In this document: positions 1-52,768 of the stretch, in pieces
Position numbering within the stretch: the first letter of the stretch is position 1
Layout: each line of letters begins with the position of its first letter
Source: Pseudomonadota bacterium
GTDB taxonomy: Bacteria; Pseudomonadota; Gammaproteobacteria; Steroidobacterales; Steroidobacteraceae
Assembly (NCBI GenBank): GCA_021790795.1
Contig: JAJYFU010000007.1
Coordinates: forward strand, 1 to 52,768
Length of the DNA: 52,768 nt
Direction: 5' to 3'
Notes under the pieces: model-generated
Databases searched by the model: none
What the model was told of the DNA's origin: nothing
The model's input: only the letters and a program-made list of their open reading frames with translations
Program-made: the position numbers and the translations under genes

Positions 1-281
1 TCATCTCGAGCAAGGCCGCCTATGTCGCCACGGAGGACGGCTACAAGGTCGGCCGGGAGACGGAAGTCGACGTGCTCAACGCCCTGAGCACATTGGTATC
101 GGCGCAGACCAACTACGCCACCAGCCGCTACGGCTACATCGACAGCCTCATTCAGCTGCAGTACGCCGCCGGCATGCTCTATCCGGCCGAGGTGAGCACC
201 ATCAATTCCTGGCTCACCAGAGTGGCACCGCTCGCCCACGGACAGCCGACCCCCGAAGGCATGACCCCGCCGATGGACTGA
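1..281 (+). CDS. TolC-family outer membrane efflux protein, C-terminal fragment
   Basis: The gene enters the window open at its 5' end and closes with TGA at 279-281. The frame read from base 3 gives a peptide containing GYKVGRETEVDVLNAL followed by a run through NYATSRYGYIDSLIQLQYAAGML. That is the usual end of the second repeat of TolC-type outer-membrane factors: a G-x-x-V-G-x-x-T-x-x-D-V-L-x-A motif, then a long helix ending in AAG-L. Proteins of this family form the trimeric outer-membrane duct of tripartite ABC or RND exporters. The two-component genes that follow on the same strand are likely linked to this exporter, by inference from position only. The N-terminal part and the exporter genes lie outside the window. 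Confidence 0.85.
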   Translation, partial: ISSKAAYVATEDGYKVGRETEVDVLNALSTLVSAQTNYATSRYGYIDSLIQLQYAAGMLYPAEVSTINSWLTRVAPLAHGQPTPEGMTPPMD

Positions 282-537
282 GTCGTCGCCCATCGGCCGG
301 CGGTATCCAAACCGTGTACCCCAGACACAACGGCGAGGCGGCGTCTTCCGGCGAAGCATCGCTTCGCTGCGCCGAGCGGGTGTCCCTGGATGAACACCCC
401 GGAGCTTGCGCGGCGCAACGGACCCCGCCGCCGCAGGTGGCGAGTGTTGAGCCCAAAACGACGCCTGCCGGCTCGACGCGCTCCGGGCCGGGCAGGAACC
501 CCGCCCGCGGCAGCGCCTTCCGGTCCGATCCGGTACC

Positions 538-1929
538 ATGGTCGCGATGAGTAGTCCGCCCAGCGAGTCGCGCTCCAGCCTCGCGCACAGCCCCGTGCTG
601 GTCATCGATGACAACGAGGCGGTGCGGACCGCGATCGAGGTGCTGTTCTCCCTGCACGGCGCGCGAGTCCTGGGCGCGGCGTCCCCGCCCGAAGGTCTGG
701 CGGTGTTGCGGCGCGAAGCGGTCGACGTGGTCATCCAAGACATGAACTTCCGTCGCGAGGCCACCGGAGGCGAGGAGGGCGTGGCGCTCTTCCATGCCAT
801 TCGCCGCAAGCACCCCGACGTGCCCATCGTACTGCTGACCGCCTGGACGCACCTCGAGACGGCCGTCGACCTCGTCAAGGCCGGAGCCGCCGATTACATC
901 GCGAAGCCTTGGGACGACGAGCGCCTGCTCACGACCGTGCGCAATCTCCTGGACCTGCGCCGTGCGCGCGTCGAAGCCGCCACACTGCGCTCGCGGCGGC
1001 GCCGGGCGCGCGAGTCGCTCGCGGGCCGCTTCGATCTGCGTGGCGCAGTCTACGAGAGCGACGCGATGCACACGCTGGTCTCGATGGCGGCCCAGGTGGC
1101 GCACGCGGACGTGCCGGTGCTGATCACCGGACCGAACGGCGCCGGCAAGGAGGTGCTCGCCGACATCATCCAGGCTAACTCCTCCGTCCGCACCGGTCCC
1201 TACGTGAAAATCAATCTCGGCGCCCTCCCCCATGACCTCATGGAGGCGGAGCTGTTCGGCACCGAGGCCGGCGCATTCACCGGTGCGCGGGCGCGCATCG
1301 GCCGCTTCGAGGCCGCGAGCGGCGGAACGCTGTTCCTGGACGAGTTGGCCAACCTCGACCCGCCCGGTCAGGCCAAGCTGCTGCGGGTGCTGCAGACCGG
1401 GGAGTTCGAGCGATTGGGATCAAACCTCACACGCCGAGCAGCGGTGCGGCTGGTGGCGGCCACCAATGCGGATCTGCGCGCGGCGATACGCGCCGGCGCG
1501 TTTCGCGAGGATCTGTATTACCGGTTGAACGTGATCGAGCTGGAAGTCCCGCCGCTGGCACACCGGCCCGAGGACATCGTGCCGCTGGCGCGTCACTTTC
1601 TCGAGCCGAACCGCGCGCTCTCGAGGGAGTCGGAGTACGCGCTGGCCGGTTATCCCTGGCCGGGCAATGTGCGCGAGCTGCGCAATGTCATCCGGCGCGC
1701 ATGCCTGCTGTCGGAGGCGCCGCTGATCGACGTCGGGGCGCTCAACCTGCCGCCTGTCGAGCCGGCGGGCGACACCGAGGCGGTGCCACTCGATCGCCTC
1801 GGGCTCGTGGAGACGCTCGGGCGCAACGGCGGCAACGTATCGCGCGCCGCGCGCGAGCTGGGCCTGTCCCGACAGGCGCTGTACCGCCGCATGGAGAAGC
1901 TGGGCCTGAAGGCCAACGATGATCGGTAG
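538..1929 (+). CDS. NtrC-family sigma-54-dependent response regulator
   Basis: Three domains are visible in 463 residues. A receiver domain (about 19-140) carries acidic residues D24-D25 and the probable phospho-acceptor D68 in VVIQDMNF. An AAA+ sigma-54 interaction domain (about 170-395) has GAFTGA at 245-250 and Walker B GGTLFLDE at 262-269. A Fis-type helix-turn-helix ends the protein ([25 protein letters not shown]). Intact GAFTGA argues that it activates sigma-54 promoters. The Walker A reads GPNGAGKE (198-205) rather than the common GESGTGKE, but keeps the GK. The start could be ATG 538 or ATG 547; neither has a clear ribosome site. Its last 11 bases overlap the kinase gene, so the two are translationally coupled. 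Confidence 0.93.
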
Positions 1930-3241
1930 GCTTCGCGGATCGATCGCCGGGCGCATGGGCGTCGCGCTCGGCGCACAGGCGCTGATCGCCGCGGGACTGA
2001 CCGCCGCGGCCCTGCGCTGGCTCGCCTCGCCCGCGCTAGCGCTCGCTCTGGCGCTGCTCGTGTGCGTCCCGGTGCTCGCATGGCTCGCGGCACGCGCCAC
2101 GCGTCCCTGGCGCAAGACGGTCGCGGCGGTCGGCGGCGCCATCGGCGGCCTGCGCGAGCGGGATTTCAGCAGCAGCATCGCCGCACCACGCATCGAGGAA
2201 TTGCGCGCCCTGGTCGAAGCCTATAACGGGCTCGGCGAGATGCTGCGGCGGGAGCGGTTTGATCTGTACCAGCGCGAGCTGCTGTTGGACACCGTTCTGC
2301 AAACCACGCCGCACGTATTGGTACTGAGCGATGACCGGGGCCGGATCGTGTACGGCAACATCGCCGCGCGCGCGCTGCTGCATGGCGGACGTAAACTCGA
2401 GGGCCTGGAGCTCGAGGAACTGCTGCGCGGGCAGCCGCCGGAGCTGCGCACGGCCGTTGCGGGCGCTGGCGACACCCTGTTCACGCTCGGCACCGGCCCG
2501 GACAGCGAGGTCTACCGTTTCTCCCGGCGCACCTTTCTGCTCAATGCCCGGCCGCATCAGCTCTGCTTGCTCGAGCGCCTGACACGCGAGCTCACCGCGC
2601 AGGAAATCGCGGTGTGGAAGAAAGTCATCCGCGTGATCGCCCACGAGCTCAACAACTCCCTGGCCCCGATCAGCTCCCTGGTGCATTCCGGCAAGCTGCT
2701 CGCCCGGCAGGCCGAACCGGCCGTTCTCGGCCCGCAGTTCGAGCGCATCTTCGCCACCATCGGGGATCGTACGGCGCACCTGGCGGTCTTCATCGACGGG
2801 TACGCGCGCTTCGCCAAATTGCCGCGTCCCCGGCCGGCGCCGATCGCCTGGTCCGCGTTCATCGCGCAACTGGCCGCGACGCTGGAATTCCGCGTCGCCG
2901 GCGCACTGCCCGAGCGCGCGGGCCATTTCGACGCCGCACAGCTCGAACAGGTCATGATCAATCTCGTGAAGAACGCCGCCGAGTCGGGCTCGGATCCCGG
3001 CGAGATCACCGTGAGCGTGCGCGAGCGCGCGCCCGGCTTTCAGATCGAGGTCGCCGACCGCGGGGCAGGGCTCACCGAAGCGGCGCTGCGCGACGCGCTG
3101 CTGCCGTTCTTCTCCACCAAGCCCTCCGGCTCGGGCCTCGGGCTCACCCTGTGCCGCGAGATCATCGAGGCGCATGCCGGCCGGCTGGGCATTGCCAACC
3201 GTCCCGGCGGCGGCGCGGTGGTTTCGGTCTATCTGCCCTGA
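1919..3241 (+). CDS. Sensor histidine kinase, NtrY/NtrB-like
   Basis: The protein has 440 residues. Two N-terminal membrane segments (about 16-35 and 38-58) come with almost no periplasmic loop, so it probably senses within the membrane or the cytoplasm. A linker follows, then a PAS-like segment (about 130-215, HVLVLSDDRGRIVYGN). The H box is HELNNSLAP with His242. The N box is INLVKNAAES (Asn348), G1 is DRGAGL (380-385), the F box is FFSTKPSGSG and G2 is GSGLGL (404-409), so kinase activity looks intact. ATG 1919 overlaps the end of the response regulator gene, so this is the cognate pair. The signal is unknown. The TolC-type gene upstream suggests control of efflux, but this is inference. 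Confidence 0.92.
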   Translation: MIGRLRGSIAGRMGVALGAQALIAAGLTAAALRWLASPALALALALLVCVPVLAWLAARATRPWRKTVAAVGGAIGGLRERDFSSSIAAPRIEELRALVEAYNGLGEMLRRERFDLYQRELLLDTVLQTTPHVLVLSDDRGRIVYGNIAARALLHGGRKLEGLELEELLRGQPPELRTAVAGAGDTLFTLGTGPDSEVYRFSRRTFLLNARPHQLCLLERLTRELTAQEIAVWKKVIRVIAHELNNSLAPISSLVHSGKLLARQAEPAVLGPQFERIFATIGDRTAHLAVFIDGYARFAKLPRPRPAPIAWSAFIAQLAATLEFRVAGALPERAGHFDAAQLEQVMINLVKNAAESGSDPGEITVSVRERAPGFQIEVADRGAGLTEAALRDALLPFFSTKPSGSGLGLTLCREIIEAHAGRLGIANRPGGGAVVSVYLP

Positions 3242-3249
3242 GGGCAGGG

Positions 3250-3268
3250 TCGCGGCGCTGCGCCGCGA
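3250..3268 (+). terminator. GC-rich hairpin after the kinase gene
   Basis: A perfect 8 bp stem, TCGCGGCG/CGCCGCGA, with a 3-base CTG loop lies nine bases after the kinase stop codon. There is no T-run after it, so it may be a weak or Rho-assisted terminator or an mRNA 3' stabiliser. It separates the two-component operon from the FUSC gene, which has its own possible -10 hexamer TACAAT at about 3311-3316. Confidence 0.4.
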
Positions 3269-3351
3269 GACAGTGCCCCGCCATGACTCGGCGAGCCCTG
3301 GCCCGGCCAGTACAATCGGACACAGAAACCGTTCAGCCGCCGAGAGCCCCG

Positions 3352-5448
3352 ATGCGAAATCCCCCCGACAGCAGGCGCGCCAAGCTCTTCTCGACGCTGC
3401 TGGCCACCCGGCCGGCGCAGCTGCCCTGGATGGTCCTGGTGCGCAACACCGCCGCGGTGGTGCTGCCGCTCGTGTGGGGCATCGGCAGCGGCAACGTGCT
3501 GGCCGGCATCGCGGTCAGCATCGGGGCGCTGGTTACGATGTACTCCGACGAGCCCGGCCCGTATCGCGAGCGGCTGACGCGCCTCCTGGCGGTGTCGGCC
3601 GCCGGGGGTCTGGCGACCTTCCTCGGTCTGACGCTGAACCATCATCTTCCGGCGCTGCTGCTCGCCAGTCTGGCGATCGGTTTCCTCGGCGCGCTGCTCG
3701 TGGCATTCGGCGATGCCATCGCCCGGGTCGGGATGACTTCGATGATTCTGCTCGTCATCGCCACGGATCTGCCGGCGCCCACCCTGGCGGCGGCGCTGCA
3801 CTTGACCGCCGACGTCACCGCCGGCGGACTGCTGCTGACGCTGTTCTCCATCGCCGCCTGGCCGCTGCAGCGCTATGGACCGGAGCGCGCGGCGCTCTCG
3901 ACGGTGTATCGGGGATTGGCCGCCATGGCCCGCCGAGGAACACACGACGACGGGAGCGCACTCGAGCTCACCGGCGGCATGACCGACCTGCAACATACCC
4001 TGCTCGGGCCGCACCGTGCGCGGGGACCGGTCATGGAGTACTTCGGCGTCATGTTGGAGCTGGCCGAGCGGATCCGGCTGGAGCTGATTGCCCTCGGCGC
4101 GCAGACCCTCGACGCGCAGATCGGTCCGCTCGTGCAACGCGAGGCCGCCGCGGTGCTCGATGCAATCGCCGAAGCCATCGTGGCCGGAGGCGACCCGGCC
4201 CGCGCCATGAGCGGCGCGGTGCGCGCCTTGCAGAGCGCCGAGCGGCGCGCTGCCGGGCAGGAAGCCTCTGTGCCGAGCGCGCCCTGGCGGCACTTGCAGG
4301 CGCTCTCCGGGCAGCTCGCCGCCGCGGCCCGCAACGCCGCAAGAGCGGGGATACAGGGAGCGAAGCGCGCCGTGGACGAAGATCGGCAACTGCCGAGCGC
4401 ACTGCGTCCCCAATCCTCGCTGGCGGTGTTTACGGCCAGTCTCACACCCCGCTCCGCCGCGTTCCGTCACGCCATCCGTACCGCGGTGTGCTTCTCGCTC
4501 GCGCTGTGGCTCGGGCGGATATTGCCGATCAAACACGGTTACTGGCTGCCGATGACGGTGGCCATCGTGCTGCGGGCGGATTACGCCGGGACGCTCAGCT
4601 ACGGGCTGTTGCGCATGGCCGGCACCGTGCTGGGTCTGGTCCTCACCACGGCGCTGGTGCTCGTGCTGCCGGCCAACGCCTGGATCCATCTGGCCGTGCT
4701 GGCGGCGCTGTGCGCCGGGTACCGCTACCTCGGCAACGTGCACTATGCGGCGGCGGTCGCCTGTCTCACCGGCCTGGTGGTGCTGCTGCTGGCATTCGTG
4801 GGCGAGAGGCCGGAACCGACCGTCATTGCCCGGTTGGTCGACACCGTGCTCGGCAGCGTCGTGGCGCTCGCCGCGTACGGCCTGTGGCCGACCTGGGAGA
4901 AAGGACGCGCGCGGGAGATGGTCGCACAATCGCTGCAGGCGTATGCGGCCTACCTGGCCTCGATCGCCACCGGTGAGGCGCCCGAGCGGCACGCAGCGCG
5001 CCAGGGCGCGCGCGTCGCACGAATCAACGCCGAGGCGTCGGTCAAACGCCTGCTCGCCGAACCGGCCACGCCGCCGGCGCTCGCCGAGCTTGCTCAATCG
5101 TTACTGACCAACGGCAACCGCCTGGCGCGGGCGATCATGACGCTCGAGGCGCTGATCCCGCAACACGGCCGACTCGCCGGCGGCGCCGCGACGCAGTCGC
5201 TGGTCCTCGATGGCGCCGCGGCTCTGCGCGAAGTGGCCGATGCCTTGAGCACGCATCGCGCGCCCGGTCAACTTCCGCCCATCCGCGCCCTGCAGCGGCA
5301 TCTGGCGCGCACGCTCGAGGCCGCGCCCGCAAGCGGGGCCGCCGCAGAGCTGGTCGGGACCTGCGACCGGGTGGTCGACAGCATCGACACCCTCGCCCAC
5401 ATCGTGTCGCGCGCCACGTCTGCGGCGCTCGTCACCCAGCCCGCCTGA
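3352..5448 (+). CDS. FUSC-family inner membrane protein (aromatic acid exporter-like)
   Basis: From ATG 3352 the product is 698 residues: MRNPPDSRRAKLFSTLL, then a block of hydrophobic helices (about 25-185), a long soluble helical middle (about 190-360), a second membrane block (about 370-520, with GYWLPMTVAIVLRADYAGT) and a helical C-terminal tail. The duplicated membrane-soluble layout and the WLPMTV-type segment are typical of the FUSC/YccS/AaeB group, some of which export aromatic carboxylic acids with a membrane-fusion partner. I see no substrate-specific motif. The frame stays open far upstream inside the kinase gene, but ATG 3352 is the first start that gives a sensible N-terminus; ATG 3283 is the alternative. 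Confidence 0.82.
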   Translation: MRNPPDSRRAKLFSTLLATRPAQLPWMVLVRNTAAVVLPLVWGIGSGNVLAGIAVSIGALVTMYSDEPGPYRERLTRLLAVSAAGGLATFLGLTLNHHLPALLLASLAIGFLGALLVAFGDAIARVGMTSMILLVIATDLPAPTLAAALHLTADVTAGGLLLTLFSIAAWPLQRYGPERAALSTVYRGLAAMARRGTHDDGSALELTGGMTDLQHTLLGPHRARGPVMEYFGVMLELAERIRLELIALGAQTLDAQIGPLVQREAAAVLDAIAEAIVAGGDPARAMSGAVRALQSAERRAAGQEASVPSAPWRHLQALSGQLAAAARNAARAGIQGAKRAVDEDRQLPSALRPQSSLAVFTASLTPRSAAFRHAIRTAVCFSLALWLGRILPIKHGYWLPMTVAIVLRADYAGTLSYGLLRMAGTVLGLVLTTALVLVLPANAWIHLAVLAALCAGYRYLGNVHYAAAVACLTGLVVLLLAFVGERPEPTVIARLVDTVLGSVVALAAYGLWPTWEKGRAREMVAQSLQAYAAYLASIATGEAPERHAARQGARVARINAEASVKRLLAEPATPPALAELAQSLLTNGNRLARAIMTLEALIPQHGRLAGGAATQSLVLDGAAALREVADALSTHRAPGQLPPIRALQRHLARTLEAAPASGAAAELVGTCDRVVDSIDTLAHIVSRATSAALVTQPA

Positions 5449-5463
5449 ACGGATCCGACGCCC

Positions 5464-6432
5464 TCAGACCGGCGGGACCGGCCGCGCGGTCCGTCGGGTC
5501 GCGCCACCGGTGTTGGCGTGGCGCCTCCCCCCCTCGGGCTTCGCCATCTTGAGCTGCAGATCCCGCAGGTAACGGCGAAACTCCTTGCCCAGCACCGGAT
5601 GGCCGAGAGCGTACTCGACGGTGGCCTGCAGATACCCGAGCTTGCTGCCACAATCGTAGCGCGTGCCCGCGAAGCGGTAGGCGTAGACCGCCTCCTCGCG
5701 CATCAGCGCCGCGATCCCGTCGGTCAGCTGGATTTCCCCGCCCGCGCCCTGCCCGAGCTTCTCCAGGTGTTCGAAGATCGACGGCGCAAGCACGTAGCGC
5801 CCGACCACCGCCAGGCTGGAAGGCGCCACAGCCGGCTTGGGCTTCTCGACGATACTGCGGACCCGGCTCGTGGCCGATTTGTCGGCCTCCACCGCAACGA
5901 TACCGTATTTGTCGGTGTCCGAGCGCGGCACCGCCTGCACGCCGAGGACACTTGCGCGCTTGGCCTCGTACACATCGGCCATCTGCTTCAGGCAGGCGAC
6001 CTCCCCGCGAATCAGATCGTCGGCCAGATGCACGAAGAACGGTTCGGCCCCGACGGCCGGCTGGGCGCACAGCACCGCATGGCCGAGACCCAGCGGCGCC
6101 GGTTGGCGAATGTAGATGCACGAGGCGTACGACGGCAGCACGCTGCGAATCTGGTTGAGCAGGCTGCTTTTACCCTGACGCTCGAGCAGCTGCTCGAGCT
6201 CCTGATCCGAGTCGAAATGATCCTCGATGGCGCGCTTGGCCGCGCCCGTGATGAACACCAGACGCGTGGCGCCCGCGGCGAGCGCCTCTTCGACCGCGTA
6301 CTGGATGAGCGGCTTGTCGACCACCGGCAGCATCTCTTTCGGGCTGGCCTTGGTGGCCGGCAGGAAGCGCGTACCCCGTCCCGCAACCGGGAACACAGCC
6401 GTGCGAATGATCGACTTCGGTGCTGTCCGCAT
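5464..6432 (-). CDS. galU: UTP--glucose-1-phosphate uridylyltransferase
   Basis: GalU makes UDP-glucose from UTP and glucose-1-phosphate in the cytoplasm, feeding LPS, capsule and osmoprotectant synthesis. The protein (322 residues) begins [20 protein letters not shown] and has the nucleotidyltransferase signature [26 protein letters not shown] and the VEKPKP segment. ATG 6432 was chosen over the longer open frame because CTGGAG sits about 8 bases upstream and the homologous region starts there. The C-terminal 30 residues are longer and more basic than in most GalU proteins. The gene follows lapB on the same strand with a gap of 52 bases, so the two envelope genes may be cotranscribed. It converges on the FUSC gene with 15 bases between them. 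Confidence 0.95.
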
Positions 6433-6484
6433 CTCAGATACTCCAGAACTTTCACGGTCCGCGACGGGACCTGATTCGAGTAGT

Positions 6485-7663
6485 TTAACGCCCGACGTCA
6501 CCCAGGTTGCGAGCCTCGTCCCGCGCGCGTTTCCCCGCCGGACTCATCCGCGCGGCAGGCGTCTCCGGACCGACGTCCCACTTGAACGCCGCCGGACGCA
6601 TGCTGTCCCATGTGCGACACTTCGGGCAGCGCCAGAACCAACCCGAGCTGAGCAGGCCACACTCCTCACACTGATAGCGTCCGCCACCATCCCCGAGCCG
6701 CTTCAGCAGGAGTGCGAGCGCGTACGCCTCGGCCGCGGGCGCGGCTTGCGGTCCCTGCGTGTCGGCCAGATGCTGCAGCTCGGCCGGCGGCAGCGCGCCG
6801 GCCAACAACCACGCCAGTTGCCGGGGGCTGGTCTCACCGGCGCGTTGCAACCGATCCCACAACGCGGCGAGCACCCGCGGCTGTTGCCCCGCCTCCGCCA
6901 GGGCCAGCGCGCGGGGGATGATCTCGATGGCGAGCGCCGGATGCGCCTGCAGAATCTTCAGATACCCCTCGAGCGCCGCATCGCGCGCGCCGTCCGACTC
7001 GGCGATGCGCGCGGCGAGCATGTGAGCGCGCGGCAGGTCGTGCTCTCTCGCACGCGCCTGGCGCAGCAACGCGCGGGCACGATCACTCTCCCCCTGGGTC
7101 AGCGATTGCTCGGCGAGCTCGCACAGATAATGCGCCGCGATGCGGCCACGCTCGGCCTGGACCTGCGACGGCAGGGCTTGCAGCGTCTGCAGCGCGTTGC
7201 TCCAGTCGCCCTGCGACTCGTAAATGCGCAGCAGTTGATCGAGCGCCGTATGACGATACTCGGCCGAAGCCGCCAACTCCTGGAACAGCAGCTCCGCGCG
7301 GTCCATCAGCCCGGCGCTCAAGTAATCCAACGCCAACGCGAACGTCGCCTTGTCGCGCAGGCCCGCATCGCCCTGCTCGCGCAGCCGCGTGTGCACGGCG
7401 ATCGCCCGGTCGACCTCACCGCGCCGCCGAAAGAGACTGCCGAGCGCAAATTGGATCTCGGCGGCATCGCCCGCCTCGGCCATGCGCGCGAACACTTCCA
7501 CGGCATGATCGAACCGGTCATTGATGAGATGATCGAGGCCGACGTAATAGTCGCGCGGCAGCCGCACAGTGCGCCGATCGCCGGTAAGCCGCCCAAGCAG
7601 CCAGGCCGCAACGCCGATGGCCGCGAACGCCAGCGCGAGCAGATAGGCGGGCAGCGCGATCAC
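6485..7663 (-). CDS. lapB: Lipopolysaccharide assembly protein B (TPR/rubredoxin-like)
   Basis: LapB is an inner-membrane protein that, in E. coli, controls LPS synthesis by directing FtsH to degrade LpxC. The 392-residue product matches it throughout. One N-terminal membrane helix (about 3-24) is followed by about nine tetratricopeptide repeats, including the conserved [15 protein letters not shown]. The C-terminus is a rubredoxin-like metal site, [23 protein letters not shown], with four cysteines. The start is GTG 7663. No ribosome site is evident, and a possible extended -10 element abuts the start. E. coli has lapA immediately upstream of lapB; here there is only a 215-base gap to ihfB with no LapA-like frame. 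Confidence 0.93.
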
Positions 7664-7669
7664 GTCTGC

Positions 7670-7678
7670 AATGTAGCA
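7670..7678 (-). promoter_or_regulatory. Possible extended -10 element for lapB
   Basis: On the minus strand the sequence reads TGCTACATT, an extended -10 form (TGn-TACATT) ending about 6 bases before the GTG start of lapB. If used, transcription would begin at or next to the start codon, giving a leaderless or near-leaderless mRNA. No -35 element is convincing. This is pattern matching on one site. Confidence 0.3.
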
Positions 7679-7878
7679 TGCCGCATCGATTGCGAGCGCG
7701 GCGGGCGAGTCAGCCGCTCATCCGTCGTCGAGGAGAATCAGCAGGGTCTTGCCGCGCGGCAGAGTCCCGTTTCCCGTTTCCCGCCTCCGCCGCCAGCCTC
7801 GGGGCCGCCGTTTTCCCGGAGCATTACCCGCTCGCGCGTTCGCGTTTGACGAGGGCATGTCCCGCGCCCCGTGGGGGC

Positions 7879-8181
7879 TCACCCCCGGATCGGCTCGTCA
7901 GCGCCGCTGTTGACCCGCTCGCGCAGATCCTTGCCCGCCTTGAAGTGGGGCACGTGCTTGCCGGAGAGCGCCACCGCCTCGCCGGTCTTCGGATTGCGCC
8001 CCTGGCGCGGCGGACGAAAATGCAACGAGAAGCTGCCGAAACCGCGGATCTCGATGCGATCGCCGCGCGCCAGCGCATCGCTCATCACCTCGAGCATCTG
8101 CTTCAAAGCGAGCTCGACATCCTTGGCCGGCAGATGCTTCTGCTTCGCAGCGATGATTTCGATGAGCTCGGATTTGGTCAT
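7879..8181 (-). CDS. ihfB: Integration host factor subunit beta
   Basis: IhfB pairs with IhfA to bend DNA sharply at specific sites, shaping promoters, replication and recombination. The 100-residue product starts [21 protein letters not shown] and carries the family signature [24 protein letters not shown]. That includes the beta-arm Arg-Asn-Pro that intercalates into DNA, then the C-terminal [11 protein letters not shown] helix. Length and content are normal. It lies 51 bases downstream of rpsA on the same strand, the conserved cmk-rpsA-ihfB arrangement. Confidence 0.97.
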
Positions 8182-8232
8182 GACACGGGCAAACCGGCGC
8201 CGCTCCCGGTCTCGGGGGCGGCGCCTTTACAG

Positions 8233-9909
8233 CTAGCCACGATCTCCAATGTGCTCCTTGAGCAGCTCGCCCAGGCTCGTGCCTGTCGTTGCCGCCTCCG
8301 AGGAACGGTAGTTCTGGACCGCCTCGGCCTCCTCATGCGCCTCCTTGGCCTTGATGGAAAGCGAAATGGTGCGGGTCTTGCGATCCACGCCGATGAACTT
8401 CGCCTCGATTTCCTCGCCGATCTTGACCACCGTGCGGGCATCCTCGACTCGATCCCGGCCGAGCTCGGAAGCGCGCAGCTGACCTTCGATCCCGTTGCCG
8501 AGGTCGATGACCGCGCCGCGGGCATCCACGTCTTTGACCACGCCCTTGACGATCGTGCCCTTGGGATTCTCGGCGATGTAGCTCGAGAACGGATCCTTGG
8601 CGAGTTGCTTGATACCGAGGCTGATGCGCTCGCGCTCCGGATCGATCGACAGCACCATGGCCTCGACCTGCTGGCCCTTCTGGAAGCTGCGCACCGCTTC
8701 CTCCCCGGGCATGTCCCAGGAGATGTCCGACAGGTGCACCAGACCGTCGATGTTGCCCGCCAGTCCGATGAAGATGCCGAAGTCGGTGATCGATTTGATC
8801 TGGCCGCTGACGTGATCACCGCGGTTGTAGTTCTCTGCGAACTCCTTCCACGGATTGGCCTGACACTGCTTCAGGCCGAGGGAGATGCGCCGGCGCTCCT
8901 CGTCGACGTCGAGCACCATGACCTCGACTTCCTGACCGGTATGCACGACCTTGGCGGGATTGACGTTCTTGTTCGTCCAGTCCATCTCGGAAACGTGCAC
9001 CAGACCCTCGACGCCGTCCTCGATCTCGACGAACGCGCCATAGTCGGCGATGTTCGTGACCTTGCCAAACACCCGGGTGTGCGCCGGGTAGCGCCGGGAG
9101 ATGTTCTCCCACGGATCGGCCCCGAGCTGTTTCAGTCCCAGGCTCACCCGCGAGCGCTCGCGGTCGAACTTCAGGATCCGCACCTCGATCTCGTCGCCGA
9201 CCTTGACCACTTCGGAGGGATGCTTGACGCGCTTCCAGGCCATGTCGGTGATGTGCAGCAGCCCATCGATACCGCCGAGATCGACGAATGCGCCGTAGTC
9301 GGTGAGGTTCTTGACCGAGCCGCGCACCACCGCGCCTTCCTGCAGGTTCTCCAGCAGCGCGCTGCGCTCGGCCGAGAATTCCTGCTCCACCACCGCGCGG
9401 CGCGAGACCACCACGTTGTTGCGCTTCTGATCGAGCTTGATGACTTTGAACTCGAGGGCCTTGCCCTCGAGATAGGCCGTGTCGCGCACCGGGCGCACAT
9501 CGACCAACGAGCCGGGCAGGAACGCCCTAACGTTGTCGATCTCCACGGTGAAACCGCCCTTGACGCGGCCGGTGATCACGCCGCTGACGATCTCCGACTT
9601 GTTGAACGCCTCCTCGAGGCGCGTCCACGTGCGGGCACGCTTGGCCTTCTCACGCGAGAGGCGGGTCTCGCCGGTGCCGTCCTCGACCGAGTCGAGGGCC
9701 ACCTCCACCTCGTCTCCGGCCTTGACCTCGATCTCGCCCTGCTCGTCCTTGAACTGCTCGATCGGAATGACCGCTTCGGACTTCAGACCGACGTTGACCA
9801 CCACCACATCGGGGGTCACCTCGACGACGAGCCCCGTCAGAATCATTCCCGGACGGATGCGTTGACTGGCGAGACTCTGCTCGAAAAGCTGCGCAAAACT
9901 TTCTGTCAT
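8233..9909 (-). CDS. rpsA: 30S ribosomal protein S1
   Basis: S1 binds mRNA on the small ribosomal subunit and is needed to start translation on most messages. The 558-residue product (usual 550-560) opens with [13 protein letters not shown], the segment that docks on S2. It contains six S1 OB-fold repeats, recognisable by G-x-V-x(n)-[22 protein letters not shown] and DFGIFIGL cores. The gene follows cmk with a 139-base leader, long enough for autogenous control as known in E. coli, though I see no specific structure there. Confidence 0.97.
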
Positions 9910-10048
9910 ACCTTCACTCGCACGGAGCTTCGGTCCCCGTGCTCAAAATCTGGCGCCCCGTGTGCGTCCTTCGGGCCCAGGCAGATGCGAAACACGACCT
10001 GCGCGTCCCGTGCGCACGCCGACCATGAAAACCTTCAGCAAGACCGCA

Positions 10049-10732
10049 TTACGCCCATAGCGCGCGCCGCCGGCCCAATTCGATCACTTGCCCGAGCACC
10101 GCCTCGATGTCGAGCCGGGTCGAATCGATCACCACCGCGTCGGCCGCCGGGACGAGCGGCGCCGCAGCCCGGCTCGAGTCCCTCGCGTCACGCTCGGCGA
10201 TCTCACGCGAAAGGGCCGAGAGGCTAGCACTGGAACCCTTTTGTTTCAACTGGTTATAGCGACGGCGGGCGCGCTCTTCGGGATTCGCCGTCAGAAAGAT
10301 CTTCAGGGGGGCCTGGGGGAACACGACTGTGCCCATATCCCGTCCGTCCGCGACCAGGCCCGGAGGCACGGCAAATGCCCGCTGGCGCTCCAGCAGCGCC
10401 TCACGCACCGCGGGCCAGGCGGCAACCCGAGAGGCGCTCTGGCCCACTTCCTCGCTCCGAATCGCGTCCGTGACCTCACGTCCCTCGAGCAGAATATGCT
10501 CCTCATCCGCCGCCGCATCGAACCGTACCGCCATCGTGCCCGCGATCCGGGCGTGACCTTGAGCATCGCCACGCTCAAGCCCCCGTTCGCGCCCGGCAAG
10601 GGCGACGAGGCGGTACAGGGCTCCGCTGTCCAGCAAATGCCAGCCCAGGTGCCGCGCGACGGCGCGACTGATCGTGCCTTTGCCCGATCCGCTCGGGCCG
10701 TCGAGGGTCACGACGCGCACCGGAGAATTCAC
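10049..10732 (-). CDS. cmk: Cytidylate kinase
   Basis: Cmk phosphorylates CMP and dCMP with ATP in pyrimidine salvage and supply. The 227-residue product has the P-loop GPSGSGKGT near the N-terminus, the substrate region [11 protein letters not shown], the [10 protein letters not shown] motif and the [13 protein letters not shown] lid. The start is GTG 10732. Its GTGA overlaps the TGA of aroA, so the two genes are translationally coupled. The frame is open for about 65 codons further upstream, but that part is antisense-frame reading of aroA. Confidence 0.95.
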
Positions 10733-12054
10733 GCCGCTTCCAGCCCCAGGCCCGCCGCGCGCGCCAGCTCCAGGAAACCGGGGAACGAAGTCGCGACATT
10801 GGCGACATCGCGAATCTCGATCGGCGCTCGCGCCCCGAGCGCGGCGATGGCGAAGGCCATGGCGATACGATGATCGCCGCGGCTCTCGATGCGTCCGCCG
10901 TCGAGACGCTCCCTCCCGCGAATCCACAAACCGTCCTCGAGCAGCCGGTTCTCGACGCCGAGGCTGCTGAGCCCCGCGGCCATCGCCGCAAGACGGTCGC
11001 TTTCTTTGACCCGCAGCTCCTGCGCCCCGCGCACCAGCGTCTCACCCTCGGCGAGCGCCGCCGCGACGAAGAAAACCGGGAACTCGTCGATCGAAAGCGG
11101 GACGAGGGACTCGGGTACCCGGACGCCGCGCAGGTGACTCTTGTGCACCTCGATATCCGCCGTCGGCTCCCCATCGGGCGTCGCGCTCGCGTGACGGTGC
11201 AGGCGGATATCGGCGCCCATCGAGCGCAGCATCTCGAGCAGCCCGGTGCGCGTGGGATTGACCCCGACGTTGCGCAGCAGCAGTCCCTGTTCGGCCGCCA
11301 GGCATCCGGCCACGATGAAGAAGGCCGCGGACGAGAAATCCCCCGGCACGCGCACCGACGCCGCCCGCAGGCGCTGTCCCCCCTCGAGAGTCACGCTCGA
11401 TCCCTCACGGGTCAGGTGAACTCCAAAGCCCGCGAGCATCCGCTCCGTGTGATCACGCGAAGGCGCCGGCTCGATGACCCGGGTTCGGCCGCTGGCGCGC
11501 AGCCCGGCAAGCAGCACCGCAGATTTGACCTGCGCGCTGGCCACCGGCATCGGGAACTCGATGCCGGCCAACGACGCTCCCCCGCGGATGCGCACCGGAG
11601 GGCGTCCTTCGAGCGTCTCGATCCGCGCCCCCATCTGCCGCAGGGGCGCGGCGACCCGCTCCATGGGACGGCGCATCAGCGAGGCATCCCCGATCAGCTG
11701 CGAGTCGAAACGCTGCGGCGCGAGCAGCCCCATGAACAGCCGCATCGCCGTGCCGGCATTGCCCATATCGAGCGGCTCGCTCGAGCCGCGCAGCCCGTCC
11801 ATGCCGACCCCGTGCACGCGCACCGATGAGGGCTCGGGTCGCTCGATGCCGACCCCGAGCGCCGAGAGCGCGCGCAGGGTGGAGAGGCAATCCTCTCCGG
11901 CCAGAAAGCCGCTGATCTCGGTATCGCCTTGCGCGAGCGCGCCCAACATCAGCGCCCGATGGGAAATCGATTTATCGCCGGGTATGGTGAGCTCCCCGGC
12001 GACGCGGCCGCCCGGAGCGACTTGAAAGCACGCTTCACCCGTTGTCGAGGTCAT
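10729..12054 (-). CDS. aroA: 3-phosphoshikimate 1-carboxyvinyltransferase (EPSP synthase)
   Basis: AroA joins shikimate-3-phosphate and phosphoenolpyruvate in the common aromatic pathway. The 441-residue product has the binding motifs [16 protein letters not shown] and [17 protein letters not shown], plus ESDRLAAMA and DHRIAMAFA near the C-terminus. ATG 12054 was chosen because AAGGA lies 5 bases before it; an in-frame ATG at 12060 sits inside that ribosome site. It follows pheA with a 14-base gap and overlaps cmk. The motif order and spacing resemble the bacterial enzymes that keep an Ala in the NAGTA loop. Confidence 0.95.
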
Positions 12055-12068
12055 GGACATCCTTACGT

Positions 12069-13193
12069 CTACAGCACTGCCCGAGGATAGGACCCGAGCA
12101 GGCGGAACAGCGAGGCGCGCCGTTTCAACGAGGCGAGGGCCCGGGCGACGTGCGGCTCCTCGGCGTGACCGTCGACGTCGATGAAAAAAACGTAATCCCA
12201 TTTGCGCCGGTGCGAGGGGCGCGACTCGATGCGCGTCATGCTGACGCGATGACGCGCCAGCGGTTCGAGCAGCCGGTACAGGGCCCCGGGCGCGTCCGTG
12301 TGTCCGACCGACACCAGAAGCGTCGTGCGGTCCTGGCCGCTCGGCGCGAGCAGCGCCCGGCCGAGCACCAGGAAGCGCGTGGTGTTGTCGGCGCGATCCT
12401 CGATCTGCGCGGCGAGCACTTTCAGTCCGTACACCTCGGCGGCGGTCTCCCCGGCGATCGCCGCCGTGCCGCGCTCATCGCGCGCGCGGCGCGCCCCCTC
12501 GGCGTTGCTCGAGACGGGAATCAACTCGATCTGCGGCAGATGCTCCTGCAGCCAGATGCGGCATTGGGCCAGGGACTGCGGATGCGCACACACGCGCAAG
12601 ATACGCCCGACGGCGTTCATGCTGCCCATCAAGTGATGATGGATGCGCAATTCCACCTCGCCGCAGATTTTCAGCGACGAGGCCAGGAAGCGATCGAGCG
12701 TGTGATTGACCGTGCCTTCGGTCGAGTTCTCGATGGGCACCACGCCGAAGTCCGCCGAGCCGGATTCCACTTCGCGGAACACCTCGTCGATGGAAGCGAG
12801 CGGCAGTGCGCGCACCGAGTGTCCGAAATGCGTCAGTACCGCCGTCTGGCTGAAAGTCGCCTCGGGCCCGAGATAGGCGACCTTCAACGGCTCCTGCTGC
12901 GCCAGACAGGCCGACATGATCTCGCGGAACAGGCGCACCACTTCCTCGTCCCGCAGCGGCCCGCGGTTGCGCGCGCGCACCGCCCGCAGCACCTGCGCCT
13001 CGCGCTCCGGCCGGTAAAAGGCGGCCGCTTCGGCGGCGCGGCTCTTGGTCGCCCCGACGCGCCGGGCCAGCTGCGCCCGCTCGTTGAGCAGCCGCTGGAT
13101 ACGCTCGTCGACGGCGTCGATCCGCTCGCGCACCGCGCCAAGCGCGGCATCGGAACGCGGACCGGGGCGGGATCGGGAGGATTTGCGGGGCAT
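12069..13193 (-). CDS. pheA: Bifunctional chorismate mutase/prephenate dehydratase (P-protein)
   Basis: PheA turns chorismate into prephenate and then phenylpyruvate, committing flux to phenylalanine. In 374 residues there is an N-terminal AroQ-type mutase (about 15-100, VRERIDAVDERIQRLLNERAQLARRVG). A dehydratase domain follows (about 103-285, starting VAYLGPEATFSQTA and including VVPIENSTEGTVNHTLD). A C-terminal ACT domain (about 295-370) carries the ESRPS phenylalanine-binding motif, so feedback inhibition by phenylalanine is likely. A basic 14-residue N-terminal tail precedes the mutase. It lies between serA and aroA on one strand. I see no tyrA or hisC beside it, unlike many related operons. 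Confidence 0.95.
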   Translation of the reverse strand: MPRKSSRSRPGPRSDAALGAVRERIDAVDERIQRLLNERAQLARRVGATKSRAAEAAAFYRPEREAQVLRAVRARNRGPLRDEEVVRLFREIMSACLAQQEPLKVAYLGPEATFSQTAVLTHFGHSVRALPLASIDEVFREVESGSADFGVVPIENSTEGTVNHTLDRFLASSLKICGEVELRIHHHLMGSMNAVGRILRVCAHPQSLAQCRIWLQEHLPQIELIPVSSNAEGARRARDERGTAAIAGETAAEVYGLKVLAAQIEDRADNTTRFLVLGRALLAPSGQDRTTLLVSVGHTDAPGALYRLLEPLARHRVSMTRIESRPSHRRKWDYVFFIDVDGHAEEPHVARALASLKRRASLFRLLGSYPRAVL

Positions 13194-13205
13194 CGCGCGG
13201 AACTC

Positions 13206-14375
13206 TCAAACCTGGTAGGCGCTGAGCACGCCGTGAATGGCCCGAACGGCCGTCAGCAGATCGTCACCGAAGACCCCTTCCACGTCGAGCAGCGTGTAGG
13301 CGTATTCACCGCGCGACGCATTGAGGAGCCCCGCGACATTCAGCCCCGCTCCGGCAAGGTGGGTACAGATCTGCCCGACGACGTTGGGCACGTTGCGGTT
13401 GGCCACCGCGAGGCGCGTACTTCCGGGAAGACGCGCCAGCTGAGCCTGCGGGAAATTGACGCTGTTGCTGATGTTACCGTTCTCCAGAAAATCACGCAGC
13501 TGGTCGGCGGCCATGATGGCACAGTTGTCGGCCGCCTCGCCGGTGAGCGCCCCGAGGTGCGGCAGCGCGATGATCCGGGGATGCGCCTTGAGCAGGTTGC
13601 TGGGAAAGTCGCACACGTACGCATGCAGCCGGCCCGCATCGAGCGACGCCACCACCGCGGCGTCATCGACGATGCCGGCGCGCGAGAAGTTCAGCAACAC
13701 CCCGCCCCGCTGCACCAAACGCACCCGGTGCTCGCCGACGAGCCCCCGGTTCTGCTCGTTGAGCGGCACGTGCACGGTGATGATATCCGCGCGCGCGAAC
13801 AGATCGTCGAGCGACAGAGCCTGCCCGATGCCCGAGGACAGCTGCCAGGCCCGTTGCACCGTGATCTGCGGGTCATAGCCGAGCACTCGCATGCCGAGCG
13901 CCTCGGCGGCATTGGCCACCTCGACCCCGACCGCGCCGAGGCCAACCACCCCGAGGGTGCGGCCGGCGAGCTCGAACCCGGCGAATTCGCCACGGCCCGC
14001 GCGCACCCGCGCCTCGATGGCCCGATCATCGCCCTCGAGCGAGGCGGCGAAGCGCCAGGCCTGGCAGATGTTGCGCGCCGCCAGGAACAGGCTCGCCAGA
14101 ACCAGCTCCTTGACCGCATTGGCATTGGCGCCTGGAGCGTTGAACACCGCGATGCCGCGGCGGCTGTACTGCGCGACCGGAACGTTCTCCACCACCGCGC
14201 CGGCGCAAGCCACCGCGCGCACCGTGTCGGGAAGTGTCAACTCGTGCATGTCCGCGCCGCGCACCAGCACCGCGTGCGGCCGCTCGAGCCGCGCGGCGAT
14301 CTCGTAACGCTCCCGCGGCAGACGTTCGAGGCCGCGCGGGCTGATGTCGTTGAGTGTCAGGATGCGGTAGCGCAT
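13206..14375 (-). CDS. serA: D-3-phosphoglycerate dehydrogenase with ACT domain
   Basis: SerA oxidises 3-phosphoglycerate to 3-phosphohydroxypyruvate, the first step of serine synthesis. The 389-residue product has an N-terminal substrate half, an NAD-binding Rossmann fold (GRTLGVVGLGAVGVEVANAA), the dehydrogenase signature NFSRAGIVDD and a catalytic LPHLGALTGEA histidine. A C-terminal ACT domain (about 315-389, RNVPNVVGQICTHLAGAGLNVAGLLN) suggests serine feedback. Length fits the short ACT-containing type. It sits 9 bases after serC, so the first two serine enzymes are made together, and 12 bases before pheA. A more distant 2-hydroxyacid dehydrogenase is possible but the ACT domain and position favour SerA. 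Confidence 0.92.
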   Translation of the reverse strand: MRYRILTLNDISPRGLERLPRERYEIAARLERPHAVLVRGADMHELTLPDTVRAVACAGAVVENVPVAQYSRRGIAVFNAPGANANAVKELVLASLFLAARNICQAWRFAASLEGDDRAIEARVRAGRGEFAGFELAGRTLGVVGLGAVGVEVANAAEALGMRVLGYDPQITVQRAWQLSSGIGQALSLDDLFARADIITVHVPLNEQNRGLVGEHRVRLVQRGGVLLNFSRAGIVDDAAVVASLDAGRLHAYVCDFPSNLLKAHPRIIALPHLGALTGEAADNCAIMAADQLRDFLENGNISNSVNFPQAQLARLPGSTRLAVANRNVPNVVGQICTHLAGAGLNVAGLLNASRGEYAYTLLDVEGVFGDDLLTAVRAIHGVLSAYQV

Positions 14376-14384
14376 GCGGGCGCC

Positions 14385-15467
14385 TCAGCCGCGGCGGCGC
14401 TCGAATTCGCGCATGAACGCGATCAGCGCATCGACGGCCGCAAGCGGCACGGCGTTATACAGGCTGGCGCGCAGCCCGCCGACCGAGCGGTGGCCCTCCA
14501 GATGCGTCAGACCGGCCTGGGCGGCCTCGGCGAGGAACGGCGCCTCGAGCTCCGGCCGAGCGAGCGTGAACGGCACGTTCATCCACGAGCGGCACTCGCG
14601 CGCGACCGGGTTGCGGTACAGCCCGGAGGCGTCGATCGCGGCGTAGAGCCGCTCGGCCTTGGTGCGGTTGTGCTCGGCCATGGCGGCAAGCCCGCCGCGC
14701 GCCTCGATCCACTGGAACACCAGGTCCGCGATGTACCATGCGAAGGTCGGCGGGGTATTGAGCATCGAGCCGCTCTCGGCCATGCGCGCGTAGCTGAGAA
14801 TCGCGGGGATCTGCGCCCGGGCGCGTCCGAGCAGCGCCTCGTGCACGATCACCAGGCACAGTCCCGCCGGACCGATGTTCTTCTGCGCTCCGGCGTAGAT
14901 CAACCCGAAGCGCCCGACCTCGATGGGACGCGACAGCAGCGTCGAGGACATGTCGGCCACCAGCGGCACGGCGCCGGTCTCGGGCACGTAGGGGAACTCC
15001 ACCCCGCCGATGGTCTCGTTGGGCGTGTAGTGCACATAGGCGGCACGCGGGTCGAGCCGCAGCGCCGAGCGCTCCGGCACGGTCGTGTAGTGCGAGGCGG
15101 CCTCGTCGGCGACGACGCTCACGCGCACCCCGAGCCGGCCCGCCTCCTGGATGGCCTTGTCGGACCACACGCCCGTGTTGAGATAGTCCGCCCCGGACCC
15201 CTGGGCGGCGAGATTCAGCGGCACGGCCGCGAACTGTCCGGTGGCCCCGCCTTGCAGGAACAAGACGCGGTAGTCCGGGGGCAGCGCCAGCAGCGCGCGC
15301 AGCCGCCGCTCGGCCCGCTCGGCCAGCGCGGTGAACGCCTTGCCGCGGTGGCTGACCTCCATCACCGACATGCCCGTGCCGGCCCAATCGGTCATTTCCG
15401 CGCGGGCCTGCTCGAGAACCTCCAGCGGCAGTGCCGCAGGCCCGGCGGAGAAATTGAACACGCGCAC
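14385..15467 (-). CDS. serC: Phosphoserine aminotransferase
   Basis: SerC transaminates 3-phosphohydroxypyruvate with glutamate, using pyridoxal phosphate; it also serves pyridoxine synthesis in gammaproteobacteria. The 360-residue product begins VRVFNFSAGPAALPLEVLEQ and contains HRGKAFTALAERAE, LFLQGGATGQFAAVPLNL and the PLP-lysine region YAGAQKNIGPAGLCLV. GTG 15467 was chosen because AAGGA lies 5 bases before it and the family N-terminus begins there; the frame is open 19 codons further. It leads the serC-serA-pheA-aroA-cmk run. Confidence 0.95.
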   Translation of the reverse strand: MRVFNFSAGPAALPLEVLEQARAEMTDWAGTGMSVMEVSHRGKAFTALAERAERRLRALLALPPDYRVLFLQGGATGQFAAVPLNLAAQGSGADYLNTGVWSDKAIQEAGRLGVRVSVVADEAASHYTTVPERSALRLDPRAAYVHYTPNETIGGVEFPYVPETGAVPLVADMSSTLLSRPIEVGRFGLIYAGAQKNIGPAGLCLVIVHEALLGRARAQIPAILSYARMAESGSMLNTPPTFAWYIADLVFQWIEARGGLAAMAEHNRTKAERLYAAIDASGLYRNPVARECRSWMNVPFTLARPELEAPFLAEAAQAGLTHLEGHRSVGGLRASLYNAVPLAAVDALIAFMREFERRRG

Positions 15468-15510
15468 GAGAGTCCTTCCGGCCCAAAGTTCAGGAATCAG
15501 GGGAATCGGG

Positions 15511-15519
15511 ATACTAGCA
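15511..15519 (-). promoter_or_regulatory. Possible extended -10 promoter for the serC operon
   Basis: On the minus strand TGCTAGTAT fits an extended -10 (TGn-TAGTAT), about 43 bases before the GTG of serC in the 149-base gap after gyrA. The -35 region is poor, as expected for extended -10 promoters. Support is by sequence alone. Confidence 0.35.
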
Positions 15520-15616
15520 AGCACCCGGTCGGGGTTCAGGACTTTCGCGTCCGAACGCCCCGGAACGGTTTATTCACCCATCGTGCGGGTTCCGGGCGGC
15601 GCCCGATGCCGGCGAA

Positions 15617-18178
15617 TCACGCGGGCGGGGGCGACTCGCTCTCCTCCGCGCCATCGAGGGCTTCGATCCGCTCGATACCGACCAGGCGCTCCCCGTCGTC
15701 CAGACGGATCAGCCGCACCCCCTGGGTATTGCGCCCGAGCACGGAGATCTCATCGACCCCGGTGCGCACCAGCGTGCCGTTGGAGCTGATCAGCATGATT
15801 TCCTGCCCGGGCAGCACCTGCAGCGCCGCGACGGTGGCGCCGTTGCGCTCGCTGGTCTGCAGCGCGATCACGCCCTGTCCGCCGCGCCCCTGCAGCGGGA
15901 ATTCCGCGATCGGCGTGCGCTTGCCGTAACCGGCGGCCGAGGCGGTCAGCACCTCGCCCTCGGCCACCACGATCAGCGCGATCAGCTCCTGATCGGGTCC
16001 GAGCCGGATGCCGCGCACGCCGGCCGAGTCGCGCCCCATCGCGCGCACCTCGTGCTCGGGGAAGCGGATCGCCTTGCCCCCGCTGGTGACCAGCACGATC
16101 TCGCGCTGCCCGTCGGTGAGCGCGACTCCCACCAGCTTGTCGTTCTCGCGCAGATCGACGGCGATGATGCCGCTGGCGCGCGGACGCGAGAACGATGTCA
16201 GCGGAGTCTTCTTGACCGTGCCCTGGCTGGTCGCCATGAACACGTAGTGTTGTTCGTCGTAATCCTTGACCGGCAGCAACGCGTTGATCTTCTCGCCCGG
16301 CTCGAGCGGCAGCAGGTTCACCATCGGCTTGCCGGCCGAAGCGCGCCCGGCCTGCGGCAGCGCATACACCTTCAGCCAGTAGACCTTGCCCCGATTGGAA
16401 AAGCACAGCACGGTGTCATGCGTATGGGCCACGAACAATTTTTCCACGAAATCCTCGTCCTTCACGGCGGTTGCCGCCTTGCCGCGGCCGCCACGCCGCT
16501 GGGTCTGATACTCCGAGAGCGGTTGACACTTGGCGTAACCGTTGTGCGAGAGCGTCACGACCACATCCTGAGGCTCGATCAGATCCTCGGTCGTGAGATC
16601 CAGATGATCGCGGCTGATCTCGGTGCGCCGCGCATCCCCGTAGGTATCGCGGATCTCGGTCAGCTCGCCGCGAATCACCTCGGTCATCCGCTGCGGGACG
16701 GCCAGAATCTCGCCCAGATCGCCGATGCGCGCGAGCAGCTCGCCGTACTCGGCGATGATCTTGTCCTGCTCGAGCCCGGTCAGGCGGTGCAGGCGCATGT
16801 CCAGAATGGCCTGTGCCTGCGCGTCCGTCAGTCTATAGCCCGCGGCGTCGAGTCCGCCGGCCGTCTCGGGCGGCCGGGTGGAGACCCCGCCCGCGCGCTC
16901 GAGCAGTCCCATCACCGCGCCGGGGCGCCAGGGGCGCGCGGTGAGCTCGGCGCGCGCCTCGGCGATCGACGTGCAGGCTTTGATCAGCGCGATGACCTCA
17001 TCGATGTTCGCCAGCGCGACCGTCAGACCCTCGAGAATGTGGGCCCGCTCGCGCGCCTTGGCCAGGTCGAACACGGTGCGCCGGGTGACGACCTCGCGCC
17101 GGTGGCGCAGGAACGCCTCGAGCATCTCCTTCAGCGACATCAGCTTCGGCTGCCCGTCCTCGAGCGCCACCATGTTGATGCCGAACACGCTCTCCATCGG
17201 AGTCTGCGCGTACAGATTGTTGAGCACGACCTCGGCGATCTCGCCGCGCTTCAGCTCGATCACGATGCGCATGCCGTCCTTGTCCGACTCATCGCGCAAT
17301 CCGTCGCCGGCGATCCCGTCGATGTGTTTCTCGCGCACCAGCTGCGCGATGCGCTCGATCAGGCGCGCCTTGTTGACCTGATAGGGCAGCTCGGTGATGA
17401 CGATCGCGTGCCGATCGCCGCGGCCGACCTCCTCGATCGCCACGCGCGCGCGCACCGAGAGCCGCCCGCGTCCGGTGCGGTAGGCGGTGGCGATCTCCTG
17501 CGCGCCGTTGATGATGCCGCCGGTCGGGAAGTCCGGCCCGGGCACGTGCTGCATCAGCGCCGCGAGCGGCAGCGCCGGGTCATCGAGCAACGCCAGGCAG
17601 GCGTTGACGATTTCCGCGAGATTGTGCGGCGGAATATTGGTCGCCATGCCCACCGCGATGCCGGTCTGACCGTTGACCAGCAGGTTCGGGATGCGCGTCG
17701 GCAGCACCGAGGGCTCGATCTCCGACTCGTCGTAGTTGGGCGTGAAATCGACCGTTTCCTTGTCGATGTCGGCGAGCAGCTCGTGCGCCAGGCGCGACAT
17801 GCGCACTTCGGTGTAGCGCATCGCCGCCGGCGTGTCGCCGTCGACCGAGCCGAAGTTGCCCTGTCCATCGACCAGCACGTAGCGCATGGAGAACGTCTGC
17901 GCCATACGCACAATGGTGTCGTAGACGGCGCTGTCCCCGTGCGGATGGTACTTGCCGATCACGTCGCCGACGACACGGGCGGATTTCTTGTAGGGCTTGT
18001 TCCACTCGTTGCCGAGCTCGCGCATCGCATACAGCACACGCCGGTGCACCGGCTTCAAGCCGTCACGCACATCAGGCAGCGCCCGTCCGACGATCACGCT
18101 CATGGCGTAATCGAGATAGGACTGGCGCATCTCCTCCTCGATGCTAACGGGCAGAACTTCGCGCGCGATCTCGGACAT
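15617..18178 (-). CDS. gyrA: DNA gyrase subunit A
   Basis: GyrA is the breakage-reunion subunit of gyrase, which introduces negative supercoils. The 853-residue product opens [22 protein letters not shown] and has the active-site tyrosine region [18 protein letters not shown]. It also has the GyrA box QRRGGRG, followed by the C-terminal beta-pinwheel. In the quinolone region ([19 protein letters not shown]) the Ser and Asp equivalent to E. coli 83 and 87 are both wild type. The tail is short and acidic (EESESPPPA). The gene is separated from serC by 149 bases and has its own likely promoter upstream. Confidence 0.97.
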
Positions 18179-18206
18179 CGGGTCTCAAGGCTGTGCAAAA
18201 GTCCGC

Positions 18207-18215
18207 ATGTTAGCA
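18207..18215 (-). promoter_or_regulatory. Possible extended -10 promoter for gyrA
   Basis: The minus strand reads TGCTAACAT, an extended -10 match (TGn-TAACAT), about 28 bases upstream of the gyrA ATG. The gap of about 170 bases between gyrA and ubiG, transcribed divergently, should hold promoters for both. I find no equally good element for ubiG. Confidence 0.4.
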
Positions 18216-18347
18216 CGGCGCCGAGGCACGCCGCTGCGTGCCTGCTCGGAATGGACCCGAGGAACCCGATGGACCGACAATAAGGGCTGTCGCCGCCCGG
18301 AGCCGCAGGTCCGGCGGCCCACGCGACCATCGAACAAGCAGGTGATT

Positions 18348-19082
18348 ATGGCTTCCGCAACGCACCACAACGCGGCGCACGACCCCGCCACGAACGTCGA
18401 GGACGGCGAGATCGGCAAGTTTGACGCGATCGCAGGACGGTTCTGGGACGAGCACGGCCCGTTCCGCCCGCTGCATCAGTTAAATCCGCAGCGCGTCCGC
18501 TTCATCACCGAGCACTCCACGTGCGCGGGGGCGCGGGTGCTCGATGTGGGCTGCGGCGGCGGACTGGTCTGCGAGGCGCTCGCGCGGGCGGGCGCGGCGG
18601 TGACCGGCATCGACCTCGCCGAGGGCATGATCGAGGTCGCGCGCATGCACGCCGCGGCGCACGGCCACGACATCGATTATCGGGTCGCCTCGGCCGAAAC
18701 GCTCCTGGCAAGCTCACCCGGCGCGTACGACGTCGTCACGTGCCTGGAGATGCTCGAGCACGTGCCCGAGCCGCGCGCCATGCTCGCCACGATCGCCGGT
18801 CTGGTCCGGCCCGGGGGCTCGGTGTTCATCTCGACGCTCAACCGCAACCTCAAGTCGTTCCTGGTGGCGATCGTCGGCGCCGAGTATCTGCTTTCCGTGG
18901 TGCCGCGCGGCACGCACGAATACGAGCGGTTCATCCGGCCCAGCGAGCTCGCCCGCTGGGCGCGCGCGGCGGGCCTCACGGCCCGCGCCCTCGCCGGCAT
19001 CGCGCTCGATCCCTTCGGGGGCGCGCGCCTGACGCGCGATCCGGCGGTGAGCTATCTCACCCAGTTCGTGCGCGAGGCATAG
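18348..19082 (+). CDS. ubiG: Ubiquinone biosynthesis O-methyltransferase
   Basis: UbiG carries out both SAM-dependent O-methylations of ubiquinone synthesis. The 244-residue product has the family opening KFDAIAGRFWDEHGPFRPLHQLNPQR and motif I VLDVGCGGGLVCEALARAGA. It also has the acidic post-I loop GIDLAEGMI, DVVTCLEMLEHV, and the PGGSVFISTLNRN and GTHEYERFI segments. ATG 18348 was chosen because homology begins there and CAGGTG lies just upstream; the frame is open further into the gyrA leader. It lies divergent to gyrA, a common gammaproteobacterial arrangement, and 4 bases before rmuC. Confidence 0.95.
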   Translation: MASATHHNAAHDPATNVEDGEIGKFDAIAGRFWDEHGPFRPLHQLNPQRVRFITEHSTCAGARVLDVGCGGGLVCEALARAGAAVTGIDLAEGMIEVARMHAAAHGHDIDYRVASAETLLASSPGAYDVVTCLEMLEHVPEPRAMLATIAGLVRPGGSVFISTLNRNLKSFLVAIVGAEYLLSVVPRGTHEYERFIRPSELARWARAAGLTARALAGIALDPFGGARLTRDPAVSYLTQFVREA

Positions 19083-19086
19083 CGAA

Positions 19087-20370
19087 GTGGCCCTTGCCGC
19101 GGTGATCGGTGCGATCGCGCTGCTGCTCGGAGGTCTGCTCGGCTTTCTCGGCGCCAGCTTGCGCGCCCAGCGGCGCGGGGCCGCGCTGAGTGTGGAGCTC
19201 GAAGCGGCCCGCGTGCAGTTGGATGGCGAGCGCCGCGCCGCGAGCGAGCGAGGCGCGGCGCTCGAGCAGGCCGAATCACGCCTGCGCGCGACGTTCGAGT
19301 CGCTGGCCGCTCAGGCCTTGAAGAACAACAGCGAGCTGTTCCTGAGCGTCGCCCGCGAGGCCCTCGGACGCGAGCAGGCGCTCGCTCAGAGCGGCTTGAA
19401 GGAGCGCGAGACAGCGATCGCCCAGCTGGTGCAGCCGCTGCGCTCGGCGCTGGAGAAGACCGAGCAGCAGATGCAGGCGATCGAGCGGGAGCGTCGCGAG
19501 TCTCATACGGCCCTGCGCACCCAGATCGAGTCGCTCTCGAGCGGCCAGAGCCAGCTCACGCGCGAGACGCGCAATCTGGTGACCGCCCTGCGCCGCCCCG
19601 AGGTGCGCGGCCGCTGGGGTGAGCTCACGCTGCGGCGCCTGGTCGAGCTCGCCGGGCTCAGCGAGCATTGTGACTTCACCGAGCAGGCGCACCTGCAGGG
19701 ACCCGAGGGGTCGCTGCGGCCCGACCTGGTCGTGCACATGCCCGAATCGCGCGACCTGGTCATCGACGTCAAGACCCCCCTGGATGCTTACCTCGAGGCG
19801 CTCGAGGCGCCCAACGAGGAAGCGCGCCAGAGCGCATTGCGCCGCCATGCGCAACAGCTCGAGACGCAGGTCCGCCAGCTCTCCTCGAAGGCCTACTGGG
19901 CCCAGTTCGCGCACAGTCCGCAGTTCGCCGTGCTGTTCCTGCCCGGAGACCAATTCCTTTCCGCCGCGCTGGCCGAGCGCCCGGATCTGATCGACGCGGC
20001 GCTGAAGCAGAACATCATCATCGCCACGCCCTCGACGCTGATCGCTCTGCTGAAGACCGTCGCCTACGGATGGCGCGAGAGTGCGATGGCGGACAATGCC
20101 ACGCTCATCCGCGAACTCGGCCAGGAGCTGTACCGGCGGCTTGGCAATTTTACCGGGCACATGCAGCGCATGGGACAGCGCCTCGATGGGGCGCTCGAGG
20201 CCTACAACTCGGCCGTCGGGTCGCTCGAGCGCCAGCTCATGCCGCAGGCGCGGCGCTTTCATGAGCTCGGCGTACCGGCGGAGTCTCCTCTGCCGACGCT
20301 GGAGCCGATCGAGCAGCCGGTACGCACCCTGAGCGCGCGCTCGGGCGAAGGGTCCTCAGAGGGGAGCTGA
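19087..20370 (+). CDS. rmuC: DNA recombination protein RmuC
   Basis: RmuC is a predicted nuclease-fold protein linked genetically to limiting inversions at short repeats. The 427-residue product has a short N-terminal hydrophobic helix (about 2-22), a long coiled coil (about 25-165, rich in Glu, Arg and Ala heptads), and the RmuC core. The core includes GRWGELTLRRLVELAGL, the PD-(D/E)XK-like strand DLVIDVKTPLDAYLEAL and FLPGDQFLSAAL. The start is GTG 19087, four bases after ubiG, so the two are probably cotranscribed. Its last 15 bases overlap the 3' end of the rluB-like gene on the other strand. Confidence 0.92.
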   Translation: MALAAVIGAIALLLGGLLGFLGASLRAQRRGAALSVELEAARVQLDGERRAASERGAALEQAESRLRATFESLAAQALKNNSELFLSVAREALGREQALAQSGLKERETAIAQLVQPLRSALEKTEQQMQAIERERRESHTALRTQIESLSSGQSQLTRETRNLVTALRRPEVRGRWGELTLRRLVELAGLSEHCDFTEQAHLQGPEGSLRPDLVVHMPESRDLVIDVKTPLDAYLEALEAPNEEARQSALRRHAQQLETQVRQLSSKAYWAQFAHSPQFAVLFLPGDQFLSAALAERPDLIDAALKQNIIIATPSTLIALLKTVAYGWRESAMADNATLIRELGQELYRRLGNFTGHMQRMGQRLDGALEAYNSAVGSLERQLMPQARRFHELGVPAESPLPTLEPIEQPVRTLSARSGEGSSEGS

Positions 20371-21174
20371 GCGGGCCTGCGCCTCAGGCTCGTCGGTCGC
20401 GAGCAACGCTTCGATCTCGTCGGTCTCGACCGCGCGGAAGTGCCCGCGCGACAGGGTGCGCCCGAGGGTAAGGGGGCCCAGCTGGATGCGCAGAATCCGG
20501 CTGACCCGCGCGCCCTGGCGCTCGAACAGCTGGCGGATGGCTTTGCCGCTCGCCCCGCGCGCGCGCACCGTGTACCACCGATTGGTGCCCTCGCCCCCGG
20601 CGCCCTGGCAGTCGAGGACCATCAGGCGCTCGCCGCTGTCGAGCGCCCCGCCGAGCACGCCGGCGTGCTGCGCCTCGGCGAGCTCGCCGATGACCCGGAC
20701 GCTGAAAACGCTGATCCACTGGCGAACCCGCCGCTGCAGTTGGGCCGCACAGGCTCCGTCGCCGCAGATCAACTCCAGTCCCCCGTCGATGCGGGGCATG
20801 GGACTGATCACAATGAACCGCCGTCCGGAGCGCCCTGGCAGGCGCTCGAGCGCCGCCGCTGCCTCCGGAGCGTTCGGCAGCGGCTGGTCGAGCGGCTCAC
20901 CGCTGGAGCGGTGGTAAACGTACGCGGCCGCCGCGGCCGCAGCGGGCCGCCGGTGGACGAGGCGGCCATCGAGGCGGATCTGGTCCGCCGGCCCCACGCG
21001 CATGCCGAGGGTGGCCAGCTCGCCGTTGACGGTCAGGCGACCGAGACGAATCCACGCCTCGGCTTCGCGGCGCGAGGCGAGTCCGGCGCCGGCGAGCACC
21101 TTCTGCAGCCGCTCGCGGACAACTTCCCGCTCCCTGTTCGAAGCCGCAGACCGCCGTCGATGGGGACGGGTCAT
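20356..21174 (-). CDS. RluB-like protein with degenerate pseudouridine synthase active site
   Basis: The 272-residue product has an N-terminal S4 RNA-binding domain (about 22-75, LQKVLAGAGLASRREAEAWI) and an RsuA/RluB-type body, including GEGTNRWYTVRARG and SRILRIQLG. True family members carry GRLDxxTxGL with the catalytic Asp; here the aligned stretch, gap-free, reads SPMPRIDGGLEL (124-135), putting Arg128 at the Asp position. The conserved EYxVRV tyrosine is Phe157, and the GRNRxVRRM-type segment reads ASGKAIRQLF. The fold seems intact, the chemistry doubtful. It may bind rRNA without modifying it. It occupies the rluB position after scpA-scpB, 7 bases away. ATG 21174 starts it after a long shadow frame. 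Confidence 0.85.
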   Translation of the reverse strand: MTRPHRRRSAASNREREVVRERLQKVLAGAGLASRREAEAWIRLGRLTVNGELATLGMRVGPADQIRLDGRLVHRRPAAAAAAAYVYHRSSGEPLDQPLPNAPEAAAALERLPGRSGRRFIVISPMPRIDGGLELICGDGACAAQLQRRVRQWISVFSVRVIGELAEAQHAGVLGGALDSGERLMVLDCQGAGGEGTNRWYTVRARGASGKAIRQLFERQGARVSRILRIQLGPLTLGRTLSRGHFRAVETDEIEALLATDEPEAQARSAPL

Positions 21175-21181
21175 GACCGGC

Positions 21182-21997
21182 TCAGGCGCACTCGTCGCCC
21201 GCGGCGGCGCGCAGCTGCCGCCGCTCGCCCGACAGCGCCTCTGCGTCGGCCTGCGGCTCCGCCGCGCTTTCCGGCCCTGCTTCGCCCTCATCGGCCGGGG
21301 CCGGCGCGCACGCCTCGGCCTCTTCGTCCGGCTCCACCTCGGACTCCAACTCCGGCTCCGATTCCGGCGGCGACTCGACAGACTCTCCCGTGCGTTCAGG
21401 CGCCTCGGCTGTGTCCGCGGCGGGCACGCCGGCCGCTTCGGCGGGCAGATCGAGTTCGAGATTCGGCTCGCTGAGCGCCTTCAGCTCCGCAAGCGGCGGC
21501 AACTCCTCGAGCCTGCGCAGACCGAAATAATCGAGAAACTCGCGGGTCGTGCCCAGCAGCTCCGGCCGCCCCGGCACGTCCCGGTGGCCGAGCACGCGCA
21601 CCCAGTTGCGCTCGAGCAGGGTCTTGATGATGTTCGGATTGACCGCCACGCCCCGCACGTCCTCGATCTCCCCGCGGGTGATCGGCTGGCGGTAGGCGAT
21701 GAGCGCCAGCGTCTCCAGAAGCGCGCGCGAGTAGCGGGCCGGACGCTCCGGCCAGAGCCGCGAGATCTCCTGCGCGAACTCGCGGCGTACCTGGATGCGC
21801 CAACCCGAGGCGATTTCCTTGAGCTCGATGCCGCGCTCGGCGTACTCGCCGGCAAGCTGCTCGAGCGCCCCGCGCAACGCCGCATCATCCGGGCGTGACG
21901 GCTCATCGAACAGTTGCCTCAGCTCCCCCAGCCCGAGCGGCCGCCCGGCCGCGAGCAGCGCCGCTTCGATCACATTGCGCACATACGATTCGATCAT
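21182..21997 (-). CDS. scpB: Segregation and condensation protein B
   Basis: ScpB is a winged-helix kleisin partner that, with ScpA and Smc, forms the bacterial condensin. The 271-residue product has the two winged-helix halves (about 1-165), with ALLETLALIAYRQPITRGEIEDVRGV and LLGTTREFLDYFGL. A roughly 90-residue tail rich in Glu, Pro and Ala follows, absent from short ScpB proteins. I chose ATG 21997, whose A is shared with the scpA stop (TGATG); GTG 22000 immediately before it is possible. Tight coupling to scpA fits the complex. Smc itself is encoded in a separate operon 7 kb away on the same strand. Confidence 0.92.
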   Translation of the reverse strand: MIESYVRNVIEAALLAAGRPLGLGELRQLFDEPSRPDDAALRGALEQLAGEYAERGIELKEIASGWRIQVRREFAQEISRLWPERPARYSRALLETLALIAYRQPITRGEIEDVRGVAVNPNIIKTLLERNWVRVLGHRDVPGRPELLGTTREFLDYFGLRRLEELPPLAELKALSEPNLELDLPAEAAGVPAADTAEAPERTGESVESPPESEPELESEVEPDEEAEACAPAPADEGEAGPESAAEPQADAEALSGERRQLRAAAGDECA

Positions 21998-22947
21998 CAC
22001 TCCTCGCTCTCTTGCTCACTCGCCGCCGGCTCTGACGGCTCCTGGGCCGCTTCCCCCGGTTGCCCGCCGACCACGTGCAACACGCGCGCCGGACGCCCCG
22101 AGCGCACGTGCAAGGGCGCATAGGGTTCGGATTGCACGATGTCGATCAAGCCCTCTCGCACCAGCTCGAGGACGGCCATGAACGTCACCGTCACCCCCAT
22201 CCGGCCTTCCTCGGCCTTGAACAAGCGCACGAATTCCACGAAGCCTTGGGTCTCGAGCGCCCCGAGGATGTGGGTCATGCGCTCGCGCACCGACAACGGC
22301 TCGCGCTGGATGTGGTGGTGGGCGAACATCTCGGACCGCGCGACCACGTCCTGGAACGCGAGCAGCATCTCCTTGAGCGCCACCTGCGGCAACACCCGCA
22401 CCACCCGCCGCTCATGCAGTTCCGCGCCGGCGGGGAAGTGATCACGCTCGAGCCGCTCCAGCGTGTCGATGCTCTCGGCGGCGCGCTTGAAGCGCTCGTA
22501 CTCCTGCAGACGGCGCACCAGCTCGGCGCGCGGATCCTCCTCCGAGCCATTCTCGGCGCTCTTGGGCCGCGGCAGCAGCATGCGCGACTTGATCTCGGCG
22601 AGCGTTGCGGCCATCACCAGGTATTCCCCGGCCAGCTCGAGCTGCAGATCCTGCATCAGCTCGATGTAACGCATGTACTGGCGAGTGATCTCCGCGAGCG
22701 GAATGTCGAGAATGTCGAGGTTCTGGCGCCGGATCAGGTACAGCAGCAGGTCGAGCGGTCCCTCGAAGGCCTCCAGAAACACCTCGAGGGCCCGCGGCGG
22801 GATATACAAGTCGCGCGGCAGCTCGGTCATGGGCTCGCCGTTGACCACGGCGAAGGGCATCTCGACCTGCTGCGGCGCTTCGCAACGCACAGTCTCGGGC
22901 GGTGACTCGTCTGCGACGACCGCCAGTTGGGATTTCGTGTCGGTCAT
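21997..22947 (-). CDS. scpA: Segregation and condensation protein A (kleisin)
   Basis: ScpA bridges the two Smc heads of bacterial condensin. The 316-residue product has a 45-residue N-terminal extension, then the kleisin N-domain VFLEAFEGPLDLLLYLIRRQNLDILDIPLAEITRQYM. The acidic helical region after it has MAATLAEIKSRMLLP, and the C-terminal winged helix has VTVTFMAVLELVREGLIDIVQ. It follows trpS by 6 bases and is coupled to scpB by a TGATG overlap. The gene order yciO-trpS-scpA-scpB-rluB is well conserved in gammaproteobacteria. Confidence 0.94.
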   Translation of the reverse strand: MTDTKSQLAVVADESPPETVRCEAPQQVEMPFAVVNGEPMTELPRDLYIPPRALEVFLEAFEGPLDLLLYLIRRQNLDILDIPLAEITRQYMRYIELMQDLQLELAGEYLVMAATLAEIKSRMLLPRPKSAENGSEEDPRAELVRRLQEYERFKRAAESIDTLERLERDHFPAGAELHERRVVRVLPQVALKEMLLAFQDVVARSEMFAHHHIQREPLSVRERMTHILGALETQGFVEFVRLFKAEEGRMGVTVTFMAVLELVREGLIDIVQSEPYAPLHVRSGRPARVLHVVGGQPGEAAQEPSEPAASEQESEE

Positions 22948-22953
22948 CGCGCC

Positions 22954-24168
22954 TCAGTCGGTGCGTAAATGCATCGCCCGGCGCACCTCCTCGAGGGTCT
23001 CCCGGGCCGTATCGCGGGCCTTCTCCGAGCCTTCCGCCACGACGTCGCGCAGCAGCTCGGGATTCTCGGTGTACTCCTGGGCGCGGCCGCGCATCGCGGT
23101 CACCTCCTCGACGATCTTGTCGATCACGGGCTGTTTGCACTCCAGACAACCGATACCGGCCGAGCGGCAGCCCTCGGCGGCCCACCGGCGGACCTCCTCG
23201 CTGGAGTAGATCTTGTGCAAGTCCCACACCGGACAGCGTGCGGGCTCCCCCGGATCGGTCCGGCGCGCGCGGGCCGGATCGGTCTTCATCGCGCGCAGCT
23301 TACGCGTGACCGATTGCGGGTCCTCGCGCAGCTCGATGGTGTTGCCATAGGACTTCGACATCTTGCGCCCGTCGAGACCGGGCACTTTCGGGGTGTCGGT
23401 GAGCAGTGCCTGCGGCTCGGGCAATATCGTGACGCCCGTGCCTTCCAGATACCCCAACAACCGGTCCCGATCGGCCACCGTCAGGCGGCTGACGCCTTGA
23501 ACCAGCGCCCGCGCGCGCTCGAGCGCCTCGTGATCGCCGCCTTCCTGATACTTGCGCCGCAGCTGCCGATACAGCACGGTGTTTCGCCCGCCGAGCGCCT
23601 TGACCGCCCGCTCGACCTTCTCTTCGAAATCCGGCTCGCGTCCATAGAGGTGGTTGAAACGCCGCGCCGTCTCGCGCGTCAGCTCCACGTGTGCCACCTG
23701 GTCTTCGCCGACCGGCACATGCTGGGCGCGGTAGACCAGAATGTCCGCGCTCTGCAGCAGCGGATAGCCCAGAAAGCCATAGGTGGTGAGGTCCCGATCC
23801 TTCAGCTGCTCCTGCTGGTCTTTGTAGCTCGGCACCCGCTCGAGCCAGCTGAGCGGGGTGATCATCGAGAGCAGCAGGTGCAGCTCGGCATGCTCGGGCA
23901 CGCGCGACTGGACGAACAGCGTCGCCACCCCGGGATTCAGGCCCGCGGCCAGCCAGTCGATGAGCACCTCGTGCACGTATTGCGGCAGCGCGGCCGTGTC
24001 CTCGTAGCCGGTGGTGAGCATGTGCCAATCGGCGATGAAGAAATAGCACTCGTACTCGTACTGGAGGTGCACCCAGTTGCGAAGCGCCCCGTGGTAGTTG
24101 CCCAGGTGCAGCCGGCCGGTGGGCCGCATGCCGGACAGTACGCGCCCGCCGGGGTTGGGAGTGCTCAT
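22954..24168 (-). CDS. trpS: Tryptophanyl-tRNA synthetase
   Basis: TrpS charges tRNA-Trp. The 404-residue class I synthetase shows the HIGH-type motif GRLHLGNYHGAL near residue 20, the VPVGEDQVAHVELTRETARRFN segment that contacts tryptophan and ATP, and the KMSKS motif GRKMSKSYGN. It is longer than the 334-residue E. coli enzyme, with an insert (about 195-250) and an extended C-terminal helix region, as in the longer pseudomonad-type TrpS proteins. It starts with ATG 24168 in a small gap after yciO. Confidence 0.96.
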   Translation of the reverse strand: MSTPNPGGRVLSGMRPTGRLHLGNYHGALRNWVHLQYEYECYFFIADWHMLTTGYEDTAALPQYVHEVLIDWLAAGLNPGVATLFVQSRVPEHAELHLLLSMITPLSWLERVPSYKDQQEQLKDRDLTTYGFLGYPLLQSADILVYRAQHVPVGEDQVAHVELTRETARRFNHLYGREPDFEEKVERAVKALGGRNTVLYRQLRRKYQEGGDHEALERARALVQGVSRLTVADRDRLLGYLEGTGVTILPEPQALLTDTPKVPGLDGRKMSKSYGNTIELREDPQSVTRKLRAMKTDPARARRTDPGEPARCPVWDLHKIYSSEEVRRWAAEGCRSAGIGCLECKQPVIDKIVEEVTAMRGRAQEYTENPELLRDVVAEGSEKARDTARETLEEVRRAMHLRTD

Positions 24169-24229
24169 CGGACCGCTTCTCGCATTTCTAAACGTTCAGT
24201 ATACCGTGTCCGCGCCGGCCTCCGACGAT

Positions 24230-24880
24230 TCACGCCGAAGGGTGGCTCGCCCGGCCGGCCGCCCCGATCGCGGCCAACGGCCCCTTCCCCACTCTGATGA
24301 TCGTTGCCGGAACAACGGACAGATCGACCACGGTCGTCGGGTCCACCCCGCAATCCCCCCCGTCGAGCACCGCGTCGATGTCATGCTCGAGTCGCTCGAG
24401 GATCTGACGCCCCGAGGTGAGCGGCGCCGGATCGTCGGGCAGCCAAAGCGTGCTGCTCATCAGAGGTTCGCCGAGCTCCCTCATCAGCAGCCGCGGCACG
24501 GCGTGGTCCGGTACGCGCACCCCGATCGTGCGGCGGCGCGGATGCTGCAGGCGCCTCGGGGTCTCACGCGTGGCCTTCAGTAGAAAGGTGTAGGGGCCGG
24601 GCAGGCAGCCGCGCAGCATGCGGAACTGCCAGGTATCGAGCCGGGCGAAGCGCCCCACCTGGGCGAGATCCGCGCAGACGAGCGTGAAGTGGTGGTGACG
24701 GTCGGCGCGCCGAATGCGCCGTACCCGCTCGAGCGCCCGAGCATCCCCGATGTGCCACCCCAAGGCATAGCACGAGTCGGTCGGATAGGCGATGACGCCG
24801 CCGCCGCGCACGATCTCGGCGGCCCCGCGGATCAGACGCGCTTGCGGCGTCACTGGATGCAGCTCCAGGTACTCGATCAC
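24230..24880 (-). CDS. yciO: YciO/Sua5-type threonylcarbamoyl-AMP synthase-like protein
   Basis: The 216-residue product is of the YrdC/Sua5/YciO family, whose best known members make threonylcarbamoyl-AMP for the t6A tRNA modification. Visible features are VRGGGVIAYPTDSCYALGW, the lysine-poor RRADRHHHFTLVCADLAQ, PGPYTFLLKATRETPRR and RTIGVRVPDH. In classical TsaC the loop is KRRPxxKPL; here it is RRADRHHHFTL, the YciO form, whose cellular role is less certain. GTG 24880 was chosen because AAGGAG lies about 10 bases before it and the family N-terminus begins VIEYLELHPV. It heads the operon with trpS, scpA and scpB. Confidence 0.88.
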   Translation of the reverse strand: MIEYLELHPVTPQARLIRGAAEIVRGGGVIAYPTDSCYALGWHIGDARALERVRRIRRADRHHHFTLVCADLAQVGRFARLDTWQFRMLRGCLPGPYTFLLKATRETPRRLQHPRRRTIGVRVPDHAVPRLLMRELGEPLMSSTLWLPDDPAPLTSGRQILERLEHDIDAVLDGGDCGVDPTTVVDLSVVPATIIRVGKGPLAAIGAAGRASHPSA

Positions 24881-24924
24881 CCGCTCCCGGCTCCTTCGAG
24901 CCTGTGCTCGGACGTCCCCTCGGT

Positions 24925-24930
24925 TATGAT
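24925..24930. promoter_or_regulatory. Possible back-to-back -10 elements between yciO and bolA
   Basis: TATGAT on the plus strand at 24925-24930 is a good -10 hexamer about 38 bases before the bolA ATG. The same bases on the minus strand give TATCAT (offset by one), a -10 about 45 bases before the yciO GTG. One AT-rich island in an 87-base gap could therefore serve both divergent genes. -35 elements are weak on both sides. Confidence 0.35.
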
Positions 24931-24967
24931 ACGCACTCCGCAGCTGAACCGGCGATGGCACCGGCCG

Positions 24968-25261
24968 ATGGATGTGACTTCTCCAGCGATTGTGAACGAG
25001 ATCCGAGCGGCGCTCGTGCGCTCATTCGCTCCCGTCTCGCTCGATATCCTGGATGACAGTGCGCGGCACGCCGGGCATGCGGGCGCGCGGGCGGGCGGCC
25101 ACTTTCGCGTCACGCTGGTCTCCACGGCATTCGCCGGGCGATCGGCGCTCGAGCGTCACCGCATGGTCTACCGAGCCCTCGAGCCGCTGATGGGGCATGG
25201 CATCCATGCCCTGAACATCAGCGCGCGCGCCCCCGAGGCCGCAAGCCGCCCGGCGATCTGA
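24968..25261 (+). CDS. bolA: BolA family protein
   Basis: BolA-type proteins work with monothiol glutaredoxins in iron-sulfur cluster handling and can act as transcriptional regulators; BolA of E. coli affects cell shape in stationary phase. The 97-residue product shows the family pattern: IRAALVRSFAPVSLDILDDSARHAGH, GGHFRVTLVSTAFAGRSALERHRMVYRAL, and HALNISARAPEA at the end. The conserved His and the F-G-R-HR-MVY helix are present. I chose ATG 24968 because homology begins just after it. The frame is open upstream into the yciO leader, but those residues are not BolA-like. Confidence 0.93.
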   Translation: MDVTSPAIVNEIRAALVRSFAPVSLDILDDSARHAGHAGARAGGHFRVTLVSTAFAGRSALERHRMVYRALEPLMGHGIHALNISARAPEAASRPAI

Positions 25262-25320
25262 TCCGACCGGCACGGCCGGGCGGTTTTCCCCCTTGCAACC
25301 CACCACGCAACGAGAACCTC

Positions 25321-26238
25321 ATGAAGCATCTCAGGATCCTCTGTCTCGGCCTCGCCGTACTCGCCTTGACCGCCTGCCATCAGGCTCCGACGAGCAGCGC
25401 CTCCACGGCGGCGGTGGCTTCGGTCAACGGCGTACCGATCACACAGCAGTTCTATGACAGCTACATCAAGATGATGGCCGGCGGTCGCACCGCCGCCGAC
25501 CTCACTCCGAGCCAGCGCGCGGCTGTGCTCAACATCCTGATCCGTGCCGAAGCCGTGGCGCAGCACGCCGAAAAGATCGGGCTCACCAAGGAGCCGCACA
25601 CGCAAGCGATGCTGGAGCTGGCGCGCCTGAACATCCTCGAGCAGGCGCTCTCGGACCACTTCCTGGCGAAGCGCACGCCGACGGAAGCGCAGCTTCAGGC
25701 GGACTACAACCAGCAGCTCGCCCACTTCCCGAAGCTGGAGTACCACGCGCGGCACATCTTGGTGAAAACCAAGGCTCAAGCCGAGAAGATCATCCAGGAC
25801 CTGGATCGCGACCACGGCCGCAACTTCGCCGCGCTGGCCCGCGCCTACTCCATCGACCCGTCGAAGGCGAACGGCGGCAACCTGGGCTGGTTCCCCCTGA
25901 GCGGCATGGTTCCGCACTTCTCGGCGGCAATCGCCAAGCTCAAGGTGGGCCAGATCACCCAGACCCCGGTCCACACACGATACGGCTGGCACGTCATCCA
26001 GCTGCTCGGCACCCGGCCGATGAAGGCGCCGAGCTTTGCTGAGGTCAAGACGAAGCTGAAGCAGGACGTGGAGAACAAGCAGTTCCTGGCATACGCCGAC
26101 TCGCTGACCAAGGCGGCAAAGGTCGAGACCTATCTCGACCCGAAGACCAACAAGCTGACCTCGGGTGTCGCGGGCGCGCCGGCCATGCCGGCGCCGAGCG
26201 CCCCTGCGGGCGGCACGCCCCCCGCCACGGGCGGCTGA
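25321..26238 (+). CDS. Parvulin-type peptidyl-prolyl isomerase lipoprotein
   Basis: The 305-residue product starts with a lipoprotein signal (MKHLRILCLGLAVLALTAC, lipobox LTAC, Cys19), so it is probably anchored to a membrane on the periplasmic side. A SurA/PpiD-like helical N-domain (about 32-130) is followed by a parvulin domain (about 140-235, YHARHILVKTKAQAEKIIQDL, NGGNLGWFPLSGMVPHF, RYGWHVIQLL). A helical stretch and a flexible Ala/Pro/Gly tail end it. This layout matches foldase lipoproteins that help outer-membrane or exported proteins to fold. It resembles EpsD-type and PrsA-type proteins, but no polysaccharide genes are nearby. It ends at a strong hairpin shared with convergent ligA. 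Confidence 0.88.
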   Translation: MKHLRILCLGLAVLALTACHQAPTSSASTAAVASVNGVPITQQFYDSYIKMMAGGRTAADLTPSQRAAVLNILIRAEAVAQHAEKIGLTKEPHTQAMLELARLNILEQALSDHFLAKRTPTEAQLQADYNQQLAHFPKLEYHARHILVKTKAQAEKIIQDLDRDHGRNFAALARAYSIDPSKANGGNLGWFPLSGMVPHFSAAIAKLKVGQITQTPVHTRYGWHVIQLLGTRPMKAPSFAEVKTKLKQDVENKQFLAYADSLTKAAKVETYLDPKTNKLTSGVAGAPAMPAPSAPAGGTPPATGG

Positions 26239-26250
26239 GCCGGGCAAAAT

Positions 26251-26287
26251 CCCCACCGGACCGGGAAATGCCCCCGGTCCGGTGGGG
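26251..26287 (-). terminator. Strong hairpin terminator between ligA and the isomerase gene
   Basis: A perfect 15 bp stem (CCCCACCGGACCGGG with its complement) closes a 7-base loop. On the minus strand it follows the ligA stop by 3 bases and is followed by ATTTTG, so it is an intrinsic terminator for smc-zipA-ligA. On the plus strand it lies 12 bases after the isomerase stop but lacks a T-run, so it should work less well in that direction. Confidence 0.85.
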
Positions 26288-26290
26288 CCC

Positions 26291-29244
<2,954 letters not shown>

Positions 29245-29260
29245 GATTACACCTCCGCGC

Positions 29261-32200
29261 TCAGACCGCGGCCAGCCGGACCGCCTCGTCCACATCCACG
29301 GCCACGAGCCGCGAGACTCCGGCCTCGTGCATGGTGACACCGATCAGCTGCGCGGCGAGTTCCATGGTCGTCTTGTTGTGCGTGATGAATATGAACTGCA
29401 CGCGCTGGGACATCTCGCGCACGATGTCACAGAAACGCCCGATGTTGTACTCATCGAGCGGCGCATCCACCTCATCGAGCAGGCAGAAGGGCGCCGGATT
29501 GAGATCGAAGATCGAGAACACCAGGGCCACCGCGGTCAGGGCTTTCTCGCCGCCGGAGAGCTGATGGATGGAGCTGTTCTTCTTGCCCGGCGGCCGGGCC
29601 ATCACGGCCACGCCGGCGTCGAGCACGTCCTCCCCGACCAGCTCCAGATACGCGTGCCCGCCGCCGAAGAGCCGCGGGAACTTCTCCTTCATGCCGGCGT
29701 TGATCTTCTCGAAGGTATCCTCGAAGCGGCTGCGCGTCTCCTTGTCGATGCGGCGCATCGCCTCCTCGAGTGTGTCGAGCGCGCTGGTCAGATCGGCGAA
29801 CTGCCGATCGAGGTATTCCTTGCGCTCGGTCTGCTCGGCCAGTTCGTTGATTGCCGCGAGGTTCACCTGTCCGAGCTTCTCGATGCCGGCGCGGATCCCG
29901 CCGAGCCGCTCCTCCCAGCCGGGAACGCTGGCTTCGGCGGCGAGCTCGCCCTGCACCGTCTCGAGCGCAAAGCCCGTGGTGGTGAATTGCTCGAAGAGCG
30001 CCTCGCGACGCACACGGCTTTCCTGGGCCGCCAGACGGGCCGCGTCCATCGCCTCGCGCGCCTCGCCGACGCGCCGCTGCCCTTCGACGCGCTGGTGCTC
30101 GAGAGCACGCAGGGCGGTGTCGGCTTCCTCGAGGGCCGCGCGCGCCGCCGCCAGCTCGCTCTCGATGTTCAACCGCTGCGCGAGCGTGTCGTTCAAGCGC
30201 GCCTCCAACTCGAGAATCGGCCCATCGCCGCCGGCAAGTTCCGCCTCGAGCTCCGTGCGCCGCTGCTCGAGCTGCGCGCGCTGATCGGCCATGCGCGCCA
30301 GTCCGCTCACCGCGGCGCCCTCGGCCGAGCGCCGTGACTCGATGCGGATGATCAAGTCGCGCGCGGCCAGCTGGGCCGCTTGCGCACGCGCGCGCGCTGC
30401 GGAGAGCGCCTCGCGTCTGACCTCGCGCTCCTCCTCCAGCGTGTGACGCTGCGCATTGAGCTGCGCAAGGCGATCAACGCTGGCCTCGAGCGCACCGCGC
30501 GCGCCGCCGAGCGCCTCGCGAGCCCCCTGCATCTCGCGCGCGAGCTCGGCGCTCTCCTCATCGATGCGCGCGCGCCGCGCGCGGGTGTGCTCGGCGCGCG
30601 TCCGAGCCGCCTGCACCTGCCCGGTAAGCTCGGCATGGCGGCGCTGTGCGGCCTGAATCTGACCCTGCACGGCCTCACGCTCCGCTTCGGCCTGCGCGAG
30701 ACGCCCGCGCACGTCCTCCAAATGTGCCTCGGCCTCGCGCACCCGCGTCTCGGAGCGCTCGGCATCCGCGCGCACGATCTTCAGCCGCTGCTCACGCTCG
30801 ATGATGCCCGCGTGCGGATCCACGCCGCGGCTGACACGCAGCCAATGCCGGCCGAGCCATTCGCCGCTGCGCGTGATGACCGACTCGTTGGCGCCGAGCG
30901 AGCTGCGCAGGCTCAGGGCCTCGGCGAGCGACTCCGCGGTACGCACTCCCGCCAGCGACTCGGCGGCGGCGGCGGAACCGCGGACCTTGTGGGCCAGGGA
31001 GCGCGTATCGGCGGCGGGCTCGGCCCGCGCCGTCTCGTGCACCAGCATCAGCCGGCCCTGGGCCAGCGACTCGAGCGAGTCGGCGAGCGCATCGAGTCCC
31101 TCGACGCACACGGCCTCGAGATAGTCCCCGAGCGCGGTCTCGACGGCCCGCTCCCACCCGGACTCGACCTCGATGCGCTCGGCGAGGCGGGCTCGGCCGG
31201 TGAGCCCTGCGCCGCCGAGCCACTCGCTCACTTGCCCGGCGCTGCTGCTGAGGGCGGCCCGCTGCACCGCCTCGAGCGAAGTGCATTCCGCCCGCGCGCG
31301 CTCGCGCTGCGAGCGCGCGGCTTCCAGGGCCCGCTCAGCCTCGAGCTGCGCACTGCGCGCACTCTGCACCCGCTCGAGCGCCGTGGCCCGCTGCTCGGCG
31401 AGCGCCTGATTCGCCGCGCGCGCGGCACCTTCCTGCTCATCGAGCAGCGCGAGCTGCTCGCTCGAGTCCTGCGCACCGAGGGCATCGCGCTCGAGTGCGA
31501 GTCGCTCGCTCTGTCCGGTGAAACGACGCAGCTGATTCTCCAGCTGCTCGATGCGCGCGCGCTCCACCTGTGCGGTGCGGTCGGCTGCCGCGAGCGCCTC
31601 GTTGAGCCGCTCCCAGCGTTCCTGCCAATCGGCGAGCTCCCGTTCGCTCGCCTCGAGCGCCTCGCCGGCCGAGTGCTCGGCCCGTTGAGCGGCTTCGAGC
31701 CGCGGAGCGCACTGCTCGAGCTCGCTGCGCACCGCGGCGAGCCCCTGAGTCTCGCGCTCGATGTGCTCGGCCAGCTGGGCGAGGCTGGCGCGGCACTGCT
31801 GCAGGTCCGAGCGCTGCCGCTCGCGCAGCGCTCGGGTGTGCTGGATCGATTGCTCGAGCCGGGAGATCTCGGCGCCCAGCTCGTAGTGGCGTCCCTGTAT
31901 GCGCGCAAGCTGATCGCCCGCCTCGCCGTGGCGCTCGCGCGCGTGCTCGATGGCCGCCTCCGCAGCGCGCTGATCGGCAAGCGCCGACTGCATCGCAAGC
32001 TCGCGCTCGCGCGTCACGCTGTCGTGCACCTCGGTGCCGCTGTCCAGATCGCGCATGCGCAGCGCGAGCAGCTCCGCAAACGCGCGCCGCTCCTGCTCCT
32101 GCAGGTCCCGATAGCGGCGCGCGGTGGCGGCCTGGCGCTGCAAGTGGCGGATCTGCTTCTCGACTTCCTCGCGCACATCCTGAAGGCGCTCGAGGTTCTC

Positions 32201-32764
32201 GCGCGTCTCCGCGATGCGGCTCTCGGTCTCGCGCCGGCGCTCCTTGTAGCGGGAGATGCCGGCGGCCTCCTCGACGAACGCGCGCATGTCTTCGGCCTTC
32301 GCCTCGATGATGCGCGAGATGGTGCCCTGCTCGATGATCGCGTAGCTGCGCGAGCCGAGCCCCGTGCCGAGGAACAGGTTGGTGATGTCCTTGCGCCGGC
32401 AGCGCGCGCCGTTGATGTAATAGCCGGACGAGCCGTCGCGCGCGACCTGGCGCCTGAGCGCGATCTCGTTGTAGCTGGCATAGGCGCCCCCGACCTGACC
32501 ATCGGAGTTGTCGAAGACCAGCTCCACCGAGGCCGTACCGACGGGCTTGCGCGCCGAGGAGCCGTTGAAAATGACATCCGCCATGTTGTCGCCGCGCAGG
32601 TGCTTGGCGGACAGCTCCCCCATCACCCAGCGCACCGCATCGATGACGTTCGACTTGCCGCAGCCGTTCGGACCGACGACGCCGGTCAGGCTGCTCGGAA
32701 AGCTGATTTGAGTGGGATCGACAAAGGACTTGAAACCGGCGAGCTTAATCTTGGTCAGCCGCAT
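29261..32764 (-). CDS. smc: Chromosome partition protein Smc
   Basis: Smc is the ATPase of condensin, partnered by ScpA and ScpB (both encoded in this window). The 1167-residue product has Walker A GPNGCGKSN at 31-39, two long coiled coils (about 165-500 and 660-1000) around a hinge (about 505-655, with the GWERAVETALGDYLEAV motif), the ABC signature LSGGEKAL and Walker B PFCLLDEVDAPLDE near the end. ATG 32764 was picked because the strictly conserved MRLTKIKLAGFKSFVDPT begins there; the open frame continues 37 codons upstream without similarity. It leads the smc-zipA-ligA operon and is divergent from queF, with 70 bases between. Confidence 0.96.
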   Translation of the reverse strand: MRLTKIKLAGFKSFVDPTQISFPSSLTGVVGPNGCGKSNVIDAVRWVMGELSAKHLRGDNMADVIFNGSSARKPVGTASVELVFDNSDGQVGGAYASYNEIALRRQVARDGSSGYYINGARCRRKDITNLFLGTGLGSRSYAIIEQGTISRIIEAKAEDMRAFVEEAAGISRYKERRRETESRIAETRENLERLQDVREEVEKQIRHLQRQAATARRYRDLQEQERRAFAELLALRMRDLDSGTEVHDSVTRERELAMQSALADQRAAEAAIEHARERHGEAGDQLARIQGRHYELGAEISRLEQSIQHTRALRERQRSDLQQCRASLAQLAEHIERETQGLAAVRSELEQCAPRLEAAQRAEHSAGEALEASERELADWQERWERLNEALAAADRTAQVERARIEQLENQLRRFTGQSERLALERDALGAQDSSEQLALLDEQEGAARAANQALAEQRATALERVQSARSAQLEAERALEAARSQRERARAECTSLEAVQRAALSSSAGQVSEWLGGAGLTGRARLAERIEVESGWERAVETALGDYLEAVCVEGLDALADSLESLAQGRLMLVHETARAEPAADTRSLAHKVRGSAAAAESLAGVRTAESLAEALSLRSSLGANESVITRSGEWLGRHWLRVSRGVDPHAGIIEREQRLKIVRADAERSETRVREAEAHLEDVRGRLAQAEAEREAVQGQIQAAQRRHAELTGQVQAARTRAEHTRARRARIDEESAELAREMQGAREALGGARGALEASVDRLAQLNAQRHTLEEEREVRREALSAARARAQAAQLAARDLIIRIESRRSAEGAAVSGLARMADQRAQLEQRRTELEAELAGGDGPILELEARLNDTLAQRLNIESELAAARAALEEADTALRALEHQRVEGQRRVGEAREAMDAARLAAQESRVRREALFEQFTTTGFALETVQGELAAEASVPGWEERLGGIRAGIEKLGQVNLAAINELAEQTERKEYLDRQFADLTSALDTLEEAMRRIDKETRSRFEDTFEKINAGMKEKFPRLFGGGHAYLELVGEDVLDAGVAVMARPPGKKNSSIHQLSGGEKALTAVALVFSIFDLNPAPFCLLDEVDAPLDEYNIGRFCDIVREMSQRVQFIFITHNKTTMELAAQLIGVTMHEAGVSRLVAVDVDEAVRLAAV

Positions 32765-32834
32765 CTGCGCAATCTTCCGATCTCTATCATGAATGGCCGC
32801 CGCAGCGAGGCGCGCTAGTGTAGAGTAATTGTCC

Positions 32835-33212
32835 ATGCCCTCACAGCCTGCGCACACCGTCGAAACCTTCGCCAATCCGGCGCCGCAGGCGGATTACACC
32901 ATCCGCATGCGGATTCCGGAGTTCACCTGCCTGTGTCCGCTCACCGGGCAGCCGGACTTTGCCACACTCGTGCTCGCCTACGTGCCCGATCGGCGCTGTG
33001 TGGAACTGAAATCGCTGAAGCTCTACATCTGGTCGTTCCGCGACCGCGGCGTCTTTCACGAGGCCGTCACCAATGAGATCGCCGACCACCTCGCCGAGGC
33101 GCTGAGCCCCCGTTACCTGCGCCTCGAGGCGCGGTTCAGGGTGCGGGGCGGCATCACCACACGGGTCGCCGTCGAGCGCCGCCAGAGCGGCTGGGCCGGC
33201 TCGCTCCCGTGA
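32835..33212 (+). CDS. queF: NADPH-dependent 7-cyano-7-deazaguanine reductase (short form)
   Basis: QueF reduces preQ0 to preQ1 with NADPH on the way to queuosine in tRNA. The 125-residue product is the short, single T-fold type. The catalytic Cys34 lies in [12 protein letters not shown], and the family motif ELKSLKLY with RDRGVFHEA follows. ATG 32835 was chosen; a TTG two codons earlier is in frame. There is no convincing Shine-Dalgarno sequence. No other queuosine gene is in the window. Confidence 0.93.
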
Positions 33213-33233
33213 TCCGGCTCGGCGCCGCGCCCC

Positions 33234-33261
33234 TGTACAGGCGCAGGTCCGCCGGTATAAT
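33234..33261 (+). promoter_or_regulatory. Sigma-70-type promoter of dksA
   Basis: A consensus -10 hexamer TATAAT at 33256-33261 is preceded by TGTACA at 33234-33239 (four of six matches to the -35 consensus), with a 16-base spacer. It lies about 40 bases before the dksA ATG. This is the best vegetative promoter match I see in the window. Confidence 0.7.
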
Positions 33262-33299
33262 CGCGCGTCCCGCCACAAGCCCATGCGTAGGAGCGATTG

Positions 33300-34055
33300 A
33301 TGCCGGCCAAGAAACCCGCGCCGAAAACCGCGAAGGGTAAGAAGGCCGCGCCCGCGAAGGCCGCTGCGAAGAAAACCGCAGCCGTCAAGCGGCCGCCCAC
33401 CCGCAAAGCCCCCCATGCGCCGGCGCACAAACCGGGACCGGGCCGCGCGGCGAGCGCGCAAGCACCGGGTGCCTCGACGGCGGAAGAAGCGCGCAAATCA
33501 ACGGTCCGTCAGGCGACGGATACGGCCAAGGCGCCGCTGCAGGCGGTGCCGTCACTACACTCTCGGGTGCCGAGCACGATGGACACGGATGAGGTCGAAG
33601 CGGTTGAACCCGGGAGCCTGCTCGCAGGCCCGCGCAACGTTCAGCCGTACATTCCCAGGCGCGGCGAGCAGTACATGAGCCAGGAGCAGCTCGAGCACTT
33701 CCGCAACATCCTCAATGGCTGGAAGCGCGATCTGATGGTCGAGGTCGATCGGACGGTCTCGCATATGAAGGACGAAGCCGCCAATTTTCCGGACCCCTCG
33801 GACCGCGCCACGCAGGAAGAGGAGTTCAGCCTGGAGCTGCGCACCCGCGACCGCGAGCGCAAGTTGATCCGCAAGATCGACGAGGCGCTCAAGCGCATCG
33901 ATGACGGCACGTACGGCTACTGCCTCGAGACGGGCGAGGAAATCGGCATCAAGCGCCTGGAGGCGCGTCCAGTGGCGACACTCAGCATCGAGGCGCAGGA
34001 ACGGCGCGAGCGACGCGAGAAGCAGTACGGCGACCGCGACGACCGCTACCGATAA
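33300..34055 (+). CDS. dksA: RNA polymerase-binding transcription factor DksA, cysteine-poor type with long N-terminus
   Basis: DksA enters the secondary channel of RNA polymerase and, with ppGpp, controls rRNA and amino acid promoters. The 251-residue product is about 100 residues longer than E. coli DksA because of a Lys/Ala/Pro-rich N-terminal extension (1-50) and an acidic linker. The core is well conserved: RGEQYMSQEQLEHFRNIL and a coiled-coil tip with D165, D168 and A170 (the DxxDxA motif). The zinc region keeps only Cys208; the other ligands are Thr211, Ser229 and Ala232, so it should not hold zinc, as known for DksA2 of Pseudomonas. ATG 33300 has AGGAG 6 bases before it. Confidence 0.95.
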   Translation: MPAKKPAPKTAKGKKAAPAKAAAKKTAAVKRPPTRKAPHAPAHKPGPGRAASAQAPGASTAEEARKSTVRQATDTAKAPLQAVPSLHSRVPSTMDTDEVEAVEPGSLLAGPRNVQPYIPRRGEQYMSQEQLEHFRNILNGWKRDLMVEVDRTVSHMKDEAANFPDPSDRATQEEEFSLELRTRDRERKLIRKIDEALKRIDDGTYGYCLETGEEIGIKRLEARPVATLSIEAQERRERREKQYGDRDDRYR

Positions 34056-34959
34056 TCGGCGCCCGGCGAGCGCCTCCGGATACACGGGGCGCTTCGCACC
34101 CTCTCCCACCGGCTCATTGCACCTGGGCTCGCTCCTGGCGGCATGCGCGAGCTTCCTCGATGCCCGCAGCCACGGCGGCCGCTGGCTCGTGCGGATGGAG
34201 GATCTTGACCCGCGCAGCATTCCGGGCTGCGCCGGGAAGATCCTGGAAACGCTCGAAGCCTTCGCGCTGCACTGGGACGGCGCGGTCGAATACCAGAGCC
34301 GCCGCACGGCGCACTACCAGGTTGCCCTGGATCGTCTGCGCGCCGCCGGCGTCACTTTCGAATGCAGCTGCTCGCGAGGGGCGCTCGCGCAGGCGGGAAT
34401 GTCGAGCAGCCGCTATCCGGGCACGTGCCGCTCAGGTCCGCGCCGCCCGGGGCCCACGGCGACGCGAGTCCGCATCGATGAGCATCGCGCGCTCACCTTC
34501 CACGATCGCTTTCAGGACCCCTGCGCCTTCCCTCCCGGGAGCCTCGGGGACGTCATCGTGCGCCGCCGCGACGGGGTGTTCTCCTACCAGCTCGCAGTGG
34601 TCGTGGACGATGCCCTGCAGGGCGTGACGGACGTGGTACGTGGGGCCGATCTGCTCGAGAGCACCGGCTGGCAGATCCTGTTGCAGGAAGCGCTGGGTCT
34701 GCCGCAGCCGCGCTACGCGCACCTGCCGCTCATCACCGAGCCCGGTGGGGCGAAGCTCGCCAAATCGCGGCGCTCCGTGGCGCTCCAATCGGCACGCGCC
34801 GGCGCGCAGCTGCACGAGATCTTGCGGCTGCTGAATCAGAGGCCGCCGCCGTCGCTCACTGACGCCCCGGCGCTCGAGGTGCTCGCCTGGGCCATCGCGC
34901 ACTGGAACCCCACCGCCTTCCACGGCGTGCGGAGGCTCGCGCTCGGCGGCGCGGAATGA
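33901..34959 (+). CDS. gluQ: Glutamyl-Q tRNA(Asp) synthetase, start uncertain
   Basis: GluQ is a truncated glutamyl-tRNA synthetase that attaches glutamate to queuosine in tRNA-Asp. The catalytic body is clear from about 34078: YTGRFAPSPTGSLHLGS (HIGH-type), RWLVRMEDLDP, cysteines in ECSCSRG and YPGTC for zinc, and GGAKLAKS (KMSKS-type). There is no tRNA anticodon-binding domain, as expected. There is no ATG, GTG or TTG in any frame between the dksA stop and the conserved core. The only in-frame start found is ATG 33901, inside dksA, giving 59 extra low-complexity residues. dksA-gluQ is the usual pair. Confidence 0.8.
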   Translation: MTARTATASRRARKSASSAWRRVQWRHSASRRRNGASDARSSTATATTATDNRRPASASGYTGRFAPSPTGSLHLGSLLAACASFLDARSHGGRWLVRMEDLDPRSIPGCAGKILETLEAFALHWDGAVEYQSRRTAHYQVALDRLRAAGVTFECSCSRGALAQAGMSSSRYPGTCRSGPRRPGPTATRVRIDEHRALTFHDRFQDPCAFPPGSLGDVIVRRRDGVFSYQLAVVVDDALQGVTDVVRGADLLESTGWQILLQEALGLPQPRYAHLPLITEPGGAKLAKSRRSVALQSARAGAQLHEILRLLNQRPPPSLTDAPALEVLAWAIAHWNPTAFHGVRRLALGGAE

Positions 34960-34983
34960 GCTATAGCTGCGCCCGATCGACGG

Positions 34984-35015
34984 CCGGGGCTCGCCCGTTG
35001 CGGACGAGCCCCCGG
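34984..35015. terminator. Hairpin between convergent gluQ and pnp
   Basis: CCGGGGCTCG (34984-34993) pairs with CGAGCCCC(C)GG (35005-35015, one bulged C) around an 11-base loop. It sits in the 72-base gap between two genes that end toward each other. Only a short GATTTCC follows on the plus strand and no T-run on the minus strand, so it is a weak or bidirectional terminator candidate. Confidence 0.5.
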
Positions 35016-35031
35016 CGATTTCCTCACGCGA

Positions 35032-37116
<2,085 letters not shown>

Positions 37117-37155
37117 GGTCAACTCCTTGATGTAGATCTAACGTTCGGAGGATGC

Positions 37156-37214
37156 AACCGACACCCCAAAACATGAAGGGCCGGCTGTGCGCCCGGCCCT
37201 TTGGGTGTTCGGTT
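37156..37214 (-). promoter_or_regulatory. Nested hairpin between rpsO and pnp
   Basis: Read on the minus strand, directly after the rpsO stop, an inner 9 bp stem AAGGGCCGG/CCGGCCCTT (plus-strand 37176-37184 and 37193-37201, 8-base loop) is followed by CATGTTTT. An outer stem pairs AACCGA and CACCC before it with GGGTG and TCGGTT after it, with a bulge. The inner part looks like an rpsO terminator; the whole structure resembles the RNase III-processed pnp leader of E. coli. Function is inferred. Confidence 0.6.
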
Positions 37215-37482
37215 ATCGGCGCAGTCCCAGGCGCTCCACGAGCTCCTGGTAGGTCTGCGGCTTGGTCGCCTTGAGGTAATCGAGGAGCTTGCGGCGCTGA
37301 TTGACGAGCTTGACCAGCCCGCGACGCGAGGCGTGATCGCGCTGGTGCGCACTGAAATGCTCGCTCAAGCCGTTGATGCGCTCCGAAAGCAGCGCGACCT
37401 GGACCTCGGCAGATCCCGTATCCGCTGGACCGCGCTGATATTGCGCCAGAATTCCGCTTTTCATCTCGCTGGTTAAAGCCAT
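37213..37482 (-). CDS. rpsO: 30S ribosomal protein S15
   Basis: S15 is a primary 16S rRNA-binding protein. The 89-residue product has normal length and begins [20 protein letters not shown], with the rRNA-contact segments [34 protein letters not shown] and the C-terminal [12 protein letters not shown]. In most gammaproteobacteria rpsO directly follows truB; here about 460 bases and a gene on the other strand lie between them, so rpsO probably has its own promoter in the 37483-37560 region, which I cannot pinpoint. Confidence 0.97.
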
Positions 37483-37560
37483 TGCTCGACAATCCCAGGT
37501 AGCTACCGGTTACCCTTAAGAGGAAGCCCACAATTTTACCTGGGCAATGCCCCTCGCCAC

Positions 37561-37594
37561 AAGCCGCGTATCTCGCGAAGCCGCATATCTCGCG
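37561..37594 (+). repeat. Tandem 17 bp direct repeat upstream of the small lipoprotein gene
   Basis: Two adjacent copies read AAGCCGCGTATCTCGCG and AAGCCGCATATCTCGCG, with one difference at position 8. The second copy ends two bases before a TACACT -10-like hexamer (37596-37601), so the pair covers about -13 to -46 of a promoter for the lipoprotein gene at 37612. That is where an activator or repressor dimer array would bind. It could also be a recent small duplication. Confidence 0.8.
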
Positions 37595-37611
37595 CTACAC
37601 TTCAGTCCACC

Positions 37612-37872
37612 ATGATCCGATCGCTCCTCATTCTGGGCAGTGCGATCGCGCTGGCGGGCTGCGCCAGCCTCCCGGCCTCTCGGCCCGAACGCAAGCTGGC
37701 GGACGTCCCGGCGGGATGTATCCGCAAGGTGGACAGCCTCATCCCCGCGAAAAGCCCGTGCATGACCCCGGGCAATGCGTATTCCGGCCGGCAGCTGCGC
37801 CAGACGGGGCATACCAATCTGGCGCGGGCGCTGCAGAGCCTCGATCCGGCGGTCACCGCGACACCGCCCTAG
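37612..37872 (+). CDS. Small predicted lipoprotein of unknown function
   Basis: The 86-residue product begins with a clear lipoprotein signal (MIRSLLILGSAIALAGCAS, lipobox LAGC, Cys17). The mature part has two more cysteines (in AGCIRK and SPCMTPG), which may form a disulfide. A conserved-looking C-terminal stretch, YSGRQLRQTGHTNLARALQS, follows; its order (Y-S, TG-T-N, A-AL, LDP) recalls the start of TonB plug domains, but at this length no receptor function can be claimed. Codon use is like that of neighbouring genes. It is transcribed against the truB-rpsO-pnp genes and splits that operon. There is no ribosome site; the possible -10 would give a very short leader. Confidence 0.65.
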   Translation: MIRSLLILGSAIALAGCASLPASRPERKLADVPAGCIRKVDSLIPAKSPCMTPGNAYSGRQLRQTGHTNLARALQSLDPAVTATPP

Positions 37873-37943
37873 CGCGGCCCCAAGCGCTCGCCGGTACCCG
37901 GGCGTTGCGGTGACCCATCCCCTGGCTTCCCCCGCGCCGGACA

Positions 37944-38816
37944 TCAGGGGCCGAACAACCGCTTGGGGCGCACGCCGCCGAGGCCATCGGCCTCCCCGAT
38001 ACCGAGAAAGCGCCCGGTCCCGTACAGCCTGACCTTTCCGGCACCGGCGCCCCCGATCACCACCGCCTGTCCATGACTGATCCGCGTGGCTTGCAGGCTA
38101 TCCAGATACACCGCCGGCAGATGCGCCAGCGGCCAGTCCGCCGGCAACATCCGCGGCGGCGGCCCGTTCTCGCACGCGAGCGCGATCGATTCCAGGGTCT
38201 GCATCGGCTCCCGTTCGAAGGGCTCGACACTGATGCGCCGCAATGCCGTGACATGCCCGCAAGTACCCAGCGCGCGGGCGATATCCTCGGCCAGCGTGCG
38301 CACATACGTGCCCTTCGAGCAGTGGGTCTCGAGATCGATGCTTTCGCCGTGTCGTGCGAGGAGCCGCAGGTCGAAGATCTCGATGGGGCGCGCCTCGCGC
38401 TCGACCACCACACCGGCGCGGGCCAGCTCATAGAGGGGCCGGCCCCCGCGCTTGAGGGCCGAGTACATTGGTGGCACCTGGCGTCCGGCCCCCCGGAACG
38501 CCTCGAGTACGGCTTCGATCCGCTCCGGCGCAAGATCCGGCACACTCGATCGCTCGACGATCTCCCCTTCGCGGTCACCGGTGACCGTACTGACGCCCAA
38601 CAACACAGTGAATCGATAGCGCTTGCGGCTCGAGAGGATCTCGCCGGCGATCTTGGTCGCCTCATCGAGGCAGATCGGCAGCATCCCGGTGGCCAGCGGA
38701 TCGAGGCTGCCGGCGTGGCCGGCCTTCGCGGCCCCGTACAGCCGCCGAACGCGCTGCAACGCCGCGTTCGACGAAAGCCCGGCGGGCTTGTCGAGCAGGA
38801 CAATCCCGATGGGCAT
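37944..38816 (-). CDS. truB: tRNA pseudouridine(55) synthase
   Basis: TruB makes pseudouridine 55 in the T loop of tRNAs. The 290-residue product begins MPIGIVLLDKPAGLSSNAAL and has the catalytic motif GHAGSLDPLATGMLPICLDEATK with the active-site Asp, then TVTGDREGE, PPMYSALKRGGRPLYELAR and CSKGTYVRTLAEDIARALG. A C-terminal PUA-like region (VYLDSLQATRISHGQAV) completes it. It starts 5 bases after rbfA on the same strand. Confidence 0.96.
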   Translation of the reverse strand: MPIGIVLLDKPAGLSSNAALQRVRRLYGAAKAGHAGSLDPLATGMLPICLDEATKIAGEILSSRKRYRFTVLLGVSTVTGDREGEIVERSSVPDLAPERIEAVLEAFRGAGRQVPPMYSALKRGGRPLYELARAGVVVEREARPIEIFDLRLLARHGESIDLETHCSKGTYVRTLAEDIARALGTCGHVTALRRISVEPFEREPMQTLESIALACENGPPPRMLPADWPLAHLPAVYLDSLQATRISHGQAVVIGGAGAGKVRLYGTGRFLGIGEADGLGGVRPKRLFGP

Positions 38817-38821
38817 CGGCG

Positions 38822-39199
38822 TCAGTGCTTGGCCCGATCTTTGGCCTGATCCTCGGTCCGCGCCCGATCGATCACGCCGCTCAGGCGCGCCGCCCGCTCT
38901 GCGGTGTCGTCGAGGTGAAATTCCAGCCGCGGCGCATGCCGGAGGCCGAGCTCGCGGCCCACCTGCCCGCGCAGAAATCCGCCCGCGCGGGTCAAACCGC
39001 GCAGCACCTCGTCGGCCGAATTTTCGGCGGCGAAGGGCACGAAGTACACGCGGGCGAGCCCGAGATCGGTCGCGAGCCGCACGGCGGTGATGGTGACGTG
39101 ACCGACCCGCGGATCCTTGACGTCGCGCGCGACCAGGCCCGCGATCACCCGCTGCAGCTGCGCTTCGATCTTGCGGATCCTGGAGTCGGCGGCGCTCAT
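38822..39199 (-). CDS. rbfA: Ribosome-binding factor A
   Basis: RbfA helps mature the 5' end of 16S rRNA in the 30S subunit. The 125-residue product starts [23 protein letters not shown] and has the KH-like fold with [31 protein letters not shown] and the late helix-strand [22 protein letters not shown]. Length is normal. Its ATG overlaps the infB stop (ATGA). The open frame reaches more than a kilobase upstream, but that is antisense-frame reading of infB. Confidence 0.95.
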
Positions 39200-41766
39200 T
39201 GCAGCGTCCGGGCCACCTCGACGCGCGCGAAGCATTCGATCTGGTCGTCCACGCGCACGTCCTGGTAGTTCTTCACGCCGATGCCGCACTCCGTGCCGGC
39301 CCGCACCTCGTTGACATCGTCCTTGAAGCGGCGCAGCGACTCGAGCGCGCCCTCGAAGATGACCACGTTGTCGCGCAGCACGCGGATCGGGTTGTTGCGC
39401 CGCACGAAGCCCTCGGTGACCAGGCACCCGGCGACTACGCCGAACTTGCTCGAGCGGAACACCTCGCGAACCTGCGCCACACCCACGATCTGCTCCTTGA
39501 TCTCCGGCCGCAGCAATCCGGTCATCATCTGGCGGACGTCGTCGATAGCCTCGTAGATGATGCTGTAGTAGCGCACTTCCACACCGGATTCCTTCATCGC
39601 ATCGCGCGCACCGGAATCGGCGCGAACGTTGAAACCGATGATCAACGCCTTGGAGGCCGCAGCGAGCTGCGCGTCCGATACCGTGATGCCGCCGAGGCCA
39701 CTGGCGATCAGCTTGACCTGCACTTCCTCGGTCGAGAGCTTCTCGAGCGCCTCGCGCAACGCCTCGACGCTGCCTTGCGTATCGCCCTTGACGAGCACCG
39801 CCACCGCGCCGGCCTTCTGCTCCTGCATCTGCGAGAACACGTCCTCCGCGCGCGTCGCCTGCCGGGCAAGCTTCACGTCGCGGGATTTGCTCTGCCGGTA
39901 CATGGCCACTTCGCGCGCCTTGCGCTCGCTCTCGACGGCCAGAATCTCCTCGCCGGCGTTTGGAGCGCCCGAGAGCCCGAGGACCACCACCGGCATCGAC
40001 GGCGGAGCCGCCTCGAGCGCGTTGCCGTTCTCGTCGAACAGGGCGCGCACCCGACCGAACTCCGAGCCGGCGATGATCGGCTCGCCGAGCTTGAGCGTGC
40101 CTTTCTTCACCAACACCGTGGCGACCGCGCCCCGGCCCTTCTCGAGGCTCGACTCGATGACCACGCCGCTGGCGAGTCCCGTGCTCGGCGCGCGCAGCTC
40201 GAGCACTTCCGCCTGCAGCAGCACCGCCTCGATCAGCGCGTCGATCCCCTCGCCGGTGTGCGCCGACACGTTCACGAACATGTTCTCCCCGCCCCATTCC
40301 TCGGGAATCACGCCCTGCTTGGCGAGCTCGTTGCGCACCCGGTCGGGATCCGCATCGCTCTTGTCGATCTTGTTGACCGCGACCACGATCGGCACGCCCG
40401 CGGCACGCGCGTGCTGGATCGCCTCGATGGTCTGCGGCATGACGCCGTCGTCGGCGGCCACGACGAGAATGACCACGTCGGTGACTTTCGCGCCGCGAGC
40501 GCGCATCGCGGTGAACGCCGCGTGGCCCGGTGTGTCGATGAAAGTCACCACGCCCTTGGGCGTCTCCACGTGATAGGCGCCCACGTGCTGCGTGATCCCG
40601 CCGGCCTCGCCGGCGGCCACCTTGGTGCGCCGGATGTAATCGAGCAGCGAGGTCTTGCCGTGATCGACATGCCCCATCACGGTCACCACCGGCGGACGCG
40701 CCTCCAGCTGTTCCGCCTCGGCCTTCTCGCCTTGCAGCCCCGCTTCGATCTGATCCTCCTGGATCAGCTTGGCGGTATGGCCGAGCTCCTCGACCACCAG
40801 CACCGCCGTGTCCCGGTCGAGCGACTGATTGATGGTGGCCATCACGCCGATGTTCATGAGCGCCTTGATGACGACCGGCGCCTTGACCGCCATCTTCTGG
40901 GCCAGCTCGCCCACGGTGATGGTCTCCCCGATGTTCACCTCGTGCACCAGCGGCGCCGTCGGCTTCTCGAATCCGTGGCGCGCCTCCGACGCACCGCGCA
41001 CCGTGCGCGACTTGACCGGGCGGCGCTTCTTGAAGCGCGAGCTGACGTCGGTGGTGACATGCAGCTCCTCGCGTCCATAGCGCGTGTGCTTGTCATCGGT
41101 CGCGGGACGTTCCCGGGCCCCGGGCGCCGCCGGCCGCGCCGCGGCGGCGGGCGGCTCCTTGACCTTCGGGGCCGGCTCGGCCGGCGGATTCTCACGATTC
41201 TGGTGCTCGAGCGCCTCACGCTCGCGGCGCTCGTGCTCCTGCTGCGCCCGCTGCTCCGCCTCTCGCCGCGCATCATCCTGGGCACGCTTGCGGGCGGCCT
41301 CTTCTTCCTCGATGCGGCGCCGATTCTCCGCTTCGAGCCGCTCGTGCTCGCGGCGCTCGTGCTCGATCCGCTCCTGCTCGAGCCGCTCGGCCTCCTCGGC
41401 CTCGCGGCGCTTCTGCTCGGTCTCGTCGTGCTGCTTGCGGGCCTGTTCCTCGAGCACGTCGCGCTTGATGTAGGTGCGCTTGGTCCGCACTTCCACGCTG
41501 ACCGTGCGCGAGCGGCCCTGTACGCTGGAGAGCTTCAGCTCGCTTTGAGTCTTGCGCTTGAGGGTGATGCGACGGGGCGCGGCGTCGCCGTCCTTGCCCG
41601 CTCCGTGGCTGCGGCGCAGATGGGTGAGCAGCTCGAGCTTTGCATCGTCGCTGATGTGATCGTCCGGTCCGTCGACCCGAATGCCCGCCTGATCGAGCTG
41701 CTCGAGCAGCCGATCCACCGGCACCTTCAGGACTTCCGCGAACTGCGCTACGGTCACTTCCGCCAT
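39196..41766 (-). CDS. infB: Translation initiation factor IF-2
   Basis: IF-2 is the GTPase that brings fMet-tRNA to the ribosome. The 856-residue product has the IF2_N fold ([24 protein letters not shown]) and a highly charged Glu/Arg coiled region (about 110-210). The G domain carries G1 [13 protein letters not shown]3 DTPGHA and G4 NKID, and domains II-IV with the fMet-tRNA-binding C-terminus follow. All G motifs are intact. It lies 20 bases after nusA and overlaps rbfA. Confidence 0.97.
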
Positions 41767-41786
41767 ACGTCTTGCACCCTTGAGAT

Positions 41787-43283
41787 TCAGTTGCTGGGCG
41801 CGAACCAGGGCGCCCGAGCTGTCATGATGAGCTTGCCCGCCTCTTCCGGCGCCAATCCCTCGATATCGTTCAGGTCATCGATCGACTGCTCGGCGAGATC
41901 CTCGCGTGTGCACACCCCGCGGCGCGCCAGCGCCAGCGCCAGATCCGGGCTCATGCCCTCGAGCAGCAGCAGATCGTCGGCGGGCATCGACTGATCCAGC
42001 GACTCCTCGCTGGCGATCGCCTGAGTCAAGAGCACGTCGCGCGCCCGGTTGCGCAGCTCTTTGACGATCCCCTCGTCGAACTCGGCGATCGAGGCGAGTT
42101 CGCCTTGTGGAACGTAGGCGATCTCCTCGATGGTCGAGAAGCCCTCCTGCGCCAGGATGGTCGCCACGTCCTCGTCGACGTCGAGCTGCTTCATGAACAG
42201 CTGTACCAATGACTTGGATTCGGTCTCGCTCTTGGCCTCGGCATCAGACTCGGTCATCACGTTCAGCTCCCAGCCGGTCAACTGGCTGGCCAGGCGGATG
42301 TTCTGTCCGCCGCGGCCGATCGCCTGGGACAACTTGTCCTCGGCCACCGCGATGTCCATGCTGTGGGAATCCTCGTCGACGACGATGGAGTGGACCTCGG
42401 CGGGCGACATGGCGTTGATGACGAACTGAGCCGGGTTCTCGTCGTGGGGAATGATGTCGACACGCTCGCCGGCGATCTCGTTGGAGACCGCCTGCACACG
42501 CGAGCCGCGCATGCCGACGCAGGCACCGACCGGGTCGATGCGCGCGTCGGTGCTTCGTACGGCGATCTTGGCGCGCACTCCCGGATCACGCGCCGCGCCG
42601 AGGATGTGGATCAGCCCCTGGCCGACCTCGGGGACCTCGAGCTTGAACAGCTCGATCAGGAACTCCGGGGCGGTGCGCGTCAAAAACAGCTGCGGGCCGC
42701 GCAGTTCGGAGCGCACCTCGCGCAGGAACGCCTTGATGCGGTCCTGGGCCTTGACCTGCTCGCGCGGAATCATGTCGGTGCGCGGCACGAAACCCTCGGC
42801 GTTCGAGCCGAGATCGATGTAGATCCCGTTGCGGTCGACCCGCTTGACGACGCCGCTGACGAGCGTGCCCACCCGGTCGTGGTAGGCGTCCACCACCTGC
42901 CGCCGCTCGGCTTCGCGCACTTTCTGCACGATGACCTGCTTGGCCTGCTGGGCGGCGATGCGCCCGAAGGCGACCGACTCGATCGGCTGCTCGACGAACC
43001 CGTCGATCTGCGCGTTCGGATCGAGATCGCGAGCATCCTCGAAACGCAGCTCCCGGTCCGGCGCCTGCAGCTCCGTCGAATCGTCGGCGAAAACCTTCCA
43101 CCGGCGGAACGTGTCGTAATCGCCGCTGCGCCGGTCGATCGCCACCCGCACATCCCACTCCTCGCCGTGCTTGCGGCGCGTCGCGGCGGCGAGCGCGGCC
43201 TCGAGCGCCTCGAAAATCACATCTTTGTCGACGCCCTTCTCGTTCGAGACGGCATCGACAACCATCAGGATTTCCTTGTTCAC
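41787..43283 (-). CDS. nusA: Transcription termination/antitermination protein NusA
   Basis: NusA modulates pausing, termination and antitermination by RNA polymerase. The 498-residue product has the N-terminal RNAP-binding domain ([17 protein letters not shown]), an S1 domain (about 130-200), two KH domains ([27 protein letters not shown] and [25 protein letters not shown]) and two C-terminal acidic helix-hairpin repeats as in E. coli. GTG 43283 was chosen: GAGGTGAG lies just upstream and family homology starts there. The gap to rimP is 42 bases. Hairpins in the operon leader could allow NusA to control its own synthesis. Confidence 0.96.
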
Positions 43284-43325
43284 TGCTCTCACCTCTGCAC
43301 CAGTCGTCACCGCGCGCATCGCCGC

Positions 43326-43778
43326 TCAACCCGCCAGTCTTGCCTTGGCCAACTCTTCATAGCGTACCGTCACATGTTCGCCGTCAACGTCAAGCTCGAT
43401 CCCCGCATCCCCGGCCGCCACCAGCATGCCGGTATAGCGGCGCCGACCCTCGCGCGGCGTCGCGAGCTCGACGAACACCCGCTGGCCGGCGAATCGCTCG
43501 AAATGCTCGCGCGTGCGCAGCACCCGGTCGAATCCCGGCGAGGACACCTCGAGCGTGTATGCCGTGGGAACCGGGTCCTCGACATCCAGCAGCGCCGACA
43601 CCTCACGGCTGACGCGCTCGCAGTCCTCGATCCCCACGCCACCGGCCCGGTCGATGTACAGTCGCACGAGCGCGCTGCCGCGCCCGGCCCCGTACTCCAA
43701 ATCAACCAACTCGTAGCCCAACCGCCCGATCAACGGCTCAATGAGGGCGATCAGCCGCTCGCGCAATGTCGCCGACAT
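43326..43778 (-). CDS. rimP: Ribosome maturation factor RimP
   Basis: RimP aids 30S subunit assembly. The 150-residue product begins MSATLRERLIALIEPLIGRLGYELVDLEY and contains RLYIDRAGGVGIEDCERVSREVSALLDVEDPVP and YTLEVSSPGFDRVLRTREHFERFAGQ, the diagnostic family segments. ATG 43778 has GGGAG about 8 bases upstream; 15 further upstream codons are open but unlike the family. It is first in the rimP-nusA-infB-rbfA-truB operon. Confidence 0.96.
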   Translation of the reverse strand: MSATLRERLIALIEPLIGRLGYELVDLEYGAGRGSALVRLYIDRAGGVGIEDCERVSREVSALLDVEDPVPTAYTLEVSSPGFDRVLRTREHFERFAGQRVFVELATPREGRRRYTGMLVAAGDAGIELDVDGEHVTVRYEELAKARLAG

Positions 43779-43803
43779 CGATCCGCTCCCGTAACGTGGC
43801 CCC

Positions 43804-43831
43804 AAAAACGCAAAACGGGCCACCCGGCCCG
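43804..43831 (-). terminator. Terminator-like hairpin just upstream of rimP
   Basis: On the minus strand a 6 bp stem CGGGCC/GGCCCG with a 4-base loop is followed at once by TTTTGCGTTTTT. That is an intrinsic-terminator pattern, only 26 bases before the rimP start, so operon transcripts starting upstream must read through it. It is the second of two such elements in the leader. Confidence 0.6.
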
Positions 43832-43848
43832 CCCAGCCAGAGCAACGA

Positions 43849-43867
43849 GCACTGCCCCCCTCAGTGC
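43849..43867 (-). other. Small hairpin in the rimP-nusA leader
   Basis: GCACTG (43849-43854) and CAGTGC (43862-43867) form a perfect 6 bp stem around a C-rich 7-base loop (G-rich when read on the minus strand). It lies between the two terminator-like elements and might compete with or help fold them. No T-run follows. Confidence 0.45.
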
Positions 43868-43890
43868 ACTACCCGTTTGCCGGCCGCCCA

Positions 43891-43917
43891 AAAACAAAAA
43901 GCCCCTCGGGGGGCTTT
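43891..43917 (-). terminator. Strong intrinsic terminator upstream of the rimP-nusA operon
   Basis: On the minus strand an 8 bp stem AAAGCCCC/GGGGCTTT with a 4-base loop is followed by TTTTTGTTTT. This is a textbook Rho-independent terminator pointing toward rimP. It ends 113 bases before rimP and lies just 8 bases after the stop of the small minus-strand frame at 43925-44140. It could end that gene, end a short RNA starting near 43990, or act as an attenuator of the nusA operon. Confidence 0.75.
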
Positions 43918-43924
43918 CTGGCTG

Positions 43925-44140
43925 TCACGCTGTCGGGGCGCTCACCCGAGGGCACAGCCGCTCCGCTCTCCGCAGCCGAGGCCCGCGGAGGATGCGCATT
44001 GTACGCTCAAGACCCTCGCGCTGGAAGGCTTTTTTCCGCTGACCGGGCCGCTCCCGTTCCTGCCGGCACGAGTCCGCCCGCCGGCGCCCCCTACGGCCCA
44101 TGTAATCCGCGGCTTCTGGCCCTTGGGGTTTCCGGCGCAT
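43925..44140 (-). CDS. Possible small Arg-rich protein with a near-perfect ribosome site
   Basis: A 71-codon frame starts at ATG 44140. Eight to ten bases upstream the minus strand reads TAACGGAGGTGA, almost the full complement of the 16S rRNA 3' end, and an intrinsic terminator follows 8 bases after the stop. The product is very basic (MRRKPQGPEAADYMGRRGRR, then many Arg and Lys) with one or two cysteines and no recognisable family. Codon use is atypical (several CGG, AGG, AGA, fewer G/C third positions). The ribosome site and terminator argue for a gene; the composition argues for chance. I do not recognise it. Confidence 0.38.
   Translation of the reverse strand: MRRKPQGPEAADYMGRRGRRRADSCRQERERPGQRKKAFQREGLERTMRILRGPRLRRAERLCPRVSAPTA
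43998..44003 (-). promoter_or_regulatory. Possible -10 element in the rimP-nusA leader region
   Basis: The minus strand reads TACAAT (five of six to consensus), inside the small Arg-rich frame. The -35 region is poor. Starting about 7 bases downstream it would give an RNA of about 100 bases ending at the strong terminator at 43891-43917, or the nusA operon mRNA after read-through. Confidence 0.35.
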
Positions 44141-44411
44141 CCTGTGCTTCACCTCCGTTAGGCCCTTGCGTTGACAGCCCAGGGGGGCACTGTACGAGCC
44201 GGAATACCGCGCCCAGAGGGCGTCGCTACCGGGCCCAGGATCGTGCTGCGGCGCCCCGGCGCACCAGAGCCCTCGGGCGGATTGCTGTCCGACCGCCCGG
44301 TGTGTGCGCCGGCAATGGCTCGGGTCCTTGCCGCTATCGCGGTTCACCCCAAGCAGCCGATAATGGCGCATGGGACGTGGAAGTCTAGCGCGCTCGGGGG
44401 AGATTCTCGGC
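44141..44411 (+). other. Leader region of sdaA, no gene seen
   Basis: The full gene-poor stretch between rimP and sdaA runs from 43779 to 44411. Apart from the elements listed separately it holds no tRNA (there is no GGTTCGA-type T loop on either strand, unlike E. coli, which has metY here). TTGACA at 44171-44176 on the plus strand is a perfect -35 hexamer, but the matching -10 position (TACGAG at 16 bases) is weak. The distance to sdaA would leave a leader of about 200 bases. Confidence 0.4.
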
Positions 44412-45779
44412 ATGTCGCTCAGTGTGTTCGACATCTTCAAGGTCGGCATCGGACCTTCCAGCTCGCACACCATGGGGCCGATGCAGGCCGCGTTCCAGTT
44501 CGTGCGCGATCTGGAGCAGACCGGCCTGCTCGCGCCGCTCGAGACGGTCACGGTGCGGCTGTACGGCTCGCTGGCGCTCACCGGCCTCGGCCACGGCACC
44601 GATCGGGCGATACTCATGGGGCTCTCGGGCGCGTTGCCCGAATCGGTCGATCCGGATGCCATCGAGCCCACCCTGCGGCGCATCCGCTCCAGCGGGCGCA
44701 TCGCCCTTCTCGGGACTCACGAGATCGCCTTCGATGAGCGTACGCAGCTGCTGTTGCTGCGTGGCGAACGGCTTCCTCAACATCCAAACGGCATGCGCTT
44801 CACCGCCGCGGCGGCCAGCGGCACGCCGCTTTGCGAGCAGGAGTACTACTCGATCGGCGGCGGATTCATCGTGCGCGCCGGAGACGACAGGGCGCGGGAC
44901 GCGAGCGCCCCCGCGGGCATACCCTATCCGTTCTCGAACGCGCGCGAGCTGCTGAGCCAGTGTCGCGACAACGGCCTGGAGATCTTCGAGCTCATGCTCG
45001 CCAACGAATGTGCGCGCTCGAGCGAGGCCAGCGTGCGCGCCGGCCTCGAGCGCATCTGGAACGTGATGCAGGCATGCGTCGAGCGCGGCTTCAGGCAGAA
45101 CGGTGTGCTGCCCGGACCGCTGAAAGTGCGGCGCCGCGCCCCGAAGCTGTACCGGCAGCTGACCGAAAGCGCGACGGCTCGCCCCCTGGAGGCGCTCGAC
45201 TGGGTCGACGCGTTTGCCTTGGCGGTGAACGAGGAAAATGCCTCCGGCGGGCGCGTGGTGACCGCGCCAACCAACGGCGCGGCGGGCATCGTCCCGGCGG
45301 TGCTGCATTTCTACCGCCGCTTCGAGCCCGGCGCCAGCGACGAGGGCGTGCTGCGTTTCCTGCTCACCGCCGGCGCAATCGGCATGCTCTACAAGCAGAA
45401 CGCGTCGATCTCGGGAGCCGAAATGGGCTGCCAGGGCGAGGTCGGCGTAGCCTGCTCGATGGCCGCCGGAGCCCTGGTGGCGGCCTTGCAAGGCAGCAAC
45501 GAGCAGATCGAGAACGCGGCGGAAATCGGCATGGAGCACAATCTCGGGCTGACCTGTGATCCGGTCGGCGGACTGGTGCAGATTCCGTGCATCGAGCGCA
45601 ATGCCATGGGCGCCGTGAAGGCCATCAATGCCGCACGGCTCGCCATGCGCGGCGACGGGAGCCACAAGGTGTCCCTCGACCACGTGATCCTGACCATGCG
45701 TCAGACCGGCGCGGACATGTCCACGATTTACAAGGAGACTTCACAGGGAGGATTGGCGGTGAACGTCACCGAGTGCTGA
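44412..45779 (+). CDS. sdaA: L-serine ammonia-lyase (iron-sulfur type)
   Basis: This enzyme deaminates L-serine to pyruvate using a [4Fe-4S] cluster. The 455-residue single-chain form starts [24 protein letters not shown], the beta-domain signature. The alpha domain has [19 protein letters not shown], then [21 protein letters not shown] and [25 protein letters not shown], whose cysteines bind the cluster. ATG 44412 was chosen because the conserved N-terminus begins there. Length matches E. coli SdaA and SdaB (about 455). No neighbour shares its pathway. Confidence 0.95.
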
Positions 45780-45872
45780 AGGCAAATCGTCACAGCCGTC
45801 CGTCCCGGCAGGTCGGAGCCGGATGGCCTGCGCGATTCGCAATGGGCTTGCAGGAGACCGGCGCGTTCGCCG

Positions 45873-46895
45873 TTAACGCGACTCGCCGCCGGCTGCGACC
45901 GCGACGCGGTTGCGTCCAGCGCTCTTGGCGTCATACAGCGCCGAATCCGCCCGGTGGCGCAGCGTCTCGAGCGAATCGCCCGCGCGTGCCGCCGCTGCGC
46001 CGATCGACAGAGTCACATCGCCCGCGAATTGGGCTCCGTCGGGATGCACGATCAGCATGCGCTGCGCCGCCGAACGGACCGTCTCCGCCAGCGCCGCCGC
46101 CGCGGCCAGCGATTTGCCGCGCAGGAGCACCGCAAACTCGTCCCCGCCGATGCGCGCAGCGAGGTCGTCGCCGGCCAGCCGCTCGCGCAGGATTTCCGCG
46201 ACTTTCACCAGCACTTTGTCGCCGACCACATGGCCGTGCGTGTCGTTGATGCGCTTGAAGTAATCGATGTCGATGGCCAACAGCGCCACGTGCATCAGTC
46301 CGTCCGGGTTGTCCTCGCCTTCGATCGCGCGGTGCAGGCCGTTGAGATTGGCCAGCTGGGTGAGCGGATCGCGCTGCGGCTCGATATGCGCGCGCTCCAG
46401 CCGCTCAATGATGCCGACGACCTCCTCGCGCTGTCTGGCGAGCTGCGCGTGCAGGGCGCTCAGCCGCGAGCACACCTGCTCGGATTGCGCGAGCAGGCTG
46501 CCGATCAGCGCAGGCACGGCCTCAGGCTCCGCCATCTGCTGCGCCGCCGCCGCGAGCGTCTCGGTGAAGTGCCCCAGAGTCTCTTCGGCGTCGGCCGTGT
46601 CCTGCTCGGTGCGCCCGATCAGCTCGCGCAGATCCCGCTGCGCCAGCTCGAACATCTCCACGTCGCGGGCGGCGATGTGCAGCGCATGCAGGCGCCGGAC
46701 GTCGGCGTCCGAGACAGGCGACGCCGACGCCAGAAGCTTCTCCACCTCCTGGCTCAGCGGGGGATTGAGCTGCGCGGCATGCTCGTACCAGACCGTATAG
46801 CTCAGCGGATGGTACCCGGCCGGGTGCGGTGACATCAGCTGCAGCACGCGCCGGAGAATCTCGGCGCTTTCTTCCCTCGATTGCTGGTAAAGCAT
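45873..46895 (-). CDS. GGDEF-domain diguanylate cyclase
   Basis: The 340-residue soluble protein should make cyclic di-GMP. The C-terminal GGDEF domain (about 173-335) has DPLTQLANLNGL, the metal site LLAIDIDYFKRINDTHGH and an intact signature GGDEF at 250-254. The inhibitory RxxD site five residues before it reads AGDD, so product feedback is probably lost. The N-terminal 170 residues are helical and coiled-coil-like, with no membrane segment and no domain I recognise; they may sense or dimerise. The ATG lies just below an AT-rich patch (about 46913-46940), which probably contains the promoter. It is next to csrA, and c-di-GMP and Csr circuits often interact. Confidence 0.9.
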   Translation of the reverse strand: MLYQQSREESAEILRRVLQLMSPHPAGYHPLSYTVWYEHAAQLNPPLSQEVEKLLASASPVSDADVRRLHALHIAARDVEMFELAQRDLRELIGRTEQDTADAEETLGHFTETLAAAAQQMAEPEAVPALIGSLLAQSEQVCSRLSALHAQLARQREEVVGIIERLERAHIEPQRDPLTQLANLNGLHRAIEGEDNPDGLMHVALLAIDIDYFKRINDTHGHVVGDKVLVKVAEILRERLAGDDLAARIGGDEFAVLLRGKSLAAAAALAETVRSAAQRMLIVHPDGAQFAGDVTLSIGAAAARAGDSLETLRHRADSALYDAKSAGRNRVAVAAGGESR

Positions 46896-46975
46896 GCGGG
46901 TGAACAGGCGAGGCTTTATTATTACTTATTGTAATGTAGCAGCGCGCGCGCGCCCTTGCACGCCCAGCATCGGAC

Positions 46976-47004
46976 AACGCCGCCGCGGTGTCCGCGGCGG
47001 CGTT
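46976..47004 (-). terminator. Long GC hairpin downstream of csrA
   Basis: AACGCCGCCGCGG and its exact complement form a 13 bp stem with a 3-base loop, 72 bases beyond the csrA stop. No clear T-run follows on either strand. A second stem, CTGGGCGCC/GGCGCCCAG (47039-47068), lies closer to csrA. Together they may end or stabilise the csrA mRNA. Confidence 0.5.
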
Positions 47005-47076
47005 GATGGATGAACGATCGACTTATCGATGAAGTGTCCTGGGCGCCACGCCCCCCGGGGGCGCCCAGAGGGCGTC

Positions 47077-47310
47077 TCAGGCGCCCGGCGGCGCGAAGCT
47101 CGGCACGGACTTCGGCGCCTCGCCATTGACAGCGCCGGCAGCGCGCTGTTCGCGCTTGATCCGCTCGTAAATCTCCTCCCGATGCACCGCCACGTGCTTG
47201 GGCGCATTGATACCGACGCGCACCTGGTTGCCCTTGACGCCGAGCACCGTGATGGTGACGTCGTCCCCGATCATCACGGTCTCGCCGACTCGCCTTGTAA
47301 GAATGAGCAT
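47077..47310 (-). CDS. csrA: Carbon storage regulator CsrA
   Basis: CsrA binds GGA motifs in mRNA leaders and controls translation and stability of metabolic, motility and biofilm messages. The 77-residue product begins [20 protein letters not shown] and has [28 protein letters not shown], with the RNA-binding Arg of VHREEI. The C-terminal tail (after about 57) is longer and Pro/Ala-rich. AGAGGA is the ribosome site and also contains a GGA, so CsrA may repress its own translation. It lies 55 bases beyond the FecR-type gene on the same strand. Confidence 0.97.
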
Positions 47311-47365
47311 CTGCTGGTCCTCTCTAGGTGTTTATGGTCCAAATCTACGATCCGATCCCATCGGC

Positions 47366-48394
47366 TCATTGGGGGACGCCCCCCCCCTGCCGATCCGTGG
47401 CTCGGTAACCCAGAACGAACGCTCCGTCCTCGTGAGTGACGGTGAGCGGCTCGATCCGGGCAATACGATCGAGGGTCGCGCCGACGTTGCGTACGCTGAA
47501 CGCTCCACCGATCTGCATGCGGGCCGCACGCGGATCGGCAATGACGATGCGCTGCGCGGTATAGCGGCTCAAATCACTGACGAACGCGGAAAGCGGCTCG
47601 CCGCGGGTCTCGATGATGCCCTGGCGCCAGCGAATCACGTTTAGCGCCCGCGCCGGGTGAACGTCGGCGATCAACCCGACCGGTGAATACTCGATCTGCT
47701 GGTTGGTCGTCAGACGGCGGATCCATGACGGCGTGCGCGCCCCCCCGGACAGCCCCTCCACCGAGACCATCCCGCTGACGACCGTCACCAGCACATCGCC
47801 ATCGGTCTTGCGGTAGACGTCGAACCGCGTCCCGAGCACCTGCACCTCGCTGTGCGCCAGCAGGATCCGGAACGGCCGCGCCGGATCGTGCACCACTTCG
47901 AAAAACACCTCGCCGCGGAGCAATCGCACCTTGCGGTTATCGGGGCTGCCGATCCAGCGCAGACGCGTGTTCGTGTTCAGATATGCGACGCTGCCATCCG
48001 GCAGCACCACGCTGCGGATCTGACCGACCTTCGTGCCGTAGGTGCGCGGCAGATACCCCCGGCCCCACAGCCACAGCCCGCCCGCGGCAACCACCACGAG
48101 CACCGCCGTGGCGGTGACCCCAACGAGCCACAGCGCTCGACCGTCCAGCCTCGCCCGCCGCGGCGCCTCCGCCGCACTCGCAGCCAGCGCGGCCCGCGCG
48201 GGCCCCTTGAGCTCAGCGGCCACATCCAATATCGCGCGTAATTCACTGAATTCCTCGGCATGCAGCGTATCGGCCAACCAGGCCTCGAGAGCACGCTGCC
48301 GCGCGGGTGTCAGCCCTCGGCCCATACGGGTCAGCCACCGCGCCGCCTGAGCCCGCGCGCGCCGCCGCCGATCGAGGAATGCGTCGAAAGTCAA
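47366..48394 (-). CDS. FecR-type anti-sigma factor/signal transducer
   Basis: FecR proteins sit in the inner membrane, hold a FecI-type sigma factor on the cytoplasmic side and receive the signal from a TonB-dependent transducer on the periplasmic side. The 342-residue product has a cytoplasmic N-domain (RAQAARWLTRMGRGLTPARQRALEAWL), a membrane helix (about 89-110), the FecR periplasmic domain (VVLPDGSVAYLNTNTRLRW, VRLLRGEVFFEVVHDPARPF) and a C-terminal STN-like region. The start is a TTG at 48394 that overlaps the sigma gene stop (TTGA), with GGAGGT before it. The pair is coupled. With the STN-bearing receptor 1 kb upstream it forms a complete Fec-type circuit. Confidence 0.92.
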   Translation of the reverse strand: MTFDAFLDRRRRARAQAARWLTRMGRGLTPARQRALEAWLADTLHAEEFSELRAILDVAAELKGPARAALAASAAEAPRRARLDGRALWLVGVTATAVLVVVAAGGLWLWGRGYLPRTYGTKVGQIRSVVLPDGSVAYLNTNTRLRWIGSPDNRKVRLLRGEVFFEVVHDPARPFRILLAHSEVQVLGTRFDVYRKTDGDVLVTVVSGMVSVEGLSGGARTPSWIRRLTTNQQIEYSPVGLIADVHPARALNVIRWRQGIIETRGEPLSAFVSDLSRYTAQRIVIADPRAARMQIGGAFSVRNVGATLDRIARIEPLTVTHEDGAFVLGYRATDRQGGGVPQ

Positions 48395-48960
48395 TCGACC
48401 TCCACCAGATCAATGCCTTGCATCGACAACCTCACGCGACATTGCTTCAGCGCGCGCGTCATTCGCTTGTCCACACGCCGTTCGGAGATCCCCAGCCGCC
48501 GGGCGATTTCCTTGCGCGACTCGCCCTGCACGTGTGCCAGCACGAACACCGTGCGCAACGCAGAGGGCAGCTCGCCGATCACTTGAGCCACGCGCTGCTC
48601 GATCTGCTCGGCCATGACCCGCCGCTCCGGCTCCCCGCGCAGGTCCGGCACCTGCTCCATTCCCGCCGGTCCGCTGATCACCGCGCTCTCGACGCGGCGG
48701 CGGCGCAATTGCATCAGCGCGTATTGGGTCGCGACCTTGAAGAGGATGGCCCGCGGAAACAGCACCTGCTCCGGCCGGTACATCCGATGCAGCTTCTCGT
48801 AGGTGTCCTGAATGGCCTCCCGCGCCAGATCAACCCGGCCAAGCATTTGGGTGAGGTAGGCGAGCAGCTGCGCCTCATGTGTACGGCACAGCTGGTCGAA
48901 GAACGCGTCCGCTCCCCCGGATCTGGGAAACCGCTTGATTTCGCCCAATGGCTTATCCAC
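48391..48960 (-). CDS. FecI-type ECF sigma factor
   Basis: The 189-residue product has the two sigma regions of ECF factors: sigma-2 (about 20-90, LAYLTQMLGRVDLAREAIQDTYEKL) and sigma-4 with a helix-turn-helix (about 120-180, LRTVFVLAHVQGESRKEIARRLGISERRVDKRM). It lacks other sigma domains. The GTG start at 48960 has AAGGA 5 bases before it. It overlaps the FecR gene. Expected targets are the TonB-dependent receptor at 49329-52331 and perhaps the lasso genes, by analogy with FecI systems; I cannot show a shared promoter motif by eye. Confidence 0.93.
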   Translation of the reverse strand: MDKPLGEIKRFPRSGGADAFFDQLCRTHEAQLLAYLTQMLGRVDLAREAIQDTYEKLHRMYRPEQVLFPRAILFKVATQYALMQLRRRRVESAVISGPAGMEQVPDLRGEPERRVMAEQIEQRVAQVIGELPSALRTVFVLAHVQGESRKEIARRLGISERRVDKRMTRALKQCRVRLSMQGIDLVEVD

Positions 48961-49054
48961 TCCCTTCCTTACCCATTAAGATGCTCGAGATTCACTTTGC
49001 CCCCCCGGCAGTGCAAAAATATTGGCTCGGACTGCCGGTCGCGCTACGATGCGA

Positions 49055-49060
49055 CATAAT
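49055..49060 (+). promoter_or_regulatory. Possible -10 element for the lasso precursor gene
   Basis: CATAAT (five of six to the -10 consensus) lies 70 bases before the precursor ATG. The -35 position at 17 bases (CTGCCG) is poor, so it may need an activator or an alternative sigma factor. The element is in the 169-base gap between the divergent sigma factor and precursor genes. Confidence 0.35.
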
Positions 49061-49129
49061 CCGCCCGCTCGCGAAGCGCGCGGAAAGATCGTCTTGCGAT
49101 GCGCAGTGTGCCGACCCGGAGAAGCCATC

Positions 49130-49306
49130 ATGAACACACCGGCGTGCGAGGAAGGGCTCGAACCGGCCGGTTCCGCCGGGGCGGCCCCGGCGGAACCCTT
49201 GATCGAGCCAGAGCCCGAACTGGTCGAGCTCGGCAAGATATCCCAGACCCAGGGCGGGCTACTGGGCGCGAAATACGACTCGGCGGTCGGCTGGCAGTAT
49301 TACTGA
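49130..49306 (+). CDS. Lasso peptide precursor (leader plus 17-residue core)
   Basis: The 58-residue product starts at ATG 49130, with GGAG 8 bases upstream. Residues 1-41 look like a leader: acidic, Pro/Ala-rich, with P29-x-L31-x3-G35, the PxLxxxG element known to be read by lasso RRE proteins, and Thr40 at the penultimate leader position. Residues 42-58, GGLLGAKYDSAVGWQYY, fit a class II lasso core: Gly at position 1, Asp at position 9 for a nine-residue macrolactam ring, then an eight-residue tail with Trp14, Tyr16 and Tyr17 as possible plugs. The leader lacks the usual Tyr before PxL. It faces the TonB receptor gene 22 bases away and is divergent from the sigma factor. Cleavage after Gly42, giving an eight-residue ring, is less likely. 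Confidence 0.85.
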   Translation: MNTPACEEGLEPAGSAGAAPAEPLIEPEPELVELGKISQTQGGLLGAKYDSAVGWQYY

Positions 49307-49328
49307 AAAGCGCGAAATCCGGGCCGAT

Positions 49329-52300
49329 TCACCAGCGCTGCGAGATCTGCAGGCTCAGCACGCGGCCGAGTGCCTGAACGTTGCCGATGTCATAGCCAAA
49401 TTCGCTGTCGACGAACGGCGGCGACCGGTTGAAAACATTCACGGCGTTGAGCCAGACGGTGGTCTGCCCGAAACGATTCGGACTTAGCCTTTCGCTCGCG
49501 AACACGTCGACCGTGGTCCAGGCACTTACTGCCGGCACGAGCGTGCTGGCCGGATTGCGGTACGGTCCGGTGTAATTGAGGGCCAGATTGATGGCCGGGC
49601 CGGGCGCAGTGCGGCCATGCGCGCACCAGCCGGCCGTACCGCGCAAACGCAGCGACAGCGGGTTCCCGACGGTATTCAGGATGCTCACCGAAGGAGAGGT
49701 GGGCGTCAGCGCCTGATCGAACCGCAGCACGTCGGTGCCCCGCAGTCCAAAGTGAAAATGTCCCCACCGGGTCACGAGCCGCTCCCGGGCCGCGATGTCG
49801 AGGCCGCGAGTCCGGGTGGCCGAGAGATTGGCCAGGCGTAGATCCACGATCGCGGCCGGATGGCTCGCAAGACAGGTCGCGACGGGGCCGATGAACTGCC
49901 GGCTCTCGCAGATGGCCTCGATTTCCGCCGGTGTGGGCGCGCGGTTGATCACCGCCGCCCACTCGTTGCCGTCCTGCAGAACCGCGAACGGGTCGTGGGC
50001 CGCGGGCTGCTCTATCCGGTTCCAGTAGGCGATGTCGTAGAAGGTGAGCGACAGCTGTGCCCCGCTCCATGGCGTCAAATCGAAGCCCGCGGTCCAGGTG
50101 CGCGCGGTCTCATTGGCGAGATTGGGATTGGAGCCCTGCTCGGCCAGTACCAGCGAACTGCCGGTTGAGGACCGCGGATCCGGCACGACCGTCAACCCCG
50201 ACACGTTCTGCGATGTGTCGTACAGATCGTCGAGTGTCGGTGCGCGGTACGAGCGGCCCCAGCTGGTGCGCAGCTTCAGCCAGTCGGAGGCGATCCACTC
50301 CAGCCGCGCCATTGGATTGAATGTGCCGCCAAAGTCACTGTAATGATCGTAGCGGCCGGCAATGTCGAGTGCCAGTCGCGCCGGGCCCTGAGCGTCGCGT
50401 CCACCGCCGAGCAGCGGCACGTGCAGCTGCGAATACGCCGAGAAAATCCGCCGTCCGTAGCGCTCAGATGCGATCGCCCCGCGTGGACTGCTGGGCTGCG
50501 GCACTTCCAGCGCCAGAGTCTCGGTGCGCCATTCCAGCCCGACGGCGAGCTTGGCTTCCCCGGCAGGCACGCGCAGCAGCGGCCCGTTGGCGACCAGATC
50601 GCTCGATTCCAGGGTCGAGGTCGAGCGGCGGCGGTAATCCTGGCCGATAGCCGCCAATGTCGCCGGGTTGTTATCCGATCCGTACCCGAATGCATTGAAG
50701 GCGGTGGCCGGATTGGAATCGGCAAGTGCCGCGGCGAGGTTTGCCGGATTGGTGACTCCGTACTCGTCGGCCCGCAGGTACTGCTTGCCGAACGACTCGC
50801 TCGCGGTCAACTGCCAACCCCGACCGAGCTGCGCCGTGGCCCCGACCGTTCCATCGTATACACGCGAAAGGGCGGCGAACCGTGTCGGCCCGAGATCGTG
50901 GAGAAAGCTGTAGGCGACGAGCGTATAGGGGACGGACGGATAGGGATTGACGAAGTACGGGTTGCTCGGGGGCACCTGCAATACGGCATCGTTGGGCAGG
51001 GTGCTCTGGTTGACGTCACGCTGGGCGTAGCGGACCTGGACAAACAGCCCCACTCCGGCACCCACGCGCTGGCTCGCCGAGCCGTACACCTCGTTGGCGA
51101 CCCGCTCGGGAAAGATCTGGAAGTCCGCGAACGGGTTCTGCAGGTTGATGCGTGTGGCCAGAGCGGCCGGCGTGAGCGCCGTGCCGTTCTGTCCGCTCGG
51201 GATGCCGTACGCCGGCTGGAGCGTCAGGGGATTGAGAATATTGCCGGGATCGGTGTAGTAGCTGTCGTAATTCGCGCCGCCGAAGGGCGTCTTGTCGGCG
51301 TTCGCGGCATAGGCTCGGGCGCTTGCGGCCAGCGGTGTGGCATCGGTGTACTCGTAAGCGATCATGCCGTGCCCGCCCCGCCAGTGCGTGCCGAACAGCT
51401 GCCCAAACATCCATTCGCTGCGCCCGTTGATCGCGCTCCCGTAGCGCACCAGCGTTTCCGCGCCCTGGAATCCGTTGCGCATCATGATGTTGACGACCCC
51501 CGCCACGGCGTCCGCGCCGTAAAGGGCCGAGGCGCCGTCGGGCAGCACCTCGATGCGCTTCACGGCGATCCACGGGATGGTCGATACATCGACGAACCCG
51601 CCGGTCAGCCCGCCGAGGGGCTGGCGGTGGCCGTCCACCAGCACTAGCGTGGCCCCTACGCCGAGACCGCGCAGATTGATGCCCGCGCCATCCTCGACGT
51701 TATTGTCGACGTTCAGGTCCTCGCGCGGCCCGTTCAGTGAGATCAATGGCAGAGCGTACAGCGCGTCGGCGACGCTCGGGTAATCGGTCTGCTCCAGCTG
51801 CGTACGGCCCACGTTGATGATGGGCGCGGTGGCCGTTCGCACGCCGCGGATCAAGCTGCCGGTGACGTCGACCGGCTGCAGCAGGGCATCTGTCTGATCT
51901 GGTTGCGGATTTATCCGGCGTGGGGCCGTATGCGCCGCGCGCACCCCGCGCGGATGCGACGGAATGGGCGGCGGTGCCGGGCGGATGATGACGGCATGCG
52001 CCGAATCGAACGTGAACGTCAGGCCCGTGCCTCGCAACATGCGCGAGAGCGCCGCCGAACTCGTCAGCGCCCCGTGAACCGCGTGCGTACGCAGCGTGAG
52101 CACTTGCGGCGTCGCTGCGTATATGGCCCGCACACCGGACTGGCGATAGAACTCGAGCACCGCCTGAGGCAGCGGTTGAGCGGGCAGATTGAATACGGTA
52201 ACCGGGCTCTCCGCCCGCGCGTACGGCCCGACGCACAGCAGCGTCAACGCCATGCAAAGCGCTCCCCCTGTCCGCCGCACGCCGCGACGCCCCCGATTCC

Positions 52301-52331
52301 GGTCCCCGGCCTCTTGGTCGTTCTGATCCAT
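49329..52331 (-). CDS. TonB-dependent receptor/transducer with STN domain
   Basis: The 1000-residue outer-membrane protein has a signal peptide (about 22-41, ALCMALTLLCVGPYARA). An STN domain follows (about 43-115, VTVFNLPAQPLPQAVLEFYRQSGV), which signals to FecR proteins. Then come a plug domain (about 150-290, VADALYALPLISLNG, INLRGLGVGATLVLVDGHRQPLGG and RIEVLPDGASALYGADAVAGVVNI) and a 22-strand barrel ending in an aromatic residue. The barrel resembles those of Caulobacter- and sphingomonad-type receptors found beside lasso peptide genes. Its stop lies 22 bases from the lasso precursor stop, and its start is 12 bases after the cyclase gene, so receptor and cyclase are probably one transcript. 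A siderophore or other ligand is the alternative. Confidence 0.93.
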   Translation of the reverse strand: MDQNDQEAGDRNRGRRGVRRTGGALCMALTLLCVGPYARAESPVTVFNLPAQPLPQAVLEFYRQSGVRAIYAATPQVLTLRTHAVHGALTSSAALSRMLRGTGLTFTFDSAHAVIIRPAPPPIPSHPRGVRAAHTAPRRINPQPDQTDALLQPVDVTGSLIRGVRTATAPIINVGRTQLEQTDYPSVADALYALPLISLNGPREDLNVDNNVEDGAGINLRGLGVGATLVLVDGHRQPLGGLTGGFVDVSTIPWIAVKRIEVLPDGASALYGADAVAGVVNIMMRNGFQGAETLVRYGSAINGRSEWMFGQLFGTHWRGGHGMIAYEYTDATPLAASARAYAANADKTPFGGANYDSYYTDPGNILNPLTLQPAYGIPSGQNGTALTPAALATRINLQNPFADFQIFPERVANEVYGSASQRVGAGVGLFVQVRYAQRDVNQSTLPNDAVLQVPPSNPYFVNPYPSVPYTLVAYSFLHDLGPTRFAALSRVYDGTVGATAQLGRGWQLTASESFGKQYLRADEYGVTNPANLAAALADSNPATAFNAFGYGSDNNPATLAAIGQDYRRRSTSTLESSDLVANGPLLRVPAGEAKLAVGLEWRTETLALEVPQPSSPRGAIASERYGRRIFSAYSQLHVPLLGGGRDAQGPARLALDIAGRYDHYSDFGGTFNPMARLEWIASDWLKLRTSWGRSYRAPTLDDLYDTSQNVSGLTVVPDPRSSTGSSLVLAEQGSNPNLANETARTWTAGFDLTPWSGAQLSLTFYDIAYWNRIEQPAAHDPFAVLQDGNEWAAVINRAPTPAEIEAICESRQFIGPVATCLASHPAAIVDLRLANLSATRTRGLDIAARERLVTRWGHFHFGLRGTDVLRFDQALTPTSPSVSILNTVGNPLSLRLRGTAGWCAHGRTAPGPAINLALNYTGPYRNPASTLVPAVSAWTTVDVFASERLSPNRFGQTTVWLNAVNVFNRSPPFVDSEFGYDIGNVQALGRVLSLQISQRW

Positions 52332-52343
52332 GATCCCTGCCGC

Positions 52344-52768
52344 TCAAGTCACAGTCTGCCATACACCGGGGCGCCGTGACGAGTCCCGGGCATGCCAACG
52401 CTCGAGCCAGGACTCGATGCAAGCGTATTCGATCAACTCTCCAGACTGAGTCTCGATTTCCGCGCGGCCCGCGAGCGCCCGCTCCACCGCGGATCGATCG
52501 AGCAGGCCGTTCGCGACCAGCATCCCATCGAGCAGCAGCTCGCGCAGCAGCGCGCGGTTGCGCTCCACCGTCAGGCGCATGTGCATCTCGATTCCGCCTT
52601 TATTGCGCCGATTGCGGATCTGCGGCGGCAGCGCGTCGTAGAAAGCCTGCCGCACCAGCGCGCGATCCCAGCCGCCTGTGGTCAGCACATCGACCGGTAT
52701 GCGCAGACACAACTCCATCAGCGGTTGGGAGAGCAGCGGCGCCAACCTCTCAGGATCTCCCGGCACAC
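52344..52768 (-). CDS. Asparagine synthetase-like lasso peptide cyclase, C-terminal fragment
   Basis: The gene leaves the window at its 5' end; the last 141 or so codons are visible. PLLSQPLMELCLRIPVDVL, GGWDRALVRQAFYDALPPQI, RNRRNKGGIEMHM and the helical end (LLDGMLVANGLLDR, IEYACIESWLERW) match the end of the synthetase domain of AsnB-type proteins. They are closest, from memory of the family, to lasso macrolactam synthetases (LasC/McjC). Such enzymes adenylate the ring Asp or Glu and close the ring on the core N-terminus. The link to the precursor at 49130 supports this. A housekeeping asparagine synthetase is the alternative. The catalytic ATP-binding part is outside the window. Confidence 0.8.
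   Translation of the reverse strand, partial: VPGDPERLAPLLSQPLMELCLRIPVDVLTTGGWDRALVRQAFYDALPPQIRNRRNKGGIEMHMRLTVERNRALLRELLLDGMLVANGLLDRSAVERALAGRAEIETQSGELIEYACIESWLERWHARDSSRRPGVWQTVT

Follow-up and report, generated by a model that had tools for sequence, protein, structure and literature searches.

The window, that is, the whole stretch of 52,768 nucleotides analysed here, is an entire contig (C107) of a genome (G000) assembled in 186 contigs and 95% complete. Close to its right end lies a small gene, A, which very probably encodes a lasso peptide precursor; a gene for a TonB-dependent receptor is convergent with it, and genes for a FecI-type sigma factor and a FecR-type anti-sigma factor lie divergently on its other side. 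The contig is cut within a candidate cyclase gene, C, and the remainder of this gene opens another contig of the same genome, C60. The features are:

47077-47310, minus strand: csrA-like gene (named by eye), a neighbour where contigs reach, probably outside the locus
47366-48394, minus strand: FecR-type anti-sigma factor (Pfam FecR, 74.5 bits, cut-off 24)
48391-48960, minus strand: FecI-type ECF sigma factor, divergent from A (TIGR02937, 79.1 bits, cut-off 42.9)
48979-49006, minus strand: G-run-N-GCATCT site facing fecI, possible ECF-type promoter (consensus match only)
49118-49121, plus strand: GGAG, probable ribosome site of A (read from the sequence)
49130-49306, plus strand: probable lasso precursor gene A, 58 codons plus stop (homologue in 27/58 genomes of the genus)
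49130-49252, plus strand: leader of A, 41 residues, with Thr(-2) at 49247-49249 (invariant in 19/19 precursors)
49253-49303, plus strand: core of A, GGLLGAKYDSAVGWQYY, with Gly1 at 49253-49255 and Asp9 at 49277-49279
49329-52331, minus strand: TonB-dependent receptor, 1000 aa, convergent with A (Pfam TonB_dep_Rec_b-barrel, 112.9 bits; Plug, 61.6 bits)
51975-52109, minus strand: STN (signalling-type) domain, receptor residues 75-119 (Pfam STN, 28.6 bits, barely over the cut-off of 28.4)
52344-52766, minus strand: C-terminal part of the putative cyclase C, cut by the contig end (Pfam Asn_synthase, over the cut-off of 21)
G000:C60:1-1419, minus strand: rest of C, 473 aa, open (Pfam Asn_synthase, over the cut-off of 21)

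The translation of A consists of a leader, MNTPACEEGLEPAGSAGAAPAEPLIEPEPELVELGKISQTQ, followed by the core, GGLLGAKYDSAVGWQYY, with Thr(-2), Gly1 and Asp9 being residues 40, 42 and 50. A first-pass annotation of this DNA had described a 58-codon frame with a ribosome site, Thr at position -2, Gly1 and Asp9; the frame was confirmed, all three residues were read at these places, and the GGAG is plausible as a ribosome site. The PxLxxxG leader pattern reported there is present in the window precursor and does not extend to the family, in which the Pro is not conserved and the Gly is replaced by Glu or Asp in three of 19 aligned precursors (alignment A1). The mass of the cyclised core, derived by hand as about 1828.88 Da (M+H about 1829.89), is reproduced by the computed monoisotopic value of 1828.878 Da ([M+H]+ 1829.886). 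No sigma-70 sites or terminators were detected in a scan of the surroundings of A, and searches of plasmids and viral contigs yielded no match to A.

Homologues of A at E < 0.01 are restricted to the window's own genus (200 genomes of the family searched), and an order-wide search yielded 20 matches among 396 genomes, all within one of 72 genera. In the genus, 29 of 58 genomes matched A at E 0.01; two of these were dropped after reading, the match in G201 being a different precursor and that in G211 holding stops, which leaves family members in 27 genomes. The two nearest homologues show 93% and 80% identity, dN/dS of A among the three closest is 0.25-0.42, and the core of the window precursor recurs unchanged in L089 and G189. 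Met1, Thr(-2), Gly1, Gly2, Gly5 and Gly13 are invariant in A1, and the conservation of Thr(-2), Gly1 and Asp9, on which the first-pass reading had been made to depend, is 19/19, 19/19 and 17/19, respectively, the two precursors without Asp9 coming from genomes with a broken C (G080 and G111). Other cores of the family are GGILGLKYDTGVGWQYY, GGIFGYKVDSGLGWQYY, GGLGGNKYDSGYGWQFW and GGWLGSKYDAGAGFTVY. Moreover, the six frames of the window contain a single instance of the leader motif [LIVM]xxLGx[IVL]Sx(1,2)TxG, and 100 order-1 Markov resamplings contain none; the presence of the family in 27 of 58 genomes is the stronger argument that A is not a product of chance.

The window precursor exceeds the cut-off of no NCBIfam or Pfam precursor family model, scoring 13.7 bits with the benenodin precursor model NF033522 (cut-off 33). 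For all 19 precursors, the best E-values of lasso models are 0.0033 for burhizin (one member) and 0.015 for benenodin (six members) in NCBIfam, and 0.037 for subterisin (three members) in Pfam. A adds a precursor family not recognised by the NCBIfam and Pfam models tested.

The maturation genes are completed on contig C60, which opens with the rest of C, followed upstream by B (239 aa). The two parts of C score 54.7 and 30.9 bits with Pfam Asn_synthase (PF00733; cut-off 21), and the two contigs share no overlap. In L089 (Proteobacteria MAG TL2-1.bin3) a single codon separates the two parts of C within one open frame, and one contig carries the whole order, second sigma factor, B, C, receptor, convergent A, FecI, FecR; hence the window end and C60 are very probably neighbours, separated by a gap of about one base. 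A lasso B gene, whose absence beyond the window end would have counted against the first-pass reading, is thus found in the same genome: its product scores 71.3 bits with NCBIfam lasso_biosyn_B2 (NF033537; cut-off 33) and 58.5 bits with Pfam Transglut_core3 (PF13471; cut-off 26). All 14 aligned copies of B share a Cys, a His and an Asp, the candidate catalytic residues; the N-terminal part is partly conserved in the alignment and gives no RRE or PqqD match in Pfam at E 0.1.

All 14 aligned copies of C contain the SGGLDS motif and start with [VM]FRY, without the N-terminal Cys that is a feature of glutamine-dependent AsnB. The full-length copy from L089 scores 56.9 bits with the albusnodin/ikarugamycin macrolactam cyclase model (cut-off 300), 48.1 with asparagine synthase (267) and 39.5 with lasso cyclase (525). 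As C reaches the curated cut-off of no cyclase model tested, we regard it as a divergent cyclase. The C of a second, isopeptidase-bearing cluster in a relative is also below the lasso cyclase cut-off (59.3 against 525), and the cut-off of the cyclase model was not treated as a defining feature of lasso clusters. Searches of PDB sequences with B and the C part yielded no match up to E 1. The best score, with all models under cut-off, falls to the albusnodin/ikarugamycin model, and housekeeping AsnB, the grouping that the first-pass annotation had considered damaging, was rejected as the better reading for C, though every cyclase score is under its cut-off. The lasso peptide reading of A is supported by the presence of the lasso B gene, the conservation of Thr(-2), Gly1 and Asp9, and a cyclase without a firm grouping with AsnB. 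Another genome of the genus, G201, carries five cyclase genes of lasso type on L170 (G201:C1) and further contigs; their identity to the query C is 31-40%, and two of them are oppositely oriented within 10 kb.

The states of the precursor and of C are linked. C is unbroken, as far as assembled, in 20 of the 27 precursor-bearing genomes, counting as unbroken the genes spread over two contigs (G000, G163 and G191) and those with a stop near residue 604, beyond the conserved part (G119, G102 and G191). Thr(-2), Gly1 and Asp9 are present in all 20; G194, with no C found in a genome 77% complete, was excluded from the comparison. In the remaining six genomes C is broken and the precursor is altered in 6/6, a count that is partly post hoc, as G207 was classed as altered after its locus had been viewed. 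G133 and G209 have a common frameshift at the start of the core; Asp9 is lost in G111 and G080 (QCA and TYG). In G080, B is broken as well as C, and in G111 it is open, yet retains only 42% identity. Asp9 is retained in G169, whose precursor ends with GWH, two residues shorter than in its relatives, and in G207, where Gly2 is replaced by Ala and the tail is WHCY. The Fisher test of precursor state against C state gives p 4e-6 for events that are not independent, shared ancestry being uncorrected. This pattern supports the suggestion that Asp9 and the peptide as a whole are under selection only as long as the enzymes work.

FecR, FecI and the STN-bearing receptor together constitute a Fec-type signalling gene set, with the divergent FecI preceding A. 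In the main group of genomes the order is B-C-receptor, A convergent with the receptor, FecI-FecR, and then a CsrA-like and a GGDEF-like gene (the last two named by eye). Five genomes (G185, G175, G139, G197 and G215) form a split group, where A and the receptor are on one contig and B, C, FecI and FecR on another (281 and 62 kb in G139), with C running directly into FecI. As the main order is also seen in G145, an early branch of the tree rooted with a distant receptor, and in G212 (two contigs; not in the tree), the split layout is perhaps derived from it.

A G-run followed by 15-19 bases and GCATCT faces fecI in every one of the 19 scanned loci where FecI adjoins A. The fecI genes of the split group have no such site upstream, nor was the pattern detected ahead of A, B or the receptor; by its spacing the site possibly represents an ECF promoter, with no link to A. 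A second ECF sigma factor is encoded directly upstream of B in the closest relatives of the window. Its 68% homologue in G102 adjoins FecR of a second lasso cluster, and it may therefore be a leftover of a cluster of that second type (L009:2391-3419, on G000:C60, and L101:21-548).

No ABC exporter was matched beside A, B and C on the window or C60. In nine genomes (G018, G163, G111, G080, G207, G211, G191, G119 and G102) the gene immediately upstream of B, or of its remnant, encodes an MsbA-like ABC transporter, and a 57% homologue of this transporter in the window genome lies on a short contig (L159:1816-3537, G000:C39) that no other lasso query matched. Upstream of the transporter, several relatives have a 378-aa protein (L032:16218-17354, L036:943-2031) without an NCBIfam match at E 1e-10, which by eye resembles a REP-associated transposase.

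An isopeptidase elsewhere in the window genome was looked for in two ways. The best match to NF033523 is 81.4 of 400 bits, below the cut-off, and 11 of 14 control genomes also gave matches, none over the cut-off; an isopeptidase-like protein of a relative, itself given only 58 bits by NF033523, matched 11 of 58 genomes and nothing in G000. A genus-wide NF033523 search at E 1e-60 gave no match, controls included, and carries no evidential weight. The isopeptidase-like genes of G119, G102 and others are part of a second lasso cluster of a different kind close by. Those of G038 and G163 lie on contigs without a detected second B, so that in these species an isopeptidase acting from elsewhere is possible. 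Second clusters were observed near the first in sibling species (L103:3609-12746, L101:959-9428 and L102:4026-10963), with precursors such as MQYLGNVST[QE]TKG (L101, L103), an isopeptidase-like gene and a receptor of their own.

The receptor is distributed more widely than the peptide. Orthologues (at least 53% identity) are present in 30 of 58 genomes, that is, in all 27 with A and in G181, G204 and G160, which have none; four further genomes have receptors of 36-39% identity only. G181 has the receptor, FecI, FecR and the transporter at a locus that no longer contains A, B and C. G204 has no A between FecI and the receptor, and was classed as a non-producer on the missing A and on no C being found in a 75% complete genome, its contig being too short to judge B and C at the locus. 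G160 has also lost A, B and C from the locus, and its receptor is without about residues 65-304. Together with the six genomes with a broken C, these are the nine non-producers, which fall into five lineages among producers in the receptor tree. Eight of the nine have an uninterrupted receptor gene within the limits of the assembly, which in G080, G207 and G169 spreads it over two contigs each.

The dN/dS values of non-producer receptors are 0.289 for G133-G209, 0.267 for G111-G080, 0.289 and 0.317 for two comparisons with the G207 parts, and 0.217 for G204-G160 despite the shortened receptor of G160, against 0.132-0.225 for five producer pairs; for G133-G209 the values of FecI and FecR are 0.14 and 0.23. 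Pairwise estimates average the time before and after the loss, except for the shared loss in G133 and G209 with their common frameshift. Constraint in non-producers is thus slightly below that of producers in most comparisons, yet clear, indicating that their receptors are still under purifying selection. As five of the nine (G133, G080, G111, G181 and G160) still carry B and C of a different lasso type, they are non-producers of this peptide and not necessarily of lasso peptides in general. The receptor and signalling genes mostly persist in relatives that no longer make the peptide, which suggests that its purpose is to be sensed or imported.

The evidence for a new lasso precursor family with a variant type of cluster is strong; the mechanism of its use we infer from the genes, their order, conservation and joint decay. 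B, encoded on C60, would cut off the leader after the Thr-Gln pair, and C would use ATP to activate the side chain of Asp9 and join it to the amine of Gly1. The predicted product is a nine-residue Gly1-Asp9 ring threaded by the tail SAVGWQYY. The peptide would be exported and act outside the cell, where the neighbouring TonB-dependent receptor with its STN domain, together with FecR and FecI, would recognise it for signalling or import, in the style of siderophore cell-surface signalling.

Overall, the lasso peptide serving as the ligand of the neighbouring receptor is, with good probability, the best explanation of the locus; the chances of the receptor-ligand step, taken by itself, are about even. 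In favour of the explanation as a whole, A stays beside the receptor in the split group, with B, C, FecI and FecR elsewhere; against it, C is under every cut-off, the upstream site faces fecI only, and the receptor could carry another substrate. The last point leads to a rather improbable alternative, in which the receptor-FecIR module imports an unrelated nutrient and the peptide is only a modulator or carrier, so that its loss is tolerated. It agrees with the persistence of the receptor and FecIR without A, B and C in G181, and for isopeptidase-linked lasso peptides a part in carrying cargo, in the manner of siderophores, has been put forward (PMC9266682, PMC11006600); the continued pairing of A with the receptor where B, C and FecIR are elsewhere argues against it. 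The peptide could also be an antibiotic, the receptor serving another substrate (e.g., a siderophore) or being the route by which rivals are hit. An ABC transporter beside B is seen in antibiotic lasso clusters, and the MsbA-like transporter has this position in the nine genomes listed above; moreover, FhuA is the entry route of microcin J25 (PMC11006600). However, at the locus on the window and C60 it is a sigma factor that stands upstream of B, though the transporter homologue is present on C39, and a receptor for a toxin would be a cost after the loss of production, yet eight of nine non-producers retain it. We consider the antibiotic role unlikely.

Doubts about the product itself weigh less. 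C scores higher with the albusnodin/ikarugamycin-type model than with the lasso cyclase model, a point in favour of B and C making a branched-cyclic (unthreaded) or otherwise different macrolactam. However, albusnodin is itself counted as a lasso peptide, and B together with Thr(-2), Gly1 and Asp9 is the set of a lasso peptide, which makes a different macrolactam very improbable. A is short and has no family of its own over a cut-off, as a chance frame or a decayed remnant might; given the homologues in 27 of 58 genomes, the low dN/dS in the three closest and the open B and C in the same genome, this reading is hardly credible, and a chance frame was rejected on conservation across the genus.

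Returning to the peptide as the ligand of the receptor, non-producers may use it through the receptor that they have retained; siderophore non-producers likewise stop making the ligand and keep the receptor. Tentatively, and with the balance somewhat against it, the peptide could be seen as a shared extracellular ligand, with lineages repeatedly becoming receivers that keep the receptor and FecI-FecR, and with a precursor-receptor pair movable apart from the maturation enzymes. One genus holds producers, receptor-bearing non-producers and one genome with a broken receptor side by side. Among the matches listed in searches of the open-access literature, neither the precursor family of the window nor receptor-retaining lasso non-producers were found, and GWQYY gave no matches.

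Known isopeptidase-linked clusters place A in front of the enzymes. In the window, A is convergent with the receptor, which separates it from B and C, and the genome differs further in that no isopeptidase was found. The likeness to these clusters (astexin, benenodin and sphingopyxin type) consists in A, B and C being accompanied by a TonB-dependent receptor and a sigma/anti-sigma pair (PMC9266682). Isopeptidase clusters are described as nearly constant in make-up, with a GntR regulator and a precursor, an isopeptidase and a TonB-dependent transporter, and a sigma/anti-sigma pair (PMC12670498, PMC9266682, PMC11006600, PMC13352647 and PMC11637429), and a review calls the function of their lasso peptides enigmatic (PMC9266682). 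The family described here makes the question of the lasso ligand directly testable with defined peptides and receptors. Capistruin is a Gly1-Asp9 lasso peptide with a nine-residue ring, and the window core resembles it and other Gly1-Asp9 lasso peptides in its predicted ring. Metanodin, from a Steroidobacteraceae-like soil metagenome, shares the origin from an uncultured gammaproteobacterium, Thr(-2) and a precursor gene missed by the usual annotation tool, whereas its core begins with Asn and its cluster contains an isopeptidase (PMC12670498). Finally, as in Fec/Fox cell-surface signalling (PMC11637429), an STN-bearing receptor, a FecR-type anti-sigma factor and a FecI-type ECF sigma factor are combined in one locus, with the difference that the presumed ligand here is a ribosomally made lasso peptide whose gene belongs to the locus itself.
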